DNA of 64,000 nt from NCBI GenBank assembly GCA_017609625.1, contig JAFCDN010000001.1, positions 1 to 64,000 of the forward strand, written 5' to 3'. The notes under the pieces were generated by a model. The model was not told the DNA's origin, made no database searches, and worked only from the letters and a program-made list of their open reading frames with translations. Positions 1 to 64,000 of this stretch are shown here, one piece after another. The position numbers and the translations under genes are program-made. The first letter of the stretch is position 1. Every line of letters starts with the position of its first letter. The stretch is from Candidatus Iainarchaeum sp. Lineage in GTDB: Archaea > Iainarchaeota > Iainarchaeia > Iainarchaeales > 1-14-0-10-31-34.

Positions 1-387
1 TTTTTCAGGTTTAAAAATGGAAAAAAGTTTATTTAATATAGATTTTATCATAATTTTCAATACTATAATTACCCTAACTACTTTTAAATTTAACTATTTT
101 TACTTAATTTACAGGTAATTACTTATATTTTCAATATTTTTTCCTAGTAATTACTCGATGATTCCCTTTAAAACACCTGAATTCTTGCAATATTGAGTAT
201 AGAGAGGATAATGCTTAAATAAAGGGTTGTCTGAAAATTAGCAAAATTTAGTTGATTTTGAATAATTTGTTTTTAAGTGAGATTTGTTTTTTTTATTGTT
301 ATGAAAAAATTTTGTTTATGTGTTTAAAGTGAGAAGAACTTTTTAGTTTTTTTCAAAGAATAAGTTAATTTTTTTAAAAGTAATAGT

Positions 388-461
388 AGCGGGGAAAGGA
401 TTTGAACCTTTGACCTTCGGGTTATGAGCCCGACGGGCACTCCTGGCTGCCCCACCCCGCT
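388..461 (-). tRNA. tRNA-Met (CAT), probable initiator
   Basis: Reverse complement AGCGGGGTGGGGCAGCCAGGAGTGCCCGTCGGGCTCATAACCCGAAGGTCAAAGGTTCAAATCCTTTCCCCGCT folds as a complete cloverleaf; A1-T72 pair and CTCATAA anticodon loop fit an archaeal initiator. Confidence 0.93.
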
Positions 462-638
462 AGCTTAAATCTCATTTTATTGCTTTTTTAACCTTATTTT
501 CAATTTTCAATCTCGTTTTGGCCTTTTTATCTTTTTTAGTGTTTTTTCTAGCTTTTTTTTGCCTATTATTTTCTTTTTTGGTTATTTTTTGAGCTATTTT
601 TTGTTTTCTTTTTTTGTCCAAGTTTTTGTGTTTTTTTG

Positions 639-1166
639 CTACTTTGAGAGCCTCTTTAATACTCCTTCTACTAATATCATTTGTTTTTTGATGTCTTTTA
701 TTCTTTTTTTGTTATTTGCAAGTTCTAGTGTTTTTCCGCATTTTGGGCATCTGAATTGATATTCTGCTGCAATCTCAAATGGAATGCTGTCACACAGTTT
801 TTTGCAGCTAAAAAAGACATAATCTTTTTCAAAATCCAGTTTTTTTTCAAGTTTTTTGATTTCTTCACTTTGTTCTTCTATTATAAGCTCTGCAATCCTT
901 TTTTCTTTTATTTCCCAAGTATAGGAATACCATCCGGTTTTTTGGTTCTTTTTTTTGTCATAGCAGGCAATGCCTCTATAATGAAGTCTGTTAAGGATTG
1001 CTCTTACTTCAGTTATTTTTAGTTTAGCTCCTTTTGCAATCTCTTCGTCTGTAAGTTTTTTCTTTTTGTTTTTGCATGCTTTTATTAGTGGAATTGCATC
1101 ATTGCCGCCAACTTTTTCTACAAAGTTTTTTGTAAGTTCATGCGACATTATGTCTTTTTTTGTCAT
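639..1166 (-). CDS. tfe: Transcription factor E (TFE, TFIIE-alpha-like)
   Basis: 175 aa; N-terminal winged-helix pattern (LTDEEIAKGAKLKITEVRAILNRLHYRGIACY) and C-terminal zinc-ribbon pattern (CKKLC...FRCPKCG). Confidence 0.85.
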   Translation of the reverse strand: MTKKDIMSHELTKNFVEKVGGNDAIPLIKACKNKKKKLTDEEIAKGAKLKITEVRAILNRLHYRGIACYDKKKNQKTGWYSYTWEIKEKRIAELIIEEQSEEIKKLEKKLDFEKDYVFFSCKKLCDSIPFEIAAEYQFRCPKCGKTLELANNKKRIKDIKKQMILVEGVLKRLSK

Positions 1167-1196
1167 ATAATTTCCTTCTGCAAATGATAATTTAAA

Positions 1197-1739
1197 CTAA
1201 TCTGCTTTTTTCTTTTTATTTTCTGTTTTTTTTCCTTTTTTTTGGGGAATTATTTTTATTTTTGCTTTTGAAAACTTTTTAGTTAACTCTTTTCCCCCGA
1301 AAATTTCGTGTAGGGTTATTGCAAGAGAAGCAATCTCAGAATGTGGCTGGGTTCCGACAGAAATATTGTAATCGCTTTCTGAATAAATCCAAGCAGGCAC
1401 TTTTTCTGCTCCCGCCACCAAACAAATTTTCTTTTTGCCCCTTAATTCTTTAATTTTTTTTTCTAATTTTTCCCCGTACATTGTTAGATGCACAATTGTA
1501 AACTCTTCCTTTTTCTTTTTTTCAACTTCTTTTTTTAGGTTAGATGAAAATTTTATTTTAAAGTTTCCGCCCCAAGAAGAAGCCACATTTTTTACTGTTT
1601 TTTCTATTGATTTGTCTTCTTCTCCTGTGACAATTATTTTTTCTGCACCAAATGCTCTTGCAACCAAAGCGCAGTGGGTTGTAACGCGGACATCTCTTAT
1701 TATTCTGTGACCAATGCGCAAAACTTCTACTTTTACCAT
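1197..1739 (-). CDS. tRNA (cytidine-56-2'-O)-methyltransferase, aTrm56 family
   Basis: 180 aa; VEVLRIGHRIIRDVRVTTHCALVARAFGA start and SPOUT-like C-terminus typical of aTrm56. Confidence 0.85.
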   Translation of the reverse strand: MVKVEVLRIGHRIIRDVRVTTHCALVARAFGAEKIIVTGEEDKSIEKTVKNVASSWGGNFKIKFSSNLKKEVEKKKKEEFTIVHLTMYGEKLEKKIKELRGKKKICLVAGAEKVPAWIYSESDYNISVGTQPHSEIASLAITLHEIFGGKELTKKFSKAKIKIIPQKKGKKTENKKKKAD

Positions 1740-1791
1740 ATATTATTTTATTGCTTGCTTCTTATTTTTATATTATCTTTTAGGGATAGAT

Positions 1792-3078
1792 ATGATAGAT
1801 ATAAAACTAATTAGAGAAAACCCCTCTCAAGTGAGAAAAAACCTTGAAAGACGGCAGGTTAAAGAATACCTTGAATTGTTTGACAAGCTTGTTAAAATAG
1901 ATAAGGAAATGCTTGTTCTCTTGAAAGAAACAGAAGAATTAAGATATAAAAGAAACCAGGTTACAATAGAAATTCAAAAAATTATTTCAGAGAAAAAGGA
2001 CGCTTCAAAGAAACTGAAAGAAGCAAAAGAAATTCCTGTAAAAATAAAAGAAAAAGAACAGAAGTTAAATGCTCTAAAAAAAGAATGCAAGGCCCTGCTT
2101 TATAAGATCCCAAACCTGCTTGATAAAAGTGTTCCGTTTGGAAAAGACGAAACAGAAAATAAGGAAATAAGAAAAGAAGGAAAAATCCCTTTATTCAGTT
2201 TTGAGTTAAAACATCATGGGAAATTAGCTGTAGAATTAGGCGGAGCAGATTTTGAAAGAGCAGTAAAAATTTCTGGAAACGGATTTTATTTTTTAAAAGG
2301 AGATTTGGCGTTACTTGAATGTGCACTAAAAAAATTTGCAGTAGAAATTCTTACAAAAAAAGGTTTTGTTCCTGTTTATCCTCCTATGCTTATGAGAAGA
2401 AAACCTTATTCTTGTGTAACAGATTTAAATGATTTTGAAAATGTGATGTATAAAATAGAAAATGAAGATCTCTATTTGATTGCAACTTCAGAGCACCCTC
2501 TTGTTTCAATGCATATGGATGAAACATTGGAGGAAAAAGAACTTCCATTAAGGTATGCAGGATGTTCTGTGTGTTTTAGAAAAGAAATAGGAAAACACGG
2601 TTTGGATGAAAGAGGTTTGTTCAGAGTTCATCAATTTGATAAAATAGAGCAGGTTGTTTTCTGTAAGCCGGAAGATTCAGAAAAACAGCATGAAGAATTG
2701 TTAATGAATTCAGAAGACTTGTTAAAACTTTTAGAAATTCCTTACCGCGTGGTTAGTGTGTGCACTGGAGACATTGGAATTGTTGCATCAAAAAAGTATG
2801 ATGTTGAAGGATACTCCCCAAGAGAAAAAAAATACATTGAAATAATGTCTTGCTCTAACTGCGCTGACTATCAAGCAAGAAGATTAAAAATAAAATATTC
2901 TAATGGGAAAGAAAAAAGATTAGTGCACACTTTAAACAACACAATGGTTGCTACTGCAAGAACCCTGCGGCTTATTTTAGAAAACTTTCAGACAAAAGAA
3001 GGCACAGTAAAAGTCCCTAAAGTACTGCAACCTTATATGAATGGATTAAAAGAAATAAAACCAAAAAAGAAGGTTTAA
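1792..3078 (+). CDS. serS: Serine--tRNA ligase (common type)
   Basis: MIDIKLIRENPSQVRKNLERR start, coiled-coil arm, class II motifs (FRKEIGKHGLDERGLFRVHQFDKIEQ; NNTMVATARTLRLILENFQ). Start placed at the internal Met of ORF 1714..3078. Confidence 0.95.
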   Translation: MIDIKLIRENPSQVRKNLERRQVKEYLELFDKLVKIDKEMLVLLKETEELRYKRNQVTIEIQKIISEKKDASKKLKEAKEIPVKIKEKEQKLNALKKECKALLYKIPNLLDKSVPFGKDETENKEIRKEGKIPLFSFELKHHGKLAVELGGADFERAVKISGNGFYFLKGDLALLECALKKFAVEILTKKGFVPVYPPMLMRRKPYSCVTDLNDFENVMYKIENEDLYLIATSEHPLVSMHMDETLEEKELPLRYAGCSVCFRKEIGKHGLDERGLFRVHQFDKIEQVVFCKPEDSEKQHEELLMNSEDLLKLLEIPYRVVSVCTGDIGIVASKKYDVEGYSPREKKYIEIMSCSNCADYQARRLKIKYSNGKEKRLVHTLNNTMVATARTLRLILENFQTKEGTVKVPKVLQPYMNGLKEIKPKKKV

Positions 3079-3117
3079 ATAACTTTTTTCGCCCAAATTC
3101 ATAACTGCTTCTCTATC

Positions 3118-3145
3118 CTTTCTTTCTTTTCCAAAAGAAAGAAAG
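3118..3145. repeat. Perfect 13-bp inverted repeat, copy 1 of a dispersed element
   Basis: CTTTCTTTCTTTT-CC-AAAAGAAAGAAAG followed by TGTAAGTTAGCCAAAGAAAG; related copy near 43925..43951. Confidence 0.75.
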
Positions 3146-3191
3146 TGTAAGTTAGCCAAAGAAAGAAAAGGAAATGCAGTTAAAGTTTTTG

Positions 3192-3218
3192 ATACAACTT
3201 TTTCCTAAAAAGTTGTAT
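3192..3218. repeat. 12-bp inverted repeat upstream of tRNA-Lys
   Basis: ATACAACTTTTT-CCT-AAAAAGTTGTAT read directly. Confidence 0.8.
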
Positions 3219-3219
3219 T

Positions 3220-3292
3220 GGGTCCGTAGCTCAGTCGGTAGAGCACCGGCCTTTTAAGCCGGGTGTCGAGGGTTCGAGTCCCTTCGGACTCG
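3220..3292 (+). tRNA. tRNA-Lys (TTT)
   Basis: GGGTCCGTAGCTCAGTCGGTAGAGC...CCTTTTAAGCCGG...GGTTCGAGTCC...CGGACTCG; complete cloverleaf, anticodon TTT. Confidence 0.95.
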
Positions 3293-3326
3293 TTTCGCGG
3301 TTTCGTCCGTGAATAACGAGAAATGT

Positions 3327-3351
3327 CAAGCCATTGCTTTGCAATGGCTTG
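3327..3351. repeat. 11-bp stem-loop between the two tRNA-Lys genes
   Basis: CAAGCCATTGC-TTT-GCAATGGCTTG. Confidence 0.7.
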
Positions 3352-3412
3352 TTAATTTTCACTTCTTCTTTCTTAAAAGTTTTGCAGTTTAATTTTTAAA
3401 GCACAAATAAAT

Positions 3413-3485
3413 GGGCCCGTAGCTCAGTCGGTAGAGCACATGGCTCTTAACCATGGGGTCGGGGGTTCGAATCCCTTCGGGCTCG
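3413..3485 (+). tRNA. tRNA-Lys (CTT)
   Basis: GGGCCCGTAGCTCAGTCGGTAGAGCACATGGCTCTTAACCATGGGGTCGGGGGTTCGAATCCCTTCGGGCTCG; anticodon CTT. Confidence 0.95.
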
Positions 3486-3611
3486 TAAACTTTTAAGAAA
3501 AGTTTAAGCAAAATGCGCGGGACAAGCCCGTGCTGTTTCGCTGTTTAAGCACGAGACACTATCTTTGCTTTGCTTGATAGGGCTTTTTTCAGAGGCAGTT
3601 AGGTTTGGTTT

Positions 3612-4385
3612 TTGTTTAAAAACAAAAAAAAACAATGTTTGTTAATGCTGCCTTTAGTAACTTATTCTGATTTAGCTAAGACTTATCCAAAGAATAATAA
3701 GCTGAAATTTGATAACAGAGTGAACTCTTGGTTACCTTTATTTCCTTCTCCTGTTTTAGCAGGAATTGTTGCGGATTTGATGGCAGATGGCAACCTTTAA
3801 GGCCCTCCCAAATGGAGGTTTGACTATTGTTCAAAACACTCTAAAGAATTGAACAGATTTGGAAACACAGTTTTTTCTGTATTTGGTTTAAAAGGAACAA
3901 TTCGCCCCGGCACAACTAATAAATACAACACTAAAAATTATGGTGTAAACTGCAGGCCTCTTGCAAAAACTTTGTTTTTGATAGGTGTTCCTTATGGAAA
4001 TAAAGTATTGAAAAAATATTTAATCCCTAATTGGATTTTAAATGATAAAGATTGTTTTAGATTTTTTATTAGAAGATATTTTGATTGTGAACGTTCTATT
4101 GATTTAAAGAAAAAGTCCCTATCAGTTGAGGTTCACAAATCAACAGAACTAATTGAAAACTCATTTGTTTTTCTTAATCAGTTTAAGCAGGGACTTCTCA
4201 AGCATTTTGATATAAAAACTATTAATCCATTTAAATTGTCTTTGAAAGTGAAAAGAAAGTCAGGAGCGACAGTACAAGCCACAAGAATAAAAATCACAAG
4301 AAGAGAAAACATGGAAAAATTTTGTGCCGAAATAGGTTTTAACAGCAAGCTTAAAATGGAAAAGCTAAAATCAACCATATCTTAA
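3612..4385 (+). pseudogene. LAGLIDADG-type homing endonuclease ORF interrupted by one in-frame TAA
   Basis: ORFs 3612..3800 and 3849..4385 are in the same frame; across the stop it reads SPVLAGIVADLMADGNL*GPPKWRFDYCSKHSKELNRFGNTVFSVFGLKGTIRP, with a LAGLIDADG-like motif just before the stop. Confidence 0.75.
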
Positions 4386-4469
4386 AAAACTTTCTTCCAC
4401 CTAATTTTATGAGGTTGAGTCCCTGGGAATTCTTCTAAGATTATTATTCATTATTGTTTTGGTTGAACC

Positions 4470-4543
4470 AGTGCGGTAGCTCAGCCTGGGAGAGCACACG
4501 GTTGAAGACCGTGGTGTCGTGGGTCCAAATCCCACCCGTCCCA
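4470..4543 (+). tRNA. tRNA-Phe (GAA), atypical acceptor stem and T-loop
   Basis: AGTGCGG-TA-GCTC..GAGC-A-CACGG TTGAAGA CCGTG-GTGTC-GTGGG TCCAAAT CCCAC-CCGTCCC-A; anticodon GAA. Acceptor has A1xC72 and T3xC70 mismatches and a G4-T69 wobble; C replaces the near-universal T55. Confidence 0.7.
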
Positions 4544-4607
4544 TTTTTTTCTTTTTAAACATCCTTAGCGTTTTTTAAATTCTTCTCAACTTATTTTGAA
4601 AGGTTTT

Positions 4608-5894
4608 ATGAATTCAACCTTAATTATTGGCTCGCAGTTCGGCGACGAAGGAAAAGGAAAAATCGTTGACTGTTTGGCAGAGAAATCTGACTGTGTTGTA
4701 AGGTTCCAGGGAGCAAACAATGCAGGCCACACTGTAGTGGTTGACGGAGAAAAATTCAAACTACACCTGCTTCCTTCAGGCGTAGTAAGAAAAAAACGTT
4801 CTTTGATTGGAACTGGGGTTTGTATTGACCCAAGAGTATTAAAAAAAGAAATTGACGGGTTAAAAGAAAAAGGAATTGAAGTCAATCTTGGAATTGATCC
4901 AAGAAGCCAGATAATAATGCCCTGGCATAATGTGATTGATGTAGGAAAAGAAGAAGCACTAAAAGAAAAAAACATTGGAACCACAAGAAGAGGAGTTGGC
5001 CCGTGCTATGCTGACAGAGCTTCAAGAATTGGAATCCGTTTTGATGATTTAGTTGATGAAAACCGGTTCAAAGAAAAACTTGCATTCAATTATTCTTACT
5101 ATAAAAACATCTGTGAAAACATTTTAGGAAAAACAATAGAATTTACAGAAGAAGAAGTTTTTCAAGAATACTTTGCTTTAGGAAAAGAATTCAAAAACAT
5201 GCTTACAGATGTTTCAATTGAAGTAAATCAATTATTAGACAAAAAAAAGAAAGTATTGTTTGAAGGGGCACAGGGAACTTTATTAGACAATGATTTTGGC
5301 ACTTATCCTTTTGTTACTTCTTCTCACCCGATTTCTGGTGCGGCAACAGTTGGGGTGGGGATGTCTCCAAAAAGACTGGAAAGAATTATTGGAATAGTTA
5401 AAGCTTATACTACTAGAGTTGGTTCAGGTCCTTTTCCCACAGAACTGCATGAAAAAGAAGCAGATTTTTTAAGGAATGCAGGCAATGAATTTGGAACAAC
5501 AACCGGCAGAGCTAGAAGAGTAGGCTGGCTTGATTTGCCAATGCTTAGAATGGCCCAAAGATTAAATGGTTTTACTGAATTAGGGCTAACAAAATTAGAT
5601 GTTTTAAGTGGAATAAAAGAATTAAAAATAGCAGATTCTTACACTTTAGAAGGAAAAAAAGTTTTAGAATTTCCTTATGCAAACCATTTGGTTCAAAAAT
5701 GCAAGCCAAACTACAAAGAATTTGATGGCTTTACTTTAGAAGACAAAGAGAGAGATGAACTCAGAAAAAATGGTTTTGGCGCATTAGACGAAAACGCAAA
5801 AAAATACATTTCTTTTATTGAAAAACAACTAAAAGTTCCAATAAAAACAGTTTCTTTTGGCGCAGAAAGAAAAGACACTTTAACAAGAGATTAA
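4608..5894 (+). CDS. purA: Adenylosuccinate synthase
   Basis: GSQFGDEGKGKIVDCLAEKSDCVVRFQGANNAGHTVV, GVGMSPKR..IIGIVKAYTTRVGSGPFPTEL, TGRARRVGWLDLP. Confidence 0.95.
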   Translation: MNSTLIIGSQFGDEGKGKIVDCLAEKSDCVVRFQGANNAGHTVVVDGEKFKLHLLPSGVVRKKRSLIGTGVCIDPRVLKKEIDGLKEKGIEVNLGIDPRSQIIMPWHNVIDVGKEEALKEKNIGTTRRGVGPCYADRASRIGIRFDDLVDENRFKEKLAFNYSYYKNICENILGKTIEFTEEEVFQEYFALGKEFKNMLTDVSIEVNQLLDKKKKVLFEGAQGTLLDNDFGTYPFVTSSHPISGAATVGVGMSPKRLERIIGIVKAYTTRVGSGPFPTELHEKEADFLRNAGNEFGTTTGRARRVGWLDLPMLRMAQRLNGFTELGLTKLDVLSGIKELKIADSYTLEGKKVLEFPYANHLVQKCKPNYKEFDGFTLEDKERDELRKNGFGALDENAKKYISFIEKQLKVPIKTVSFGAERKDTLTRD

Positions 5895-7228
5895 AATTTT
5901 GTTAATTCAACAGCCTTTCCTATATATGTTTCTGGCTTTAATTTTAAAAGCTTCTTTTTTTCTTTTTCACTCAAAGAACTTTTCTTAATAAATTCTCTCA
6001 GCATTTCCAGAGAAAGTTTTTTTCCTCTGGAAAAATCTTTCAATTTCTCATAAGCATTTTCATCTTTTTCTTTCCTCATCACAGTCTGAATTGCCTCAGT
6101 TAAAGTTTCAGGGTGTTTTTTTAAATCTTCAAGTATTTCTTTTCTGTCTGCATGGATTCTTTTCAGGCCTTTAATACACATTTTTATTCCTAAAATTGAA
6201 TGAGCAAAAGCTGTTCCATAATTTCTCTTGACTGTTGAATCTGAAAGGTCGCGCTGCATTCTGGACTTTTGCAAACGAGAACTCAAAAAATACAACAGAT
6301 TATTTGCTAGTAACAGATTCCCTTCGCTGTTTTCAAACTGTATTGGGTTGATTTTATGTGGCATTATAGAAGAACCGGTTTCTTTTCCGATCTTTTTCTG
6401 TAAAACATAATTTTTGCTTATATACATCCACAAATCAGTATCTAAATCAATCACAATATTATTGAGCAAAGCCATTTCATTTAAAATTCTTGAAATATTT
6501 TCATGAACAACAATTTGGGTTGTTAAACTCTTGTGTTCAAATCCAAAGCTTTCGACAAACTCTTTGCTTAATTTTATCCAATTTTTTTCTGGAAAAGCAA
6601 TCTGCATTGAGTTAAAATTTCCTGAAGCAGAATTCATTTTTCCAGGCAGTTTTAGTTTTTTCAGGTGCTCTAAACTTTCATTTATTCTAGAATAAAAAAC
6701 TGCAATTTCTTTTCCAAAAGTTGTGGGAGAAGCAGGCTGTCCGTGTGTGTGAGCAAGCATTGCAGTTTTCTTTTCTTTAGAGGCAATTTTCTTCAAACTT
6801 TTGAGCAACCCAGAACTCTCAGTTATGTATAAGTTAAGTCCTTTTTTTAGCTGAATTGAATTAGCTAAGTTATTTACATCTTCTGATGTCAGCCCAAAAT
6901 GTACAAAACTTTCAGCATTTTTCAATGAACTTTTTTCTATTTTTTTTCTTATAAAATATTCTACTGCTTTGACATCATGATTTGTTTTTCTTTCAATCTT
7001 TTTTATCTCTTCAAAGTCTTTTTCATTAAATTTTTCATAGAGTTTTTCAAGCAGTTTTTTTTCTTTTGAGCTAAACTTTTTAATAACTCCTTTTTTTGAT
7101 AAAAAAATCAGATACTTTGCTTCAACTTCTGTACGGAATTTTTGCATTGCATATTCAGAGAAAATTTCCTGCAGTTCAATCAGTTTATTTGAATATCTTC
7201 CGTCTATTGGGGAAACAGCTTTATTCAT
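5891..7228 (-). CDS. purB: Adenylosuccinate lyase
   Basis: SPIDGRYSNK start; AHTHGQPASPTTFGKE; signature GSSIMPHKINPIQFENSEGN. Confidence 0.95.
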   Translation of the reverse strand: MNKAVSPIDGRYSNKLIELQEIFSEYAMQKFRTEVEAKYLIFLSKKGVIKKFSSKEKKLLEKLYEKFNEKDFEEIKKIERKTNHDVKAVEYFIRKKIEKSSLKNAESFVHFGLTSEDVNNLANSIQLKKGLNLYITESSGLLKSLKKIASKEKKTAMLAHTHGQPASPTTFGKEIAVFYSRINESLEHLKKLKLPGKMNSASGNFNSMQIAFPEKNWIKLSKEFVESFGFEHKSLTTQIVVHENISRILNEMALLNNIVIDLDTDLWMYISKNYVLQKKIGKETGSSIMPHKINPIQFENSEGNLLLANNLLYFLSSRLQKSRMQRDLSDSTVKRNYGTAFAHSILGIKMCIKGLKRIHADRKEILEDLKKHPETLTEAIQTVMRKEKDENAYEKLKDFSRGKKLSLEMLREFIKKSSLSEKEKKKLLKLKPETYIGKAVELTKF

Positions 7229-7343
7229 AAATAATTATGATTTGAATTGTTTTTATTGTTATTGTTTTTCCTTTTTCTAGGCGGATCAATTTAAATTCTT
7301 TAACTCCCTCAATTATATTATCTCTCTTAGAATGGTTTTTTTT

Positions 7344-8768
7344 ATGTGTGGGATAGTTGGAATAATTTCCAAGCAGGATGTTTTACCGGATGTTTTTGTC
7401 GGAATGCTTTCTTTACAGCATCGAGGACAGGATTCTGCAGGAATTATTTCTTACAACGAAAAAATGAACCTTATTAAAGATGAAGGACTTGTTTCTTCTG
7501 TTTTCACTGAAAAAGAACTGGAAAAACTTAAAGCAAATATTGCAATAGGCCATACAAGATATCCTACTGTTGGCTCTGATTTTACTATTGATGCCCAACC
7601 TTTTATGGTTTCAAAACCTTATGAAATTGGAATAGCACACAATGGAAATTTGGTGAACTACGTTGAATTAAGAAAAGAATTAAACCTAAAAAACAATTGT
7701 GTAGTTTCTTCTTGTGATGTAGAGGTAATTCTTCATGTTTTTGCGCAGGCTCTTCCAGAAGAATTTTCTGTTGAAGCATTATTTGAGGCAGTAAAAAAAG
7801 TTTTTGAAAAAGCAAAAGGAGGTTATTCTGTTTTAATGATAATTAAAGACAAAGGCATGCTTGCTTTTCGTGATCCTCGTGCAATCCGCCCTTTGGTTGT
7901 GGCAGAAAAAACAGTTGATGGAGTAGAATCAATAGCTTTTTCTTCTGAAAGCCTGCCTTTAACCACAACCGGCTTTAAACTAATTGGAAATATTGAAGCA
8001 GGAGAAGCAGTTTTTGTGAATCAAAACCTTGAAATCACTTCAAAAAAATTAGCAAAAGAAAATCCTGCTCATTGCATGTTTGAATGGGTTTATTTTTCTG
8101 CTGCAGAATCAATTTTAGAAAACTTGGAAGTTTATACTGCAAGAATTAATTTAGGAAGAGAACTGGCTGATGCATGGAAAAAAACAGGATTAAAAGCTGA
8201 TGTGGTTGTTCCTGTTCCAGACACAAGCAGAACTGCTGGTTCCAGATTAGCAGAAGAAATAGACTTGCCTTATAGGGAAGGATTAATAAAAAACAGGTAT
8301 ATTGGAAGAACTTTTATTATGGCTTCGCAAGTTAAAAGGGAAAATTCAGTAAGGCTGAAGTTAAACCCTGTAGAAAGCGAAATAAAAGGAAAAAGAATTT
8401 TGTTAGTGGATGACAGCATTGTCCGCGGAACCACTTCAAAAAAAATAGTGAAGTTATTAAAGGACCACGGAGCAGAAAAAGTTTATTTCCTTTCAACCTG
8501 CCCGCCAATAATTTCTCCTTGTTTTTATGGAATTGACATGCCTTCAAAAGCAGAATTAATTGCAGCAAGGCTTTCAGTAGAAGAAATAAGAAAAGAAATC
8601 GGTGCAGATTATTTATTGTATAATTCAGTTGATGCATTAAAAAGAGCTTTAGGAATAAAAGATTTATGTTTGGCCTGTCTTACAGGAAAATATCCTGTTT
8701 CTGTTCCAAAAGAAACAGAATCAGAATTTGAGAAAAAAAGAATTGAAGAAAGAAAAGAACACAAATAA
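7344..8768 (+). CDS. purF: Amidophosphoribosyltransferase, [4Fe-4S] type
   Basis: MCGIVGIISKQ..LQHRGQDSAGI; PRPP motif ILLVDDSIVRGTTSKKIV; putative Fe-S Cys in AHCMFEW, CFYGID and CLACLTGKYP. Confidence 0.95.
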   Translation: MCGIVGIISKQDVLPDVFVGMLSLQHRGQDSAGIISYNEKMNLIKDEGLVSSVFTEKELEKLKANIAIGHTRYPTVGSDFTIDAQPFMVSKPYEIGIAHNGNLVNYVELRKELNLKNNCVVSSCDVEVILHVFAQALPEEFSVEALFEAVKKVFEKAKGGYSVLMIIKDKGMLAFRDPRAIRPLVVAEKTVDGVESIAFSSESLPLTTTGFKLIGNIEAGEAVFVNQNLEITSKKLAKENPAHCMFEWVYFSAAESILENLEVYTARINLGRELADAWKKTGLKADVVVPVPDTSRTAGSRLAEEIDLPYREGLIKNRYIGRTFIMASQVKRENSVRLKLNPVESEIKGKRILLVDDSIVRGTTSKKIVKLLKDHGAEKVYFLSTCPPIISPCFYGIDMPSKAELIAARLSVEEIRKEIGADYLLYNSVDALKRALGIKDLCLACLTGKYPVSVPKETESEFEKKRIEERKEHK

Positions 8769-8799
8769 AAGAAAAGAAAAAAACAATAGAGGTTTTGAA

Positions 8800-9765
8800 A
8801 TGGGTTCAGTTAAAGATTTAGAAATAATAAAAAAAGCTTCAAAAGATTCTTTTGGTAAAGGAATTTTTTCTTTCACTGACGACTACAGTGTATTTGATTA
8901 TGGAAAAATGCCTGAAAAAATCCCGTTTAAAGGAGAATCTCTCTGCAGAATGGCTTCATATAATTTTGAAAAAATTGAAGAACTTGGCCTTGCATCACAT
9001 TTTGAAGAGTTTATTGAGCCAAATAAAATGAAAGTTAAATTAGTTCAGGTAATCTATCCAGACAAACAAAAATTAACAGAAAATGATTCAAATTATTTAA
9101 TCCCTTTAGAGGTTGTTTTCCGCAACATGCTTCCAGAAGGTTCTTCTTTGCTTTCCAGATTCAGAAAAGGAGAATCAACATCAGAACAATATGGTTTAGA
9201 AAAAATCCCTGAACCAAACCAATTCTTTGACAAGCCAATTTTAGAGTTTTTTACTAAACTTGAACCAATTGACAGGCTTTTGACTGAATCTGAAGCACTT
9301 GAAATAAGTGCATTAAACCAAAACGAATTAACCCAAATAAATGATTTTGCATTAAAAGTAAATAATTTTTTGAACAAAAAAGCAGAATCATTAAATTTAG
9401 TTCATGCAGACGGAAAAATTGAATTAGCTTTTTCTCCTGAAAGAAAAATTATTTTGGTTGATGTTTTTGGCACTTTAGATGAAAACAGATTTTTGTTCAA
9501 TAACATTCATGTAAGCAAGCAGGTTGCAAGAGATTATTATAATACAACTTCCTGGAAACAGGAATTAACAGATGCAATGAAACAAGGAAAACAAAAAGAA
9601 GAATGGCCTGCCCCGCCAGAACTCCCTGTAAAACTCTTAGAACTCATTTCAGAATTCTACCTCTCAACCGCACAGGAATGGACTGGAGAAAACTTTGCTT
9701 CTGCTCGTCCGCTGGAAAAAGTTGTTTTAGAATATAAAGAGTTAAAAGAGAAAAATAATTGGTAG
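8800..9765 (+). CDS. purC: Phosphoribosylaminoimidazole-succinocarboxamide synthase
   Basis: GKGIFSFTDDYSVFDYGKMPEKIPFKGESLCRMASYNFEKIEE, VVFRNMLPEGSSLLSR; SAICAR synthetase fold motifs. Confidence 0.9.
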   Translation: MGSVKDLEIIKKASKDSFGKGIFSFTDDYSVFDYGKMPEKIPFKGESLCRMASYNFEKIEELGLASHFEEFIEPNKMKVKLVQVIYPDKQKLTENDSNYLIPLEVVFRNMLPEGSSLLSRFRKGESTSEQYGLEKIPEPNQFFDKPILEFFTKLEPIDRLLTESEALEISALNQNELTQINDFALKVNNFLNKKAESLNLVHADGKIELAFSPERKIILVDVFGTLDENRFLFNNIHVSKQVARDYYNTTSWKQELTDAMKQGKQKEEWPAPPELPVKLLELISEFYLSTAQEWTGENFASARPLEKVVLEYKELKEKNNW

Positions 9766-10122
9766 TTATTTTTTATTTTTTTTTTCTTTAGTTTTGCGTT
9801 GTTCTGTTCGTGTTCTAACTCGGCCAGAGCCGTATTTGTGGATTTTTAGTCTTCGGTCTTTAATAAGAAAACCCTCTTTTCCACCAGGTGTTTCGTAAAG
9901 CCCTTCTACTTCTGCAAGATTTCTCTCAGTGCTAAGAGTCCCTTTCTGGCGCCTTCTGATTGCGCGATTCTTTGCAAGACCAAACAAACCAGCCCCAAAA
10001 ACAGGCTTGCGTCGTATACGGCTGGCTAGACTCCGTATTTTTCTAGCTTGGATATCTGGGGGGTGTCTTCTTCTTTCAGCAGGTTTTCCTTTTCTTGTAA
10101 CAGGTCTTTTTGCTGTTGCCAT
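9766..10122 (-). CDS. Hypothetical highly basic protein
   Basis: 118 aa, Arg/Lys-rich throughout (KPAERRRHPPDIQARKIRSLASRIRRKP); no family recognised. Confidence 0.55.
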   Translation of the reverse strand: MATAKRPVTRKGKPAERRRHPPDIQARKIRSLASRIRRKPVFGAGLFGLAKNRAIRRRQKGTLSTERNLAEVEGLYETPGGKEGFLIKDRRLKIHKYGSGRVRTRTEQRKTKEKKNKK

Positions 10123-10193
10123 GTTTTAATAATAAACTTAGATTTATTTAAACATTTGCATTCAGTTTATATATTACTTAAAAAAGTGGTTGA

Positions 10194-10574
10194 ATGAAAG
10201 TCGCAATTGTAATGGGTTCTGAATCTGATAAAAAGATTGCAGAAAAAGCAGAAAAGGTTTTGAAAGAAAACAAGATTCCTTTTACAACTTTTGTTGCTTC
10301 TGCGCACAGAAACCCTAAAAAAGTAAAAGAAATTGCAGGAAAAGATTTTGATGTGTTTATTGCAATAGCAGGTTTAAGTGCTGCACTTCCAGGAGTAATT
10401 GCTTCTCATACAAAAAAGCCTGTAATTGGCGTTCCAGTTTCCTCTAAATTAGGAGGCTTAGATGCCTTGCTGGCTATTGCACAGATGCCTAAAGGAGTGC
10501 CGGTTGCCTGTGTAGGCATTGACAATGCACAAAACGCTGCTTTTCTTGCAATCCGTATACTAAAATCAAAATGA
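10194..10574 (+). CDS. purE: 5-(carboxyamino)imidazole ribonucleotide mutase (PurE)
   Basis: [72 protein letters not shown]. Confidence 0.93.
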
Positions 10575-10655
10575 TTTTAATTCCTTTACTCAATAATTAT
10601 TTATGTTGCAAAGAATATTATCTAATTCTATCCTTAATTTTATGGAGGCAGCTAA

Positions 10656-12185
10656 ATGATTGCAGTAATCAACTTTGGAGGCCAGTATTGCCATTTGATT
10701 GCAAGAAAAATACGGGAGCAGGGAGTTAAGGCAGAAATCTTTCCTCATACAATTTCTGCTTCAAAATTAAAGAAATCTTTTCCAGAAGGAGTAGTTCTTT
10801 CAGGAGGCCCTGCAAGTGTTAATGCAGAAAACACCCCAAAAATGGATTTAAAGATTTTAGATTTAGAAATCCCTGTTTTGGGAATCTGTTATGGAATGCA
10901 GTTGATTGCTCAAGGCTTAAACGGAACAGTGGGAAAAGGAAAATCAAAAGAATATGGAAAAAATATTATTTCAGTTAAAGGCAATGACCCTTTGTTTAAA
11001 GGACTAAAAAAAGAGCAGGTATGGCTTTCTCATTTTGATACGGTAAAAAAACTTCCAAAAGATTTTTCTGTTTCTTCTTCAACAAAAACCTGTAAAATTT
11101 GTTCAATGTATTCTTTAAAGAAAAAAATGTTTGGTTTGCAGTTTCATCCTGAAGTGCATCACACTCCAAAAGGAAAAAAAATTCTGGAAAACTTTTTGAA
11201 GATATGCAAAGCAAAAAAGAACTGGAAAATTCCTTCTTTGATAAAATCAATTCAAAAGCAAATCAAGCAAACAATTGGAAAAGAAAAAATAATTATGGGT
11301 GTTTCTGGAGGAGTAGATTCTTTAGTTGCTTCAGCTTTAATTCATAAAACAATCCCAAACCAGTTATTTTGTGTTTTTATTAACAATGGTTTAATGAGAA
11401 AAAACGAAACAAAATACATTCAATCTTTATATAAAAAAATGGGTTTTAAGCATTTTTTTGTTGTTGATGCAGCAGAAGAATTTGTTTTTGCTTTAGAAGG
11501 AGTTTCTGATCCAGAAGAAAAAAGAAAAATTATTGGCCATACTTTTATTCATGTTTTTGAAGAAAAAGCAGCCAAGTTAGAGGAAAAATTCGGTAAAATC
11601 TCTTTTTTAGGACAAGGAACAATTTATCCAGACAGGATTGAATCAGCCGAGCCTTCAGCTGAAGCTTCAAAAATAAAATCTCACCACAATTTAACCCTCC
11701 CAGAACAGATGAACTTAAATTTAATTGAGCCTTTAAGAGACTTTTATAAAGATGAAATAAGAAAAATTGGTTTAAGCCTGAAAATTAAAAAAGAATTTTT
11801 ATTCAGGCATCCTTTCCCTGGCCCTGGTTTGGCTGTTAGAATCTTAGGAGAAGTCTCTGCAGAAAAACTTTCTATTTTAAGAGAAGTTGATTCAATTTTT
11901 ATTGAAGAATTAAAGAAAAACAAGTTTTACGACAAAACTTGGCAGGCTTTTGCAGTTATATTTCCTGTAAAAGCTGTAGGAGTTAAAGGAGATGAAAGAA
12001 GCTATTCTTTTATTGTTGCATTGCGTGCAGTGAATTCTGTTGATGGAATGACTGCAGACTGGACCAGAATTCCAGAACTTTTGCTTGAAAAAATCTCTTC
12101 CCGAATCTTAAACGAAGTTCCTGAAGTCGGCAGGATTTTGTATGACATTTCACAAAAACCTCCTGCAACAATAGAATTTGAGTGA
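10656..12185 (+). CDS. guaA: GMP synthase, fused glutaminase + ATP-PPase
   Basis: 509 aa: GATase (GICYGMQLIAQGLNG; GLQFHPEVHHT) fused to PP-loop ATPase (IMGVSGGVDSLVASALI) and dimerisation tail (NEVPEVGRILYDISQKPPATIEFE). Confidence 0.95.
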   Translation: MIAVINFGGQYCHLIARKIREQGVKAEIFPHTISASKLKKSFPEGVVLSGGPASVNAENTPKMDLKILDLEIPVLGICYGMQLIAQGLNGTVGKGKSKEYGKNIISVKGNDPLFKGLKKEQVWLSHFDTVKKLPKDFSVSSSTKTCKICSMYSLKKKMFGLQFHPEVHHTPKGKKILENFLKICKAKKNWKIPSLIKSIQKQIKQTIGKEKIIMGVSGGVDSLVASALIHKTIPNQLFCVFINNGLMRKNETKYIQSLYKKMGFKHFFVVDAAEEFVFALEGVSDPEEKRKIIGHTFIHVFEEKAAKLEEKFGKISFLGQGTIYPDRIESAEPSAEASKIKSHHNLTLPEQMNLNLIEPLRDFYKDEIRKIGLSLKIKKEFLFRHPFPGPGLAVRILGEVSAEKLSILREVDSIFIEELKKNKFYDKTWQAFAVIFPVKAVGVKGDERSYSFIVALRAVNSVDGMTADWTRIPELLLEKISSRILNEVPEVGRILYDISQKPPATIEFE

Positions 12186-12212
12186 ATCTTTAAATACTAA
12201 AAACTGCTTTAT

Positions 12213-12452
12213 TTGTTTATGGTTAAACCAAAAATAACTAGAAGAAATGTTTCAAGATTTCTTAGGGGAAAAAAGTCAAAAGCATTGCCAGGCGGTTTAT
12301 CAAAAAAAATTAGAACCAAATATAAACTTAAAAAAGCAATTAAGTTTTCTAAAAAAAGCAAACAAAAGCCAAAAGAATTGCGTTTGCCTAAATTGATGAA
12401 GAAATTGCGTAATCTCAGTGAGAAAGAAAGAGACTCTGGTTGCAGGAGTTGA
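12213..12452 (+). CDS. Hypothetical small basic protein; possible frameshifted continuation to 12543
   Basis: 79 aa Lys-rich; an overlapping +1 frame reads TLVAGVEDELRAPNNEFARIERIMNWRRAQRSKKKN to a stop at 12541..12543. Confidence 0.45.
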   Translation: MFMVKPKITRRNVSRFLRGKKSKALPGGLSKKIRTKYKLKKAIKFSKKSKQKPKELRLPKLMKKLRNLSEKERDSGCRS

Positions 12453-12539
12453 AGATGAGCTTAGGGCTCCTAACAATGAATTTGCAAGAATTGAAAGAAT
12501 CATGAACTGGCGCAGAGCTCAACGCTCTAAAAAAAAGAA

Positions 12540-14165
12540 TTAGTTTTTCACGCTTTCTTCCAGTTTTTTTATTACTTTATCTTTTCCTATTGCAATGATT
12601 AATTGCCCTAATTTTGGCCCGAATTTTTTTTCAATTAAAGTCTGATAAAATTCTGTGAATAGTTTTTTTGAAGGAATGTTTTTTGTTTTTCCTATTTCAA
12701 AAATCTTCTGCTGAATTTCTTCAGTCTTGTCTGTTTTCTTTAAAACTTTAATTGCTTCTAAAAAAACTTCTTTCATTTCTTCTGAAACAGAACTTGTTTT
12801 TTCAGAAAAAACTATTCTGCTTTCTTCTGGCGCGTATTTTTCAAGCCACACTTTAGACAATTCAATTCTTTCATTTAATGCGTTTAATTCGTCTTTTGAA
12901 TTTGAATCAATTTTATTTAATTCTTTTAATTTGTTTATTATGGCTTCTTTTTTATAAAATCCGTTTAAAAAAGAACATAAAGCATAGTCTGCCTGCAAGG
13001 GAACAAGTTTTCTGTCTTTGACTTTAACAAATTCTGAATAAGTTTTGTTTTTTAACTGCTCTACGTCATTCCCTGTTTTTTTTTCTGCGTTTTCTATTAC
13101 TCTGTCTAATTCCAGTTCCATTAATGGAACATCTTTCCATTCAAAACTCCTTGTTTTCATCAATCTTTTCATATACAAGTATTTGAGTGTTTCCGGCCGG
13201 CTTACTTTTAGCCAGTCTGCTGGATAAACTACATTGCCTAGTGAAGCACTCATTTTTGTTCCGCCGATAATTAAATGCTCGTAAAATATCGGCTCTGGAT
13301 AAGGAAAATTCAAAACCTTTTCTGTAATTTCTGCATTAACCCAGAAAGCAGAGTTTCTGCTTTCGTATTCTTTTCCTGCTCCTTCTGAACAGACTTTCCA
13401 TCTTTTCCATTGTGCTGCCCATTCACTTTTCCATATAAGTTTTCCGTTTGGTTTCTTTAAATCTGAAATTCCTTTATGCCCGCATCCTTTTGCAGTAAAT
13501 TTTTCGAATTTATAATCCTGGCATTTATAGTGAATTTTTTTTCCTTCAACTTTTGTTATTGTTGTTGTCTGCAGGTTTCCACATTTTTCGCAGATTGGTT
13601 TCCATACGCTCCAGTTTTTTCCTACTTTGCTTTCTTGTGTTTTTTCTATTATTTCTTTTACTTTTTCCCTGTTTTTAACCAGATCAAGAATTTCCTGGTT
13701 AAAGTTTCCTTTTTTGTATTCTTTTCTCATTGAATAAACTTTTGGTTTTATTGAAAGAAATTTTTCAAACACTTCCAGGAATTCTGAAGTAAAATGTTCT
13801 GCATAGCTTTTGTGGCATCCTTTTGGGTCAGGCACATCTGATACAGGAAATCCAATATATTGTTCAAATTCTTTTGGCACGCCGGCAGGAATTTTTCTTA
13901 GCGGATCCATGTCTTCTGTTACATAAATAAAGTCTGCATTAAACCCTGCTTTTTCTAATGCTCTTGCTTGTGCTTCTACTCTGATGATATCTGACAGTCT
14001 TCCAATATGCAGTACGCCTGATAAAGAAGAAGAGCTTTTTACTGTCCAGTTTTTTTCTTCTGGAATTTTTTGTTCTGTAAAGTGAAGTTTTTTTCTTTTA
14101 ATTATTTTTTCTGCTATTTCTTCTGCCCAAAAAACCCATTTAGCCAAATAAACACCTATACACAA
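12540..14165 (-). CDS. lysS: Lysine--tRNA ligase, class I
   Basis: 541 aa; class I signatures SGVLHIGRLSDIIR and TKMSASLGNVVYPADWL; Cys pairs CEKCGNLQ..CGHKG. Confidence 0.92.
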   Translation of the reverse strand: MCIGVYLAKWVFWAEEIAEKIIKRKKLHFTEQKIPEEKNWTVKSSSSLSGVLHIGRLSDIIRVEAQARALEKAGFNADFIYVTEDMDPLRKIPAGVPKEFEQYIGFPVSDVPDPKGCHKSYAEHFTSEFLEVFEKFLSIKPKVYSMRKEYKKGNFNQEILDLVKNREKVKEIIEKTQESKVGKNWSVWKPICEKCGNLQTTTITKVEGKKIHYKCQDYKFEKFTAKGCGHKGISDLKKPNGKLIWKSEWAAQWKRWKVCSEGAGKEYESRNSAFWVNAEITEKVLNFPYPEPIFYEHLIIGGTKMSASLGNVVYPADWLKVSRPETLKYLYMKRLMKTRSFEWKDVPLMELELDRVIENAEKKTGNDVEQLKNKTYSEFVKVKDRKLVPLQADYALCSFLNGFYKKEAIINKLKELNKIDSNSKDELNALNERIELSKVWLEKYAPEESRIVFSEKTSSVSEEMKEVFLEAIKVLKKTDKTEEIQQKIFEIGKTKNIPSKKLFTEFYQTLIEKKFGPKLGQLIIAIGKDKVIKKLEESVKN

Positions 14166-14202
14166 AACCAGTTGTAAAAGATTATTTTAAGTTATTGAGT
14201 GC

Positions 14203-14946
14203 CTAGGATTCATCATATGCTTCTTCTATTCCATGCACTTTTATTCCTGTTTTTCCTATTGTAACCGGATGCAGATCTTCTGAATGTTTTGTTGCCCTCA
14301 TTTTTCTGATATGAATTGTTCTGTTTGTTCCTCCGCCTCCAATACCTGAATAATGCAATACTACTACTCCGTCTACAACATATTCTTCCACTTCATATCT
14401 TCCGAATTTTGCTGCGCCTTCTTGTATTTCTGAAGTCATTATTGAAGTTACTCCAATCCGCATCAGCATATAGCTTAATTTTAGTATTGCTTTTCTTGTT
14501 TCCTGTTCGTTTTCAAAGTTAAATCCTAATGCAGGAATTGAATCTATAACTGCTCTTTTTGCGCCCATTCTTTTTGTTACCCGCATTATCTCTAGTAAAA
14601 GCTTGTCTAAATCAAATCCTGTCATAGGTAAAGAGAATTCTTCGTCTGATGGCATTCCTATTCTTGCAACGCTTCCGTCTATTATGGTTATTAATTTTTT
14701 TTCTTCTAATTTTCTTAAATCCCAGCCAAACCTGGTTACATCTTCTCTTATCAGTTCTGGCCGTTCGTCTAAAGTAACATAGATTCCTGGTTCATTATAT
14801 TTTACTGCTCCATTGTAAATGTACTGCATTGAAAAAATTGTTTTTCCTGTTCCGCAGGCTCCTGAAACAAGGATTGCTCTTTTTTCTGGAAACCCTCCTT
14901 CCATTAATTCATCCAATCCAGTTATTCCTGTTTTAATTCTTTTCAT
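14203..14946 (-). CDS. KaiC-like RecA-family ATPase
   Basis: TGITGLDELMEGGFPEKRAILVSGACGTGKTIFSMQYIYNGA; VIDSIPAL. Confidence 0.9.
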   Translation of the reverse strand: MKRIKTGITGLDELMEGGFPEKRAILVSGACGTGKTIFSMQYIYNGAVKYNEPGIYVTLDERPELIREDVTRFGWDLRKLEEKKLITIIDGSVARIGMPSDEEFSLPMTGFDLDKLLLEIMRVTKRMGAKRAVIDSIPALGFNFENEQETRKAILKLSYMLMRIGVTSIMTSEIQEGAAKFGRYEVEEYVVDGVVVLHYSGIGGGGTNRTIHIRKMRATKHSEDLHPVTIGKTGIKVHGIEEAYDES

Positions 14947-15012
14947 TTTTATCCCTCTGTTTCTATTATTCTTTTGTTTAATAAAAACTTTTCTTTTTCT
15001 CTTTTTTGGCTT

Positions 15013-16839
15013 TTAACCCCTGTTAACCTCTTTTACTCCGTCTATTTTTCTTATTTTTTCCACAATTTTCCTTATTTTTTCTGGTTTTTTTGTCTGAAGA
15101 ACAAAATTGCATGAAATGTTTTCTTTTTCAACTTTCGCGTCAGTTGAAATAACTTTTCCTTTCATTGAAGCAATTACATCTAGAATCTCTGTTAATAAAT
15201 TAATTCTTTCTTTTGCTTTTATTTTTATTTCTGCGCTTAATTCTCTTTTTCCGATCATTTCCCAGTTTATTGGAATGACTTTTTTTTGGTCTTCTCTTTT
15301 CAAGTTCTTACAATTTTCCATGTGAACAGTTAACTTCCTTTTTGTTGTTTTTATTGCATAAATTTTGTCTCCTGGAATCGGGTTGCAGCACCTTGATATT
15401 TTTATTGATTCAATTATTTTTTTTGATATTTTTTTTGGTTCTTTTTTGGTTTTCTTTTCTTTTTTTATTTTTAAAAACTGCCTTATTCTTGTTTTTGCCT
15501 TGTTTGTTTTCACTATGGTTAGCCACTGGCTTTTTGGAACCTGTTTTTTTGAAGTTATTATTTCAACTACGTCTCCATTATCCAATTCATAATCCAAGGA
15601 AACAATTTTCCCGTTAACTAATGTTTTTTCACAAGTGTTCCCTATGTTTGGATGAATTGCATAAGCAAAATCTAAAGGAGTTGCTCCTGGAACTAGTTCT
15701 ATTATATCTGAATTAGGGGTTAATACAAAAATCTTTTTTTCTTCAAACCTTAATTTCAGTGATTCAAGTATTTTTTTTGATTTACTTTTCCGGCTCCATT
15801 TAATCAGTTGCCTTGCCCAAGTAAGTTCTGAATCAAACTCTTTGTCTTTTTTAATGTCTTTGTACAGCCAGTGTGCAGGGGTTCCTTCTTCTGCTTCTGC
15901 ATGCATTTTCCAGGTTCTTATTTGCGCTTCAAATACTCTTCCATCAGCAGTTTTCAGGTCTGTGTGAATTGACCTGTAATTGTTTTTTTTCGGGGTTGCA
16001 ATATAATCATCAAAAGAATTAAGCAAAGATTCATACATTGCATGCAGTATTCCAAGAATAATATAGCATTCTTTTACTGTATCGCAGATTATTCTTATTG
16101 CAATTAAATCATGCACCCCCTTTAGCTTGCATTTTTTTCTTTTCATTTTTTTGTGTATTCCATAAAGGTTTTTTACTCTCCCGATAACTTTTGCATTTAT
16201 GTTTTCTTTTTTCAGGGTTTTTTTTATTTCATTTTCTATTTTTTTCAAATCATTTTCTCGGTCATTTCTGTTTCTTTTCAGAATGTTTTTCATTTTTTGG
16301 TAGTTTTCCTGCTCTAAAATTTTAAATGAAAGGTCTTCCAGTTCCCAGGCAACTTCTTCCAAACCAATTTTTTGGCTGATCGGAAGGAAAACAGCTTTAA
16401 CTAGTTTTGCCAGTTCTTTGTCGTCTTTTTTTGATCTTCTCATTTTTGCAAGCTTTAATGCAAGAACCATTATTGTTGTCCTGACATCCTGTGTTGTTGC
16501 AAGAATTATTTTGCTTAAAGTTTCTGCATCAAAGTTTTTTTTCTGGTTTTCTATTTTTCTTATTTTCCTTATTGATTCAACCAGATTTTTTGTTTCTTCT
16601 GTAAACTCTTTTTTTATTTCCTCCTGGTTCATTTTTGTTTCAAACAACAGCACTGCAGAAATGCTTGCGTCCTTTAACCCTAAAGAGTTCAAAAGATGAG
16701 CTGTATTAAGCAGGCAGGTAAAATTTTCTTTATTAAGCTCTTTTTCAGAAACCTTAACTGCTTTTTTTATCAATCCTATTTCAAAGCTTTTTTTAAGGCT
16801 TTTCAGAAATTCTTCCTGTGAAACATTTTTGTACTTCAT
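15013..16839 (-). CDS. RelA/SpoT homologue (degenerate HD, synthetase, TGS, Cys motif, ACT)
   Basis: 608 aa: synthetase motifs VHDLIAIRII, DDYIATPKKNNYRSIHT, FEAQIRTWKMHAEAEEGTPAHWLYK; TGS IFVLTPNSDIIELVPGATPLDFAYAIHPNIG; ISRCCNPIPGD; C-terminal ACT-like repeat. Confidence 0.93.
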   Translation of the reverse strand: MKYKNVSQEEFLKSLKKSFEIGLIKKAVKVSEKELNKENFTCLLNTAHLLNSLGLKDASISAVLLFETKMNQEEIKKEFTEETKNLVESIRKIRKIENQKKNFDAETLSKIILATTQDVRTTIMVLALKLAKMRRSKKDDKELAKLVKAVFLPISQKIGLEEVAWELEDLSFKILEQENYQKMKNILKRNRNDRENDLKKIENEIKKTLKKENINAKVIGRVKNLYGIHKKMKRKKCKLKGVHDLIAIRIICDTVKECYIILGILHAMYESLLNSFDDYIATPKKNNYRSIHTDLKTADGRVFEAQIRTWKMHAEAEEGTPAHWLYKDIKKDKEFDSELTWARQLIKWSRKSKSKKILESLKLRFEEKKIFVLTPNSDIIELVPGATPLDFAYAIHPNIGNTCEKTLVNGKIVSLDYELDNGDVVEIITSKKQVPKSQWLTIVKTNKAKTRIRQFLKIKKEKKTKKEPKKISKKIIESIKISRCCNPIPGDKIYAIKTTKRKLTVHMENCKNLKREDQKKVIPINWEMIGKRELSAEIKIKAKERINLLTEILDVIASMKGKVISTDAKVEKENISCNFVLQTKKPEKIRKIVEKIRKIDGVKEVNRG

Positions 16840-16903
16840 TTCATAATATTCTTTTATAAAAAGGTTTTAATTCTCTTTTCTGCTAATTCATACAGTGTTT
16901 TTG

Positions 16904-17629
16904 ATGTTGATTGCAGGAAATTGGAAAATGAACAAAAACCCAAAGGAAACAAAAGAGTTTTTTAAAGAATTCAATAAACTCTTAAAGACAAAAAACAAAG
17001 TTCTTTTGTGCCCTTCTTTTCCTTGTATTCCAATTGCAAGAGAAGCAGCTTCAAAAAACATTTCCATTGGTGCGCAAGATGTTTTTTTTGAAGAAAAAGG
17101 AGAATTTACTGGAGAAGTCTCTCTTTCCCAGATAAAAGATTCCTGTAATTTTGTTATTTTAGGCCATTCAGACAGAAGACACAAATTCTCTGAATCAAAC
17201 CAAACAATAAACAAAAAAGTTCAAGTTTCATTAAAAGCAGGCTTTAATGTAATCCTTTGCATTGGAGAAACTTTAGAGGAAAGAAACTCTGCAAAAACAA
17301 ATTTTGTTTTGGAAAAACAATTAAAAGAATCTCTTTTAGGAATTTCTTTTTCTTCAAAGCTTTTCATTGCTTATGAACCTGTCTGGGCAATAGGAACAGG
17401 AAAAAACGCGATTTCAAAAGACATCATTTCAGCCCATTCTTTTATTAAAGAAAAATTAATAGAAATATTGGGAAAAAAAGCAAATCAAATTAAAATCCTT
17501 TATGGTGGAAGCGTTAAACCAGAAAACGCAAAAGAAATTCTTTTACTTAAAGAAGTTGGCGGAGTTTTAGTTGGCGGGGCTTCTTTAGATCCACAGAAGT
17601 TTGCCTTTATAGCTAACTATAAAAAATAA
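16904..17629 (+). CDS. tpiA: Triosephosphate isomerase (bacterial/eukaryotic-length type)
   Basis: MLIAGNWKMNK, VILGHSDRR, AYEPVWAIGTGK, LYGGSVKPENAKEI, VGGASLDPQKF. Confidence 0.93.
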   Translation: MLIAGNWKMNKNPKETKEFFKEFNKLLKTKNKVLLCPSFPCIPIAREAASKNISIGAQDVFFEEKGEFTGEVSLSQIKDSCNFVILGHSDRRHKFSESNQTINKKVQVSLKAGFNVILCIGETLEERNSAKTNFVLEKQLKESLLGISFSSKLFIAYEPVWAIGTGKNAISKDIISAHSFIKEKLIEILGKKANQIKILYGGSVKPENAKEILLLKEVGGVLVGGASLDPQKFAFIANYKK

Positions 17630-17664
17630 GTAAATAAAATAAAAAAAGAAGTAAAAAATGCACT

Positions 17665-18123
17665 TTATGTGCATTTTCCAATTAATGATTTGTCTCCAAT
17701 TTGGACTAATCCAGTTATTTTTCTTGAGTCATAAGTCATTGAAACATTATAGTCAAATCCGACTCCTGCTACTCCGCAGGTTGGAGCACTTGTAACTGAA
17801 ACTGATTTTCTTTCTCCTGCATTGAATTCAACATCTGCTGCTAATGCGCCTTCTCCGTCAAATTCTACATCAGTTAAAGTCAGTTTGTTTGCTGAAACAT
17901 TCTGTACTTCTAGTGTTACTGTTGTTGCTTCTGCGTCAAACTTGTATTCCATTATCCCAAAAGGAGAAGTGCTCTGCCAGTATGCTCTTGACTGCTGTTC
18001 TGTTATTCCTCCGGAAAGCCCTGGAACCCAGCCCATTACTCCAACTACAACTAATGCAATTACAATAATTACTGCCAGGATAATCAAATACTCTGTTGTT
18101 CCTTGTCCTTTTCTTCCAAACAT
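17665..18123 (-). CDS. Class III signal-peptide pilin
   Basis: MFGRKGQGTTEYLIILAVIIVIALVVVGVMGW: K-GQ-xxxE class III processing motif plus hydrophobic N-helix. Confidence 0.85.
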   Translation of the reverse strand: MFGRKGQGTTEYLIILAVIIVIALVVVGVMGWVPGLSGGITEQQSRAYWQSTSPFGIMEYKFDAEATTVTLEVQNVSANKLTLTDVEFDGEGALAADVEFNAGERKSVSVTSAPTCGVAGVGFDYNVSMTYDSRKITGLVQIGDKSLIGKCT

Positions 18124-18195
18124 TTTTTTTGCCTCCTTTAAAATAAAAACAATATGCTATTTATTTAGTCGCTTTTCATTTATATTTCTTTCTGC

Positions 18196-19128
18196 TTATA
18201 AAACCGAAAGAACTCCTGAAACAAGGGTTTTGAATACAAAAAACAATACTACTGAAGCAATAAAAATTACTGGAGCATATTTTATTCCTAATCTTGCTTT
18301 TCTTTCAGTCAGCACTCCAATAAAAATACTTGAAAGGATTGCGTTCCCAAAAAACAAAATCAAAGCCGTGTTCTGCATGAAATCAGGAGTTATTGTAATT
18401 TCCCCGCTTAAAAACCCTATTTCTAATGTTCCGCCTGAAATATTTGTTTCAGCATGAATTGAAGAAAGCATTACCAAAAACTGCACTGAAATTGACATCA
18501 ATAAAGGAGTTGCAATAACAATTACAAACAACACAAACAAAACATACATTTTTGTTCCTGAAAGCATTTCTTTTTTCAGTTCCATTGTGTCAGAAATGTC
18601 TTCTGCACTTGCTTCAAGCAGTTCAGCAAGTTTTCCTCCTGATTTAAGGCTTTGTGAAAAGAAAGAAACACTTTCTTTTAAGATTCTTGAATCAATTTTT
18701 GTTGACAATTCTTTAAGTGAATCTCTGAAAGATTCTATTCCCATACTTCTTGCTGTTATTACTCTCATTTCTTCATCTAATGGCCCGAATTCTTCTCTGC
18801 AGCTGTTCTTGCATGCATTAAACGGAGTCATTCCAGACCTTAAATTTGAAGCAACCAAAAGCAAAAAATCAGGCAAAACAGCTTCAACTCTTTTTCTCCT
18901 GTCGTCAATCTGGTATTCCAAATGCAGGTAATATAAAAACAAAGTCAAAAAGAAAAAAAAACTTCCCAAAACCAACCCAAAAATTATTTGAAGAACTGTT
19001 TCATTTAATTCAAAATACTGGCCTAAGCTTAAAGGAATCAACAATCCAACCAAAAAAAACAGCAGTGCAAGCAGTATTCTTTTTCCAGTCCATTCGTCTA
19101 TGTCTTCTTTTATTCCTCCGAACTCCAT
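18196..19128 (-). CDS. TadC/FlaJ-like membrane platform protein
   Basis: 310 aa with TM helices and cytoplasmic SGMTPFNACKNSCREEFGPLDEEMRVI...SLKSGGKLAELLEASAEDISD, typical T2SSF/TadC. Confidence 0.85.
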   Translation of the reverse strand: MEFGGIKEDIDEWTGKRILLALLFFLVGLLIPLSLGQYFELNETVLQIIFGLVLGSFFFFLTLFLYYLHLEYQIDDRRKRVEAVLPDFLLLVASNLRSGMTPFNACKNSCREEFGPLDEEMRVITARSMGIESFRDSLKELSTKIDSRILKESVSFFSQSLKSGGKLAELLEASAEDISDTMELKKEMLSGTKMYVLFVLFVIVIATPLLMSISVQFLVMLSSIHAETNISGGTLEIGFLSGEITITPDFMQNTALILFFGNAILSSIFIGVLTERKARLGIKYAPVIFIASVVLFFVFKTLVSGVLSVL

Positions 19129-19196
19129 TTTAACTGTGATTTTTTTTCTTTGTTCTTCGGGAACAAGTTCTGACAGCCTTTTTTGAATTAATTTTT

Positions 19197-20081
19197 TTAT
19201 GCTACCACCTTTGGTTTTCTGTTTTTAACAAATCCAATTAATACAACCTGAATCACAAAAGCAAAAGCTATTGTAAAAATCACATGAGTTTCTTCTATTC
19301 CTGTTCCCCCCATTGAAGAAAGGATTATAAGAAAAGTTATTCCCAGAGTAGGAATTGCTGCAGCCAAAAGCAGATACATTAAAATCCACAGATTCAATTC
19401 TGCTGCATAATTTTTTATTGCTCTCATCTGGTTTGCATTTAAAGTATGAATTGTTGTTTCTAATGCTCCTGCAACGCTTGCCCCGCTTTTAATTGAACTT
19501 ACAATCTGCCATGCAGCTTTTTTTAAGTATTCTGATTTTGTTCTTAAAGCCATTTTTTCTATTGCTTTTGCTTCTCCTGTGCCTGTTTCTATTTCTCTTA
19601 CAACACTTCCAAATTCTTTTGATACAACCCCGTAATCTGATTTTGCAGTGTTTTTTATTGCACTAAATAAAGGCACGCTGGATTTAACCTGAATAAGCAT
19701 TCCTTTTAATGCAAAAATCAAATTCTGGTCTATCCCAAAAGCAATTCTTTTAGAGATAATTCCCGGATAAACAATGTGCAGGAAAAAAAACAAAATAAAA
19801 AAAACCATTCCAATAACAATATTCAAAGGAAATGTACTTTCAATTACTCCGTCTCTTAAAAAAATCAGCAGAGTTCCAAGCAAAAAGAAAATTATTCCAT
19901 AAAACAATGCAGAAAGAAATGCTGCAGTCAAATACTCTTTTGCTTCAAGCTCTAATTCTGCTTTTTTTAAATCATATTTTATTCCGACAAAAATTTTTTT
20001 TAAAAAATCTCCAATAAAAAAAATCCTGTTGTTTAAGTTTTTTGCCTGCTCTATTGAAAGCAGCATGAATTTTACTCTCAT
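19197..20081 (-). CDS. TadB/FlaJ-like membrane platform protein
   Basis: 294 aa; VSKEFGSVVREIETGTGEAKAIEKMA...SSIKSGASVAGALETTIHTL, second T2SSF-type subunit. Confidence 0.83.
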   Translation of the reverse strand: MRVKFMLLSIEQAKNLNNRIFFIGDFLKKIFVGIKYDLKKAELELEAKEYLTAAFLSALFYGIIFFLLGTLLIFLRDGVIESTFPLNIVIGMVFFILFFFLHIVYPGIISKRIAFGIDQNLIFALKGMLIQVKSSVPLFSAIKNTAKSDYGVVSKEFGSVVREIETGTGEAKAIEKMALRTKSEYLKKAAWQIVSSIKSGASVAGALETTIHTLNANQMRAIKNYAAELNLWILMYLLLAAAIPTLGITFLIILSSMGGTGIEETHVIFTIAFAFVIQVVLIGFVKNRKPKVVA

Positions 20082-20086
20082 TTAAA

Positions 20087-21814
20087 TCACAATTTATCTA
20101 AATTCAGTTTTTTTTCTGCAGCTCTGAAAACATTATCCGGATTGCTGTAATAATGTTTCATTACTTCTCCTACTTTATTCACTTCATTTATTTTCTTTTC
20201 AACCATCCATTCCAGAATCTTTTTTCTTTGATCTAAATCTTCGTATATTTCCTGTTCAGTCAAGCCGGTATGCAGATTTAATTCCCCAAAAAACTTTGTT
20301 GGTTCATCTATTTTGTCCCAGGAATCTGTTCTTGGCGACCATCTGTAAATAGTGTTTGTTGCTACAGTGCCTTCATGCATTCCAATGTCTATTTCGCTTA
20401 ATTCCATTGTTCTTCTTTTGTTTGTTTTCCTGTCTCTGTATTGCACTAATACAAGATGTAATGCTTCCACTTCTAATGAAGGAATTTCTATTGGAGGTTC
20501 AGTTAATCTCCTGATTAACTGCCTTCCTGAATCAGCATGCATTGTAGAATAAACTGAATGCCCTGTGTGCATTGCCTCAAACAACACTTCAGCTTCTTTT
20601 TTTCTTCTCATTTCTCCTAAAATTATCCTGTCTGGCCTCATTCTCAAAGAAGACATCATTAAATCAAACATACTTACTTCTCCTAAACCTTCAGGGTTAG
20701 GATTTCTTGTGGTTAATGGAATCCAGTTCCATTTCAGATATTCCGGCAAAGTCAGTTCCCTTACATCTTCTATTGTAATTATTCTGTGATAGCTTGGAAT
20801 CATTGCGCATAAGGTATTCAAAGCAGAAGTTTTTCCTGAAGCAGTTGAACCTGCAATCATTAAGTTCATTTCATATTGTATTGCCATCCACAAAAAAGCA
20901 GCCATCTCTGAATTCATTGTATGTTTTTCCGGGGAAATAAAATCTGTTATAGTCCATGGTTTTCTTGCAAATTTTCTTATAGTAATTGTATTCCCTGAAG
21001 AAGATATAGGATAAAGCGTTGCATTAACCCTGTCTCCTGTAAGCAATTGTGCATCCAAAATTGGATTTAAGTTTGTTATTTCTCTTCCCATTTTTCTTGC
21101 AATCTGCCCTGCATAATTTTCAATCAGCTGTTCTGATTCCAGAGTCAAGTTTGTTTTTAACCAGCCAAATTCTCTGTGGTAAACTGCAATATTTGTTTTT
21201 GCAGAATTTATTGCAATCTCTTCAAGCAGGTTGTCTTTCATTAATAATTCCAGTTCTCCCATTCCATACATTTCGTGCAGTAAAATCCCTGCAAGTTTTT
21301 CAGTAACTTTTTTTTCTGTTTCAGGGAAATATTTCAGCAGAGTTTTGTTTACTGTTTGAACAAATTTTTCTCTTAATTTTTCGTTTGTTGAATCTCCTTC
21401 AATTGAAACTTCTTTTGCTATTTCTTCTTTTATTTCATCCAGAAAAGCTTCTGTTGCCTTGTCTACTTTGTCAAAATCCAATAAATAAAAAGGTCTTTTG
21501 CTGTCTTTTGGCTGCATTATTTTTGCTTTTGCTTTGTTTGTATCAGCAATTAATTCGTATTCCTGTAAAACTTTTTCTGCTTTTCTTGGAATATCTGGCT
21601 CTAATTTAACTTCTTTTTCTATTTTAATAAAAGGCTTTGATAAAACATTTGCCGGATACACTACATTTATTATTCCTGTTTTTTCCATTACTTTTGCAGT
21701 TAACTCCACTTTATTTTTATCCCACCATAATTCTCTTGATATCTCTTCAATTGAAGCTTTTTTATTTTTTTGCAGAAATTTTACTAACTCAAAAATCTTT
21801 GTTTTTAGAATCAT
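20087..21814 (-). CDS. Type II/IV secretion system ATPase (FlaI/TadA/PilT superfamily)
   Basis: 575 aa; Walker A IAGSTASGKTSALN; MRPDRIILGEMRRKKEAEVLFEAMHTGHSVYSTMHA. Confidence 0.93.
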   Translation of the reverse strand: MILKTKIFELVKFLQKNKKASIEEISRELWWDKNKVELTAKVMEKTGIINVVYPANVLSKPFIKIEKEVKLEPDIPRKAEKVLQEYELIADTNKAKAKIMQPKDSKRPFYLLDFDKVDKATEAFLDEIKEEIAKEVSIEGDSTNEKLREKFVQTVNKTLLKYFPETEKKVTEKLAGILLHEMYGMGELELLMKDNLLEEIAINSAKTNIAVYHREFGWLKTNLTLESEQLIENYAGQIARKMGREITNLNPILDAQLLTGDRVNATLYPISSSGNTITIRKFARKPWTITDFISPEKHTMNSEMAAFLWMAIQYEMNLMIAGSTASGKTSALNTLCAMIPSYHRIITIEDVRELTLPEYLKWNWIPLTTRNPNPEGLGEVSMFDLMMSSLRMRPDRIILGEMRRKKEAEVLFEAMHTGHSVYSTMHADSGRQLIRRLTEPPIEIPSLEVEALHLVLVQYRDRKTNKRRTMELSEIDIGMHEGTVATNTIYRWSPRTDSWDKIDEPTKFFGELNLHTGLTEQEIYEDLDQRKKILEWMVEKKINEVNKVGEVMKHYYSNPDNVFRAAEKKLNLDKL

Positions 21815-21932
21815 TTTTTTCTCCTTTCACCAATAATACTGTATTTTTATTAATAAACCTAACTTGCCTGTGCTGACTAATAGAATAGCTTAAAAAACAT
21901 TATTCTAAGGGTAATATTTTCAAGGTGATTAT

Positions 21933-22286
21933 ATGAAAGGATTTTTTAATAAAAAATTTGCTTTGCTGATTGTTTTTGCAGGATTAATTTTAATGGGAAC
22001 AAATTTTCTTCCGACAGAAACAACAAATGTTAAAGCAGTTTTAGAAAAAGATTTACAAGCAATTGAAGGGCCTACTTCGTTTTTAGCAGCAGAACCCTCC
22101 TGCAAGGTTTTTACTAATAATGGTTGTTATTGTAAAGGCACTTCATGTACCAAAAGTAATGGCGGTGGTTATATAGCTTGTGACGATGGCGATGCTAGTA
22201 CAGATCCAATGACTTGTGGAGATTCCTTAAAAGCAGGCGATAACTCTTGCTCTTGTGAACAGATGGCAATTCCTCCTGCTAATTAA
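21933..22286 (+). CDS. Secreted Cys-rich small protein
   Basis: 117 aa; N-terminal signal-like helix, then SCKVFTNNGCYCKGTSC...DDGDASTDPMTCGD...CSCEQ. Confidence 0.65.
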   Translation: MKGFFNKKFALLIVFAGLILMGTNFLPTETTNVKAVLEKDLQAIEGPTSFLAAEPSCKVFTNNGCYCKGTSCTKSNGGGYIACDDGDASTDPMTCGDSLKAGDNSCSCEQMAIPPAN

Positions 22287-22413
22287 TTGTTTTTCCATTC
22301 AAATTTTATTTGGTTTTCTAACCATTTCCTTTTTTATTTTTTTTCTTTTTATTATTCAACAGAAGCTTTTGGATTCAAAAACTTTTTTCAAAAAATACTT
22401 TGATGTTGCAGTG

Positions 22414-22468
22414 GTAATAATCCTTGCAATAGTAATCCTTGCAATAGTAATCCTTGCAGCGGTAATAA
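22414..22468. repeat. 15-bp tandem repeat (ccttgcaatagtaat, ~3 units)
   Basis: gtggtaataatccttgcaatagtaatccttgcaatagtaatccttgcagcggtaataat read directly. Confidence 0.9.
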
Positions 22469-22478
22469 TGACTAATTC

Positions 22479-23354
22479 TTAGTTTTTTTCAAATCCTTTT
22501 AACTCAAGAAGCGAATTTGAATTCAGGTCTGTTTGGTTATAATTTAACTCTGCATCCAAAAACGCTTTGAAAGAAACATCTGCATTTAAGGGATTCATTT
22601 CTCCTTTAAAAGAAAAATCAATTTCTTGCTGAGAAGAAGTTTTGTTTAAAACTCTTAATGCATTAACTTTGTTGCTGAAAGTTCCAATATGAATCTCTAT
22701 AATATCCTTTGGATTTTCAGAAAATCTTGCAGTAATTACATTATCAAATCCAGAGTTAATCTGCAATGTTTCGTGTTTTTCATTTAATATATTTTCATCA
22801 ACATAATTAAAGTTTACAGTTAAATCAGGGTTTGAAGTATCAAGGGTTTCTGTAACTTCGACAGAGCTTCCCTGAACAGTTAAATTCAAATCCATTGAAC
22901 TCAAATTAGTGTCTTTATTTCCTGCGTGAAAAAAAACTGATGTTTCTTCTGCATCAAACTCATACTCATAATTCAAGCCATTGCTGAAAACAATCGGAAT
23001 AATTCCTTGTGTTGAATCAAAATCTAATTCAATTACTGCATTGTTTATTGAAGAATAGCTTGTTTCAATAAAGTCTTTGAATTTATCCATTCTTTGTGCT
23101 TTATCAAAGCCTGCAGGAATTTTTTCCCTAAAAACCACTTCTAAATTGCTGTTTCTGTTTACTGAAATTTCTGTTCCAAGAATTTTGTTTACATCAAAAC
23201 CCAAGTCATCTTTTACAAACTCTAGTTTAGAATACTTCTGAATTTCTTTTACAGAAAAATTCCTTGAATTTACATTATCAAAATAAAACATTGAAAAAAA
23301 CAGCATTGAAGAAAGCAAAAGTATTGCACTAAAGCTCATTACATATCCTTTCAT
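22479..23354 (-). CDS. Membrane-anchored surface protein, pilus-cluster associated
   Basis: MKGYVMSFSAILLLSSMLFFSMFYFD N-terminal helix, beta-rich remainder; overlaps the next gene by 4 bp. Confidence 0.65.
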   Translation of the reverse strand: MKGYVMSFSAILLLSSMLFFSMFYFDNVNSRNFSVKEIQKYSKLEFVKDDLGFDVNKILGTEISVNRNSNLEVVFREKIPAGFDKAQRMDKFKDFIETSYSSINNAVIELDFDSTQGIIPIVFSNGLNYEYEFDAEETSVFFHAGNKDTNLSSMDLNLTVQGSSVEVTETLDTSNPDLTVNFNYVDENILNEKHETLQINSGFDNVITARFSENPKDIIEIHIGTFSNKVNALRVLNKTSSQQEIDFSFKGEMNPLNADVSFKAFLDAELNYNQTDLNSNSLLELKGFEKN

Positions 23355-23776
23355 TTTGCCACCTTAACCCAAGACTTTAGTTCAGCCCAATAAAATTTTT
23401 CATTTTTTGGGACAAAAAAACTTCTTTTAGTTGAAAGCACTGAACCAGTATTTTTTTTACACCCTTTTTTTGTCGCACTGCTGAATGCGCTTGAATCATC
23501 ATCAAAATCAAACACGCTTAACTCAAAACACAAATTTTTTGATGTTTTGTTCAGATACTTTCCCAGCTCTTTATTTTTGTTTTCCATTACTGCTTCTTCT
23601 AGTTTTCCGCTTTTCTCTAATACAGTTAAAACATCTTTTGATACTGCGCTTAATTTTTCATCAGCCAGAAAACCGTGTTTGCTTGCAGAAAAATGAGTTG
23701 AAATAGAAACAAGCATTGCAAAAGCAATAAGCAATGCAATCACTGCATCAATTGAAATAATAAACCCTTTTTTCAT
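23351..23776 (-). CDS. Pilin-like protein
   Basis: MKKGFIISIDAVIALLIAFAMLVSIS N-helix; tightly packed with neighbours. Confidence 0.6.
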   Translation of the reverse strand: MKKGFIISIDAVIALLIAFAMLVSISTHFSASKHGFLADEKLSAVSKDVLTVLEKSGKLEEAVMENKNKELGKYLNKTSKNLCFELSVFDFDDDSSAFSSATKKGCKKNTGSVLSTKRSFFVPKNEKFYWAELKSWVKVAK

Positions 23777-24273
23777 TTAAACACTCCTAAAATCAATTTT
23801 CTTTCAGCCCCATTTAGCAAAACATATCTTTCAACTATAACAGTATTTTCTGTTGAAGGAAAAGTCCCAAACTCTTTTACCGAACTTCCGTTTATTTCTG
23901 TTACTTTAAAATAAAATTCATATTTTGACAGCCCTAAAATTTCTTTTATTGTTTCATATTCTGTTGCATTTAAATCAACCAGTCTGTCAATTTTTTCTTC
24001 ATCTAAAACATTTCTTTCTTTTGCTATTCCAAGTGAATTCACATTCAAATCTGAAAGCAGTTCCCATGAATTTGGATCCCCTGAAGTTGAAACCAAGACT
24101 TCGCTTGCATTCAATGCTTTTTCCTGCATTTCAGAATAAAATTCCTCTTCATTTAATGAATTCTGAATCAAACCAAAACTCGTGCTTGAAACTACTAAAA
24201 TAAAAAGCAATACAGTAACTGCAACAATCAAGTCTGTAGTAAAAATCTGCCCTTTAGAGTTCTTCAACTTCAA
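23773..24273 (-). CDS. Pilin-like protein, class III-like N-terminus
   Basis: MKLKNSKGQIFTTDLIVAVTVLLFILVV. Confidence 0.65.
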   Translation of the reverse strand: MKLKNSKGQIFTTDLIVAVTVLLFILVVSSTSFGLIQNSLNEEEFYSEMQEKALNASEVLVSTSGDPNSWELLSDLNVNSLGIAKERNVLDEEKIDRLVDLNATEYETIKEILGLSKYEFYFKVTEINGSSVKEFGTFPSTENTVIVERYVLLNGAERKLILGVFK

Positions 24274-24637
24274 TCACTCCTTGATTATTCCGTATTTCTA
24301 TTGTACTTGCATTTGCTTTTGAAGTAAAATCAATGTTGTTTGTCAAAACACTTGAAGAAACAAACTGCCCTTGTGCATAATTTACTTTTAGATAATTTTC
24401 TTCAAACTCTAATTCAAAATCAAACTCTTTTGTTATTATTGTTTCACTTCCGTCTCCTGCAATATAAATTCCATTAACTCCTATTGCAACTTTTTGCATC
24501 AGAGTTTTTGCCTTTATTTTTTCTGAGTTAAAATTAATGTTTTCCTGCTGCTGGATTGAAACAAAAACAACCAGAGAAAACAAAGAAAAAAGAATAACCA
24601 GTGTAATTACAAATTCTGCTGTAACCTGTCCTTTCAT
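24254..24637 (-). CDS. Class III signal-peptide pilin-like protein
   Basis: MKGQVTAEFVITLVILFSLFSLVVFV. Confidence 0.7.
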   Translation of the reverse strand: MKGQVTAEFVITLVILFSLFSLVVFVSIQQQENINFNSEKIKAKTLMQKVAIGVNGIYIAGDGSETIITKEFDFELEFEENYLKVNYAQGQFVSSSVLTNNIDFTSKANASTIEIRNNQGVIEVEEL

Positions 24638-24648
24638 TTAAAATCACT

Positions 24649-27156
24649 TTAAGGTATTACCACTGCCCCGCCTTGGACTACATTTATATCATCAATGTAA
24701 AAATAATCTCTGCGGTTATTCATTCCTGCATCAAATGCAATCCAGAATTCGCCTGAAGGATTATAGCCGCTTAAATTAAATGAATAGAAATGATATTGGT
24801 TATCTGAGTCAGCAAAAGTGAATGTTTTAATTGTAGTCCAGTTTGTATGGTCAGATGAAACTCTTACATAAGCTCTGTCAAGGACTTCAAAGCCATTTAT
24901 TTTAGCCCAAAACTCTAATCTTGCATTTGGATAACTGCTTAAATCAACTGATCTTTCAGCATATCCTGTGTCTCTTCTTAACCTTAAATGATTTGGAGAA
25001 CTATGTGGTGTTTCTCTGTTTGTAATTGAAGTGTCGCCTAAATAATTCCATGGAGCAAGCCATCCAGTTCCAGAACTCCAGCTTGTGTCAGGGAAAGTGT
25101 GCTCTGCAATTACTACTGTCTCTAAAGACAATATTCTAATGCTTCTGTTTTCCCCGCTTGTGCCTGTATTAGAATTTTCAGAGTCATCTGTGCAAGTTAC
25201 ATCCCAAGTGTAATTTCCATTGCTTTCAAATGTTTTGCTGAAAGTCTGTGTAACTCCTTCTGCTATTGTATTATCTGTCTGGTCTACTGCTCCGTCAATT
25301 ATCAGTTCACAGAAAGCAATTCCTGATTCTGCATCAGTTACATTATATTCAAAGTCTATATCATAAGTTCCTGAAGTGTAGTTGTCAATTGGAGATTCTA
25401 ATGCAACAACAGGTGCAGTAATATTTGTTGAAATATTAATTGTCCTGCTCTCGCTTGCCCCGGTATTTGGAATAACATAATCGTCAGTGCATCTTACAGC
25501 CCAAACATAACTTCCATTTGAGCTGAATGTTTTGCTAAAGCTCTGAGTAACTCCTTCTGTAATTGATGTATCAGTCTGGTCTACTCCTCCATCAATCAAT
25601 AATTCACAGTTTGCTATTCCAGAGATTGCATCATTTACATTATACTCAAAAGTGACATCATAGCTTGTTGAACTATAACTATTTGCCGGGCTTTCCAAAG
25701 CAATAATCGGAGGATCTGAATCTGGAGTTCCAGCAGAATAATAAACTGGAGTAGTATAAGTGCTTCCATCTAAAAACTCAAATGTAATTCTGAAATATTC
25801 TCCATCGTCATTTACAACTGCATTAAATCTTAATCTGTTTCCTGAAGTATAATTTGTTGAAGTAGGAATACTAAAGTCTGTATTATCCATCCATTCTCCT
25901 GCGCCTGCATTTCCACTCCATTCTTCTGGGTTTCCATTAAATCTTACTCCTCTTAAAGTTGCATTATCTTGATCTGATTCATTCCAATCCCAAACAATAA
26001 TTCTTGAGATTACAATTGTTGCGCTTGAACTGGCATTTCCCATTGTCCAGTTTCTTAATCTTGTTCCAGCAATATTAAATGTTACAGTACTCCAGTCAAA
26101 GTAGAAATTGTCTGCCATTTCTGCAATGCTTACATCAAGTGAAATAAAATCTGAGTTTGTTCCGTCTGATGCAGTAACTGTTCCAGTGTCACTTGTCCCC
26201 CCAATTGGAACATTAATTGTTACAGTAATTTCTTGACAAGTGTTTCCTTCTAAAGAATCAATTGATGCAATCGGATCAACCCATTCTCCTGCATCTCCGC
26301 TTGAAGAAGTAAAAACAATGTTTGTCAGTTTTGAATCAGTTGTATTGCACACCTGAAAAGTGTTTGAATCACTTGTGCCAGCATCTATTGTCAGATTCCA
26401 AGAATCAGGAAAAATCATTAAAGGTTCTCCCCCGCCGCTTATAATAACTTCTACAGTTAATGGAACAACAATTCTTTTGCTTCCGTCAACTGTATCAATA
26501 TCAAAAACCAGTTCCCCAACATAATTTCCCACTGCAGTTGAACCAGAACTAAAATTCAAATTTATCCCATAACTTGAGCCAGTTCCAACAACAAAAGAAT
26601 TCTCACTTAAAGACAAAGAAACCTCTGAAGAACTCCAAGTACTTGTAACAGTTACTGTTGCATTTCCGCTTGTATTATTTATTATTTTAATGTTTTCTAT
26701 TGCTGTTGCATCCTGTGCTATAGTCGAATAAACACTTCCTTTGTCTGTTTCAATTTGAACATCTCCCACCAAAACATATCCTTCATAGGCAGTAATCCAG
26801 ATCCAATGCCCGCCTTGTTCTGTTGGAATACTTCCAGTTAATTCAACTTTTGCTTCAGAAATAATGTCTGTTCCATTTATGTTAAGCCTTACAGTATTAT
26901 TTGTTATTCCTGTTTTTGTTTTATCTATTCCTGAAGGGATTGAAACAAAAATCTGTTTTTTTGTTCCTGTTCCTGCAGAAAAAACTTCTTCTGCAGTTTT
27001 TGCAATTTTGTCTGCAGTATATTGTGCATCATAATTTGCTTTAGTCAAGTTCACTGTGTTGATTTCTTCATTTGATACAACAAGAATTATTCCAATTAAA
27101 ACCATTGAAACTGCAAGAATTACAAGCAGTTCAACTGACGCCTGTGCTTTATTCAT
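24649..27156 (-). CDS. Large class III signal-peptide adhesin-like surface protein
   Basis: 835 aa; MNKAQASVELLVILAVSM N-terminus; two homologous Ig-like repeats (ESPANSYSSTSYDVTFEYNVNDAISGIANCELLIDGG / ESPIDNYTSGTYDIDFEYNVTDAESGIAFCELIIDGA); jelly-roll-like C-terminus. Confidence 0.75.
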   Translation of the reverse strand: MNKAQASVELLVILAVSMVLIGIILVVSNEEINTVNLTKANYDAQYTADKIAKTAEEVFSAGTGTKKQIFVSIPSGIDKTKTGITNNTVRLNINGTDIISEAKVELTGSIPTEQGGHWIWITAYEGYVLVGDVQIETDKGSVYSTIAQDATAIENIKIINNTSGNATVTVTSTWSSSEVSLSLSENSFVVGTGSSYGINLNFSSGSTAVGNYVGELVFDIDTVDGSKRIVVPLTVEVIISGGGEPLMIFPDSWNLTIDAGTSDSNTFQVCNTTDSKLTNIVFTSSSGDAGEWVDPIASIDSLEGNTCQEITVTINVPIGGTSDTGTVTASDGTNSDFISLDVSIAEMADNFYFDWSTVTFNIAGTRLRNWTMGNASSSATIVISRIIVWDWNESDQDNATLRGVRFNGNPEEWSGNAGAGEWMDNTDFSIPTSTNYTSGNRLRFNAVVNDDGEYFRITFEFLDGSTYTTPVYYSAGTPDSDPPIIALESPANSYSSTSYDVTFEYNVNDAISGIANCELLIDGGVDQTDTSITEGVTQSFSKTFSSNGSYVWAVRCTDDYVIPNTGASESRTINISTNITAPVVALESPIDNYTSGTYDIDFEYNVTDAESGIAFCELIIDGAVDQTDNTIAEGVTQTFSKTFESNGNYTWDVTCTDDSENSNTGTSGENRSIRILSLETVVIAEHTFPDTSWSSGTGWLAPWNYLGDTSITNRETPHSSPNHLRLRRDTGYAERSVDLSSYPNARLEFWAKINGFEVLDRAYVRVSSDHTNWTTIKTFTFADSDNQYHFYSFNLSGYNPSGEFWIAFDAGMNNRRDYFYIDDINVVQGGAVVIP

Positions 27157-27207
27157 TTAACTCCTAATTTAATAATGAAAAGCCTTTATTATACTTTTTC
27201 TTTGAAA

Positions 27208-27432
27208 TCAGTAAAGCGTGCTCAAAGTTCTTTTTGCTTCCACATAAGTCCAAATTGTTGCGCCAAAAGAACACATTGAAATAAAATAGAAAACTAAAGC
27301 AGTCAAACTATAAGCTCTTGTTTGAGCCAGGATTCCTTCAATTAAAGTCACAAGCCCAAAGCTTATCAGTATAGCTCCGCTTAAAATAAAAAAAGCAGCT
27401 TTTAATCCCTGCTTTAACTCGTCTTTTTGCAT
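27208..27432 (-). CDS. Small two-helix membrane protein
   Basis: 74 aa with two hydrophobic segments, within the pilus-like block. Confidence 0.55.
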   Translation of the reverse strand: MQKDELKQGLKAAFFILSGAILISFGLVTLIEGILAQTRAYSLTALVFYFISMCSFGATIWTYVEAKRTLSTLY

Positions 27433-27441
27433 TCTACCAAC

Positions 27442-28290
27442 TCAAAATATTTCTATGTCTGCATAGATTTTTATTCCTTCCTTTTCAAAATTCAAAGCAC
27501 AAACTTTGTTTGTATGCCTTGTGCCGCGCATTTTTAATATCTCCAATGAATGAACTCTAACGTCTTTTTCTTCTTTTTTTTCATAATACAATGAAATCAC
27601 TGCATCAACCAAAAACCCTACAGAGCCTTTTGTTGTTTCAGCTTCTTTTGGGCTCATTTCACTTACAATAATTGAAGTGCAGTCCCATTTTTTTATTAAT
27701 TCAAAAAACCTCAAAATGCTTTCTCTTTGCTGGTATTCATCTTTAAACAGCAGGCCATATGAAGTGATTGAATCAATCACTATTCTTTTTGCTTTCATTT
27801 GCTGTATTGCATCTTTTATTGGTCCGCCTCCTTGTTCTAATAATCTTCCAACCTGATGAGGTTTATATTCTAAAACTCTGAATAAACCTTTTTTTTCCAG
27901 TTCTTCAAAGTTCCATCCATATTCTGCACTGTGTTTGTAGTATGATTCCTTGCTTTCTTCAAAGCTGATTAAAATTCCTGGTTCATTGTATTTTACTGCC
28001 CCATAATACAAAAACTGCAGTCCAAAAGTTGTTTTTCCTGTTCCAGCGCTTCCTGCAACAAGAATAGTTGAATTTTTTTCAAACCCGCCTTCAATCAGTT
28101 CATCAAAACCAAGAATCCCTGAAGGCACTCTCTTTAATTTTTTGAATCTGCTTTCATCTAATTTTGGTTCTGCTGTTTTTTCTTCTGTTTTTAATTCTTG
28201 AATTTCTTTTTTTTGTGAAGTTTTTTCTGGTTTTTTTGGTTCTTCTTTTATTCCTAGATCTTCTTTGATTTCAATTTTCTTTTCTGCCAT
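27442..28290 (-). CDS. KaiC-like RecA-family ATPase with charged N-terminal extension
   Basis: RVPSGILGFDELIEGGFEKNSTILVAGSAGTGKTTFGLQFLYYGAVKYNEPGILISFEE. Confidence 0.9.
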   Translation of the reverse strand: MAEKKIEIKEDLGIKEEPKKPEKTSQKKEIQELKTEEKTAEPKLDESRFKKLKRVPSGILGFDELIEGGFEKNSTILVAGSAGTGKTTFGLQFLYYGAVKYNEPGILISFEESKESYYKHSAEYGWNFEELEKKGLFRVLEYKPHQVGRLLEQGGGPIKDAIQQMKAKRIVIDSITSYGLLFKDEYQQRESILRFFELIKKWDCTSIIVSEMSPKEAETTKGSVGFLVDAVISLYYEKKEEKDVRVHSLEILKMRGTRHTNKVCALNFEKEGIKIYADIEIF

Positions 28291-28393
28291 TAAACACACC
28301 TTTTTGGAAAAAAGCTGTACCAAAAAACTTTTCTTTAATAAAAAGCATTTTGTTCTTTAAATACTTATTTTTTTATAAAAAAAAAAGAAAAAG

Positions 28394-28419
28394 AAAAAAA
28401 GCGTTTAAACGCTTTTTTT
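28394..28419 (-). terminator. Palindrome with flanking A/T runs at the end of the 28418..28780 gene
   Basis: AAAAAAAGCGTTTAAACGCTTTTTTT. Confidence 0.6.
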
Positions 28420-28780
28420 ATGATTTCATTGCAAGGTTTTTGATTGCAACTAATGCAACTATTACTGCTGCTGGAGCAACAAAGACTGCAATGTATTCAA
28501 AGATGCTTGACAAAATTGTTCCTAATAAAGGAATTGCCTTGTCTATCGCTGAAAATGTTCCAATAGCTCCTGTTGCAAGCAATGCAATTGATGCAATCAA
28601 GAAAGGAGTTGTCTCTTTGTCTTTAATGTTTAGCAATCCAACTAGAATTCCTAAGATTACCAAAACAAGAGGCGCCCATCCAATAAAGTCTGTTGGAATG
28701 TATTCGCTGAAAACACCAAGCAAGAATGCAATTATTACACCTATTACAAATGCCCATTCTCCGATTTTTTCTAATTCCAT
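28418..28780 (-). CDS. Small multi-TM membrane protein
   Basis: MELEKIGEWAFVIGVIIAFLLGVFSEYIPTDFIGWAPLVLVILGILVGLL...; ribosome-binding-like AGGAGG (tcctcct at 28787..28793 on +) just upstream. Confidence 0.7.
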   Translation of the reverse strand: MELEKIGEWAFVIGVIIAFLLGVFSEYIPTDFIGWAPLVLVILGILVGLLNIKDKETTPFLIASIALLATGAIGTFSAIDKAIPLLGTILSSIFEYIAVFVAPAAVIVALVAIKNLAMKS

Positions 28781-28792
28781 TTTTCTTCCTCC

Positions 28793-28893
28793 TTTAACCT
28801 TTTCAAAGGTTAAACAAAAGCACAACCTAAAGTTGAGCTTGTTTTTCGCAAAACGAAAAACCTTTTTGTTCAACCTTTTTTCAAAAAAGGTTG
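28793..28893. promoter_or_regulatory. Three consecutive stem-loops in the upstream region of 28418..28780
   Basis: TTTAACCTTT-TC-AAAGGTTAAA (28793..28814), GTTTTTCG-caaaa-CGAAAAAC (28841..28861), CAACCTTTTTT-C-AAAAAAGGTTG (28871..28893). Confidence 0.45.
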
Positions 28894-29013
28894 TTTAATA
28901 AAACAATTTATTGTAAGGATTTAGTATTTCTTATTTAAATTCTTTTGCTTTTAGAATTCCTTTCTTTTTCTTATAAAAAAGTGCTAAAAACACGCAGAAT
29001 CAGCAAATAAAGA

Positions 29014-29290
29014 GTGTGGGCATGCTTTAAAGTCGAGTTAAAACAAAAAACAGAATTAGCCCTTAATTGCTCTCCCTTCCGTTGATCCCAAAAGCATTAA
29101 GCAGTAAAATTTCCGTTGCTTCCTTCCAGATCTGGCGGGTTGGTTTTAAAACTTAATCTTAGGGGACAGAAGTTCATAGAAACAAACAAGGATTCTATTC
29201 TTTGGATTAAACCCTTCCCCAAAGCTTCGACTCCTGCTAAAGCAGATTTCAGGTAACAGAGAACTGCTGACTCTCCAGCCTAGCCCACTA
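29014..29290 (-). ncRNA. Archaeal SRP RNA (7S RNA)
   Basis: Reverse complement starts TAGTGGGCTAGGCTGGAGAGTC..GTTACCTGAAATCTGC, contains the domain IV signature CCAGATCTGGAAGGAAGCAACGG, and 5' GTGGGC pairs with 3' GCCCACAC. Ends approximate. Confidence 0.88.
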
Positions 29291-29355
29291 TGAATTATTA
29301 AAAAAAAAGGTTTAAAAAGGTAAAAAACCTAATAAATAGTATTGAGGAGATTCTT

Positions 29356-29772
29356 ATGAAAAAGTTAACCAAAGAATTATTGAGAATAATAGGCGTTTGG
29401 GTTTTAGCTAATGCAGGGATTACAACATTAAAAGTTTCAACAGATGAGGCTATAAAATGGGGTAAATTTTCTTCAGCATGGGTGGAAATTAATAACAGAA
29501 ATCAACCTCAATTTAAAAGAGATGCTAATAAAAGAGAATTTAACAGAGAGTTGAGAAAAAAGATTCGACAAGTAGGAGGACATGCTTTTAATCCAGGAAC
29601 CGTTGCAATCGCAAGTGCATTAGCATTTGGATCATATGGGATAGGTAATACTAGGAAGGAAAAAAAAAGACACGAAACATCTAAAGGAAAGTCTAGAGGA
29701 ACTCCTGGAAGAGGAACCTATTCCCGCAAAAACCCTCCAAAAAAGCCTCGCAGGCAAAACTATAGAAGATAA
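29356..29772 (+). CDS. Hypothetical basic protein
   Basis: 138 aa with Arg/Lys-rich C-terminus (GKSRGTPGRGTYSRKNPPKKPRRQNYRR). Confidence 0.5.
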   Translation: MKKLTKELLRIIGVWVLANAGITTLKVSTDEAIKWGKFSSAWVEINNRNQPQFKRDANKREFNRELRKKIRQVGGHAFNPGTVAIASALAFGSYGIGNTRKEKKRHETSKGKSRGTPGRGTYSRKNPPKKPRRQNYRR

Positions 29773-29800
29773 CAATCTTTTAAGCAAAGAAAAACTTCAA

Positions 29801-30457
29801 ATGTTTTTTAATAACATAAAATCAAAACTCTATATGCTCAACGAATTTTTAAATTCTGTTTCAGAAAAAATCTTTTCAAACAAAAAACTCTTGTACTTTC
29901 TGATTTTAGCAAATTTCATCGGAGCCTTGTATGGATTCATTTTTTATTATGGAGCAAGGCTTTTGTCAACTCCGTTGCATTTGTGGATTTTTGTTCCAGA
30001 CTGCCCTTTGTTTTCTTTATTCATGTCTCTGACTTTTCTTTTAATTCTTTTAAAAAAAGAATCTTCTCTTTTGTTTTTTTTCTCTTTAGTTGGAGCACTA
30101 AAATACGGTTTTTGGACAGTTTTTGTTCTAACCTTTTTCAATGATTTTTATTTCACTCCGGAAAAAACTTTTATGTATGCAGTGTTATTAATTGCACATA
30201 TTTTCCTTTTTGCAGAATCTTTTCTTTTAGTAAAAAAAATAAAATTCAAATTCTATTATTTGCTTCCGACTTTGCTTTTCTTTTTGGCAAATGATTTCTC
30301 TGATTACTTTTTAGGCACACATCCGCCTATTCCTTTGGATGAACTGAATTTTATGTTTTATTTGACTTTAATTTCGTCACTGTTTTTTATTTTATTAGCT
30401 TTTATTTTAGTCAATTTTAAAGGAAAGAAATTCTCATCACATCAGCATTTATTTTAG
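29801..30457 (+). CDS. DUF1405-like polytopic membrane protein
   Basis: 218 aa; ANFIGALYGFIFYYGARLLSTPLHLWIFVPDCPLFSLFMSL resembles DUF1405. Confidence 0.7.
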   Translation: MFFNNIKSKLYMLNEFLNSVSEKIFSNKKLLYFLILANFIGALYGFIFYYGARLLSTPLHLWIFVPDCPLFSLFMSLTFLLILLKKESSLLFFFSLVGALKYGFWTVFVLTFFNDFYFTPEKTFMYAVLLIAHIFLFAESFLLVKKIKFKFYYLLPTLLFFLANDFSDYFLGTHPPIPLDELNFMFYLTLISSLFFILLAFILVNFKGKKFSSHQHLF

Positions 30458-30488
30458 TTAAATTTAAAGAAAAAGAAATAGAAAAGAA

Positions 30489-30680
30489 TTATTCTTTGTT
30501 TATGTGAATGCAGTTAACCGGACAGCTTGATTCTGCTTCTTTATTGCATCCAACTTCTGTTAAATCAGTGTTTTTTGGGCTGGACTTGTCGCCTTTCATT
30601 TCCCAGTTATCAGGACAAACTGCTGCACAGGCTCCGCAACCAATACATTTTTCAACTTCGTGAACAATTTTTACTGCCAT
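30489..30680 (-). CDS. Ferredoxin, single [4Fe-4S] type
   Basis: 63 aa; CIGCGACAAVCPDNW ... CPVNCIHI. Confidence 0.88.
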   Translation of the reverse strand: MAVKIVHEVEKCIGCGACAAVCPDNWEMKGDKSSPKNTDLTEVGCNKEAESSCPVNCIHINKE

Positions 30681-30828
30681 TTTTACACCTCAAAAACTCT
30701 TGGTTCCTTAAACTATATGGACTGACTTTCTTTTATATTTAATGGCTTTTATGCAGGAAAAAGGCATTTAAATCTTTCCTTAAATTAATTTTTCTATAGA
30801 GCCTATCCCCTTCTTTAAGGATTAAAAG

Positions 30829-31164
30829 GTGAATAAATTGTCTAAAGATGAAACTCTCTCTAGAATAAAAAAAGCAGAAGAAAATGCAAAAAAACAGCTT
30901 GAACAAGCCGAAAAAAAGAAATTAAATATAATGGAAGAAGCAAAAACAAAGGCTATTTCCCTGATTTCTGAAGCAGATTCCAAAGACAACCAATACAGGG
31001 AAGCAGAAATAAAAAAAACAAAAGAAAAAATAAACAAACAAAAAGAAAAACTGCTTCAGGAAGCAGAAAAAGAAACTGCGGCAATCAAAAAAAATGCAGA
31101 AAAAAAGCTGAAATCAGAGGCAAATTTTGCAGTAAAAAAATTTTCAGAAGAAGTTTTTTCTTAG
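30829..31164 (+). CDS. A-type ATP synthase subunit H
   Basis: 111 aa coiled coil (ETLSRIKKAEENAKKQLEQAEKKK), first gene of the operon. Confidence 0.8.
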   Translation: MNKLSKDETLSRIKKAEENAKKQLEQAEKKKLNIMEEAKTKAISLISEADSKDNQYREAEIKKTKEKINKQKEKLLQEAEKETAAIKKNAEKKLKSEANFAVKKFSEEVFS

Positions 31165-31179
31165 CGCCTGGGTTATTTT

Positions 31180-32982
31180 ATGATTCGAACAAAGAAAATG
31201 GTAAAAACCAGACTCTCTGGCCCAAAACACTCGCTCAAAAAACTGATTAATGAACTGCATGCAATGAAATTAATTCATTTAATTGACTACAGAGGAGAAG
31301 AATTTGAAACAGGAAACTCTTTTTCTGAAGCAGAAGAAATATCAGAAAAACTGATAAAACTCCGCGCAATGATTTCGCGTTTTAAATTAAATTTAAATCC
31401 AAGAATAATAAAGGATTTGAAAGTATGTGAACAGAGATTCAGCCAGATTTTTTCTTCTTATCATTCTCTAACAGCGGAAATTTCTTCTTTGAATGAAAGA
31501 AAAAAAGAGCTTGAAGCAAAAAAAGGCTCAATTGAACCAATAACTTCTCTTCAATTATCTCCAGAATATTTTTCTGGTTATGAATCCTTAACTGTATTCA
31601 AAGGAACAGTAAAAAAACAAATTCCAGAACAAAAGATTTCTGAAACAACAAAAGACTTTGAATTATTTTCTTCAAATTTTGAAGGAAAAAATGTTATTGC
31701 ATTATTTGTCCCGACGGAACAAAAAGAAAAAATTCAATCCTTAATTTCAGAATATGGTTTTTCTGAACTGCATTTTGAAGAAGAAACAAATCTGAAAGAA
31801 CTTGATTCAGAATTATTTTCAATCGAAAAACAACTCTCTTCTTTGAACTCAAAACTAGATTCTTTAAAGGAAAAAGAAGGTCAGTTTTTGATTGACTATG
31901 AATTCAATTTAGAAAAAGAAACAGAAAAACTGGAAGCTCCGTTAAAGTTTGCTGTAACAGAAAACGCGTTTATTATTGAAGGATGGATTCCGAAAAAAGA
32001 AGCAAAAGAAATGCAGGAAAAACTGAATAAATTAACTGAAGACAAAATTTTTATTGAAACATTTGAAGAAAAAGGAGCCCCAACTGCATTAGAAAACCCT
32101 TCAATGGTAAAACCCTTTGAATTTTTTATGAACCTTTACTCTTTGCCAAAATATGCTGAAATAGACCCGACATTTCTTGTATTCATTACATTTCCTTTGT
32201 TTTTTGGTTTTATGTTGGGAGACGTAGGTTATGGAATAGTAACCTTGATTGCATTCCTTGTTTTGAGAAAAAAAATCAAAGGAGAAGCAAAACTTTTAAT
32301 CAATTCTTTGATTGTTGCTTCTCTTGCAACAATTCTTTTTGGCTTTATTTTTGGGGAAGCTTTTGGATTTGAATTTGTAGAGCATCCGATTTTGAACAGG
32401 GTGCATGATTTGGATTTAATGCTTTTAATTTCAATTGTTGTTGGCTTAATCCACATTACTTTAGGTTTTTTGGTAGGATTTTATAATGTAATGATTCAGC
32501 ATGACTTCAAAGAAGCAGTTTTTGAAAAAGGAAGCTGGCTTGTAATTGAAGCAGGAGGGTTGTTGGTTATTTCTGAAATGCTTTTATCAATGACTTCTTT
32601 TGGAAACATTTTAGGGGGAATATTAATTCTTGCAGGAATTGTAATGCTCTTTAAAGGAGAAGGTGTGCAGGGTTTAGTTGAATTACCTTCACTTTTAAGC
32701 AACACTTTATCTTATGCAAGGCTTTTTGCAGTAGGCCTTGCTTCAGTGCAGTTAGCATTAATAATTAATGCTTTTGCAACAGACTTTTTTCAGCAAGGAG
32801 GAATAATGATTGGAGCAGCAGTTTTAATTCTGCTTTTAGGGCATTTTGTTAATATTTTATTAGGCTTGTTAGGGCCGTTTTTACATTCCTTAAGGCTTCA
32901 TTATGTGGAATTTTTTGGTAAATTCTATAAAGGCGGAGGAAAAAGATTCATTCCATTTGGAACTGAAAAAAATAATGCTTAA
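31180..32982 (+). CDS. atpI: A-type ATP synthase subunit I
   Basis: 600 aa; PKYAEIDPTFLVFITFPLFFGFMLGDVGYG and multi-TM C-terminal half. Confidence 0.93.
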   Translation: MIRTKKMVKTRLSGPKHSLKKLINELHAMKLIHLIDYRGEEFETGNSFSEAEEISEKLIKLRAMISRFKLNLNPRIIKDLKVCEQRFSQIFSSYHSLTAEISSLNERKKELEAKKGSIEPITSLQLSPEYFSGYESLTVFKGTVKKQIPEQKISETTKDFELFSSNFEGKNVIALFVPTEQKEKIQSLISEYGFSELHFEEETNLKELDSELFSIEKQLSSLNSKLDSLKEKEGQFLIDYEFNLEKETEKLEAPLKFAVTENAFIIEGWIPKKEAKEMQEKLNKLTEDKIFIETFEEKGAPTALENPSMVKPFEFFMNLYSLPKYAEIDPTFLVFITFPLFFGFMLGDVGYGIVTLIAFLVLRKKIKGEAKLLINSLIVASLATILFGFIFGEAFGFEFVEHPILNRVHDLDLMLLISIVVGLIHITLGFLVGFYNVMIQHDFKEAVFEKGSWLVIEAGGLLVISEMLLSMTSFGNILGGILILAGIVMLFKGEGVQGLVELPSLLSNTLSYARLFAVGLASVQLALIINAFATDFFQQGGIMIGAAVLILLLGHFVNILLGLLGPFLHSLRLHYVEFFGKFYKGGGKRFIPFGTEKNNA

Positions 32983-33002
32983 TTTAAAAGGAGGAAAAGA
33001 AT

Positions 33003-33248
33003 ATGGTTGAATTAGAATTAGGATTGATTGCAATCGGAGCAGGAATTGCTTTAGCCGGAAGTGCTTATGCTGCAGCAATCGCAGAAAAAGAAATCGGAAC
33101 AGCAGCAGTAGGTGCAATGGCAGAAAAAGAAGAATTATTCGGAAAAGGATTAATTCTTACAGTAATTCCAGAAACAATCGTTATCTTTGGATTGGTTGTT
33201 GCAATTATGATTCTGGGTTTAGCTGACAAAATACCTGTAACAGGATGA
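33003..33248 (+). CDS. atpK: A-type ATP synthase subunit K (proteolipid c)
   Basis: 81 aa two-helix proteolipid; IPETIVIFGLVVAIMI with the membrane Glu. Confidence 0.9.
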   Translation: MVELELGLIAIGAGIALAGSAYAAAIAEKEIGTAAVGAMAEKEELFGKGLILTVIPETIVIFGLVVAIMILGLADKIPVTG

Positions 33249-33265
33249 TCTTTAAGGTTTTTTAA

Positions 33266-33826
33266 ATGTCTTTAGAAAATGTAATTAAAGAAATAAATCT
33301 AGAAGCAGGAAAAAAAGCAAACACAATAATCCAGGAAGGAAAAAAAGAAGCAAACTCAATAATACAGAAGACGCAGGAAAAAGTAGATATCTCCAGAGAA
33401 AAAACAGTCAAAAAAACAGGGGAAATAGTTTCTTCAATGCAGAGAACAGAAATTGCTTCTTTGAAACTGTTCTTAAAAAAACAAAAGCTAAATGCAAAAA
33501 AAGAAGTGATTGACTCTTTGTTTAAGGAAGCAGAAAAAAATCTGAAAAAACTTCCTGAAAAACAAAAAGAAAAAATCCTGAAAAAACTTTTGCATAAAGG
33601 AAAAGAAGAAGTAAATGCAGAATATTTTTACTGTAATTCAGCAGACAAAAAAACAATCCAAAAACTTTCAAAGCTGAAATTCAAATCAAATATTGACTGT
33701 ATTGGCGGTTTTGTTTTGGAAAACAAAGAAGAAACAATCCGTTCAGACCAGACTTTTGACTTAATCCTGGAAAAAGTAAGAGAAAAATGCATTAGTGAAA
33801 TTTCTTTAAGGGTGTTTAAGGAATGA
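33266..33826 (+). CDS. atpE: A-type ATP synthase subunit E
   Basis: 186 aa; coiled-coil N-terminus and conserved operon position. Confidence 0.85.
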   Translation: MSLENVIKEINLEAGKKANTIIQEGKKEANSIIQKTQEKVDISREKTVKKTGEIVSSMQRTEIASLKLFLKKQKLNAKKEVIDSLFKEAEKNLKKLPEKQKEKILKKLLHKGKEEVNAEYFYCNSADKKTIQKLSKLKFKSNIDCIGGFVLENKEETIRSDQTFDLILEKVREKCISEISLRVFKE

Positions 33827-34725
33827 CTGAAAAAGGTTTTGGTTTTGCATACACTAACACTCGAGTCAGGGTAATGAAATCAAAATTAATTGATTCAACT
33901 GAATACCCTAAGCTCTTGAAAATGGGTTTAGACCAGATTGCTCGTTACTTGCAGGAAACAGACTACAAAAAAGAAATTGATTCTCTTGGAACAACTTATG
34001 AAGGAGCAGATTTAATTGAGTATGCAATAAACCTTAATCTAGCAAACAGTTTCAAAAAAGTCCTTAATTTTTCTCTGAAAGATTCCAGAATAACAATCAA
34101 CTTTTTCCTGAAAAAATACGATGTATGGAATATTAAAACAATTTTAAGGGGAAAACAATCAGGAGAAACAACAGAAGAAATAATTTTGGATTTAATTCCT
34201 GCAGGAGAACTCTCAGAAGAATTTCTTGTCGAAGTTATAAAAAAATCCTCTTCAGTTAAAGAAGCAATCGAATTATTCAAAAAAACAGAATTTTATGAAA
34301 CACTAAAACTGCATTCAGAAAATTTATCTGAATTAGAAGACGAACTTGACCTAAAATATTACAGAGAACTAATTGAATCAACTGAAGGAAAAGTCCAGAA
34401 ACTGATAAAACAAAAAGCACTTTATCTGGATGCATTAAATGAAGCCCGCGCAAAAGAAACAAAAATTGAAATGAAAAGAATTCTTCCTATAACAAAAAGA
34501 GGAAAAAAAGTTGTTGTAGAAGATTTGAAAAAAGACAGAATTGAATTCAGAAAAGACATTGCAGTTAAAGGAAAAAAAATGGTGCATGAATTCAAAAGAA
34601 ACACTTCTCCTGTAATAGGATATTTTGTTGCAAAAGAAAACGAAATAGACAATTTAAGAATTATTGCAAGAGGCAAACACTCTGGATTGCCTCAGGAGTT
34701 AATTGAAAAACAACTGGTGTTTTGA
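33823..34725 (+). CDS. atpC: A-type ATP synthase subunit C
   Basis: 300 aa; YTNTRVRVMKSKLI, WNIKTILRGKQSG, NLRIIARGKHSGL. Confidence 0.9.
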   Translation: MTEKGFGFAYTNTRVRVMKSKLIDSTEYPKLLKMGLDQIARYLQETDYKKEIDSLGTTYEGADLIEYAINLNLANSFKKVLNFSLKDSRITINFFLKKYDVWNIKTILRGKQSGETTEEIILDLIPAGELSEEFLVEVIKKSSSVKEAIELFKKTEFYETLKLHSENLSELEDELDLKYYRELIESTEGKVQKLIKQKALYLDALNEARAKETKIEMKRILPITKRGKKVVVEDLKKDRIEFRKDIAVKGKKMVHEFKRNTSPVIGYFVAKENEIDNLRIIARGKHSGLPQELIEKQLVF

Positions 34726-35021
34726 TGGAAATAGCAATAATAGGTTCAGATGATTTTGTAACAGGTTTTCGTTTAGCCGGAGTCAGAAACATTTTCCCGG
34801 TAAAAAATGATTTTGATTTACAAATAAACAGCGCTATAGAAAAAGAACAAATTGGTGTTATAGTGGTTGAACAAGAAGAATTAGACAAAACTTCTCATAA
34901 AACAAAAAGAATGTTAGAAAAGCTTATTACTCCGGTTCTGATAACCCTTTCCTCTAAGGGAAAAGAAACGGATTTAAGAGAATTAATCAAAAGGACGGTT
35001 GGTGTAGATTTATGGAAATAG
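34725..35021 (+). CDS. atpF: A-type ATP synthase subunit F
   Basis: [24 protein letters not shown]. Confidence 0.9.
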
Positions 35022-38000
35022 CAAAAATATACAGAATCTCAGGTCCTGTTGTAACCGCAAAAGGACTTAAAGCAAAAATGTATGACTTAGTTAAAGCAGG
35101 AAAAGAAGAATTAATGGGAGAAGTAATTCAAATCGATGGAGACAAAACAACAATCCAGGTTTATGAAGACACTTCTGGAGTAAAACCAGGAGAGCCGGTA
35201 AAAAACACAGGTGCTCCGCTTTCAATTGAATTAGGACCTGGCTTATTAACAACAATTTATGACGGAATCCAAAGGCCTCTTCCAACTTTAGTAGAACAGA
35301 TGGGAAACTTTATTGAAAGAGGAATTTCTGTTCCAGGATTAGACAGAAAAAAGAAATGGAACTTTAAACCAACCGTAAAAAAAGGAGAAAAAGTTTCTGG
35401 AGGAGATGTAATTGGAACAGTTCAAGAAACAAAAAACATCACACACAAAATTTTGGTTCCTCCAACAATTTCAGGAAAAATAAAAGAAATAAAATCAGGT
35501 TCTTTTACTGTAACAGCAATAGTTGCAGTTTTAGATAACGGAAAAAAACTTTCTTTAATGCATGAATGGCCTGTAAGAAAACCAAGACCTTATGCAGAAA
35601 AATTAATGCCAACTGTTCCTTTAATCACCGGACAAAGAATTCTTGATTCTTTATTTCCAATAGCAAAAGGAGGAGCAGGAAGTATTCCAGGGCCATTTGG
35701 AAGCGGAAAATGCATAAGCGCAGACACAACAATTCTAGCAAACAACCAACTCATTCCAATAAAAGAAGCTTTTGAAAAAGAATTTTCCAACAAAGAAAAC
35801 CAGATTCAAGAAACTGAAGAAGAAACAATAATTGAACTAAAAGAACCAGTTGAAGTTTTTTCTTTCGATGGAAAGGAAATAAAAGAATCCCTTGCAACAC
35901 ACTTTTACAGAGGCAAAACAGAAAAATTAATTGAAATAAAAACCAGAAGCGGAAAAACAGTTAAACTAACTCCGATCCATAAACTATTCAAATTGAACCA
36001 AAGGCTGGAGATAGAAGAAACTCTTGCAATGAATTTGCAGGAAGGAGATTATCTAATCTCTCCAAGAAAAATTCCTTTCCAGACAGCTTTACAGGAAATA
36101 ACAATAAATTTCAACTGCAGAATTTCAGATGAAAAAGCAATCCAGAAAATGAAATCCATTATAGAGCAGGAATGCAAAAGCAAAGCAATTACAAAAAAAC
36201 AATTAGCTTCAGAATTGAATGTTTCCTATGATTCAATTATAGCATTTTACACTGGAAAAAACAAACCAACCTTTGATTTTATAAAAAAACTAGAAGCATT
36301 TTCAGACAAAAAAATCCCCTTCACTGAAATCAAAACTGAAAGGCAATCAAAATCAATCAAAATACCAGAATATTTTAATGAAGAATTCTCTGAATTGCTT
36401 GGCTTATTAATGGCTGATGGTTCAATTAAAGGAAAAGGAGTAATTGAATTCTACAACAAAAATCCTGTTTTAAGAAACAGGGCAAAATTTTTGTTAAAAA
36501 AACTATTCAATTTAGATTCAAAAGAAATTTATGCAAGAACAGTTGAAGCCATAACAGTTCCAAGTGTGCCATTGGCAAAACTTTTGAATTCTTTTGGTTT
36601 TCCTTTAAAGAAAAAATCAAGAAACTTAGTTCTTCCAAAACAATTACTTTCTTCTCCAGAAAATGTTTGCAATGAATTCCTAAAAGCTTACATCGCCTGT
36701 GATGGCCATGTTTCAAAGACAGATATAGAAATTGCAACTGCTTCAGAAAAAATGCAGTCAGGCTTATCATACTTGCTGACAAAAATAGGAATTTTGCACA
36801 CTACAAAACACAAGCTTGTAGATTCCACTAAGTATTTTAGAATTTTTATTGCCCCAAAAGAAGCAAACAAAATTAATTCGTATTACTCCAAAAAATATTA
36901 TTACACTTCCAAAGACATTGTTCCGATGACTCCTTCTTTATTCAAGGAAATGCTTCAAGAAACAAAACCTTGGCAACTGCAAAAGACAAGTATTTCAACA
37001 ACTGCTTTTTACAAGCAGGCCAATCAGACAGCAACAACCTTTCAGGAAGTAATAAAACAATTAGGAATTCAAGGTCATTTATATGAATTTGCCCAAGCAT
37101 TAGAACATGTTTTTTGTGATGAAGTCCTAGAAGTAAAAGAAATAAATTCAGAAGAGTTTGTTTTTGATTTGACTGTTCCTTTAACCCATAATTTTGTTTC
37201 AGGAAATTCTCCAATGATATTGCACAATACAGTAACCCAACAGCAGTTAGCAAAATGGAGTGACGCAGAAATTGTAGTTTACATTGGATGCGGAGAAAGA
37301 GGAAATGAAATGACTGAAGTATTGCATGAGTTTCCTGAATTATTAGATGTAAAAACCGGCAGGCCGTTAATGGAAAGAACAGTCTTAATTGCAAACACTT
37401 CAAATATGCCTGTTGCAGCAAGAGAAGCTTCAGTTTACACTGGAATGACTATGGCAGAATATTTTAGAGACCAAGGATTTGATGTAAGCTTAATGGCAGA
37501 TTCTACTTCTCGTTGGGCTGAAGCAATGAGAGAAATTTCTTCTAGATTAGAAGAAATGCCAGGAGAAGAAGGATATCCTGCATATTTAGCAGCAAGACTT
37601 TCAGAATTTTATGAAAGAGCCGGAAGAATAAATGTTTTAGGTTCAAGAAAAGAAACAGGTTCAGTTACAGCAATCGGAGCTGTCTCACCACCAGGAGGAG
37701 ACTTTTCTGAACCAGTAACACAAAACACATTAAAGATCACTAAAGTGTTTTGGGCTTTAGATGCAAAGCTTGCTCAAAGAAGGCACTTTCCTTCAATCAA
37801 CTGGCTTGACAGTTATAGCCTTTACTCTACATTATTAGAAAACTGGTTTGTAGAAAATGTTGCAAAAGACTGGGTTAAAATCAGAACTCAAGTAATGAAA
37901 ATTTTGCAGAAAGAATCTTCTTTGCAGGAAATTGTTCAGTTAATTGGTTCAGATGCTTTGCCTGAAAAAGAACAATTAACAATGGAAGTTGCAAGACTGA

Positions 38001-38272
38001 TTCGAGAAGGATTTTTGCAGCAAAACGCATTCCATGAAGTTGATGCTTACTGCAGTATGAAAAAACAATATGGAATTTTAAAAGGAATTATTTCTTTTTC
38101 TGAACAGGCACAAACAGCAATTGAAGTCGGTGCTCCAATAGAAAACATAATTAAAATGAAATCAAAAGCAAGATTGACAAAAATCTGTTTAGTAAAAGAA
38201 GAAAACTTTGAAAAAGAAATGAATAAAATAATGGGTGAAGTAAAAGAGGAATTCAAAAATATAAACAAATAA
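35012..38272 (+). CDS. atpA: A-type ATP synthase catalytic subunit A with intein
   Basis: 1086 aa; GPFGSGK interrupted by an intein, then [32 protein letters not shown]. Confidence 0.96.
35711..37228 (+). other. Intein in AtpA (506 aa) with LAGLIDADG endonuclease domain
   Basis: C1 ([21 protein letters not shown]) to [11 protein letters not shown] / +1 Thr; endonuclease motifs [13 protein letters not shown] and [14 protein letters not shown]. Confidence 0.95.
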
Positions 38273-38310
38273 ACGTTGCGCCGTTTAAGCACGCGCATGA
38301 GGTGTAAAAA

Positions 38311-40923
38311 ATGAAAGAATATAAAACAATTGAAAAAATCGCAGGACCATTAATTTTTGTAAAAAAAACAGGCCCAATTGGATATGGGGAATTAGTTAAA
38401 ATAAAATTAGGGGACGGCACAATAAAAAACGGCCAAGTATTAGACACTTCAGATGATGTGGTTGTTGTTCAGGTTTTTGAAGGAACCTCTGCAATAGACA
38501 GAGGCTCTATAGTAAAATTCACCGGAGATACAATAAAACTAAAAGTCTCTAAAGATTTGCTTGGAAGAGTTCTTTCTGGTTTAGGAGAACCAATTGACAA
38601 TGGTCCAAGAATAATTCCAGATAAAGAATTAGATATTATTGGTTCTGCAATAAACCCTTATGCAAGAAGCTCTCCAAAAGATTTTGTCCAGACAGGTTTA
38701 TCAACTATTGATGGAATGAACACTCTGGTAAAAGGACAAAAATTGCCAATTTTTTCTGGTTCAGGTTTGCCTCATAATGACATTGCATTGCAAATCGCAA
38801 GACAGGCAAAAGTTGAAGGAAACTTTGCAGTTGTTTTTGCTGCAATGGGAATCACAAACGAAGAAGCCCAGCAATTCCAGCGCGACTTTGAACAAACAGG
38901 CGCATTAGAAAGAACAATAATGTTTTTGAATTTAGCAAATGACCCTGCAATTGAAAGATTGATTGCTCCAAGGATGGCTTTAACTGCAGCAGAATATTTA
39001 GCTTACACTCATGATATGCACGTACTAGTAATTTTAACAGATATGACAAACTATTGTGAAGCTTTAAGAGAAATCGGCGCAGCAAGAGAAGAAGTTCCAG
39101 GAAGAAGAGGTTATCCAGGTTATATGTACAGCGTAGACGGAAGCAGAAATATTGTTGTTCAAAACCCCGAAGGGGAAATAAAAATTTTGCCCATAAACGA
39201 GTTTTTCAAAAAAACGAGTGAAAAAAACCAAGCGGTCAAAAGCAAAGATGAATATGAGGAAAGAATTAACATTAGTGAATGGAAAGCATTAAGCTCTCTT
39301 AAAGACGGAACATCAGTATTCAGGCCGATAAAACAAGTAATAAGACACAAATACAAGGGAAAAATGTGTAAGCTTACAACCCAAACAGGAGAAACAATTG
39401 TTACTCCAAACCACAGTGTTTTTACAATAAATGAAAACAAGGAAATAGTTCCAGTTATTGCAGAAAATCTTTCTGTTGGTGATTTGCTTGCACACGCTCA
39501 CAATCTTCCTGCAACAGCAACAAGCACTAACAATAAATTAAGTGTAGAATTAGCAAGGCTTGCTGGCTATTATGTTGCAGAAGGCCATGCAATAAAATAT
39601 TTAGACAAAGTGAAAAATTGCTGGTGTCATTATGTAAGAATTGACAACAATTCGCAAGAAATGATTGACGATATGGTAGGTTGTTATGAAAAAGAGTTTG
39701 CCCACAAACCCTCAGTTTTTGTTTCAGATAAGCGTTCAGGCACTATAAGAACTTCTATTGGAGGGAAAAAATACTATGATGCATTTGTAAATGATCTTGA
39801 TTGTGGCCATAGTTCTTATGCTAAAGGAATTCCATCACAAGTATTTTCTGCAGAACCAGAAGTTCAACAAGCCTTTTTTGATTCATATTATTTAGGCGAT
39901 GGCAAAGCAACAGATTCTCGTTATAACATAATACAGTATGATATGGTTACAATAAGCCCTAAATTAAGAGACGGACTGATGCTGCTTTCAAGAAAATTGT
40001 ATCCAGAAAGAGTTCCAACTTTATACAAGTGGAAAGGCAGAGACGCTTGGAAGGTTTATCTTTCAACTTACCTCAAAGGAAAACATGAATTTGTAAATGA
40101 TGTTCTTGCAGCAGAAATAAAAAAAATTGAATTTGTGGAACCAACAGAAGAATTTGTCTATGATCTTAGCGTTGAAGAAACTCAAAATTTTGTTGATGCA
40201 TGCGGGAATGTCTTATTGCATAATACAGACCTTGCTTCAATTTATGAAAGAGCAGGATTAATTAAAGGAAAAAAAGGTTCTGTAACCCAAATTCCAATCT
40301 TAACAATGCCTGGAGATGATATAACCCATCCAATACCTGATTTAACAGGCTATATTACTGAAGGACAGATTGTTTTAGGAAGAGATTTGCATATGAAAGG
40401 AATTTACCCCCCAATTGATGTTCTTCCCTGCCTTTCAAGATTAATGAATGCAGGAATTGGCAAAAAGAATACAAGAGATGACCATAAAGCTGTTTCAAAT
40501 CAATTATATGCAGGCTATGCTGAAGGACGTTCTTTGCGTGGATTAGTTGCAATTGTTGGAGAAGAAGCTTTAAGTGAAAGAGACAGAGGTTTTTTGAAGT
40601 TTGCAGAACAATTTGAAGAGCAATTTATTACTCAAGGAAAATATGAAGACAGGACAATTTTTGACACTCTAAACTTAGGCTGGGATTTATTGTCTGCTTT
40701 ACCAACATCTGAACTCACAAGAATCGATGATGAATTAATCGAAAAATACTTAGACAAAAACAAGCGGCCAAAAGAAAAACCTGTTGAAACAAAAGAGGTA
40801 AAGAAAGAAGAATCAAAGAAACCAGAACCAATCCAAACAAATAATAAAAATTTAGATAAAAAAAATTCTAAACCTTCAAACAAGAAAAAAAATTCAAAGA
40901 AAAATAAGAAAAAGAAAAAGTGA
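38311..40923 (+). CDS. atpB: A-type ATP synthase regulatory subunit B with intein and Lys-rich C-tail
   Basis: 870 aa; [13 protein letters not shown] // [36 protein letters not shown]; tail [21 protein letters not shown]. Confidence 0.95.
39130..40224 (+). other. Intein in AtpB (365 aa) with LAGLIDADG endonuclease domain
   Basis: S1 ([26 protein letters not shown]) to [11 protein letters not shown] / +1 Thr; motifs [13 protein letters not shown] and [14 protein letters not shown]. Confidence 0.95.
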
Positions 40924-40928
40924 TTTAA

Positions 40929-41585
40929 TTGCCTGAAATTAAACCTACACGTTCAGAACTGATAAAACTCAATAAAGGAATCAAATTAGCAACTTCAGGC
41001 CATGCACTTCTTAAAAGAAAAAGAGACGGCCTGATTCAGGAATTTTTCACTGTGCTTGAGGAAGCAAAAAAATCTAAATCTGCTATGACAGAAAAATACA
41101 CTAAAGCAGTTGAAGATATTACTTTAGCAAGAGCAGTTGAAGGAACTATTTCAGTTAAATCTGCTTCTCTTGCATTAAAACACAAAGCAGAAATTGATGT
41201 GACCACCCGTAATGTTATGGGTGTTGTGGTGCCTTCAGTGAAATCAGAATATGCTACAAAATCTTTTGGAGAAAGAGGCTATGGTTTGATTGGAACTTCT
41301 TCTTATATTGATGATGCAGCAGAAAGCTATGAAGAATTATTAAAAAACATTATTGTTGCAACAGAAATCGAAAACACTCTAAGAAAACTTTTAACAGAAA
41401 TTGATAAAACTAAAAGAAGAGTTAATGCATTAGAATTCAAAGTTATTCCAAAAATGAAATCAGATGCATCATTTATTCGAATGCGCTTAGAAGAAATGGA
41501 AAGAGACGACCTCTTTCGTTTGAAAAAAATCAAAAGCAAATCCCAGAAAAGAGAAGCAGCAAAACAAGTCGCACAGGCAAGCTGA
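40929..41585 (+). CDS. atpD: A-type ATP synthase subunit D
   Basis: PTRSELIKLNKGIKLATSGHALLKRKRDGLIQEF. Confidence 0.93.
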   Translation: MPEIKPTRSELIKLNKGIKLATSGHALLKRKRDGLIQEFFTVLEEAKKSKSAMTEKYTKAVEDITLARAVEGTISVKSASLALKHKAEIDVTTRNVMGVVVPSVKSEYATKSFGERGYGLIGTSSYIDDAAESYEELLKNIIVATEIENTLRKLLTEIDKTKRRVNALEFKVIPKMKSDASFIRMRLEEMERDDLFRLKKIKSKSQKREAAKQVAQAS

Positions 41586-41628
41586 TTTTCAGTTAAATTT
41601 AAATTTTCTAAAATCGTTCTATTAGTTT

Positions 41629-42312
41629 ATGTGGGTAGCAAAATTTACAGTAACACATAAAGGCTCTCTTACAAGCCCTTTAACTACAAAGCATAACGTA
41701 ACAATGCTTGTTTTTCCTTTAAACTCTTACAAAGAAAAAAACAAAATCTACATCAGTGCAGCACACCTTATTCTGGGGAAAGAAGAAAACAAAAAAGAAT
41801 ACTTTAAGGACACAATAAAAAATCCAAGAATAATAGAATATGATTTATGCGGAGATTTATTAATTTACAGTTTCTGGGCTCCGTTAAAAAATACTCATTT
41901 ACAGCAATGGATTACTCCCAACATAATGTTCCTAAAGCCGACAGTTATCGGCCCAGATGGGATACAACATTTTACCATTGGTTCATGGAAAAAAGAAAAC
42001 CTTTCAAAAGTAATGAATAAAATGAAACCAAACTGCAAAACATTTGAATTAGAATCACTAAAACAAGAAAAGGTTTCAGATTTATTTATTCCACATATTG
42101 CTCCTCCGTTAAGTAAAAAACAAAAAGAGATTTTCAATATAGCCTATACTCACGGCTTTTACGATTACCCAAAAAAAACAAATATAGAAAAAATGTCAAA
42201 AAAAGCAAAACTTTCTCCTTCAACTTTTCAAGAGCATTTGAGAAGAGCAGAAGCAAAAATGATTCCATTTATAATGGAAAACTTAATGCAGAACCCCGCT
42301 ATAGACCGGTAA
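41629..42312 (+). CDS. HTH transcriptional regulator (bacterio-opsin activator-like HTH_10)
   Basis: 227 aa; C-terminal LSKKQKEIFNIAYTHGFYDYPKKTNIEKMSKKAKLSPSTFQEHLRRAEAKM. Confidence 0.75.
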   Translation: MWVAKFTVTHKGSLTSPLTTKHNVTMLVFPLNSYKEKNKIYISAAHLILGKEENKKEYFKDTIKNPRIIEYDLCGDLLIYSFWAPLKNTHLQQWITPNIMFLKPTVIGPDGIQHFTIGSWKKENLSKVMNKMKPNCKTFELESLKQEKVSDLFIPHIAPPLSKKQKEIFNIAYTHGFYDYPKKTNIEKMSKKAKLSPSTFQEHLRRAEAKMIPFIMENLMQNPAIDR

Positions 42313-42339
42313 AAGCAATAATAATTATGTAGAACATAT

Positions 42340-43881
42340 ATGTTTATGGTTTCAAAAACAGACGTATTTACTAAAGACAAGTGGATTATGGGAGAAGATA
42401 TCCCTAACCTTACTTTTGATTTCTCCCAGTTATGGGCTTCTTCTTTCTCAAATGAAATGGAAAACTCTGTTGGAATAAATTACGGCGCAGTAGTTTTAAT
42501 CCATAAAGGCCATGCCATGTCTTTTCATTTCCGAAACAAAGACAGCAATAATTTTGGTCAGCATGTTTTGGATTTAATTGTAAAAAAACCTGATTTTGGA
42601 AAAAAAATTAACAACAAAATAATTGAACTTTCTGACAGATTAGAAAAAAACGCAGAAAAAAATTTCACTAAAGATTTAAGCAAAATTTCAAACAAACAAT
42701 TAGCAGAAATTTATTCTCATCACGATAAAATCCACACTGAATTATATGAATATGGCTGGCTTCCAAACGCAATTGATATGTTTCACGCAAATTTTACAGA
42801 ATTACTCTTAAAATACTTAAAAGATATTGGAGTTCCAGAAGAAAAAAGAAATGACTATTTAATTTTACTCACAACCCCTTCCAAAAAAAGCATTATAAAC
42901 CAGGAAGAAGAAAGCCTTTACAAAATTGCAGCAGAAATAGAAAAAAATTCAAAAACAAAAAAGCTGTTTAAAAACCCTGCAAGCAAAATCAAAGAACTGC
43001 TTCCTTCAAAAATCAAAAAGAAAGTTTTATTTCATTGGAAAAAATACCATCACTTAAAATTCATGTGGTTAGGCTTGCATGGGGTTTATTCTGTTGAATA
43101 TTATATTTCAGAAATAAAAAAAATTTTAAGGAAAAAGAAATCCCCAAAACAGTTTTTATTGGAAGAAAAAAAGCATTTCCAGAAAATAAGAAAACAAAAA
43201 ACTGTTTTAGAGAAAAAACTTAAAGTAGACAAATTACACAGACAACTATTTGATTTATGGGCAGATTATATGCTTTCAAAACTTTACAGAAGAAATGTTC
43301 AGATTAAAAACTATTATTTGTTCACTCCAGTGCAGAAAGAAATAGCAAAAAGACTTTCTCTTCCATTAAAATCAGTTCATTTTTTTCTTCCGCAAGAAGT
43401 TTATCCTGCTTTAGTTAAAGGAAAATCTTTTGAAAAAGAATTGCTAGAGAGAAGCAAATTTTGTCTTTATTTTACTTCAAAAGGAAAAGACAAATTTTTT
43501 ACTGGAGAAAAAGCAAAAAAGATGGCTGAAAAAGTAAAGCAAATAAAGCTTCAGAAATTAAATGAATTAAAAGGCCAGTGCGGGGCTTCTGGAAAAGCAA
43601 AAGGAAAAGTGAAAATAATAAATTCTCAGCATGAAATGAAAAAAATGAAAAAAGGAGATGTTTTAGTTGCAATTGCAACAAACCCTGATATTGTTCCTGC
43701 AATGAAAAAAGCTTCTGCAATAGTTACAGACCAAGGAGGAGTAACTTCTCATGCGGCAATTGTTGCAAGAGAAATGAGAACCCCTTGTGTAATTGGAACA
43801 AAAATTGCAACTAATGTATTCAAAGACAACGATTTAGTTGAAGTTGATGCTTCAAGAGGAATAGTAAAAAAAATATTGTGA
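42340..43881 (+). CDS. PEP-utilising-enzyme swivel (phosphohistidine) domain protein lacking recognisable ATP-grasp and PEP-binding domains
   Basis: 513 aa; C-terminal KGDVLVAIATNPDIVPAMKKASAIVTDQGGVTSHAAIVAREMRTPCVIGT; long helical N-terminal part. Confidence 0.8.
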   Translation: MFMVSKTDVFTKDKWIMGEDIPNLTFDFSQLWASSFSNEMENSVGINYGAVVLIHKGHAMSFHFRNKDSNNFGQHVLDLIVKKPDFGKKINNKIIELSDRLEKNAEKNFTKDLSKISNKQLAEIYSHHDKIHTELYEYGWLPNAIDMFHANFTELLLKYLKDIGVPEEKRNDYLILLTTPSKKSIINQEEESLYKIAAEIEKNSKTKKLFKNPASKIKELLPSKIKKKVLFHWKKYHHLKFMWLGLHGVYSVEYYISEIKKILRKKKSPKQFLLEEKKHFQKIRKQKTVLEKKLKVDKLHRQLFDLWADYMLSKLYRRNVQIKNYYLFTPVQKEIAKRLSLPLKSVHFFLPQEVYPALVKGKSFEKELLERSKFCLYFTSKGKDKFFTGEKAKKMAEKVKQIKLQKLNELKGQCGASGKAKGKVKIINSQHEMKKMKKGDVLVAIATNPDIVPAMKKASAIVTDQGGVTSHAAIVAREMRTPCVIGTKIATNVFKDNDLVEVDASRGIVKKIL

Positions 43882-43924
43882 GAAGAAACCAGATAAACGG
43901 TTTCTTTTCTTTGGGCAACTTACA

Positions 43925-43951
43925 CTTTCTTTTCTTGCGAAGAAAAGAAAG
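43925..43951. repeat. 12-bp inverted repeat, copy 2 of the dispersed element (inverted orientation)
   Basis: CTTTCTTTTCTT-GCG-AAGAAAAGAAAG; minus strand reads ...AAGAAAAGAAAGTGTAAGTTGCCCAAAGAAAAG. Confidence 0.75.
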
Positions 43952-43956
43952 GGTAG

Positions 43957-46900
43957 TTAGTCTTCTATTCCATTTTCTGTTACTTTGTAAACGGCTTCTC
44001 CGTCAGGTAAAGAAGGTGAATCTACAAGCTTTGCAACTCTTTTTTCTCCTTTTGCTTTTCTTAGGTACAATCTCGTTTTGCTGTTGTGCACTAAAAAACC
44101 GTTTGCAATATAGTTTTCTGTTTCTGGAACGCTTATGTCATACAAAGGCAAGTTGTTCTTTTGCTTTTTAATGCTTGTAACTTTTCCAAAAGAAATTTCT
44201 CTGTTTTGAATAGCTTCCAGCAACTTTATTTTTTCTTTGTGCTTTAAAGCAATTTCCTTCTCTTTTGTTTTTTCAAGAATTTCATTTAGTTCTTTCAAAG
44301 TAATATACTTGGAGTTTCTGGATTGAATTACTCTGCTTGGGTATTTAACTATTTCTTTCAGAAAGCCCCAAATAACTTTTCTTTTAATAGGTACAATAAC
44401 TTTCGCTTTATTTGCATTGAATTCTTTTACCCATTTATCTAGTTTTTTTCTTTTATCCGGAGCACTGACACCGATTTCTTTGCCATACTTTACAACATCT
44501 TCACTAAATATTTCTAGGGACTGAAATTGTTTTGTTCCATATTTTAGTATTCTGGATTTTATTCCAAACCTTAGTAACAGCATTTGAATTATTTGCAGTA
44601 TTTCTTTATCTTTTTGCCCAATGCTGATCCTTCTGATGTTTTTGTCAATGTGTCCTTCTGCATCCACAAATCCTTTAATAAATGCTTTAACAACAGGTTT
44701 TGGCGACTGCGTTATTAGGGCAATGTAGTTTCTTTTAATATAGGAAAACAGTTCTCTTATTTCTTTACTGTTCACGCTTAACTGCCAGCAATTTTTGTCT
44801 TTGATTTTTGAATATTTTCCTTCTATACTAAAGATGTCTTTGAACAGTTCTCCATAGGTTTCCAAAATTTCTATTCTTTCGTCTCTAAACCTTAAACTTC
44901 TTTGGTCAAGATTTCCGTCACCTAAAAAATAACCAGTTGTTTGTGAAAGTTCTTTAGAGAATGTTTCTGGAACAGTTAATGGTCTGTGCCTGTAATTTAA
45001 AGCAGGTTGTGTTTCTTCAATTATTTCTTCCGCAATCCCTTCATCAAATCCAAAACCAAAAATACTGTTTATGTTTTCCATTGAAATTGGCTTGCTTTCA
45101 TTCAATGATCTTCTTAATGATCTTTTATCAAAAGGCATTTCTTCACAGAACTGCTCTCTAGTAAAACCCATATTTTTAATAGTGTTTTTTATTAGTTCAG
45201 CGCCTTTTTTGTTGACAATCAAAAATTCTTTTAATTGCATTTTTGGGATTTCCTGTTCATTATCTTTAACTTCTATTTTTCCTGCTTGTAACAGATAGTC
45301 ATTTTTTGAGATATCTTTTGCTTTCACTTCCTTGATTTCAAACCCCTCTAATTTAAAGAATCTATGATTTGATGAAGCATTTATCTGATATCCTGTATCA
45401 ATCAAATAACTTTCTTTTATGTCTTCCCTTTTTGATTTAAATGTAACTGCTGAAACTTTTCCTTTTAATTCTTTTAAGTCAGTTGAACAAACACTGTTAT
45501 CTTTGAACTCTTTTATTTTAGTGATCTGTCCATTGCCTGTTTGAATCAAGGTATTTGGATCAAGACAAGCGTGGGCAACAATATTTCCCCCGATTGGGGC
45601 AGTAGGATCCCCAAATAATATATCTGGTCTTGCCATAACTTGGTTTGTAACTAATACAACTATATTATTCATTTCTGCCAGCTTCATTAAAACATGCATA
45701 TGTTTGTTTAATTTTTGCTGCCTTCCAGATAAAGTGCCTCTTCCAATGAATTCTGCTCTGAATTGGGAAGTTAAGGAATCAACTATAACTAATTTAATGT
45801 TTTTTTCTTTTATCATTTCTTCGGCTTTTTCTGCTAAAACCATTTGATGATCTGAGTTAAATGCTCTTGCAATAAAAATATTTTTTAGGACTTTATCTGG
45901 ATCTAATTTAAGGTGTTTTGCAATGCTTATAATTCTTTCAGGCCTAAAGGAATTTTCTGAGTCAATGTATAATACATTTCCTTCTAATCCTCCTTTTTCT
46001 TTTGGAAGTTGTGTTGTAACGCACAACTGAAAACACCATTGGGTGTTATGCAGAAATACCGGTTTGTTTCCTCCAATAAAGCTGTGAATTTCTGGCACAA
46101 CTAAATCATAAACCCAGTCATTGTATTCAATTGTTTTTATTGAAGAGATTTTTTCCCATTTGACTTGTGATTCAAGAATTAATTTTAGTTTTCCTAAATC
46201 TTTTTTAATTTCCTTGTCTTCCAGCAATTCATTAGTCATTTTTGTTAGTGTTTCATTTATTTCAATCACTTTTTGTTTATTCATTTTTCTTGTAATGTAA
46301 TTCTGAAAAGTTCCTTTTTTCAAATTCATTTCTTCTCTTATCTGAACCGTTGAGAATGGAAGGACTGCAAGTGCTTTGAAAACATTATTTTCTGTTGGTT
46401 CATCCAGCAATTTTCTTGTTTCTTTGATTTCTTTTATTCTTACTGAGAAGAAGCGTAGCATTTGTTTTATGGTTCTGTCTGTAACCCTGTCCATTACCGG
46501 TTCTTCTCTTGCAAAGAAATTTCTAAACAATGTTCTGTGTTCACTTTCTGTTATTTCTTTTTTATTCCATTTGTTAAACCTTCTTCTGGAACCAGTTAAT
46601 TTAGTGTAAATTCTGGTGTACAAAGGCTTAATTGCTTCTAAAGGAATTCCGTATTTGATTGAAATATTTTTGTTGCTTGTCAAGATATTGTCTTTTTTTA
46701 ATAAACTGTATTCTTTCATTAATTTTTCTATTTTAATTTTTGCTTTTGGTTCTGTAACATAATTTTTATAGAATGGCTCTGTTTTTATTGTCTGAATTCT
46801 TGAAGTTACATTAACTCCAATTCTTGCAAACAAATAAGTTAATTCTTCACTTAATTTTTTTGACCTTGTTCCAGTTACAACTGTTTTATTAACTTCTCCG

Positions 46901-48066
46901 TCGCCGTCAAGATAACCTGCTAAAAAAGCTTTGACTGCTTCTTCTTTTCCTGTAATGATTTCTTCTGGCACAAATTTTGTTCTGGATTTTGTTTTTCCTA
47001 ATTCTTTTAGGAATTCTTTTGTTGGTTTCTGTAAAATAATTAATTGTTTTTTTTCACTAAATGAAGGTTTATACTCAAATTTTTTTTCTATGTAGTTTAT
47101 CAGCCAGTTTTGAGCTTTTTTTTCAAATATTGTTATACTGCAAGGATTTGCACAGCCTTCAGCTGCATATAAACCCAAAAAGTATGCGTCTTCTATTGGC
47201 ATTTCTTTTCCGTTAAATTCAATTTTTTTTGGAACTCCAACAAAATCTCCTTCTTTTAGTAAGCCCATAGATTTCCATTGAATTCCTTTTTCATTTAAAG
47301 TCAGTAGTGGATGTCTTTCAGTTAATTTTATTTTAGCTCCTCTTTCTGTTTCAACTAATTTTAGTGTTCTACAGTATTCTTTAAACAAATTTGATGCATT
47401 TGCTTTCTTTGCTTTTCCAAATTTGTCTATTCCCATTACCTGCACAGGTTTTTTTATTTCTGCTAAAAAACCTCCGTCAAATGACTGTTCATTTACAGAA
47501 TAATTTTCATATAATTCTTCTATTGAACGCAAATGTGCTTTATCAGGATTAAAATACATAATTTTAGTGTCTTTTGAAACACATTTTCCGCTTGCAAATT
47601 TACCATAAATCTCGGTAATGCTTTGTGTTTCTAATCCCCCTCCAACTAATTCATCTAATTCTTTTGAGCCTGTTGTAACCCTTCCAATTGTTTTTCTTCT
47701 TTCCTGAATCTTGTCTGCTGTTTCATAACCCATTTCCAGTGATTCTCTTGCAGCAGTAATTGCTTTTGTTGCGGTAATTTCTCCTAATCCTGCAGCTTCC
47801 ATCAATTCTGCAGGGGATGCAACTGCAATGTTTTCCATTGTTTTGTATCCTGCTCCAATCAGTTTTTCTGCTGAAGTTGTTCCAACTCCGGGCAAATCTG
47901 AAATGGTTTTTATTTTCTTTTCCGGTTTAATTATTTTTGCATCTTCAGAATCAGAACTTGTTTTTTCTTTTTTTTCTGATGTAATTTTTGCATCTTTAGA
48001 TTCAAAAACTTCTTTTTTTTCTGTTTCTGTATTTTCAGAACTAGTTTTAACTTTTTTTTCCGCCAT
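43957..48066 (-). CDS. radA: DNA repair/recombination protein RadA with two inteins
   Basis: 1369 aa; HhH domain TISDLPGVGTTSAEKLIGAGYKTMENIA; TGSKELDELVGGGLETQSITEIYGKFASGK // TQWCFQLCVTTQLP; LVTNQVMARPDILFGDPTAPIGGNIVAHA // SKTRLYLRKAKGEKRVAKLVDSP. Confidence 0.96.
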   Translation of the reverse strand: MAEKKVKTSSENTETEKKEVFESKDAKITSEKKEKTSSDSEDAKIIKPEKKIKTISDLPGVGTTSAEKLIGAGYKTMENIAVASPAELMEAAGLGEITATKAITAARESLEMGYETADKIQERRKTIGRVTTGSKELDELVGGGLETQSITEIYGKFASGKCVSKDTKIMYFNPDKAHLRSIEELYENYSVNEQSFDGGFLAEIKKPVQVMGIDKFGKAKKANASNLFKEYCRTLKLVETERGAKIKLTERHPLLTLNEKGIQWKSMGLLKEGDFVGVPKKIEFNGKEMPIEDAYFLGLYAAEGCANPCSITIFEKKAQNWLINYIEKKFEYKPSFSEKKQLIILQKPTKEFLKELGKTKSRTKFVPEEIITGKEEAVKAFLAGYLDGDGEVNKTVVTGTRSKKLSEELTYLFARIGVNVTSRIQTIKTEPFYKNYVTEPKAKIKIEKLMKEYSLLKKDNILTSNKNISIKYGIPLEAIKPLYTRIYTKLTGSRRRFNKWNKKEITESEHRTLFRNFFAREEPVMDRVTDRTIKQMLRFFSVRIKEIKETRKLLDEPTENNVFKALAVLPFSTVQIREEMNLKKGTFQNYITRKMNKQKVIEINETLTKMTNELLEDKEIKKDLGKLKLILESQVKWEKISSIKTIEYNDWVYDLVVPEIHSFIGGNKPVFLHNTQWCFQLCVTTQLPKEKGGLEGNVLYIDSENSFRPERIISIAKHLKLDPDKVLKNIFIARAFNSDHQMVLAEKAEEMIKEKNIKLVIVDSLTSQFRAEFIGRGTLSGRQQKLNKHMHVLMKLAEMNNIVVLVTNQVMARPDILFGDPTAPIGGNIVAHACLDPNTLIQTGNGQITKIKEFKDNSVCSTDLKELKGKVSAVTFKSKREDIKESYLIDTGYQINASSNHRFFKLEGFEIKEVKAKDISKNDYLLQAGKIEVKDNEQEIPKMQLKEFLIVNKKGAELIKNTIKNMGFTREQFCEEMPFDKRSLRRSLNESKPISMENINSIFGFGFDEGIAEEIIEETQPALNYRHRPLTVPETFSKELSQTTGYFLGDGNLDQRSLRFRDERIEILETYGELFKDIFSIEGKYSKIKDKNCWQLSVNSKEIRELFSYIKRNYIALITQSPKPVVKAFIKGFVDAEGHIDKNIRRISIGQKDKEILQIIQMLLLRFGIKSRILKYGTKQFQSLEIFSEDVVKYGKEIGVSAPDKRKKLDKWVKEFNANKAKVIVPIKRKVIWGFLKEIVKYPSRVIQSRNSKYITLKELNEILEKTKEKEIALKHKEKIKLLEAIQNREISFGKVTSIKKQKNNLPLYDISVPETENYIANGFLVHNSKTRLYLRKAKGEKRVAKLVDSPSLPDGEAVYKVTENGIED
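44083..45567 (-). other. RadA intein 2 (495 aa), LAGLIDADG type
   Basis: C1 (CLDPNTLIQTGNGQITKIKEF) to IANGFLVHN / +1 Ser; motifs TGYFLGDGNLDQ and FIKGFVDAEGHIDK. Confidence 0.95.
46045..47583 (-). other. RadA intein 1 (513 aa), LAGLIDADG type, in Walker A
   Basis: C1 (CVSKDTKIMYFNPDKAH) to IGGNKPVFLHN / +1 Thr; motifs FLGLYAAEGCANP and FLAGYLDGDGEVNK. Confidence 0.95.
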
Positions 48067-48083
48067 TGTTTCACCTCAACACT

Positions 48084-48129
48084 AAACCTTTTAGGAAAAG
48101 GTTTATCAAAAACGAGGGATAAATCCCTC
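48084..48129. promoter_or_regulatory. Two stem-loops upstream of radA
   Basis: AAACCTTTT-AGG-AAAAGGTTT (48084..48104) and GAGGGAT-aa-ATCCCTC (48114..48129). Confidence 0.4.
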
Positions 48130-48287
48130 TGAACCTTTTCAGGAATCGCTTTTGGCTGAGCTATCCTATTGATTTGTGCTATTAAAACTTAAAGTCTAGT
48201 TCTTTTTAAATAGTTTTCAGGGCTCACTGCCGTTGATTTTAATGAAAACAAAAAGTTTAACTAGAAAAGACGACTTAAAGTCTTGAA

Positions 48288-49388
48288 ATGGTTAAAGAAT
48301 TTCTATTGAATTGGCTTTTTGTATTAATCAAACCAAGAAGCACTTTTGCTAAAGAAAAACCCAAAGCTTCAATGAAAAAAGCTTTGATAAATTACGCAAT
48401 ATTTTTTGGTTTTTTGGGAGTAAATCTGGGTTTTTCTCACTTATATTCTTCAGTTGTTGGTTTTTTAGTGAGATTTACTAACCCTCAATTGTCTTCTAAT
48501 ATGTTCCCTATTGAAATGGTTCTTTTGAGAACAGATCTTTTTAAAAGCATAGAAACTATAGTCCTTTTCCTAATTATAGGGTTTTTTTTAATATTTCTAA
48601 TTCAAGGAGTATTATTTTTTATAGCAAGAAGATTGAAAGGCAAAGGTAATTTTGTAGAACAATTTTATTTAACATCTTTATTTATTGTCCCTTGGGGGAT
48701 AATATTTATCCCGCTTGCATTACTGGCAATGGTCACAATTGCTTTGTTTATTGTACCTTATTTAGGATATGTTTTGGGCCCATTAATCCCCTTACTTATT
48801 ATGATTTTTATCTTTTTATTAGTCCTCTTAATTTATTTTTTTATTCTTGTAGTTTTGACATTAAAAGAAGCTCACAACTTTAGTTTTTTTAGAACAATTT
48901 TGACATTGTTTGGTTCAATAGCCCTATTTTTTATAATTGTTTTTTTGTTGATAGTTATTGTTGCTTTTCTAAATAGGCCTGATGTAAACCCAACAAACAA
49001 CGCAGTTATTATCCTAGCTAATAGTTATAATAGTGAACCTCCTGCCGACGATGGAAGCATGATAGTTGAGTTTTACTCTGGCCAAAAGATAACCAATAAA
49101 GAAATATCAGACAAATCAGGTTTAATTTCACCTGGTGAATTATGCATGGTTAAAAGAGAATCCACTAAGACTCAAGAAACAGACTGGGAAATAACAAACG
49201 AATACATAATGTATAAAGCCAGCGGAAAAAAAGAGGCAAATCTTATAGCTTATTGTGATAAAGAGGGAAAAATAGAAGAAAATATTAAACAGTATGATTT
49301 ATTTATAAAACATTTTGATTTATCAGATTGCCATTGTTTGGAAAAACAAATTTGTTGTGTTATAGGAATACAAAATGAATTGGCTTAA
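48288..49388 (+). CDS. Yip1-domain-like polytopic membrane protein
   Basis: 366 aa; FVLIKPRSTFAKEKPKASMKKALINYAIFFGFLG plus several TM helices, soluble C-terminus. Confidence 0.6.
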   Translation: MVKEFLLNWLFVLIKPRSTFAKEKPKASMKKALINYAIFFGFLGVNLGFSHLYSSVVGFLVRFTNPQLSSNMFPIEMVLLRTDLFKSIETIVLFLIIGFFLIFLIQGVLFFIARRLKGKGNFVEQFYLTSLFIVPWGIIFIPLALLAMVTIALFIVPYLGYVLGPLIPLLIMIFIFLLVLLIYFFILVVLTLKEAHNFSFFRTILTLFGSIALFFIIVFLLIVIVAFLNRPDVNPTNNAVIILANSYNSEPPADDGSMIVEFYSGQKITNKEISDKSGLISPGELCMVKRESTKTQETDWEITNEYIMYKASGKKEANLIAYCDKEGKIEENIKQYDLFIKHFDLSDCHCLEKQICCVIGIQNELA

Positions 49389-49489
49389 TAATTAAATGCA
49401 AATATATTGGCTCTAAAAATATTTGGAGTTTTTATTACCGTTGATTTTTTAATGGTTTTTTCACAGGAGTTTTTTCTTCAGGTGTTTTA

Positions 49490-50629
49490 ATGATTGCAGA
49501 CAAATTCCAGAAATTAACTCCATCAGCCACTTTGACAATTAATGCCAAAGCAAATGAATTAAAAGAAAAAGGAGTAAATATAGTAAATTTTTCAGCTGGA
49601 GAGCCGGATTTTAATGCACCGGAAAATGTTAAACAAGCTGCAATTCAGGCAGTAAAAGAAAATTTTTCCCGTTACACTGCAGTTCCAGGAATACTTTCCT
49701 TAAAAGAAAAAATCCAGCAAAAATTGAAAGAAGATAACAATTTAAGTTATTCAGTTGATGAAATAGTAATAGCAAACGGGGCAAAACAATCTCTTTACAA
49801 TGCAGTAATGGTTTTGTGCAATAAAGGAGATGAAGTAATAATTCCTTGTCCGTATTGGGTTAGCTATGAGGCAATGGTTTTATTGGCAGAAGCAAAACCG
49901 ATTTACACTTCAAACTCTTCATTAAAAATCACTCCGGAAGAATTTGAAAACTCTGTTACAGAAAAAACCAAAGCAGTTTTTTTGAATTCTCCAAGCAATC
50001 CAACAGGCTTAACTTATACAAAAAAAGAACTGCAGGAACTAGCAGAGATTGCAGTTAAAAAAAATGTTTTTGTAATTTCAGATGAAATCTATGAAAAAAT
50101 CTTGTTTGAAGGAGAACATTATTCTATTGCATCTTACAACGATGAAATCAAAAACCGTACAATCACTATAAACGGAGTGTCCAAATCCCACTCAATGACC
50201 GGTTATAGAATAGGTTATTCTGCTTCAAATAAAGAAATTGCCGGTGCAATGAAAAAAATCCAAGGGCATTCCACAAGCAATGCCTGTTCGATTTCCCAGA
50301 AAGCTGCTTTAGCTTCTTTTGACACTTCAAAAGAAGAACTAAAAATGCAGGTAGAAGAATTCAGGAAAAGAAGGGATTTTATCTCAAAAGAATTAAAAGA
50401 AACCAAAATCAAATTTTTTCTTCCGCAGGGAGGCTTTTATTTCTTTTTGGATATCAGCGAAATAGAAAAAGATTCAGTTAAATTCTGTTCAGAATTGTTA
50501 GAAAAAAAGCATGTTGCTTTGGTTCCAGGAAAAGCTTTTGGAATGGAATCCTATGCAAGATTAAGCTATCCAAACACAATGGAAAACATTAAAGAAGGCC
50601 TAAAACGATTAAAAGAATTCATTGAATAA
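49490..50629 (+). CDS. Class I aminotransferase (aspartate aminotransferase-like)
   Basis: FSAGEPDFNAPENVKQAAIQAV, NSPSNPTGLTY, ISDEIYEKILFEG, NGVSKSHSMTGYRIGY. Confidence 0.93.
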   Translation: MIADKFQKLTPSATLTINAKANELKEKGVNIVNFSAGEPDFNAPENVKQAAIQAVKENFSRYTAVPGILSLKEKIQQKLKEDNNLSYSVDEIVIANGAKQSLYNAVMVLCNKGDEVIIPCPYWVSYEAMVLLAEAKPIYTSNSSLKITPEEFENSVTEKTKAVFLNSPSNPTGLTYTKKELQELAEIAVKKNVFVISDEIYEKILFEGEHYSIASYNDEIKNRTITINGVSKSHSMTGYRIGYSASNKEIAGAMKKIQGHSTSNACSISQKAALASFDTSKEELKMQVEEFRKRRDFISKELKETKIKFFLPQGGFYFFLDISEIEKDSVKFCSELLEKKHVALVPGKAFGMESYARLSYPNTMENIKEGLKRLKEFIE

Positions 50630-50630
50630 A

Positions 50631-51284
50631 CTATTTATTCAATTCGTCTAAAATAGCCTGTCTTAATTCTGAAGCAGAAACTTTTTTTCCGTTAACAAAA
50701 AAGCTTGGAGTTCCTCCAACGCCTAATTCTCTTCCTTGCTGTGAGTCAGCAATAATTAATTCGTCTTTTTCATTGCTTTCTAATACAGCCTTAAATTTTT
50801 CCATATCCAAATCAAGTTCTTCCGCATATCTGATTAAATCTTCTTTTAGCAGATGCTCTTGGTTTTCATATAATTTATTATGGTATTCCCAAAACTTACC
50901 TTGATCGCCTGCAGCTTCAGCTGCAACTGCTGCTTTGAAAGCAAAAATATGATAGCTTAAAGGAAAATGCCTGTATTCAAACCTTATTTCATCCTGAAAT
51001 TCGTTTACAATATTTTTTACCGGGCTGTATGCTGCACCACATGCAGGACACTGAAAATCTGAATATTCCACTACAAGAATTTTTGCATCAGGATTTCCTT
51101 TATATGGTCTTCCGTCATCTCCTGCGGGGGCATCAGGCAATCCAAACAAATAAAATCCTGTTACAGGCCCGCCAAAAATAAAAATTAATACAACTATAAC
51201 TGCAATTCCCCAGCCAATAACCTTTACTTTAGAATTGCTTTTTTCTTCTTTTCTTTCAACCTGAATTTTTTTTAAGTTACTCAA
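50631..51284 (-). CDS. Membrane-anchored DsbA-like disulfide oxidoreductase
   Basis: N-terminal TM; VVEYSDFQCPACGAAYSPVKNI; GVGGTPSFFVNGKKV. Confidence 0.9.
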   Translation of the reverse strand: MSNLKKIQVERKEEKSNSKVKVIGWGIAVIVVLIFIFGGPVTGFYLFGLPDAPAGDDGRPYKGNPDAKILVVEYSDFQCPACGAAYSPVKNIVNEFQDEIRFEYRHFPLSYHIFAFKAAVAAEAAGDQGKFWEYHNKLYENQEHLLKEDLIRYAEELDLDMEKFKAVLESNEKDELIIADSQQGRELGVGGTPSFFVNGKKVSASELRQAILDELNK

Positions 51285-51344
51285 AAAACCGCCTTTTTAT
51301 GTATAAATTCATCATTATTTATGCAAGAAAAGCTTTAAATTTCC

Positions 51345-52541
51345 TTGTTTTTTATTTGCTTTTTGCATTGCTTTTTATTTCTTTTACTCTTTACTTTTTT
51401 AATGCCAGAAGAAAAAATGCTTATACCAAAAAAACAAATGGCTGTTGCAGTCTTAATTCTTGTTATTTTGATTGTTATTTCAGCTTATTGGGTTATAGAA
51501 TCAACAAAAGATTCTAATGGAGATTTCAATGGAGACAAAAATGGAGATGGAAACGGAAACATAATTCCTCCTGATGACAGACTTCCTTTTATTAAAATAA
51601 CTATTCTAGAAAAAACAGACTGTACTGAATGCCTTCCAATAGATGTTTTGGTTGATTCAATAAAAGAAAACTTTGATGTAAATATTCTGGAAGTAAAAAG
51701 AGTAGATTCTGACTCAAAAGAGGGACAGGATTTAATTAAAATGCATGGAATAGAAAAACTGCCTACACTAATAATCAACGGAGAATTTAAGGGAACTGAA
51801 TTAGAAGCTCAATGGCCTTTAATTGGAGAAGAAAAAAACGGCGTATTAATTTTAACTGAAGTCCAGCCGCCTTATTATTCTCTTACAGAAGAAAGACTGG
51901 TTGGCGGAGTAACTTTTTTATTAATTGAAAATTCTTCCTGTTCTGACTGCGTTGACTTAAATTTTTTCTCTGAAGTTTTGGAAAACTATGGAATTCTAAT
52001 AGAAGAAAAAATTGTTTTGGATTACAATTCCAAAGAAGCAGAAGACTTTTTTTATTTTTATTTAATTGACCGTGTTCCTGTGTTGATTTTGATAGGAGAT
52101 GCAGAAGCATATCCTCTTTTTTCTTCTGACTGGACTCAATGGGGGGGCAATGTAGAAGACGACGGAGCATTTATTTACAGGGATGCAGTTCCATATTATG
52201 ACCTTCTTTCAGAAGAAGTTAAGGGGCTGGTTGAATTAACAAAACTGGTTGATGAAAACTGTTTAGACTGCGTTGATATAAGTTATCTTGTTGAACCACT
52301 GCTTCAGATGGGTTTGGTTATAGTAAAAGAAGAAACTTTTGACATTTCTTCAGAAAAAGGAATAGAATTAATAGAAAAATATGAAATAAAAAAAGCGCCT
52401 ACAATAATCGTCTCAAAAGAAGCAGAAGAATACCTTGATTTTTTTGTTGTATGGCCTGAAGTTGGAACACAAGAATCTGACGGAGTTTTTATTTTCAGAA
52501 ATCTTGAAATATTTGACCAAAATTTTACAACATTAGAATAA
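51345..52541 (+). CDS. Membrane-anchored protein with three tandem thioredoxin-like CxxC modules
   Basis: N-terminal TM then three modules: ITILEKTDCTECLPIDVL..LPTLIING; FLLIENSSCSDCVDLNFF..VPVLILIG; TKLVDENCLDCVDISYL..APTIIVSK. Start uncertain (51345 or internal). Confidence 0.75.
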   Translation: MFFICFLHCFLFLLLFTFLMPEEKMLIPKKQMAVAVLILVILIVISAYWVIESTKDSNGDFNGDKNGDGNGNIIPPDDRLPFIKITILEKTDCTECLPIDVLVDSIKENFDVNILEVKRVDSDSKEGQDLIKMHGIEKLPTLIINGEFKGTELEAQWPLIGEEKNGVLILTEVQPPYYSLTEERLVGGVTFLLIENSSCSDCVDLNFFSEVLENYGILIEEKIVLDYNSKEAEDFFYFYLIDRVPVLILIGDAEAYPLFSSDWTQWGGNVEDDGAFIYRDAVPYYDLLSEEVKGLVELTKLVDENCLDCVDISYLVEPLLQMGLVIVKEETFDISSEKGIELIEKYEIKKAPTIIVSKEAEEYLDFFVVWPEVGTQESDGVFIFRNLEIFDQNFTTLE

Positions 52542-53768
52542 CTTTTCCAGAACAAGTTCAGTTTCTCCTGAAAAAGAATTGTCTTTTCCAGATGCAATAA
52601 AGCAAACTTCTTTTCCTTTAATTTTTTCATTCAATTCTTCAATCAATTCTTCTACAATAACTTCTTCCAGCCTTTCTTCAATTTCTTCACTTCTTTTGCC
52701 TAAAATTTCTTCACCTTTTTTCCCGTAAACTATTGTGTTCATTCTTCCGGATTCATCTTCTAATTCAAAAGAAACAACAAGCTTTTTATCTGGCTTTAAA
52801 ATCTGTCCGCAGGAATCACAAAAAAATTTGTTTTCTTCTTCCTGAATTTTTTTTCCGCATTCAGAACAGACATTAAACAAAAGCTTTGTTTTATTCAAGT
52901 GATTTATTTTTCCTTTTACTAAAAACCTTTTTCCTTCAACAACCTGATTTAATTCTTTTTTTCCAAAAACCTTTTCACATAATTCTTTCAGTTCAGCAAT
53001 TCCGGCAATTTCGTTTATTTCAGTATTTGAATTTGAATGCAGTTCAATTTTATCAAACCCTTTTCTTGCATTAACCATTTGCAATTCAATTCCTTTTCCC
53101 TCTTCAACTTTCTCTTTTGCTTTTTCATTCCATAAAACTACTCTAACTACCCCGCTTTCGTCAATAAGTTCTATTCTCTGTAATAGCCCTTTTTTGCCTT
53201 CTTTTGTTTCAAACTCTTTTAACGGAAACTTTCTCAAAACCCTTGCTTTAACTGAAAAATTCCTGTCAGATTCTTGTACTTCAGAAATTTTTTTAATTTC
53301 AATTCCTTTGCCTTCTTTTAATTCAAAATTTCCGTTAAACCCTTTTTTTAATTGAATTTTTCCGTTAAATTCTTCAACAGAAAACTCTTCTAAAACAATT
53401 TTTTTTCCAGTATCTTTTTCTGAAATTTCTTCTGTTTCTTTATTCCATAAAACCAGAAAAGCAGTTCCGCTTTTGTCTTTAATCTGTACATTCCTTAATT
53501 TTCCCGTTTTCCCGTTTTTTTCAAATTCCCTTGCAGGGTAAACTGAAACAACCTCTGCCTCTAAATTAACAGTTTTTCCTTTTTTTAATTCTGAAATCAA
53601 AGTGTTTTCTTCCCCAAAATTAATTTTTTGTTCTCTTGCAACCAAAAACAATGCAGCTTCTGTATTCAGCATTCCGGAAAACTTTTCCACTTTTTCTTTT
53701 ACTTTTGCTTCCAGTTCTTTTTCGCTTAAATTCCCTTTTTCAAGGATTTGTTCTCTTAATCTATCCAT
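52533..53768 (-). CDS. Replication protein A-like ssDNA-binding protein (OB folds + zinc finger)
   Basis: 411 aa; repeated OB-fold segments (VNLEAEVVSVYPAREFEKNGKTGKLRNVQIKDKSGTAFLVLWN; FSVKARVLRKFPLKEFETKEGKKGLLQRIELIDESGVVRVVLWN) and CSECGKKIQEEENKFFCDSCG. Confidence 0.85.
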   Translation of the reverse strand: MDRLREQILEKGNLSEKELEAKVKEKVEKFSGMLNTEAALFLVAREQKINFGEENTLISELKKGKTVNLEAEVVSVYPAREFEKNGKTGKLRNVQIKDKSGTAFLVLWNKETEEISEKDTGKKIVLEEFSVEEFNGKIQLKKGFNGNFELKEGKGIEIKKISEVQESDRNFSVKARVLRKFPLKEFETKEGKKGLLQRIELIDESGVVRVVLWNEKAKEKVEEGKGIELQMVNARKGFDKIELHSNSNTEINEIAGIAELKELCEKVFGKKELNQVVEGKRFLVKGKINHLNKTKLLFNVCSECGKKIQEEENKFFCDSCGQILKPDKKLVVSFELEDESGRMNTIVYGKKGEEILGKRSEEIEERLEEVIVEELIEELNEKIKGKEVCFIASGKDNSFSGETELVLEKLF

Positions 53769-53821
53769 AAAAAAACAGATTCACAAAAAAGTTTAAGTTG
53801 CTTTACCTTGTCAATTACTTA

Positions 53822-54472
53822 ATGCCTTTATTAAATCCAGCACAAAATGTTTTTTTGATTTCAACTTCAGACCTTTCCTGCAATTCTTTTTTACTAAAAG
53901 CAAAACAAAACCTTCTGATTGATTCTGGTTCAAGCACTGCAACAGAAGAGCACATTTCAACCCTAAAAAAACTAAATTTAGAACTGTCAGATATCTCTGT
54001 GATTCTTCACACTCACGGCCATTACGACCATTTTCAGGCAGACAAAATCTATTCTAAAGCAGAAACTTTTATGAGCGAGTTTGACTCAAAACACTTAATA
54101 GAAGAAAACCCTGAATTCACTCGAATAAGAGAAGATTCTTTTCATCCAAAAATCCATTCCTTTCTGAAAGAAAACCAAGTTCTTGAATTTCTGCCATTCA
54201 AACTCAAAGTTATTTCCACTCCAGGCCATACAAAAGGCAGTCTTTGCTTTTACGAGCCAGACAAAAAAATGCTTTTCTCTGGCGACACAATTTTTTTCCA
54301 CACTATTGGCAGAACAGATTTAATGTCTGGTTCTTTTTCTGACCTGAAAAATTCAGTGCAAAAACTCTCTGAATTGGATGTAGAACATCTTTTCCCTGGT
54401 CATGGAAAAATCGTTTCAGGAAAAAAAGAAAACAGAGAAAACTTTGAATATATTAAAAAGCATTTTTTTTGA
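53822..54472 (+). CDS. MBL-fold metallo-hydrolase
   Basis: ILHTHGHYDHFQADKIY, STPGHTKGSLCFYEPDKKMLFSGDTIFFHTIGRTD, FPGHGKIVSG. Confidence 0.88.
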   Translation: MPLLNPAQNVFLISTSDLSCNSFLLKAKQNLLIDSGSSTATEEHISTLKKLNLELSDISVILHTHGHYDHFQADKIYSKAETFMSEFDSKHLIEENPEFTRIREDSFHPKIHSFLKENQVLEFLPFKLKVISTPGHTKGSLCFYEPDKKMLFSGDTIFFHTIGRTDLMSGSFSDLKNSVQKLSELDVEHLFPGHGKIVSGKKENRENFEYIKKHFF

Positions 54473-54526
54473 ACACTGGCAGTGTACTCTCCAAACCAAT
54501 AAAAGCACAAAAAGCAGAACTCTTTA

Positions 54527-54957
54527 ATGGCCAGAAGAATTTATTTGGATTCAAATGTTTTTATTTCTTTTGTCAGGGAAGAAATTGATTCTGCTTTAAA
54601 TATGAGGCATTTAGATTGCAGAGATTTTTTTGCATTATGCAGAAAAGAAAACATGTTTTGTTGCTTTCTGATTTGTTTTTTTCTGAGGTTTACAAACAAA
54701 TTTCGCTAACTAGAGAAAGCGTAATTGAAGAATTCAACAGAATGAATGCAAAAGTTTTGTTGGCCAACAAAATGCCAGATGAAAAATTAATTTTAAAGAT
54801 AAATCGCGAATGTAAACTGCATTTCTCTGATTCAACACATGTTGCGTATGCTTATGAAAATAAAGCAGATTTTATTGTATCTTGGGACAAAGATTTTCTA
54901 AAATCTAAGGCATTTGTTAAATGCAGGTCTCCTAAAGATTTTTTAAATGTTCTCTAG
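54527..54957 (+). pseudogene. PIN-domain (VapC-like) gene, apparently frameshifted
   Basis: ORF 54527..54709 gives MARRIYLDSNVFISFVREEIDSALNMRHLDCRDFFALCRKEN; overlapping -1 frame gives HVLLLSDLFFSEVYKQIS...FSDSTHVAYAYENKADFIVSWDKDFL; together one PIN domain. Confidence 0.7.
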
Positions 54958-55198
54958 CCAATTCATCTCTTTCTTTTTGAGAAAGCATTTTGTTAAAGCG
55001 TGCTTTTTTTTGGAGCCTTTTCTTTGAGGCTTCAACAGCTTTTAGATGAGGTTCTAATTCTAAAATTTTATACAGTTTTTCTCTTGCAGCATCTCTTAAA
55101 AATTCGCTTTTAGACTGATAAAGACCTGTCCTAGAAATTAATTCATCTATTTTTTTTGAGAAAGGTTTTTCTATTGTAAAGCTCACAGTAGTGCTCAT
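54932..55198 (-). CDS. Ribbon-helix-helix (CopG-like) DNA-binding protein
   Basis: 88 aa; TTVSFTIEKPFSKKIDELISRTGLYQSKSEFLRDAAREKL. Confidence 0.8.
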   Translation of the reverse strand: MSTTVSFTIEKPFSKKIDELISRTGLYQSKSEFLRDAAREKLYKILELEPHLKAVEASKKRLQKKARFNKMLSQKERDELAREHLKNL

Positions 55199-55332
55199 AT
55201 CCTAACCTTAAACAAAACATTACTTAATAGTATGCTATTAGAATGCTATTAAAAAGTAAAGGAGGGCTTTTATTCTGAGCCAGCAAAAAACCCTTTTAAA
55301 TAACTTTTCTACTCAATTTTTGAGTGAAATTT

Positions 55333-56118
55333 ATGTTTGAAAACCATTTTGGAAAGACCTATAAAAAAATTCTGAAAGAAATTGAAGAAAAAAAAGGATT
55401 AGTTTTTTTGGTTATTGACCCTCCAGACCAGTCTCCAGAAGAAGCAGGAATTATTGCAAAACTAGCAGAAAAAGCTGGAATTGCAGCTTTTGCTGTTGGA
55501 GGTTCAATTGGAGCACAAGGCTCTACTTTAGATAAAACAATTAAACAAATCAAATCAAACTCTTCTCTTCCAGTAGTTTTGTTTCCTGGAAATATTGCTA
55601 CTTTAAGCCCTAAAGCTGATGCAGCTTATTTTATGTCAATGCTTAATTCCAGAGACCCGTATTTTATCAGCGGGGCACAGACTGTTTCTTCTATTCCAAT
55701 AAAAAAAATGAATTTAGAAACAATTCCAACTTCTTATCTTGTTTTTGAGCCAGGAAGAGCGGTTGGATGGGTTGGCCAAGCTAATTTAATTCCAAGAGAT
55801 GTTCCTTATGTTGGAGCAGCAGCAGCTTTAGCAGGCCAGTATAATGGTTCTCATTTAGTAATCTTAGAATCTGGTTCTGGCGCTTCTTCTCCTGTTCCTC
55901 CAGAAAACATTAAAGTAATTGCTTCAACTATTGATATTCCGATTATTGTTGCTGGCGGAGTAAAGACGCCGAAAATGGCTTTTGATTCAATCCAAGCAGG
56001 TGCTTCTATTGTTCATGTTGGAACTGCAGTGGATAATGTACACAAAAACAAAGAGAAAGCTTTCAAGCTGATGAAAGAGTTTGTTGTTTCTGCACGCGAA
56101 GGCGGAAAAAAACGCTGA
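55333..56118 (+). CDS. Geranylgeranylglyceryl phosphate synthase
   Basis: LVIDPPDQSPEEAG, GGSIGAQGSTLDKTI, LPVVLFPGN, YLVFEPGRAVGWVGQANLIPRD, VAGGVKTPKMA. Confidence 0.9.
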   Translation: MFENHFGKTYKKILKEIEEKKGLVFLVIDPPDQSPEEAGIIAKLAEKAGIAAFAVGGSIGAQGSTLDKTIKQIKSNSSLPVVLFPGNIATLSPKADAAYFMSMLNSRDPYFISGAQTVSSIPIKKMNLETIPTSYLVFEPGRAVGWVGQANLIPRDVPYVGAAAALAGQYNGSHLVILESGSGASSPVPPENIKVIASTIDIPIIVAGGVKTPKMAFDSIQAGASIVHVGTAVDNVHKNKEKAFKLMKEFVVSAREGGKKR

Positions 56119-56187
56119 TTTTAAAGAAAACCTTAAAAACCAGAACATCTAAATAATGACTATTATTACTTTTTGGAGAGTGGTTTA

Positions 56188-56691
56188 ATGAAAAAATTAT
56201 TATTGCTGGCAGTGATTTTAATTGTCTTAATCAGTTTTGCTTCTGCATTAATGCTTATAGGCGGAAGAAGTCCATATCCTAACCGCCAAGTTGAAGCAGA
56301 TGATATTACTGATCCTATCCCGCAGCCTTTAGCTAAAAGCACTACAGAAGACATAATCTGGAGTGCAAAAGCAGATGACATTCCCAATGGCGGTGCAAAA
56401 GTTTTGTCTTTTGGAATGCAGATTGGAACTCTTGCTTATGGCGGAGGCTCTGATGGTTCAGTCAAACTCTATCCAGGGAATGGCACAGCAAAAGTTTTGT
56501 CTTTTGGTCTAAGAATTACTGGCAATAAAACTTTGTCTTTTGCTGCAGGCGTGCAGGATGAAACAGCCAAAACAGACATTATTAATGGCGGAGGAGTAAA
56601 GCTGGGAAAAATAATTTTTGCTGGTGGAGTTCCTGATGGAAATTTAAAACTGAAAACACCCGGAATTACTGAAGAACACTTAGGGATTTAA
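56188..56691 (+). CDS. Secreted protein with short beta-type repeats
   Basis: Signal peptide MKKLLLLAVILIVLISFASA; repeated AKVLSFGM / AKVLSFGL units. Confidence 0.6.
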   Translation: MKKLLLLAVILIVLISFASALMLIGGRSPYPNRQVEADDITDPIPQPLAKSTTEDIIWSAKADDIPNGGAKVLSFGMQIGTLAYGGGSDGSVKLYPGNGTAKVLSFGLRITGNKTLSFAAGVQDETAKTDIINGGGVKLGKIIFAGGVPDGNLKLKTPGITEEHLGI

Positions 56692-56888
56692 AAAATATTT
56701 TTTTGAATGGATTTAAATCCATTCTTTTCTATTTATTTTAATTAATTAGTTTTGTTTTTTTTATTTCTTTTTTATTTTTAATTATTTCTTTTTTCATTTT
56801 TTTCTTTTATTTTTTCAATTAGTTTTTCATTTATTTTTCTGCTTTTTTTCTGGTTTTGGCAACCTGCCTTTTTTCAAAAGGCGGTTTT

Positions 56889-57779
56889 TCAGCCTTGCTC
56901 TTGTGCCTGCAGTTCTTTCACTGTTTCTTTTATTCCTTTTTCTGTAGTATAAATTGGCTTCCAGCCGAGTTTTCTGATTTTTTCTGTTGAATAATTTCTT
57001 TCTCTTATCAATCTCAAAATATGTTCTTTTCTTACAATAGAATCTCTTTTAAAGAAAGCATAAAGTCTTGCAACAAAAACCGGAACTAATTTTATTTTTT
57101 TCTTTACTTTTAATTCTCTTTGAATCAAAAAATAAACATCAATCAATTTCTTTCCTTTTTCTTCTGCTATAATAAAAGTTTCATTTTCTGTTTCTTTGCT
57201 TTTCAGACAAAAAATTATTGCTGAAACCAAATCCTTGTAATAAACCATCTGAAAAGAATTTTTTCCTGTGCCGATTAAAGGAAACCCTTCTTTTGCTAGT
57301 TTAACTATTTCTTTCCAGTATTTATTCGGCCCTAAAACCAAAGCGCTTCTGATTATTGTAACCGGAAGCAGTTCCTGAAATTCATTTACTTTTTTTTCTG
57401 CTTCTGCTTTGGATTTTTCATATTTTGTTTTTGGATTAAAAGGAGTTAATTCTGTTGCCTGTGTTGTAATTTCTCCCATTACCCCTGCAGTGCTTAAATA
57501 AATAAATTTTTTCACTTTAAATTCAACGCATTTTTCTAATAACTTTTCTGTTCCTTTTACATTCACTTTATTTAACTCCTCTAAGGATTTCTTTTCATTT
57601 AATGAAGCAGCCAAATGAATCACAACTTCCGCTCCTTTAACCAATTCCAAGTCTTTTTTGTTTAACAGATTCTGTCCTCTAGTCAAATCAAACTCCACTA
57701 CCTGATTCCTTTGCTTTCTCAGCTCTTTTACTAGTTCTTTTCCAATAAACCCTTCAGAGCCTGTTACTAAGATTTTCAT
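56889..57779 (-). CDS. NAD-dependent epimerase/dehydratase (SDR family)
   Basis: MKILVTGSEGFIGKELVKELRK; VIHLAAS; YLSTAGVMG; YEKSKAEAEK. Confidence 0.88.
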   Translation of the reverse strand: MKILVTGSEGFIGKELVKELRKQRNQVVEFDLTRGQNLLNKKDLELVKGAEVVIHLAASLNEKKSLEELNKVNVKGTEKLLEKCVEFKVKKFIYLSTAGVMGEITTQATELTPFNPKTKYEKSKAEAEKKVNEFQELLPVTIIRSALVLGPNKYWKEIVKLAKEGFPLIGTGKNSFQMVYYKDLVSAIIFCLKSKETENETFIIAEEKGKKLIDVYFLIQRELKVKKKIKLVPVFVARLYAFFKRDSIVRKEHILRLIRERNYSTEKIRKLGWKPIYTTEKGIKETVKELQAQEQG

Positions 57780-57838
57780 TTTCTTTCCCTTTTAATTAAA
57801 CGAAAACCTTATTATTAATTTTACCTCATGGTTTCTTA

Positions 57839-58882
57839 ATGGAAAAAGATTTAATTGAAATAGACGGCAGGGCAGGAGGGCAGTGTCTGCGTACTTCTCT
57901 TGCATTATCTTCTGTGCTGAAAAAACCTGTTTTGGTTTTTAATATCAGAAACAACAGGCCAAAACCCGGCTTGGCAAAACAGCATTTAACTGGCTTAAAC
58001 ACTTTAGCAAAAATTTCCAAGACAAAAGTAAAAGGAAATTTTCTTGGTTCAAAAAAAGTTGTTTTTTATCCAAAAACAATAAAAGAAGGAAACTATTCTG
58101 TTAACATCGGGACAGCAGGTTCAATCACTTTGCTTCTTCAGGTTTTAACTCTTCCATTGATTTTTTCTGAAACCAAAAGTTCTTTTAGAATTGTCGGCGG
58201 AACTGATGTTCCTTTTTCTCCTTCTTTTAATTACGCTAAAGAAGTTTTTTTCCCTTTCCTCTCATCCTTAGGAGCAAAATTTTCTTTGGATTTAAAAAGA
58301 AGAGGATATTATCCCAAAGGAAATGGTTTTGTTTCTTTTTCCAAAATTTCTTCCAAATTACCATTAAAACCTTTTTATAAAACAGAACAAGATGAACTAA
58401 ATTATATTAAAATCATTGCACATTCAACCGGCTATCCAAAAGAAGCTTCTTCTAATTTATGCGCTTCAGCTAAAAGCATTTTATCAGAAAAGTTTTCTGC
58501 TTTAGAAGAAGTAATTGAATTCAATGAAGCAATAGATGAAAAAGGAGCAGGCATTTCTTTGATTGCTTTTTTTAAGGACAGAACAAGAATTGGTGCAAGT
58601 ACAGTGCAGGAAAAAAACCCTGCAAAAGCAGGAAAAAAAACAGCAGAATTTCTTTTGAAAGAAATAGATTCAAAAAAACCAGTTGACTCTCATCTTTCTG
58701 ATCAGTTAATTCCTTTTATGGCTTTAGCTAAAGGACACTCAACTTTTGAAACCTCTTCTCTTACACAGCACACTTTAAACAACATCTCTGTTACAGAAAA
58801 ATTTCTTGAAGTAAAATTTGAAGTTAAAGGAAAATTAAATGAACCTGCAGAGATTTCTGTTAAAGGAATTGGCTTTAAATAA
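57839..58882 (+). CDS. rtcA: RNA 3'-terminal phosphate cyclase
   Basis: IEIDGRAGGQCLRTSLALSSVLKKPV, NIRNNRPKPGLAKQHLTGL, IVGGTDVPFSPS, DSHLSDQLIPFMALA. Confidence 0.92.
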   Translation: MEKDLIEIDGRAGGQCLRTSLALSSVLKKPVLVFNIRNNRPKPGLAKQHLTGLNTLAKISKTKVKGNFLGSKKVVFYPKTIKEGNYSVNIGTAGSITLLLQVLTLPLIFSETKSSFRIVGGTDVPFSPSFNYAKEVFFPFLSSLGAKFSLDLKRRGYYPKGNGFVSFSKISSKLPLKPFYKTEQDELNYIKIIAHSTGYPKEASSNLCASAKSILSEKFSALEEVIEFNEAIDEKGAGISLIAFFKDRTRIGASTVQEKNPAKAGKKTAEFLLKEIDSKKPVDSHLSDQLIPFMALAKGHSTFETSSLTQHTLNNISVTEKFLEVKFEVKGKLNEPAEISVKGIGFK

Positions 58883-58935
58883 GCAATAGATTAATATACT
58901 TATTTTTTTATATTGTCTATAAAAGTGTTAATCTT

Positions 58936-59652
58936 ATGAGTATAAGAGTAATTGGATCCAGGCCGTCTGTTTCACGTAAAAGTAGTAGGATTTCAATGGC
59001 AGATGGAAATAGGAAGTCTAGAAATACAAATAGACAAAGGGGTTCCCCAAAAAGAAGGCAAAACTCATCTAGAACCAATAAACCGCCAAGAAGGCCAAAA
59101 AAAGAGGGAAGTACTCTTAGTTATGTTCCCCCTAAAACTCTTATTGAATTTATTAGGGCAGGAGATACTTCTAACTGGAATGCATTTAAAAAATTCTCTA
59201 AAATTTCTTTTGATAAAACAAAGCAATTATGGGCGCTTCAGAGTCCATCAAATCGCATAGTAAGACATAAATTAAACCCTTTTTTGGTATTATTCTGTTT
59301 TAATATAGTATTAGTAGAAGGATCAACATTTGCAGATGCTGCAAAAAAAGTTAATTCTTTTCTTAGAGAAAATGGGGTTGAAGTTACTTTAATTCCAAAC
59401 AGCGTATCTCAAATAAACAGAGACTTAAAAATTGTTGAGATAAAAACAAGAGTAACAGGGCGCAAAACAGGGGGCCCAAGAAAACCTGTTTCAGATGCAA
59501 TAAAAAGACAAGTAGCTAATCTGCTTAGACAAATGCCAGCTGATACAACCAGAAGATTAAATTTTGGAAGTATTGCAGCAAAAGTTGGGCTTTCAGAAAG
59601 CATTGTCAAAAAAATGAATACTGATCCTGATTTTTGGAGAGAATATGGTTAA
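58936..59652 (+). CDS. Hypothetical protein, basic disordered N-terminus and possible HTH C-terminus
   Basis: 238 aa; RRQNSSRTNKPPRRPKKEG N-region; C-terminal LRQMPADTTRRLNFGSIAAKVGLSESIVKKM resembles HTH spacing. Confidence 0.5.
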   Translation: MSIRVIGSRPSVSRKSSRISMADGNRKSRNTNRQRGSPKRRQNSSRTNKPPRRPKKEGSTLSYVPPKTLIEFIRAGDTSNWNAFKKFSKISFDKTKQLWALQSPSNRIVRHKLNPFLVLFCFNIVLVEGSTFADAAKKVNSFLRENGVEVTLIPNSVSQINRDLKIVEIKTRVTGRKTGGPRKPVSDAIKRQVANLLRQMPADTTRRLNFGSIAAKVGLSESIVKKMNTDPDFWREYG

Positions 59653-59686
59653 TGTTGTTTATATTGGATTGGATTTAAGGGATTAG

Positions 59687-59878
59687 ATGAATAAAAAAAC
59701 TCTGAAAATTTTTGTAATAGTGCTTTCTTTAATGCTTTTGATTATTTTTAATCTTGCAGTTTTAGGTTATACTGATCCAATAAATTTTTGGATTGCAGCA
59801 ATTTTAGTTGCAGTTTTTGCTTTTATTGCTCTGCCAAAACTAAATAAACAACGCAACCAGCAGCTGGGGAAAAACTAA
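59687..59878 (+). CDS. Small membrane protein
   Basis: 63 aa with two hydrophobic helices; overlaps the 3' end of the prepilin peptidase gene. Confidence 0.45.
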   Translation: MNKKTLKIFVIVLSLMLLIIFNLAVLGYTDPINFWIAAILVAVFAFIALPKLNKQRNQQLGKN

Positions 59879-60679
59879 ATTAATCAGCACTCCAACAAAA
59901 ATAAACGGCCCAAATTTAGGCAAATCCCGGTAAACAAGCAGTTCTTTTACTCCTGCTTTTTGCAGTTCTTTTTTTTCTTTTTCTCCTAACACTCCCTTCA
60001 AACCAAGATTTAACTTTTCCAGTGTTTCTTTTTTTTCAAATTCAACTGCAATCAGTTCATCTTCTTCCATTTTTTCTATTGAAATTTTTTTAAGGAAAAA
60101 ATTCTTTTTAATTCCTTTTTCTAATGCAATAAAAATCAATGCAACAGCCATTGGAATCAATAAAACCAAAATCAGTTTTTCCATGCCAGCATAATAGACC
60201 ATTAAAAAATAAAATAAAATCAAAACTCCCAATCCAACAGCTTTTTTCATTCCTTCTATATTTTCTTTCCATATAATTCCTTTTCTTGCATATTTCAAAA
60301 CAAAATACACTCCGTAAAATAGCAGGGAAGTTATTCCTGCCCAAATTAATGAATTTAACACAAAAATATTCAAAGGAAAAATTCCTGTTTCAAAAGGCAA
60401 AAGCAATGCTATTGCAGTGAATAATTTTATATCTCCTCCGCCTATTTTCCCTAAAAAATACATTGCATAGCCTAAAGCAAAAACTATTATTCCAACAGAA
60501 AACAGTTCCAGAAACTTTTCCAGAGAAACTTCTATCCCAAGTTCAAATAAATTTAATAAAATCCCAACAGCAATCATTGGATAAGTGATTTTATCAAAAA
60601 TATAGCCAGTTTTATAGTCTGTATAAGCTGCAATCAAGCTTCCAATTAAAATCACTGCATATCTTAAAAGCAAAATCAT
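59840..60679 (-). CDS. Archaeal prepilin peptidase (A24 family, FlaK/EppA-like)
   Basis: IAAYTDYKTGYIFDKITYPMI and GKIGGGDIKLFTAIALLLP: both catalytic Asp motifs; multi-TM. Confidence 0.85.
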   Translation of the reverse strand: MILLLRYAVILIGSLIAAYTDYKTGYIFDKITYPMIAVGILLNLFELGIEVSLEKFLELFSVGIIVFALGYAMYFLGKIGGGDIKLFTAIALLLPFETGIFPLNIFVLNSLIWAGITSLLFYGVYFVLKYARKGIIWKENIEGMKKAVGLGVLILFYFLMVYYAGMEKLILVLLIPMAVALIFIALEKGIKKNFFLKKISIEKMEEDELIAVEFEKKETLEKLNLGLKGVLGEKEKKELQKAGVKELLVYRDLPKFGPFIFVGVLINLVFPQLLVALFI

Positions 60680-60731
60680 AATAAAGTTACTAAAGAAATG
60701 TTTTTTAACTCTTTAAAGTATTCTTTTCTTT

Positions 60732-61040
60732 ATGAAGAATCCTTTAAGAAAAGCCAGAAACACGGTTAGAGAATTTTTTCTTGTAGCAAAAATGAAGAAA
60801 AGAAGAAATGCAAGAAAACGAATAACTCAAACCGAAAATCCTTTATTAGCACTTCGTAGCACTAATACTGGTGTGCGAAAACAGGCGGAGATTAACTCTT
60901 TAATCTCTTGTTTAGGAGCTACAATAAACAACAGAACTCAATTTGTTAGTTCAGCAGAAGCATTGCACTTGGCCAAGAGCGAAATACAGGAAATCTGGCC
61001 TTATTTTAAAAGTGCTTTGAAGATAAGAAATAAACAATAA
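60732..61040 (+). CDS. Hypothetical small basic protein
   Basis: 102 aa; KNPLRKARNTVREFFLVAKMKKRRNARKRI. Confidence 0.45.
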   Translation: MKNPLRKARNTVREFFLVAKMKKRRNARKRITQTENPLLALRSTNTGVRKQAEINSLISCLGATINNRTQFVSSAEALHLAKSEIQEIWPYFKSALKIRNKQ

Positions 61041-61056
61041 AAGTTAAGAAGCATTT

Positions 61057-61584
61057 TTACTTTGCATAAAATTCTTTGCTTACAATTTTCATTAAAGCCA
61101 TAACAACAGCTAACTCAGTAAATTCTGTTCTGTTAATTTTTCCTTTTGTGAGTTCTCCTACTGCCCCCTTTTTTTTTCCCATATCTTTTTCTTTTCCAAA
61201 CAATTTAGCAAAAGCAGTGTTAATATCATCTTCTCCTTTCAAAAGCAACTGAACTGCTTTCTCTGGATATTCAAACAAAGGGCTTGTTCCAAAGAAAAAA
61301 TCTTTTCCGTCAAAAATTACTGCCATTGTAATCTCCATATAGCCGGAGTTTGAAGGAAAACTCATTATTCCAGATTCAATCCCAACAGAGTAGTTACAAT
61401 TAGAAAAACTTTTCATTGCTCTGTTTTGAGCACCTTTTAAAATATCCTGTAAATTCAAAGGCTGTTCTTTTACTTCAGAATCAGTTTCAATTCCTTTAAC
61501 TTCTATTTCTTCAAAATATTTCCCAAAAGCGTTTTTTACTGCTTTAACTTTTATTGGATTTTCTGAACCAACATTAATCAGCAT
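61057..61584 (-). CDS. Inosine/xanthosine triphosphatase (YjjX family)
   Basis: INVGSENPIKVKAVKNAF; GIESGIM; FGKEKDMGKKKGAVGELTKGKINRTEFTELAVVMAL. Confidence 0.88.
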   Translation of the reverse strand: MLINVGSENPIKVKAVKNAFGKYFEEIEVKGIETDSEVKEQPLNLQDILKGAQNRAMKSFSNCNYSVGIESGIMSFPSNSGYMEITMAVIFDGKDFFFGTSPLFEYPEKAVQLLLKGEDDINTAFAKLFGKEKDMGKKKGAVGELTKGKINRTEFTELAVVMALMKIVSKEFYAK

Positions 61585-61616
61585 CTTATTACCTTATTTT
61601 CGTCTCTTATTTTTTT

Positions 61617-62963
61617 TTACCTTATTTTCATTTTCTTCTGTTTACCAAACTTTTTCATTAATTTATCCAAAGCGCCTTTTTTCTGCAATTGTTTTGGATC
61701 AGAAAACTTTTTCATCTGTTTAACCATTTTTTTCATTCTTTTATAGTGTTTTATTAATTCCCTTACATCTTCTTCTTTTTTCCCTGAACCTTTTGCTATC
61801 CTTAAAATCCTTGGATGATTTAATAACTCTGGATCTAATTTTTCTTTTTTTGTCATTGAATCCATTATCACTTTAAATGAATCCAGTTTTTCTTCTCCTA
61901 CTTCTAATTGTTCTTTTGGGATTTGGCTTCCCATTCCCATCATGTCCATTACTTTATTTAATGGCCCCATTTTTCTTGCAGCTTTTAATTGTTTATAAAA
62001 AATATCCAGATTAAATTCTTTTTTCATTAATTCTTCTAAATCAACTTCTTCGTTTTCTGTTGCGTCTTTTACTTTTTCCAGCAACCCCTGCAAATCTCCG
62101 TAACCCATTATTCTGCTTAAATATCTTGTAGCATCAAATTCTTCCAAGTCATTCATTTTTTCTCCTGTTCCAATAAAATAAACAGGAGCTTTTGTAAGCG
62201 CACATGCAATTAAAGAGCCTCCTCCTTTTGCAGAACCATCCATTTTTGTAATAACTACTCCATTTATCCCTACACTTTCATGAAAAGCTTTAGCTTGTTT
62301 GCCTGCAATCTGGCCAATATCTGCTCCTAAAACAAGCAGACTCAAATCAGGCTTTAATGATTCATTTACTTCTTTTATTTCTTTTACTAGTTCTTTATCT
62401 AAAGCACTTCTTCCGGCAGAATCAACTATAATCAAATCAAAATCTTTGAATTTCTTTAATCCTTCTTTTACTACTTTTTCTGCTTTTTTTTCTTTTTTAA
62501 TTCCAAAAAACTCTATATCAACTTTTCCTGCAACCTGCTGCAGCTGCTCAAACGCAGCTGGACGAAAAGTGTCTGCACAAATTAACCCGACTTTTTTTCC
62601 TCTTTTAGAATAATATTTTGCCAGTTTACCTGAACTAGTGGTTTTTCCTGAACCAAACAAACCTAACATCAAAATCTTTCTAGGCTCTTTCTCTAATTTA
62701 GGTTTTTCTCCGCCTAAAGCTTTAGCTAAAATATCATAAGTGTTTTTTGTAATAAACTCTCTTCTGTTAATTCCTTCAGGCAAATCTTTAAATGCTTGTT
62801 CTTCAATTTTTTTTGTTAATTTCAATACAAGCTCTACTTGTACATCTGAAGCAATCAATGCTCTTTGAATCTCTTTAACCACTTCTTTTACTGTATCTTT
62901 ATCTAAAGAACTTGAGTTGCGGATTTTTTCCATTGCATTTCTTAGTGTTTCTCCTAAACCCAT
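61617..62963 (-). CDS. Signal recognition particle protein SRP54
   Basis: LGLFGSGKTTSSGKLAKYY, DSAGR, TKMDGSAKGGG, C-terminal Met-rich M domain (KMVKQMKKFSDPKQLQKKGAL). Confidence 0.95.
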   Translation of the reverse strand: MGLGETLRNAMEKIRNSSSLDKDTVKEVVKEIQRALIASDVQVELVLKLTKKIEEQAFKDLPEGINRREFITKNTYDILAKALGGEKPKLEKEPRKILMLGLFGSGKTTSSGKLAKYYSKRGKKVGLICADTFRPAAFEQLQQVAGKVDIEFFGIKKEKKAEKVVKEGLKKFKDFDLIIVDSAGRSALDKELVKEIKEVNESLKPDLSLLVLGADIGQIAGKQAKAFHESVGINGVVITKMDGSAKGGGSLIACALTKAPVYFIGTGEKMNDLEEFDATRYLSRIMGYGDLQGLLEKVKDATENEEVDLEELMKKEFNLDIFYKQLKAARKMGPLNKVMDMMGMGSQIPKEQLEVGEEKLDSFKVIMDSMTKKEKLDPELLNHPRILRIAKGSGKKEEDVRELIKHYKRMKKMVKQMKKFSDPKQLQKKGALDKLMKKFGKQKKMKIR

Positions 62964-63015
62964 TTTTACCACTTTTAAAATAGAATTCTGTTGGGAAAAG
63001 AATAATAGTTTTTCA

Positions 63016-64000
63016 CTATTTAATAATCCTTTCAGTTAAAAACTTTGGAGTGAATTCAATTAAATCCTCATATCCTTGTCCTGTGCCGACAAAAACAACA
63101 GGTTTCTTTAAAGCAGAAATCAAAGAAATCGCGGTTCCGCCTTTTGCATCAGTGTCAATTTTAGTTAAAACAAAACCATCAAACCCAATCTTTTCACTGA
63201 ATTCTTTTGCCTGTTCAAATAAGGAATTGCCTGACATTGCTTCTCCGACAAACAGTTTCAAATCAGGTTTAACTACTCTGTCAATTTTTTTCAGTTCATT
63301 CATTAAATTTATATTTGTTTCCTGCCTTCCGGCAGAATCAATTAACACTAAATCAATATCTTTTGCTTCTGCTGCCCTTACTGCATCAAATGCTACAGCA
63401 GCAGGGTCACTGCCATACTGGTGCTTTACTAATCTTAAATTTAGTCTGTCTGCATGAACCTGAATCTGTTCAATTGAAGCAGCACGAAAAGTGTCTGCTG
63501 CAGCCAAAATAACTTTTTTTCCTTGCTTTTGAAATCTGAAAGCAATTTTTGCAATTGAAGTGGTTTTCCCTGCTCCGTTTGGCCCTAAAAAAAGTATTAC
63601 AAAAGGCTTTTTGTTTTGAATTTTTTCTTCCAAAGGAATCTTTGGAACATCCATTAATCTTTCCAGAATCAAAGCAATTTCTTTTTTCAATCCTTCACTG
63701 ACATTTTTTCCGTCAATTTCTTTTCCAACAAGCTCTTTTTTGATTTCTTGCACGATTTTTGAGGCAGTTTGCTGTTCTACATCTGATTCCAGTAAAGCAA
63801 GTTCAAAGTCTTCCAGAAAATCGTTTACATCTTTTTCTTCTATTTTAACTCTTCCGGTAAAAAACTTTTTTATTCCTGTTTTCAAAGAAACTTTTGCTTT
63901 TAGTTCTCTTTCTTTTAATAAATCCGAATCAATTTTCTTTGAAACATCTTCTTCCAAATCTTTTTCTAATTCTTTTTCAAAAACTTCTTCGTGTTTTTCC
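63016..64000 (-). CDS. ftsY: Signal recognition particle receptor FtsY (5' end probably outside the window)
   Basis: LFLGPNGAGKTTSIAKIA, AADTFRAASIEQ, DSAGRQETNINLMNELKKI, TKIDTDAKGG; reading frame stays open to the window edge. Confidence 0.93.
   Translation of the reverse strand, partial: EKHEEVFEKELEKDLEEDVSKKIDSDLLKERELKAKVSLKTGIKKFFTGRVKIEEKDVNDFLEDFELALLESDVEQQTASKIVQEIKKELVGKEIDGKNVSEGLKKEIALILERLMDVPKIPLEEKIQNKKPFVILFLGPNGAGKTTSIAKIAFRFQKQGKKVILAAADTFRAASIEQIQVHADRLNLRLVKHQYGSDPAAVAFDAVRAAEAKDIDLVLIDSAGRQETNINLMNELKKIDRVVKPDLKLFVGEAMSGNSLFEQAKEFSEKIGFDGFVLTKIDTDAKGGTAISLISALKKPVVFVGTGQGYEDLIEFTPKFLTERIIK

Follow-up and report, generated by a model that had tools for sequence, protein, structure and literature searches.

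Complementary loss of hydrolase and synthetase sites in two long RelA/SpoT homologues of Diapherotrites archaea

Introduction

The closest described counterparts of the archaeal proteins considered here are the long RelA/SpoT homologues (RSH) of bacteria. Rel[HS] enzymes keep both active sites, those of the hydrolase (HD) and alarmone synthetase (SYN) domains, intact in one protein. RelA[hS] of beta- and gammaproteobacteria has an inactivated HD and an intact SYN, together with the TGS His, the CC zinc finger and the ACT domain, and an acidic ExDD motif often replaces RxKD. A complete split has been described before in Moraxellaceae (Acinetobacter and Psychrobacter), where an [hS] protein is paired with a SpoT[Hs] that retains the HD and has a destroyed SYN; the same study, Atkinson et al. 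2011, saw no bacterium with RelA[hS] or a small synthetase on its own (PMC3153485). Work on E. coli RelA and B. subtilis Rel has shown that the TGS His recognizes the CCA end of the tRNA and that activation is abolished when this His is mutated; starved ribosomes are bound through the CC zinc finger, and the substitution D264G kills synthesis (PMC7058999).

RelA/SpoT genes were reported in 69% of Diapherotrites, with a predicted bacterial origin (PMC8407392), and their presence in the phylum is thus already published. The archaea examined to date have yielded no (p)ppGpp, although H. volcanii and S. acidocaldarius are themselves without RSH (PMC8646023). A literature search returned no measured RSH activity or (p)ppGpp for any member of the phylum, and in the open-licence literature we found no description of an archaeal RSH split or of a link between KaiC and RSH.

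Here we analyse RSH-A, a protein encoded in a 64,000-nucleotide stretch of archaeal DNA (the window), along with its relatives. The features read directly are presence, residues, domain conservation, co-occurrence, gene order and selection. They point to RSH-A as the likely synthesis half of an archaeal two-protein (p)ppGpp system, which would have arisen from a duplicated bifunctional long RSH through complementary loss, and in which a second protein, RSH-B, most likely removes the alarmone.

Results

The host genome (G000) is that of a Diapherotrites-group archaeon, assembled into 70 contigs totalling 1.35 Mb and 91.7% complete. An earlier note on this DNA had named bacterial contamination as grounds for rejecting its reading. 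We exclude this because archaeal marker genes (A-type ATP synthase subunits, class-I LysRS and SRP54) lie on the contig and because independent genomes from 17 families have the locus too. The closest named relative, at 63% identity, comes from 'Candidatus Diapherotrites archaeon CG10_big_fil_rev_8_21_14_0_10_31_34' (PFAI01000015.1), and the same protein is carried by G003, a genome in the genus of G000. As a separate observation, inteins with LAGLIDADG domains are present in each of the two catalytic A-type ATP synthase subunits (window 35012-38272 and 38311-40923, +).

RSH-A has the domain order HD-SYN-TGS-ZFD-ACT (Pfam: RelA_SpoT 4e-35, TGS 2e-19, HD_4 1e-15, ACT_4 5e-10; Table 1), and by its Pfam domains it belongs, as does RSH-B, to the long RSH superfamily. 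The synthetase, TGS, CC and ACT motifs that the earlier note had quoted as preserved are all present. Structure prediction, proposed there as a check, agreed: an AlphaFold model built with 47 relatives had a mean pLDDT of 85.2, and its top Foldseek matches were RelA, Rel and SpoT structures, with RelA and Rel as the nearest solved relatives. The models of both RSH-A and RSH-B have the Rel/RelA/SpoT fold (matches to 5iqr, 6yxa and 7qpr).

Table 1 Features of the RSH-A locus in the window and the RSH-B gene of the same genome.
Feature	Position	Strand	Remarks
RSH-A, long RelA/SpoT homologue, predicted synthetase-only [hS]	15013..16839	-	ORF, 608 aa, ATG start
Degenerate HD (pseudo-hydrolase) domain of RSH-A, residues about 23-160	16360..16773	-	Every metal and catalytic residue gone
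SYN (alarmone synthetase) domain of RSH-A, residues about 205-328	15856..16227	-	Catalytic set intact; SFDD at RxKD position
TGS domain of RSH-A, residues 370-429	15553..15732	-	Conserved tRNA-CCA-sensing His is H396
Zinc-finger-like CC region of RSH-A, residues about 480-515	15295..15402	-	C484, C485, H506 and C510 invariant
ACT/RRM domain of RSH-A, residues 533-607	15019..15243	-	Pfam
KaiC (CI-like) single-domain ATPase, directly downstream of RSH-A	14203..14946	-	PF06745 1e-75; nearest PDB KaiC, PH0186
Class-I lysyl-tRNA synthetase, next gene, same strand	12540..14165	-	Near RSH-A in 5 families
RSH-B, second long RSH, 599 aa	G000:C58, L002:826-2625		HD complete, SYN destroyed

We read the HD and SYN residues against E. 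coli SpoT and RelA (L146, L147). We take RelSeq R241, D264, E323 and Y308 to be functional residues of SYN, and the metal ligands to be those of the HD. At the positions of E. coli SpoT R39, H48, H72, D73, E76, D77, D139, R140 and N143, where bacterial Rel/SpoT reads RHHDEDDRN, RSH-A reads '-CFE--LKK'. The erosion of the hydrolase signature described in the earlier note thus extends to all catalytic residues, and none of the four metal ligands is left. Nor is an intact site hidden elsewhere in the N-terminus, since residues 1-190 contain a single His and the sole 'HD' dipeptide (residue 243) falls in SYN. The SYN positions checked are all kept except for a Ser-to-Gly change and the altered RxKD motif. 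At the level of sequence, this confirms that a genuine archaeal genome encodes a long RSH whose HD is dead and whose SYN is intact. If RelA is a guide, the acidic SFDD/ExDD motif points to a preference for GDP (PMC3153485), of which it would not be a strict marker. We also asked whether the motif signals that the HD has been lost and rejected this as non-specific, as the bifunctional archaeal G144 has GxDD and several RSH-A have K first.

When the entire host genome was searched, RelA_SpoT and HD_4 each matched exactly two proteins, and the two pairs turned out to be identical. Besides RSH-A the pair comprises RSH-B, its mirror image. The HD set of RSH-B is complete (RHHDEDDKN), and in SYN Glu323 is replaced by Lys and Arg241 is lost; the TGS His has become Asp and the CC motif is absent. 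The RSH-B model (pLDDT 83.4) matches the Rel catalytic domains of 7oiw with a TM score of 0.93, normalised to the target, and also matches MESH1. RSH-B is most likely an alarmone hydrolase, and its SYN could still bind nucleotide because D264 and mostly Y308 are retained among its relatives. Its HD aligns to that of the small alarmone hydrolase MESH1/SAH; unlike that protein, it is a full-length RSH with a SYN remnant, TGS and ACT. No stand-alone MESH1-type hydrolase was found in the genome, where PF13328 matches only RSH-A and RSH-B; the remaining HD-type (PF01966) matches are two unassigned proteins on contig C2. The earlier proposal of a synthase without a hydrolase therefore describes the protein, whose own HD is dead, and about 27 relatives with RSH-A in which no RSH-type hydrolase was found; it does not describe this genome, which encodes RSH-B.

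Long RSH enzymes had been called uncommon in archaea, which holds for archaea generally but not for the Diapherotrites phylum, where RelA_SpoT was matched in 65 of the 87 genomes. RSH-A is present in 62 of the 87 and RSH-B in 35, all of which also encode RSH-A; RSH-B without RSH-A was seen in none. In an alignment of 60 RSH-A and 34 RSH-B proteins, the complete HD metal set (H48/H72/D73/D139) occurs in 0/60 RSH-A and 33/34 RSH-B, the exception being truncated, and the SYN Glu (RelSeq E323) in 60/60 and 0/34, respectively (K in 32, D in 1, R in 1). The SYN Arg (R241) follows the same division (60/60 versus 4/34), as do the TGS His (60/60 versus 3/34) and the CC motif (58/60, the two without it being short, versus 0/34). 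No RSH-A or RSH-B has both sites intact in one protein. As the pattern of HD lost and SYN kept recurs in 60 homologues, chance can be excluded as its cause.

One may postulate that the split is incomplete, such that RSH-A hydrolyses weakly or RSH-B synthesizes weakly, in the manner of E. coli SpoT, which retains weak synthesis. Some RSH-A proteins do keep part of the HD set (RHHDDEASN in G066, RHHDDRGAN in G001), and RSH-B retains SYN D264 in 34/34 and Y308 in 31/34 proteins. We nevertheless regard this as very unlikely, given that no RSH-A has the four metal ligands, the window's protein having lost every one, and no RSH-B has the SYN Glu.

Complementary loss is also reflected in sequence conservation. 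Between families, HD identity is 23.5% for RSH-A versus 46.7% for RSH-B, with RSH-B higher in 358/358 genome pairs, and SYN identity is 47.6% for RSH-A versus 37.4% for RSH-B, with RSH-A higher in 98% of pairs; for bacterial bifunctional enzymes the values are 53% (HD) and 50% (SYN). dN/dS among close pairs indicated purifying selection wherever it could be estimated, strongest on the SYN of RSH-A (omega 0.07-0.22, and 0.07-0.12 in genomes without RSH-B). The dead HD of RSH-A is constrained as well (omega 0.09-0.42), consistent with a structural role. Two further forms were observed. In family f3, RSH-A is shortened to about 460 aa (L043:5618-7006, -, G006) and keeps SYN and the TGS His but not the CC motif; its gene directly follows a LeuRS gene. 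The third type is a stand-alone protein of about 360 aa that resembles a synthetase, has its SYN motifs intact and ends in a conserved C-terminal region; it turns up here and there in several families and also beyond the phylum (L138, L139, L140, L141, L142, L135, L064, L066, L154, L155).

RSH-A shares with RelA[hS] the inactivated HD, intact SYN, TGS His, CC zinc finger, ACT and, often, the acidic motif, and RSH-B shares with SpoT[Hs] of Moraxellaceae (L177) the intact HD, the destroyed SYN and an [hS] partner. These resemblances do not extend to the phylogeny. The bacterial enzymes, Rel, SpoT and RelA alike, group in a single clade (98/98) that excludes RSH-A, RSH-B and the sequences of other archaea, and RSH-B forms one clade of its own (100/100). 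RSH-A, archaeal and about 610 aa long compared with 744 aa in RelA, is a separate lineage whose HD was lost through different substitutions family by family; it does not branch with beta- or gammaproteobacterial RelA, which is nested in bacteria. RSH-B likewise differs in tree position from Moraxellaceae SpoT and is encoded after argS; it lacks the CC motif, which Acinetobacter SpoT keeps, and usually the TGS His. A search of viral contigs with RSH-A recovered RelA/Rel-like sequences, several of them HD-dead and mostly near contig ends, that group with bacteria; adding ten of these, several HD-dead, left the bacterial clade at 94/95.

An alternative scenario is that the two archaeal proteins entered by separate horizontal transfers, the donors being proteobacteria in which RelA and SpoT already existed. 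The identical division of domains, the RelA-like acidic ExDD/SxDD motif of many RSH-A and the bacterial origin predicted for DPANN RelA/SpoT (PMC8407392) all accord with this. Gammaproteobacterial RelA and SpoT, however, lie within bacteria and away from both archaeal proteins, RSH-B does not fall in the SpoT clade, and forcing it together with gammaproteobacterial SpoT was rejected (AU p 0.005). Forcing RSH-A with gammaproteobacterial RelA gave AU p 0.035 on SYN-TGS alone and, with the HD included in the alignment, p 0.099, which is not a rejection; the acidic motif itself also occurs in the bifunctional archaeal G144. Taken together, we consider separate transfer highly improbable. Because gammaproteobacterial RelA and SpoT fall among the bacterial sequences in the trees, a convergent origin of the RelA/SpoT-like split in archaea is favoured. 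RSH-A was recovered as a single clade in 11% of bootstraps, and neither this clade (AU p 0.26) nor a clade uniting RSH-A and RSH-B (AU p 0.26) was rejected; a single duplication giving the two as sisters is plausible.

Gene order was also compared across the phylum. A KaiC-like gene lies downstream of RSH-A at 56/63 loci and in 15/17 families, 52 of them on the same strand and 35 within 400 nt, an arrangement that would be expected were RSH-A chiefly a partner of this ATPase rather than a stringent-response enzyme. Such a role seems improbable to us: the same orthologue also occurs in genomes without RSH-A (families f20, f21 and f23), so that a dedicated link is unsupported by presence and absence despite the strong gene order; in families f6, f7 and f10 the two genes are mostly 2.4-4.8 kb apart; and the order may simply be inherited. 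The RSH-A-linked ATPase is itself mostly 60-94% identical across the phylum, far above RSH-A, and is a core gene even where RSH is absent.

In a comparison that took in the host locus and L098:7185-8891, the RSH-B gene immediately follows argS, with the strand shared, at 26/34 loci and in 10/11 families, and the two genes are usually a few nucleotides apart or overlapping; LeuRS and AlaRS often come next in the neighbourhood. The exception is family f5, in which RSH-B is also mostly shorter. The aminoacyl-tRNA synthetase contexts of RSH-A and RSH-B fit a role in translation stress. A search for NFACT (PF05833) yielded nothing useful.

The purine context noted earlier is present near RSH-A, with purA, a purB-like lyase, purF, purE and guaA clustered at window 4596-12185. 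Proximity to guaA and the pur genes is conserved only in family f1 (4 genomes), the window's own, to which adjoining guaA and purE are specific; it is therefore weak evidence of a functional link, and we set it aside. On the other side of RSH-A, at window 16895-17629 (+), the window's genus has a bacterial-looking type of triosephosphate isomerase (TIM), whereas in the majority of the other families this divergent position is occupied by a TIM of archaeal type, an apparent in-place replacement.

RSH-A occurs without RSH-B or any other RSH-type hydrolase that we could find in 27 genomes, two of them at least 97% complete. In these two, G035 (one contig, 99% complete) and G057 (97%), the only HD_4 match is the eroded domain of RSH-A itself. 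Many of the other genomes are less complete, and some absences of RSH-B may therefore be assembly gaps. Among other archaeal phyla, the single-copy long RSH of G144, G164 and G255 is bifunctional, sharing the domain order and fold of RSH-A and RSH-B and, like bacterial Rel[HS], differing from them in that both sites are intact in one protein. The single long RSH of G184 has a damaged HD and that of G273 a dead one, each with SYN intact; the two proteins (L150 and L152) group together in the tree, and no second HD_4 protein was found in either genome, both of which are 100% complete. A non-RSH hydrolase may act in these archaea, as generic HD-domain proteins occur in all four (G035, G057, G184 and G273).

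Genomes with RSH-A and no such hydrolase would be easier to explain if RSH-A made another nucleotide, for example (p)ppApp, or were a non-catalytic ribosome or tRNA sensor. The conservation of (p)ppGpp-synthetase residues, including the guanine-stacking Tyr in 60/60 RSH-A, and the strong purifying selection on its SYN weigh against both, and we give this explanation little chance of being correct.

Discussion

We return to RSH-A as the probable synthetase of a two-protein (p)ppGpp system. The most likely route to this system is that a bifunctional long RSH duplicated and its copies then lost complementary functions, giving RSH-A and RSH-B. Since SYN, the TGS His, the Cys-Cys zinc-finger region and ACT are all retained in RSH-A, it most likely works like RelA. 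Its autoinhibition would be relieved when deacylated tRNA is present on a starved ribosome, whereupon SYN would transfer pyrophosphate from ATP to GDP or GTP, the HD serving as a non-catalytic scaffold. RSH-B would act as a (p)ppGpp hydrolase uncoupled from the tRNA and ribosome sensor. In this scheme enzyme activities, tRNA sensing, GDP preference and physiological targets are inferred.

A bolder interpretation is that the archaeal stringent response is convergently split and that the Diapherotrites G035 and G057, together with G184 and G273 from other archaea, keep an active synthetase without any RSH hydrolase. We put this forward tentatively, as an idea that is somewhat doubtful. If RSH-A is active, these archaea would be exceptions to the rule, published for bacteria, that a synthetase never occurs alone.

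A conserved complementary pair offers a direct way, with two genes, to test for (p)ppGpp as a stress signal in archaea. In this conserved and selected pair the ribosome-sensing parts are confined to the synthetase, and the pair represents a second, apparently independent division of labour of the RelA/SpoT kind. The lineages with RSH-A alone offer a test of whether alarmone synthesis requires an RSH hydrolase; if the bolder interpretation is true, the published rule would be broken, and the alarmone would be removed in these lineages by an unknown route.
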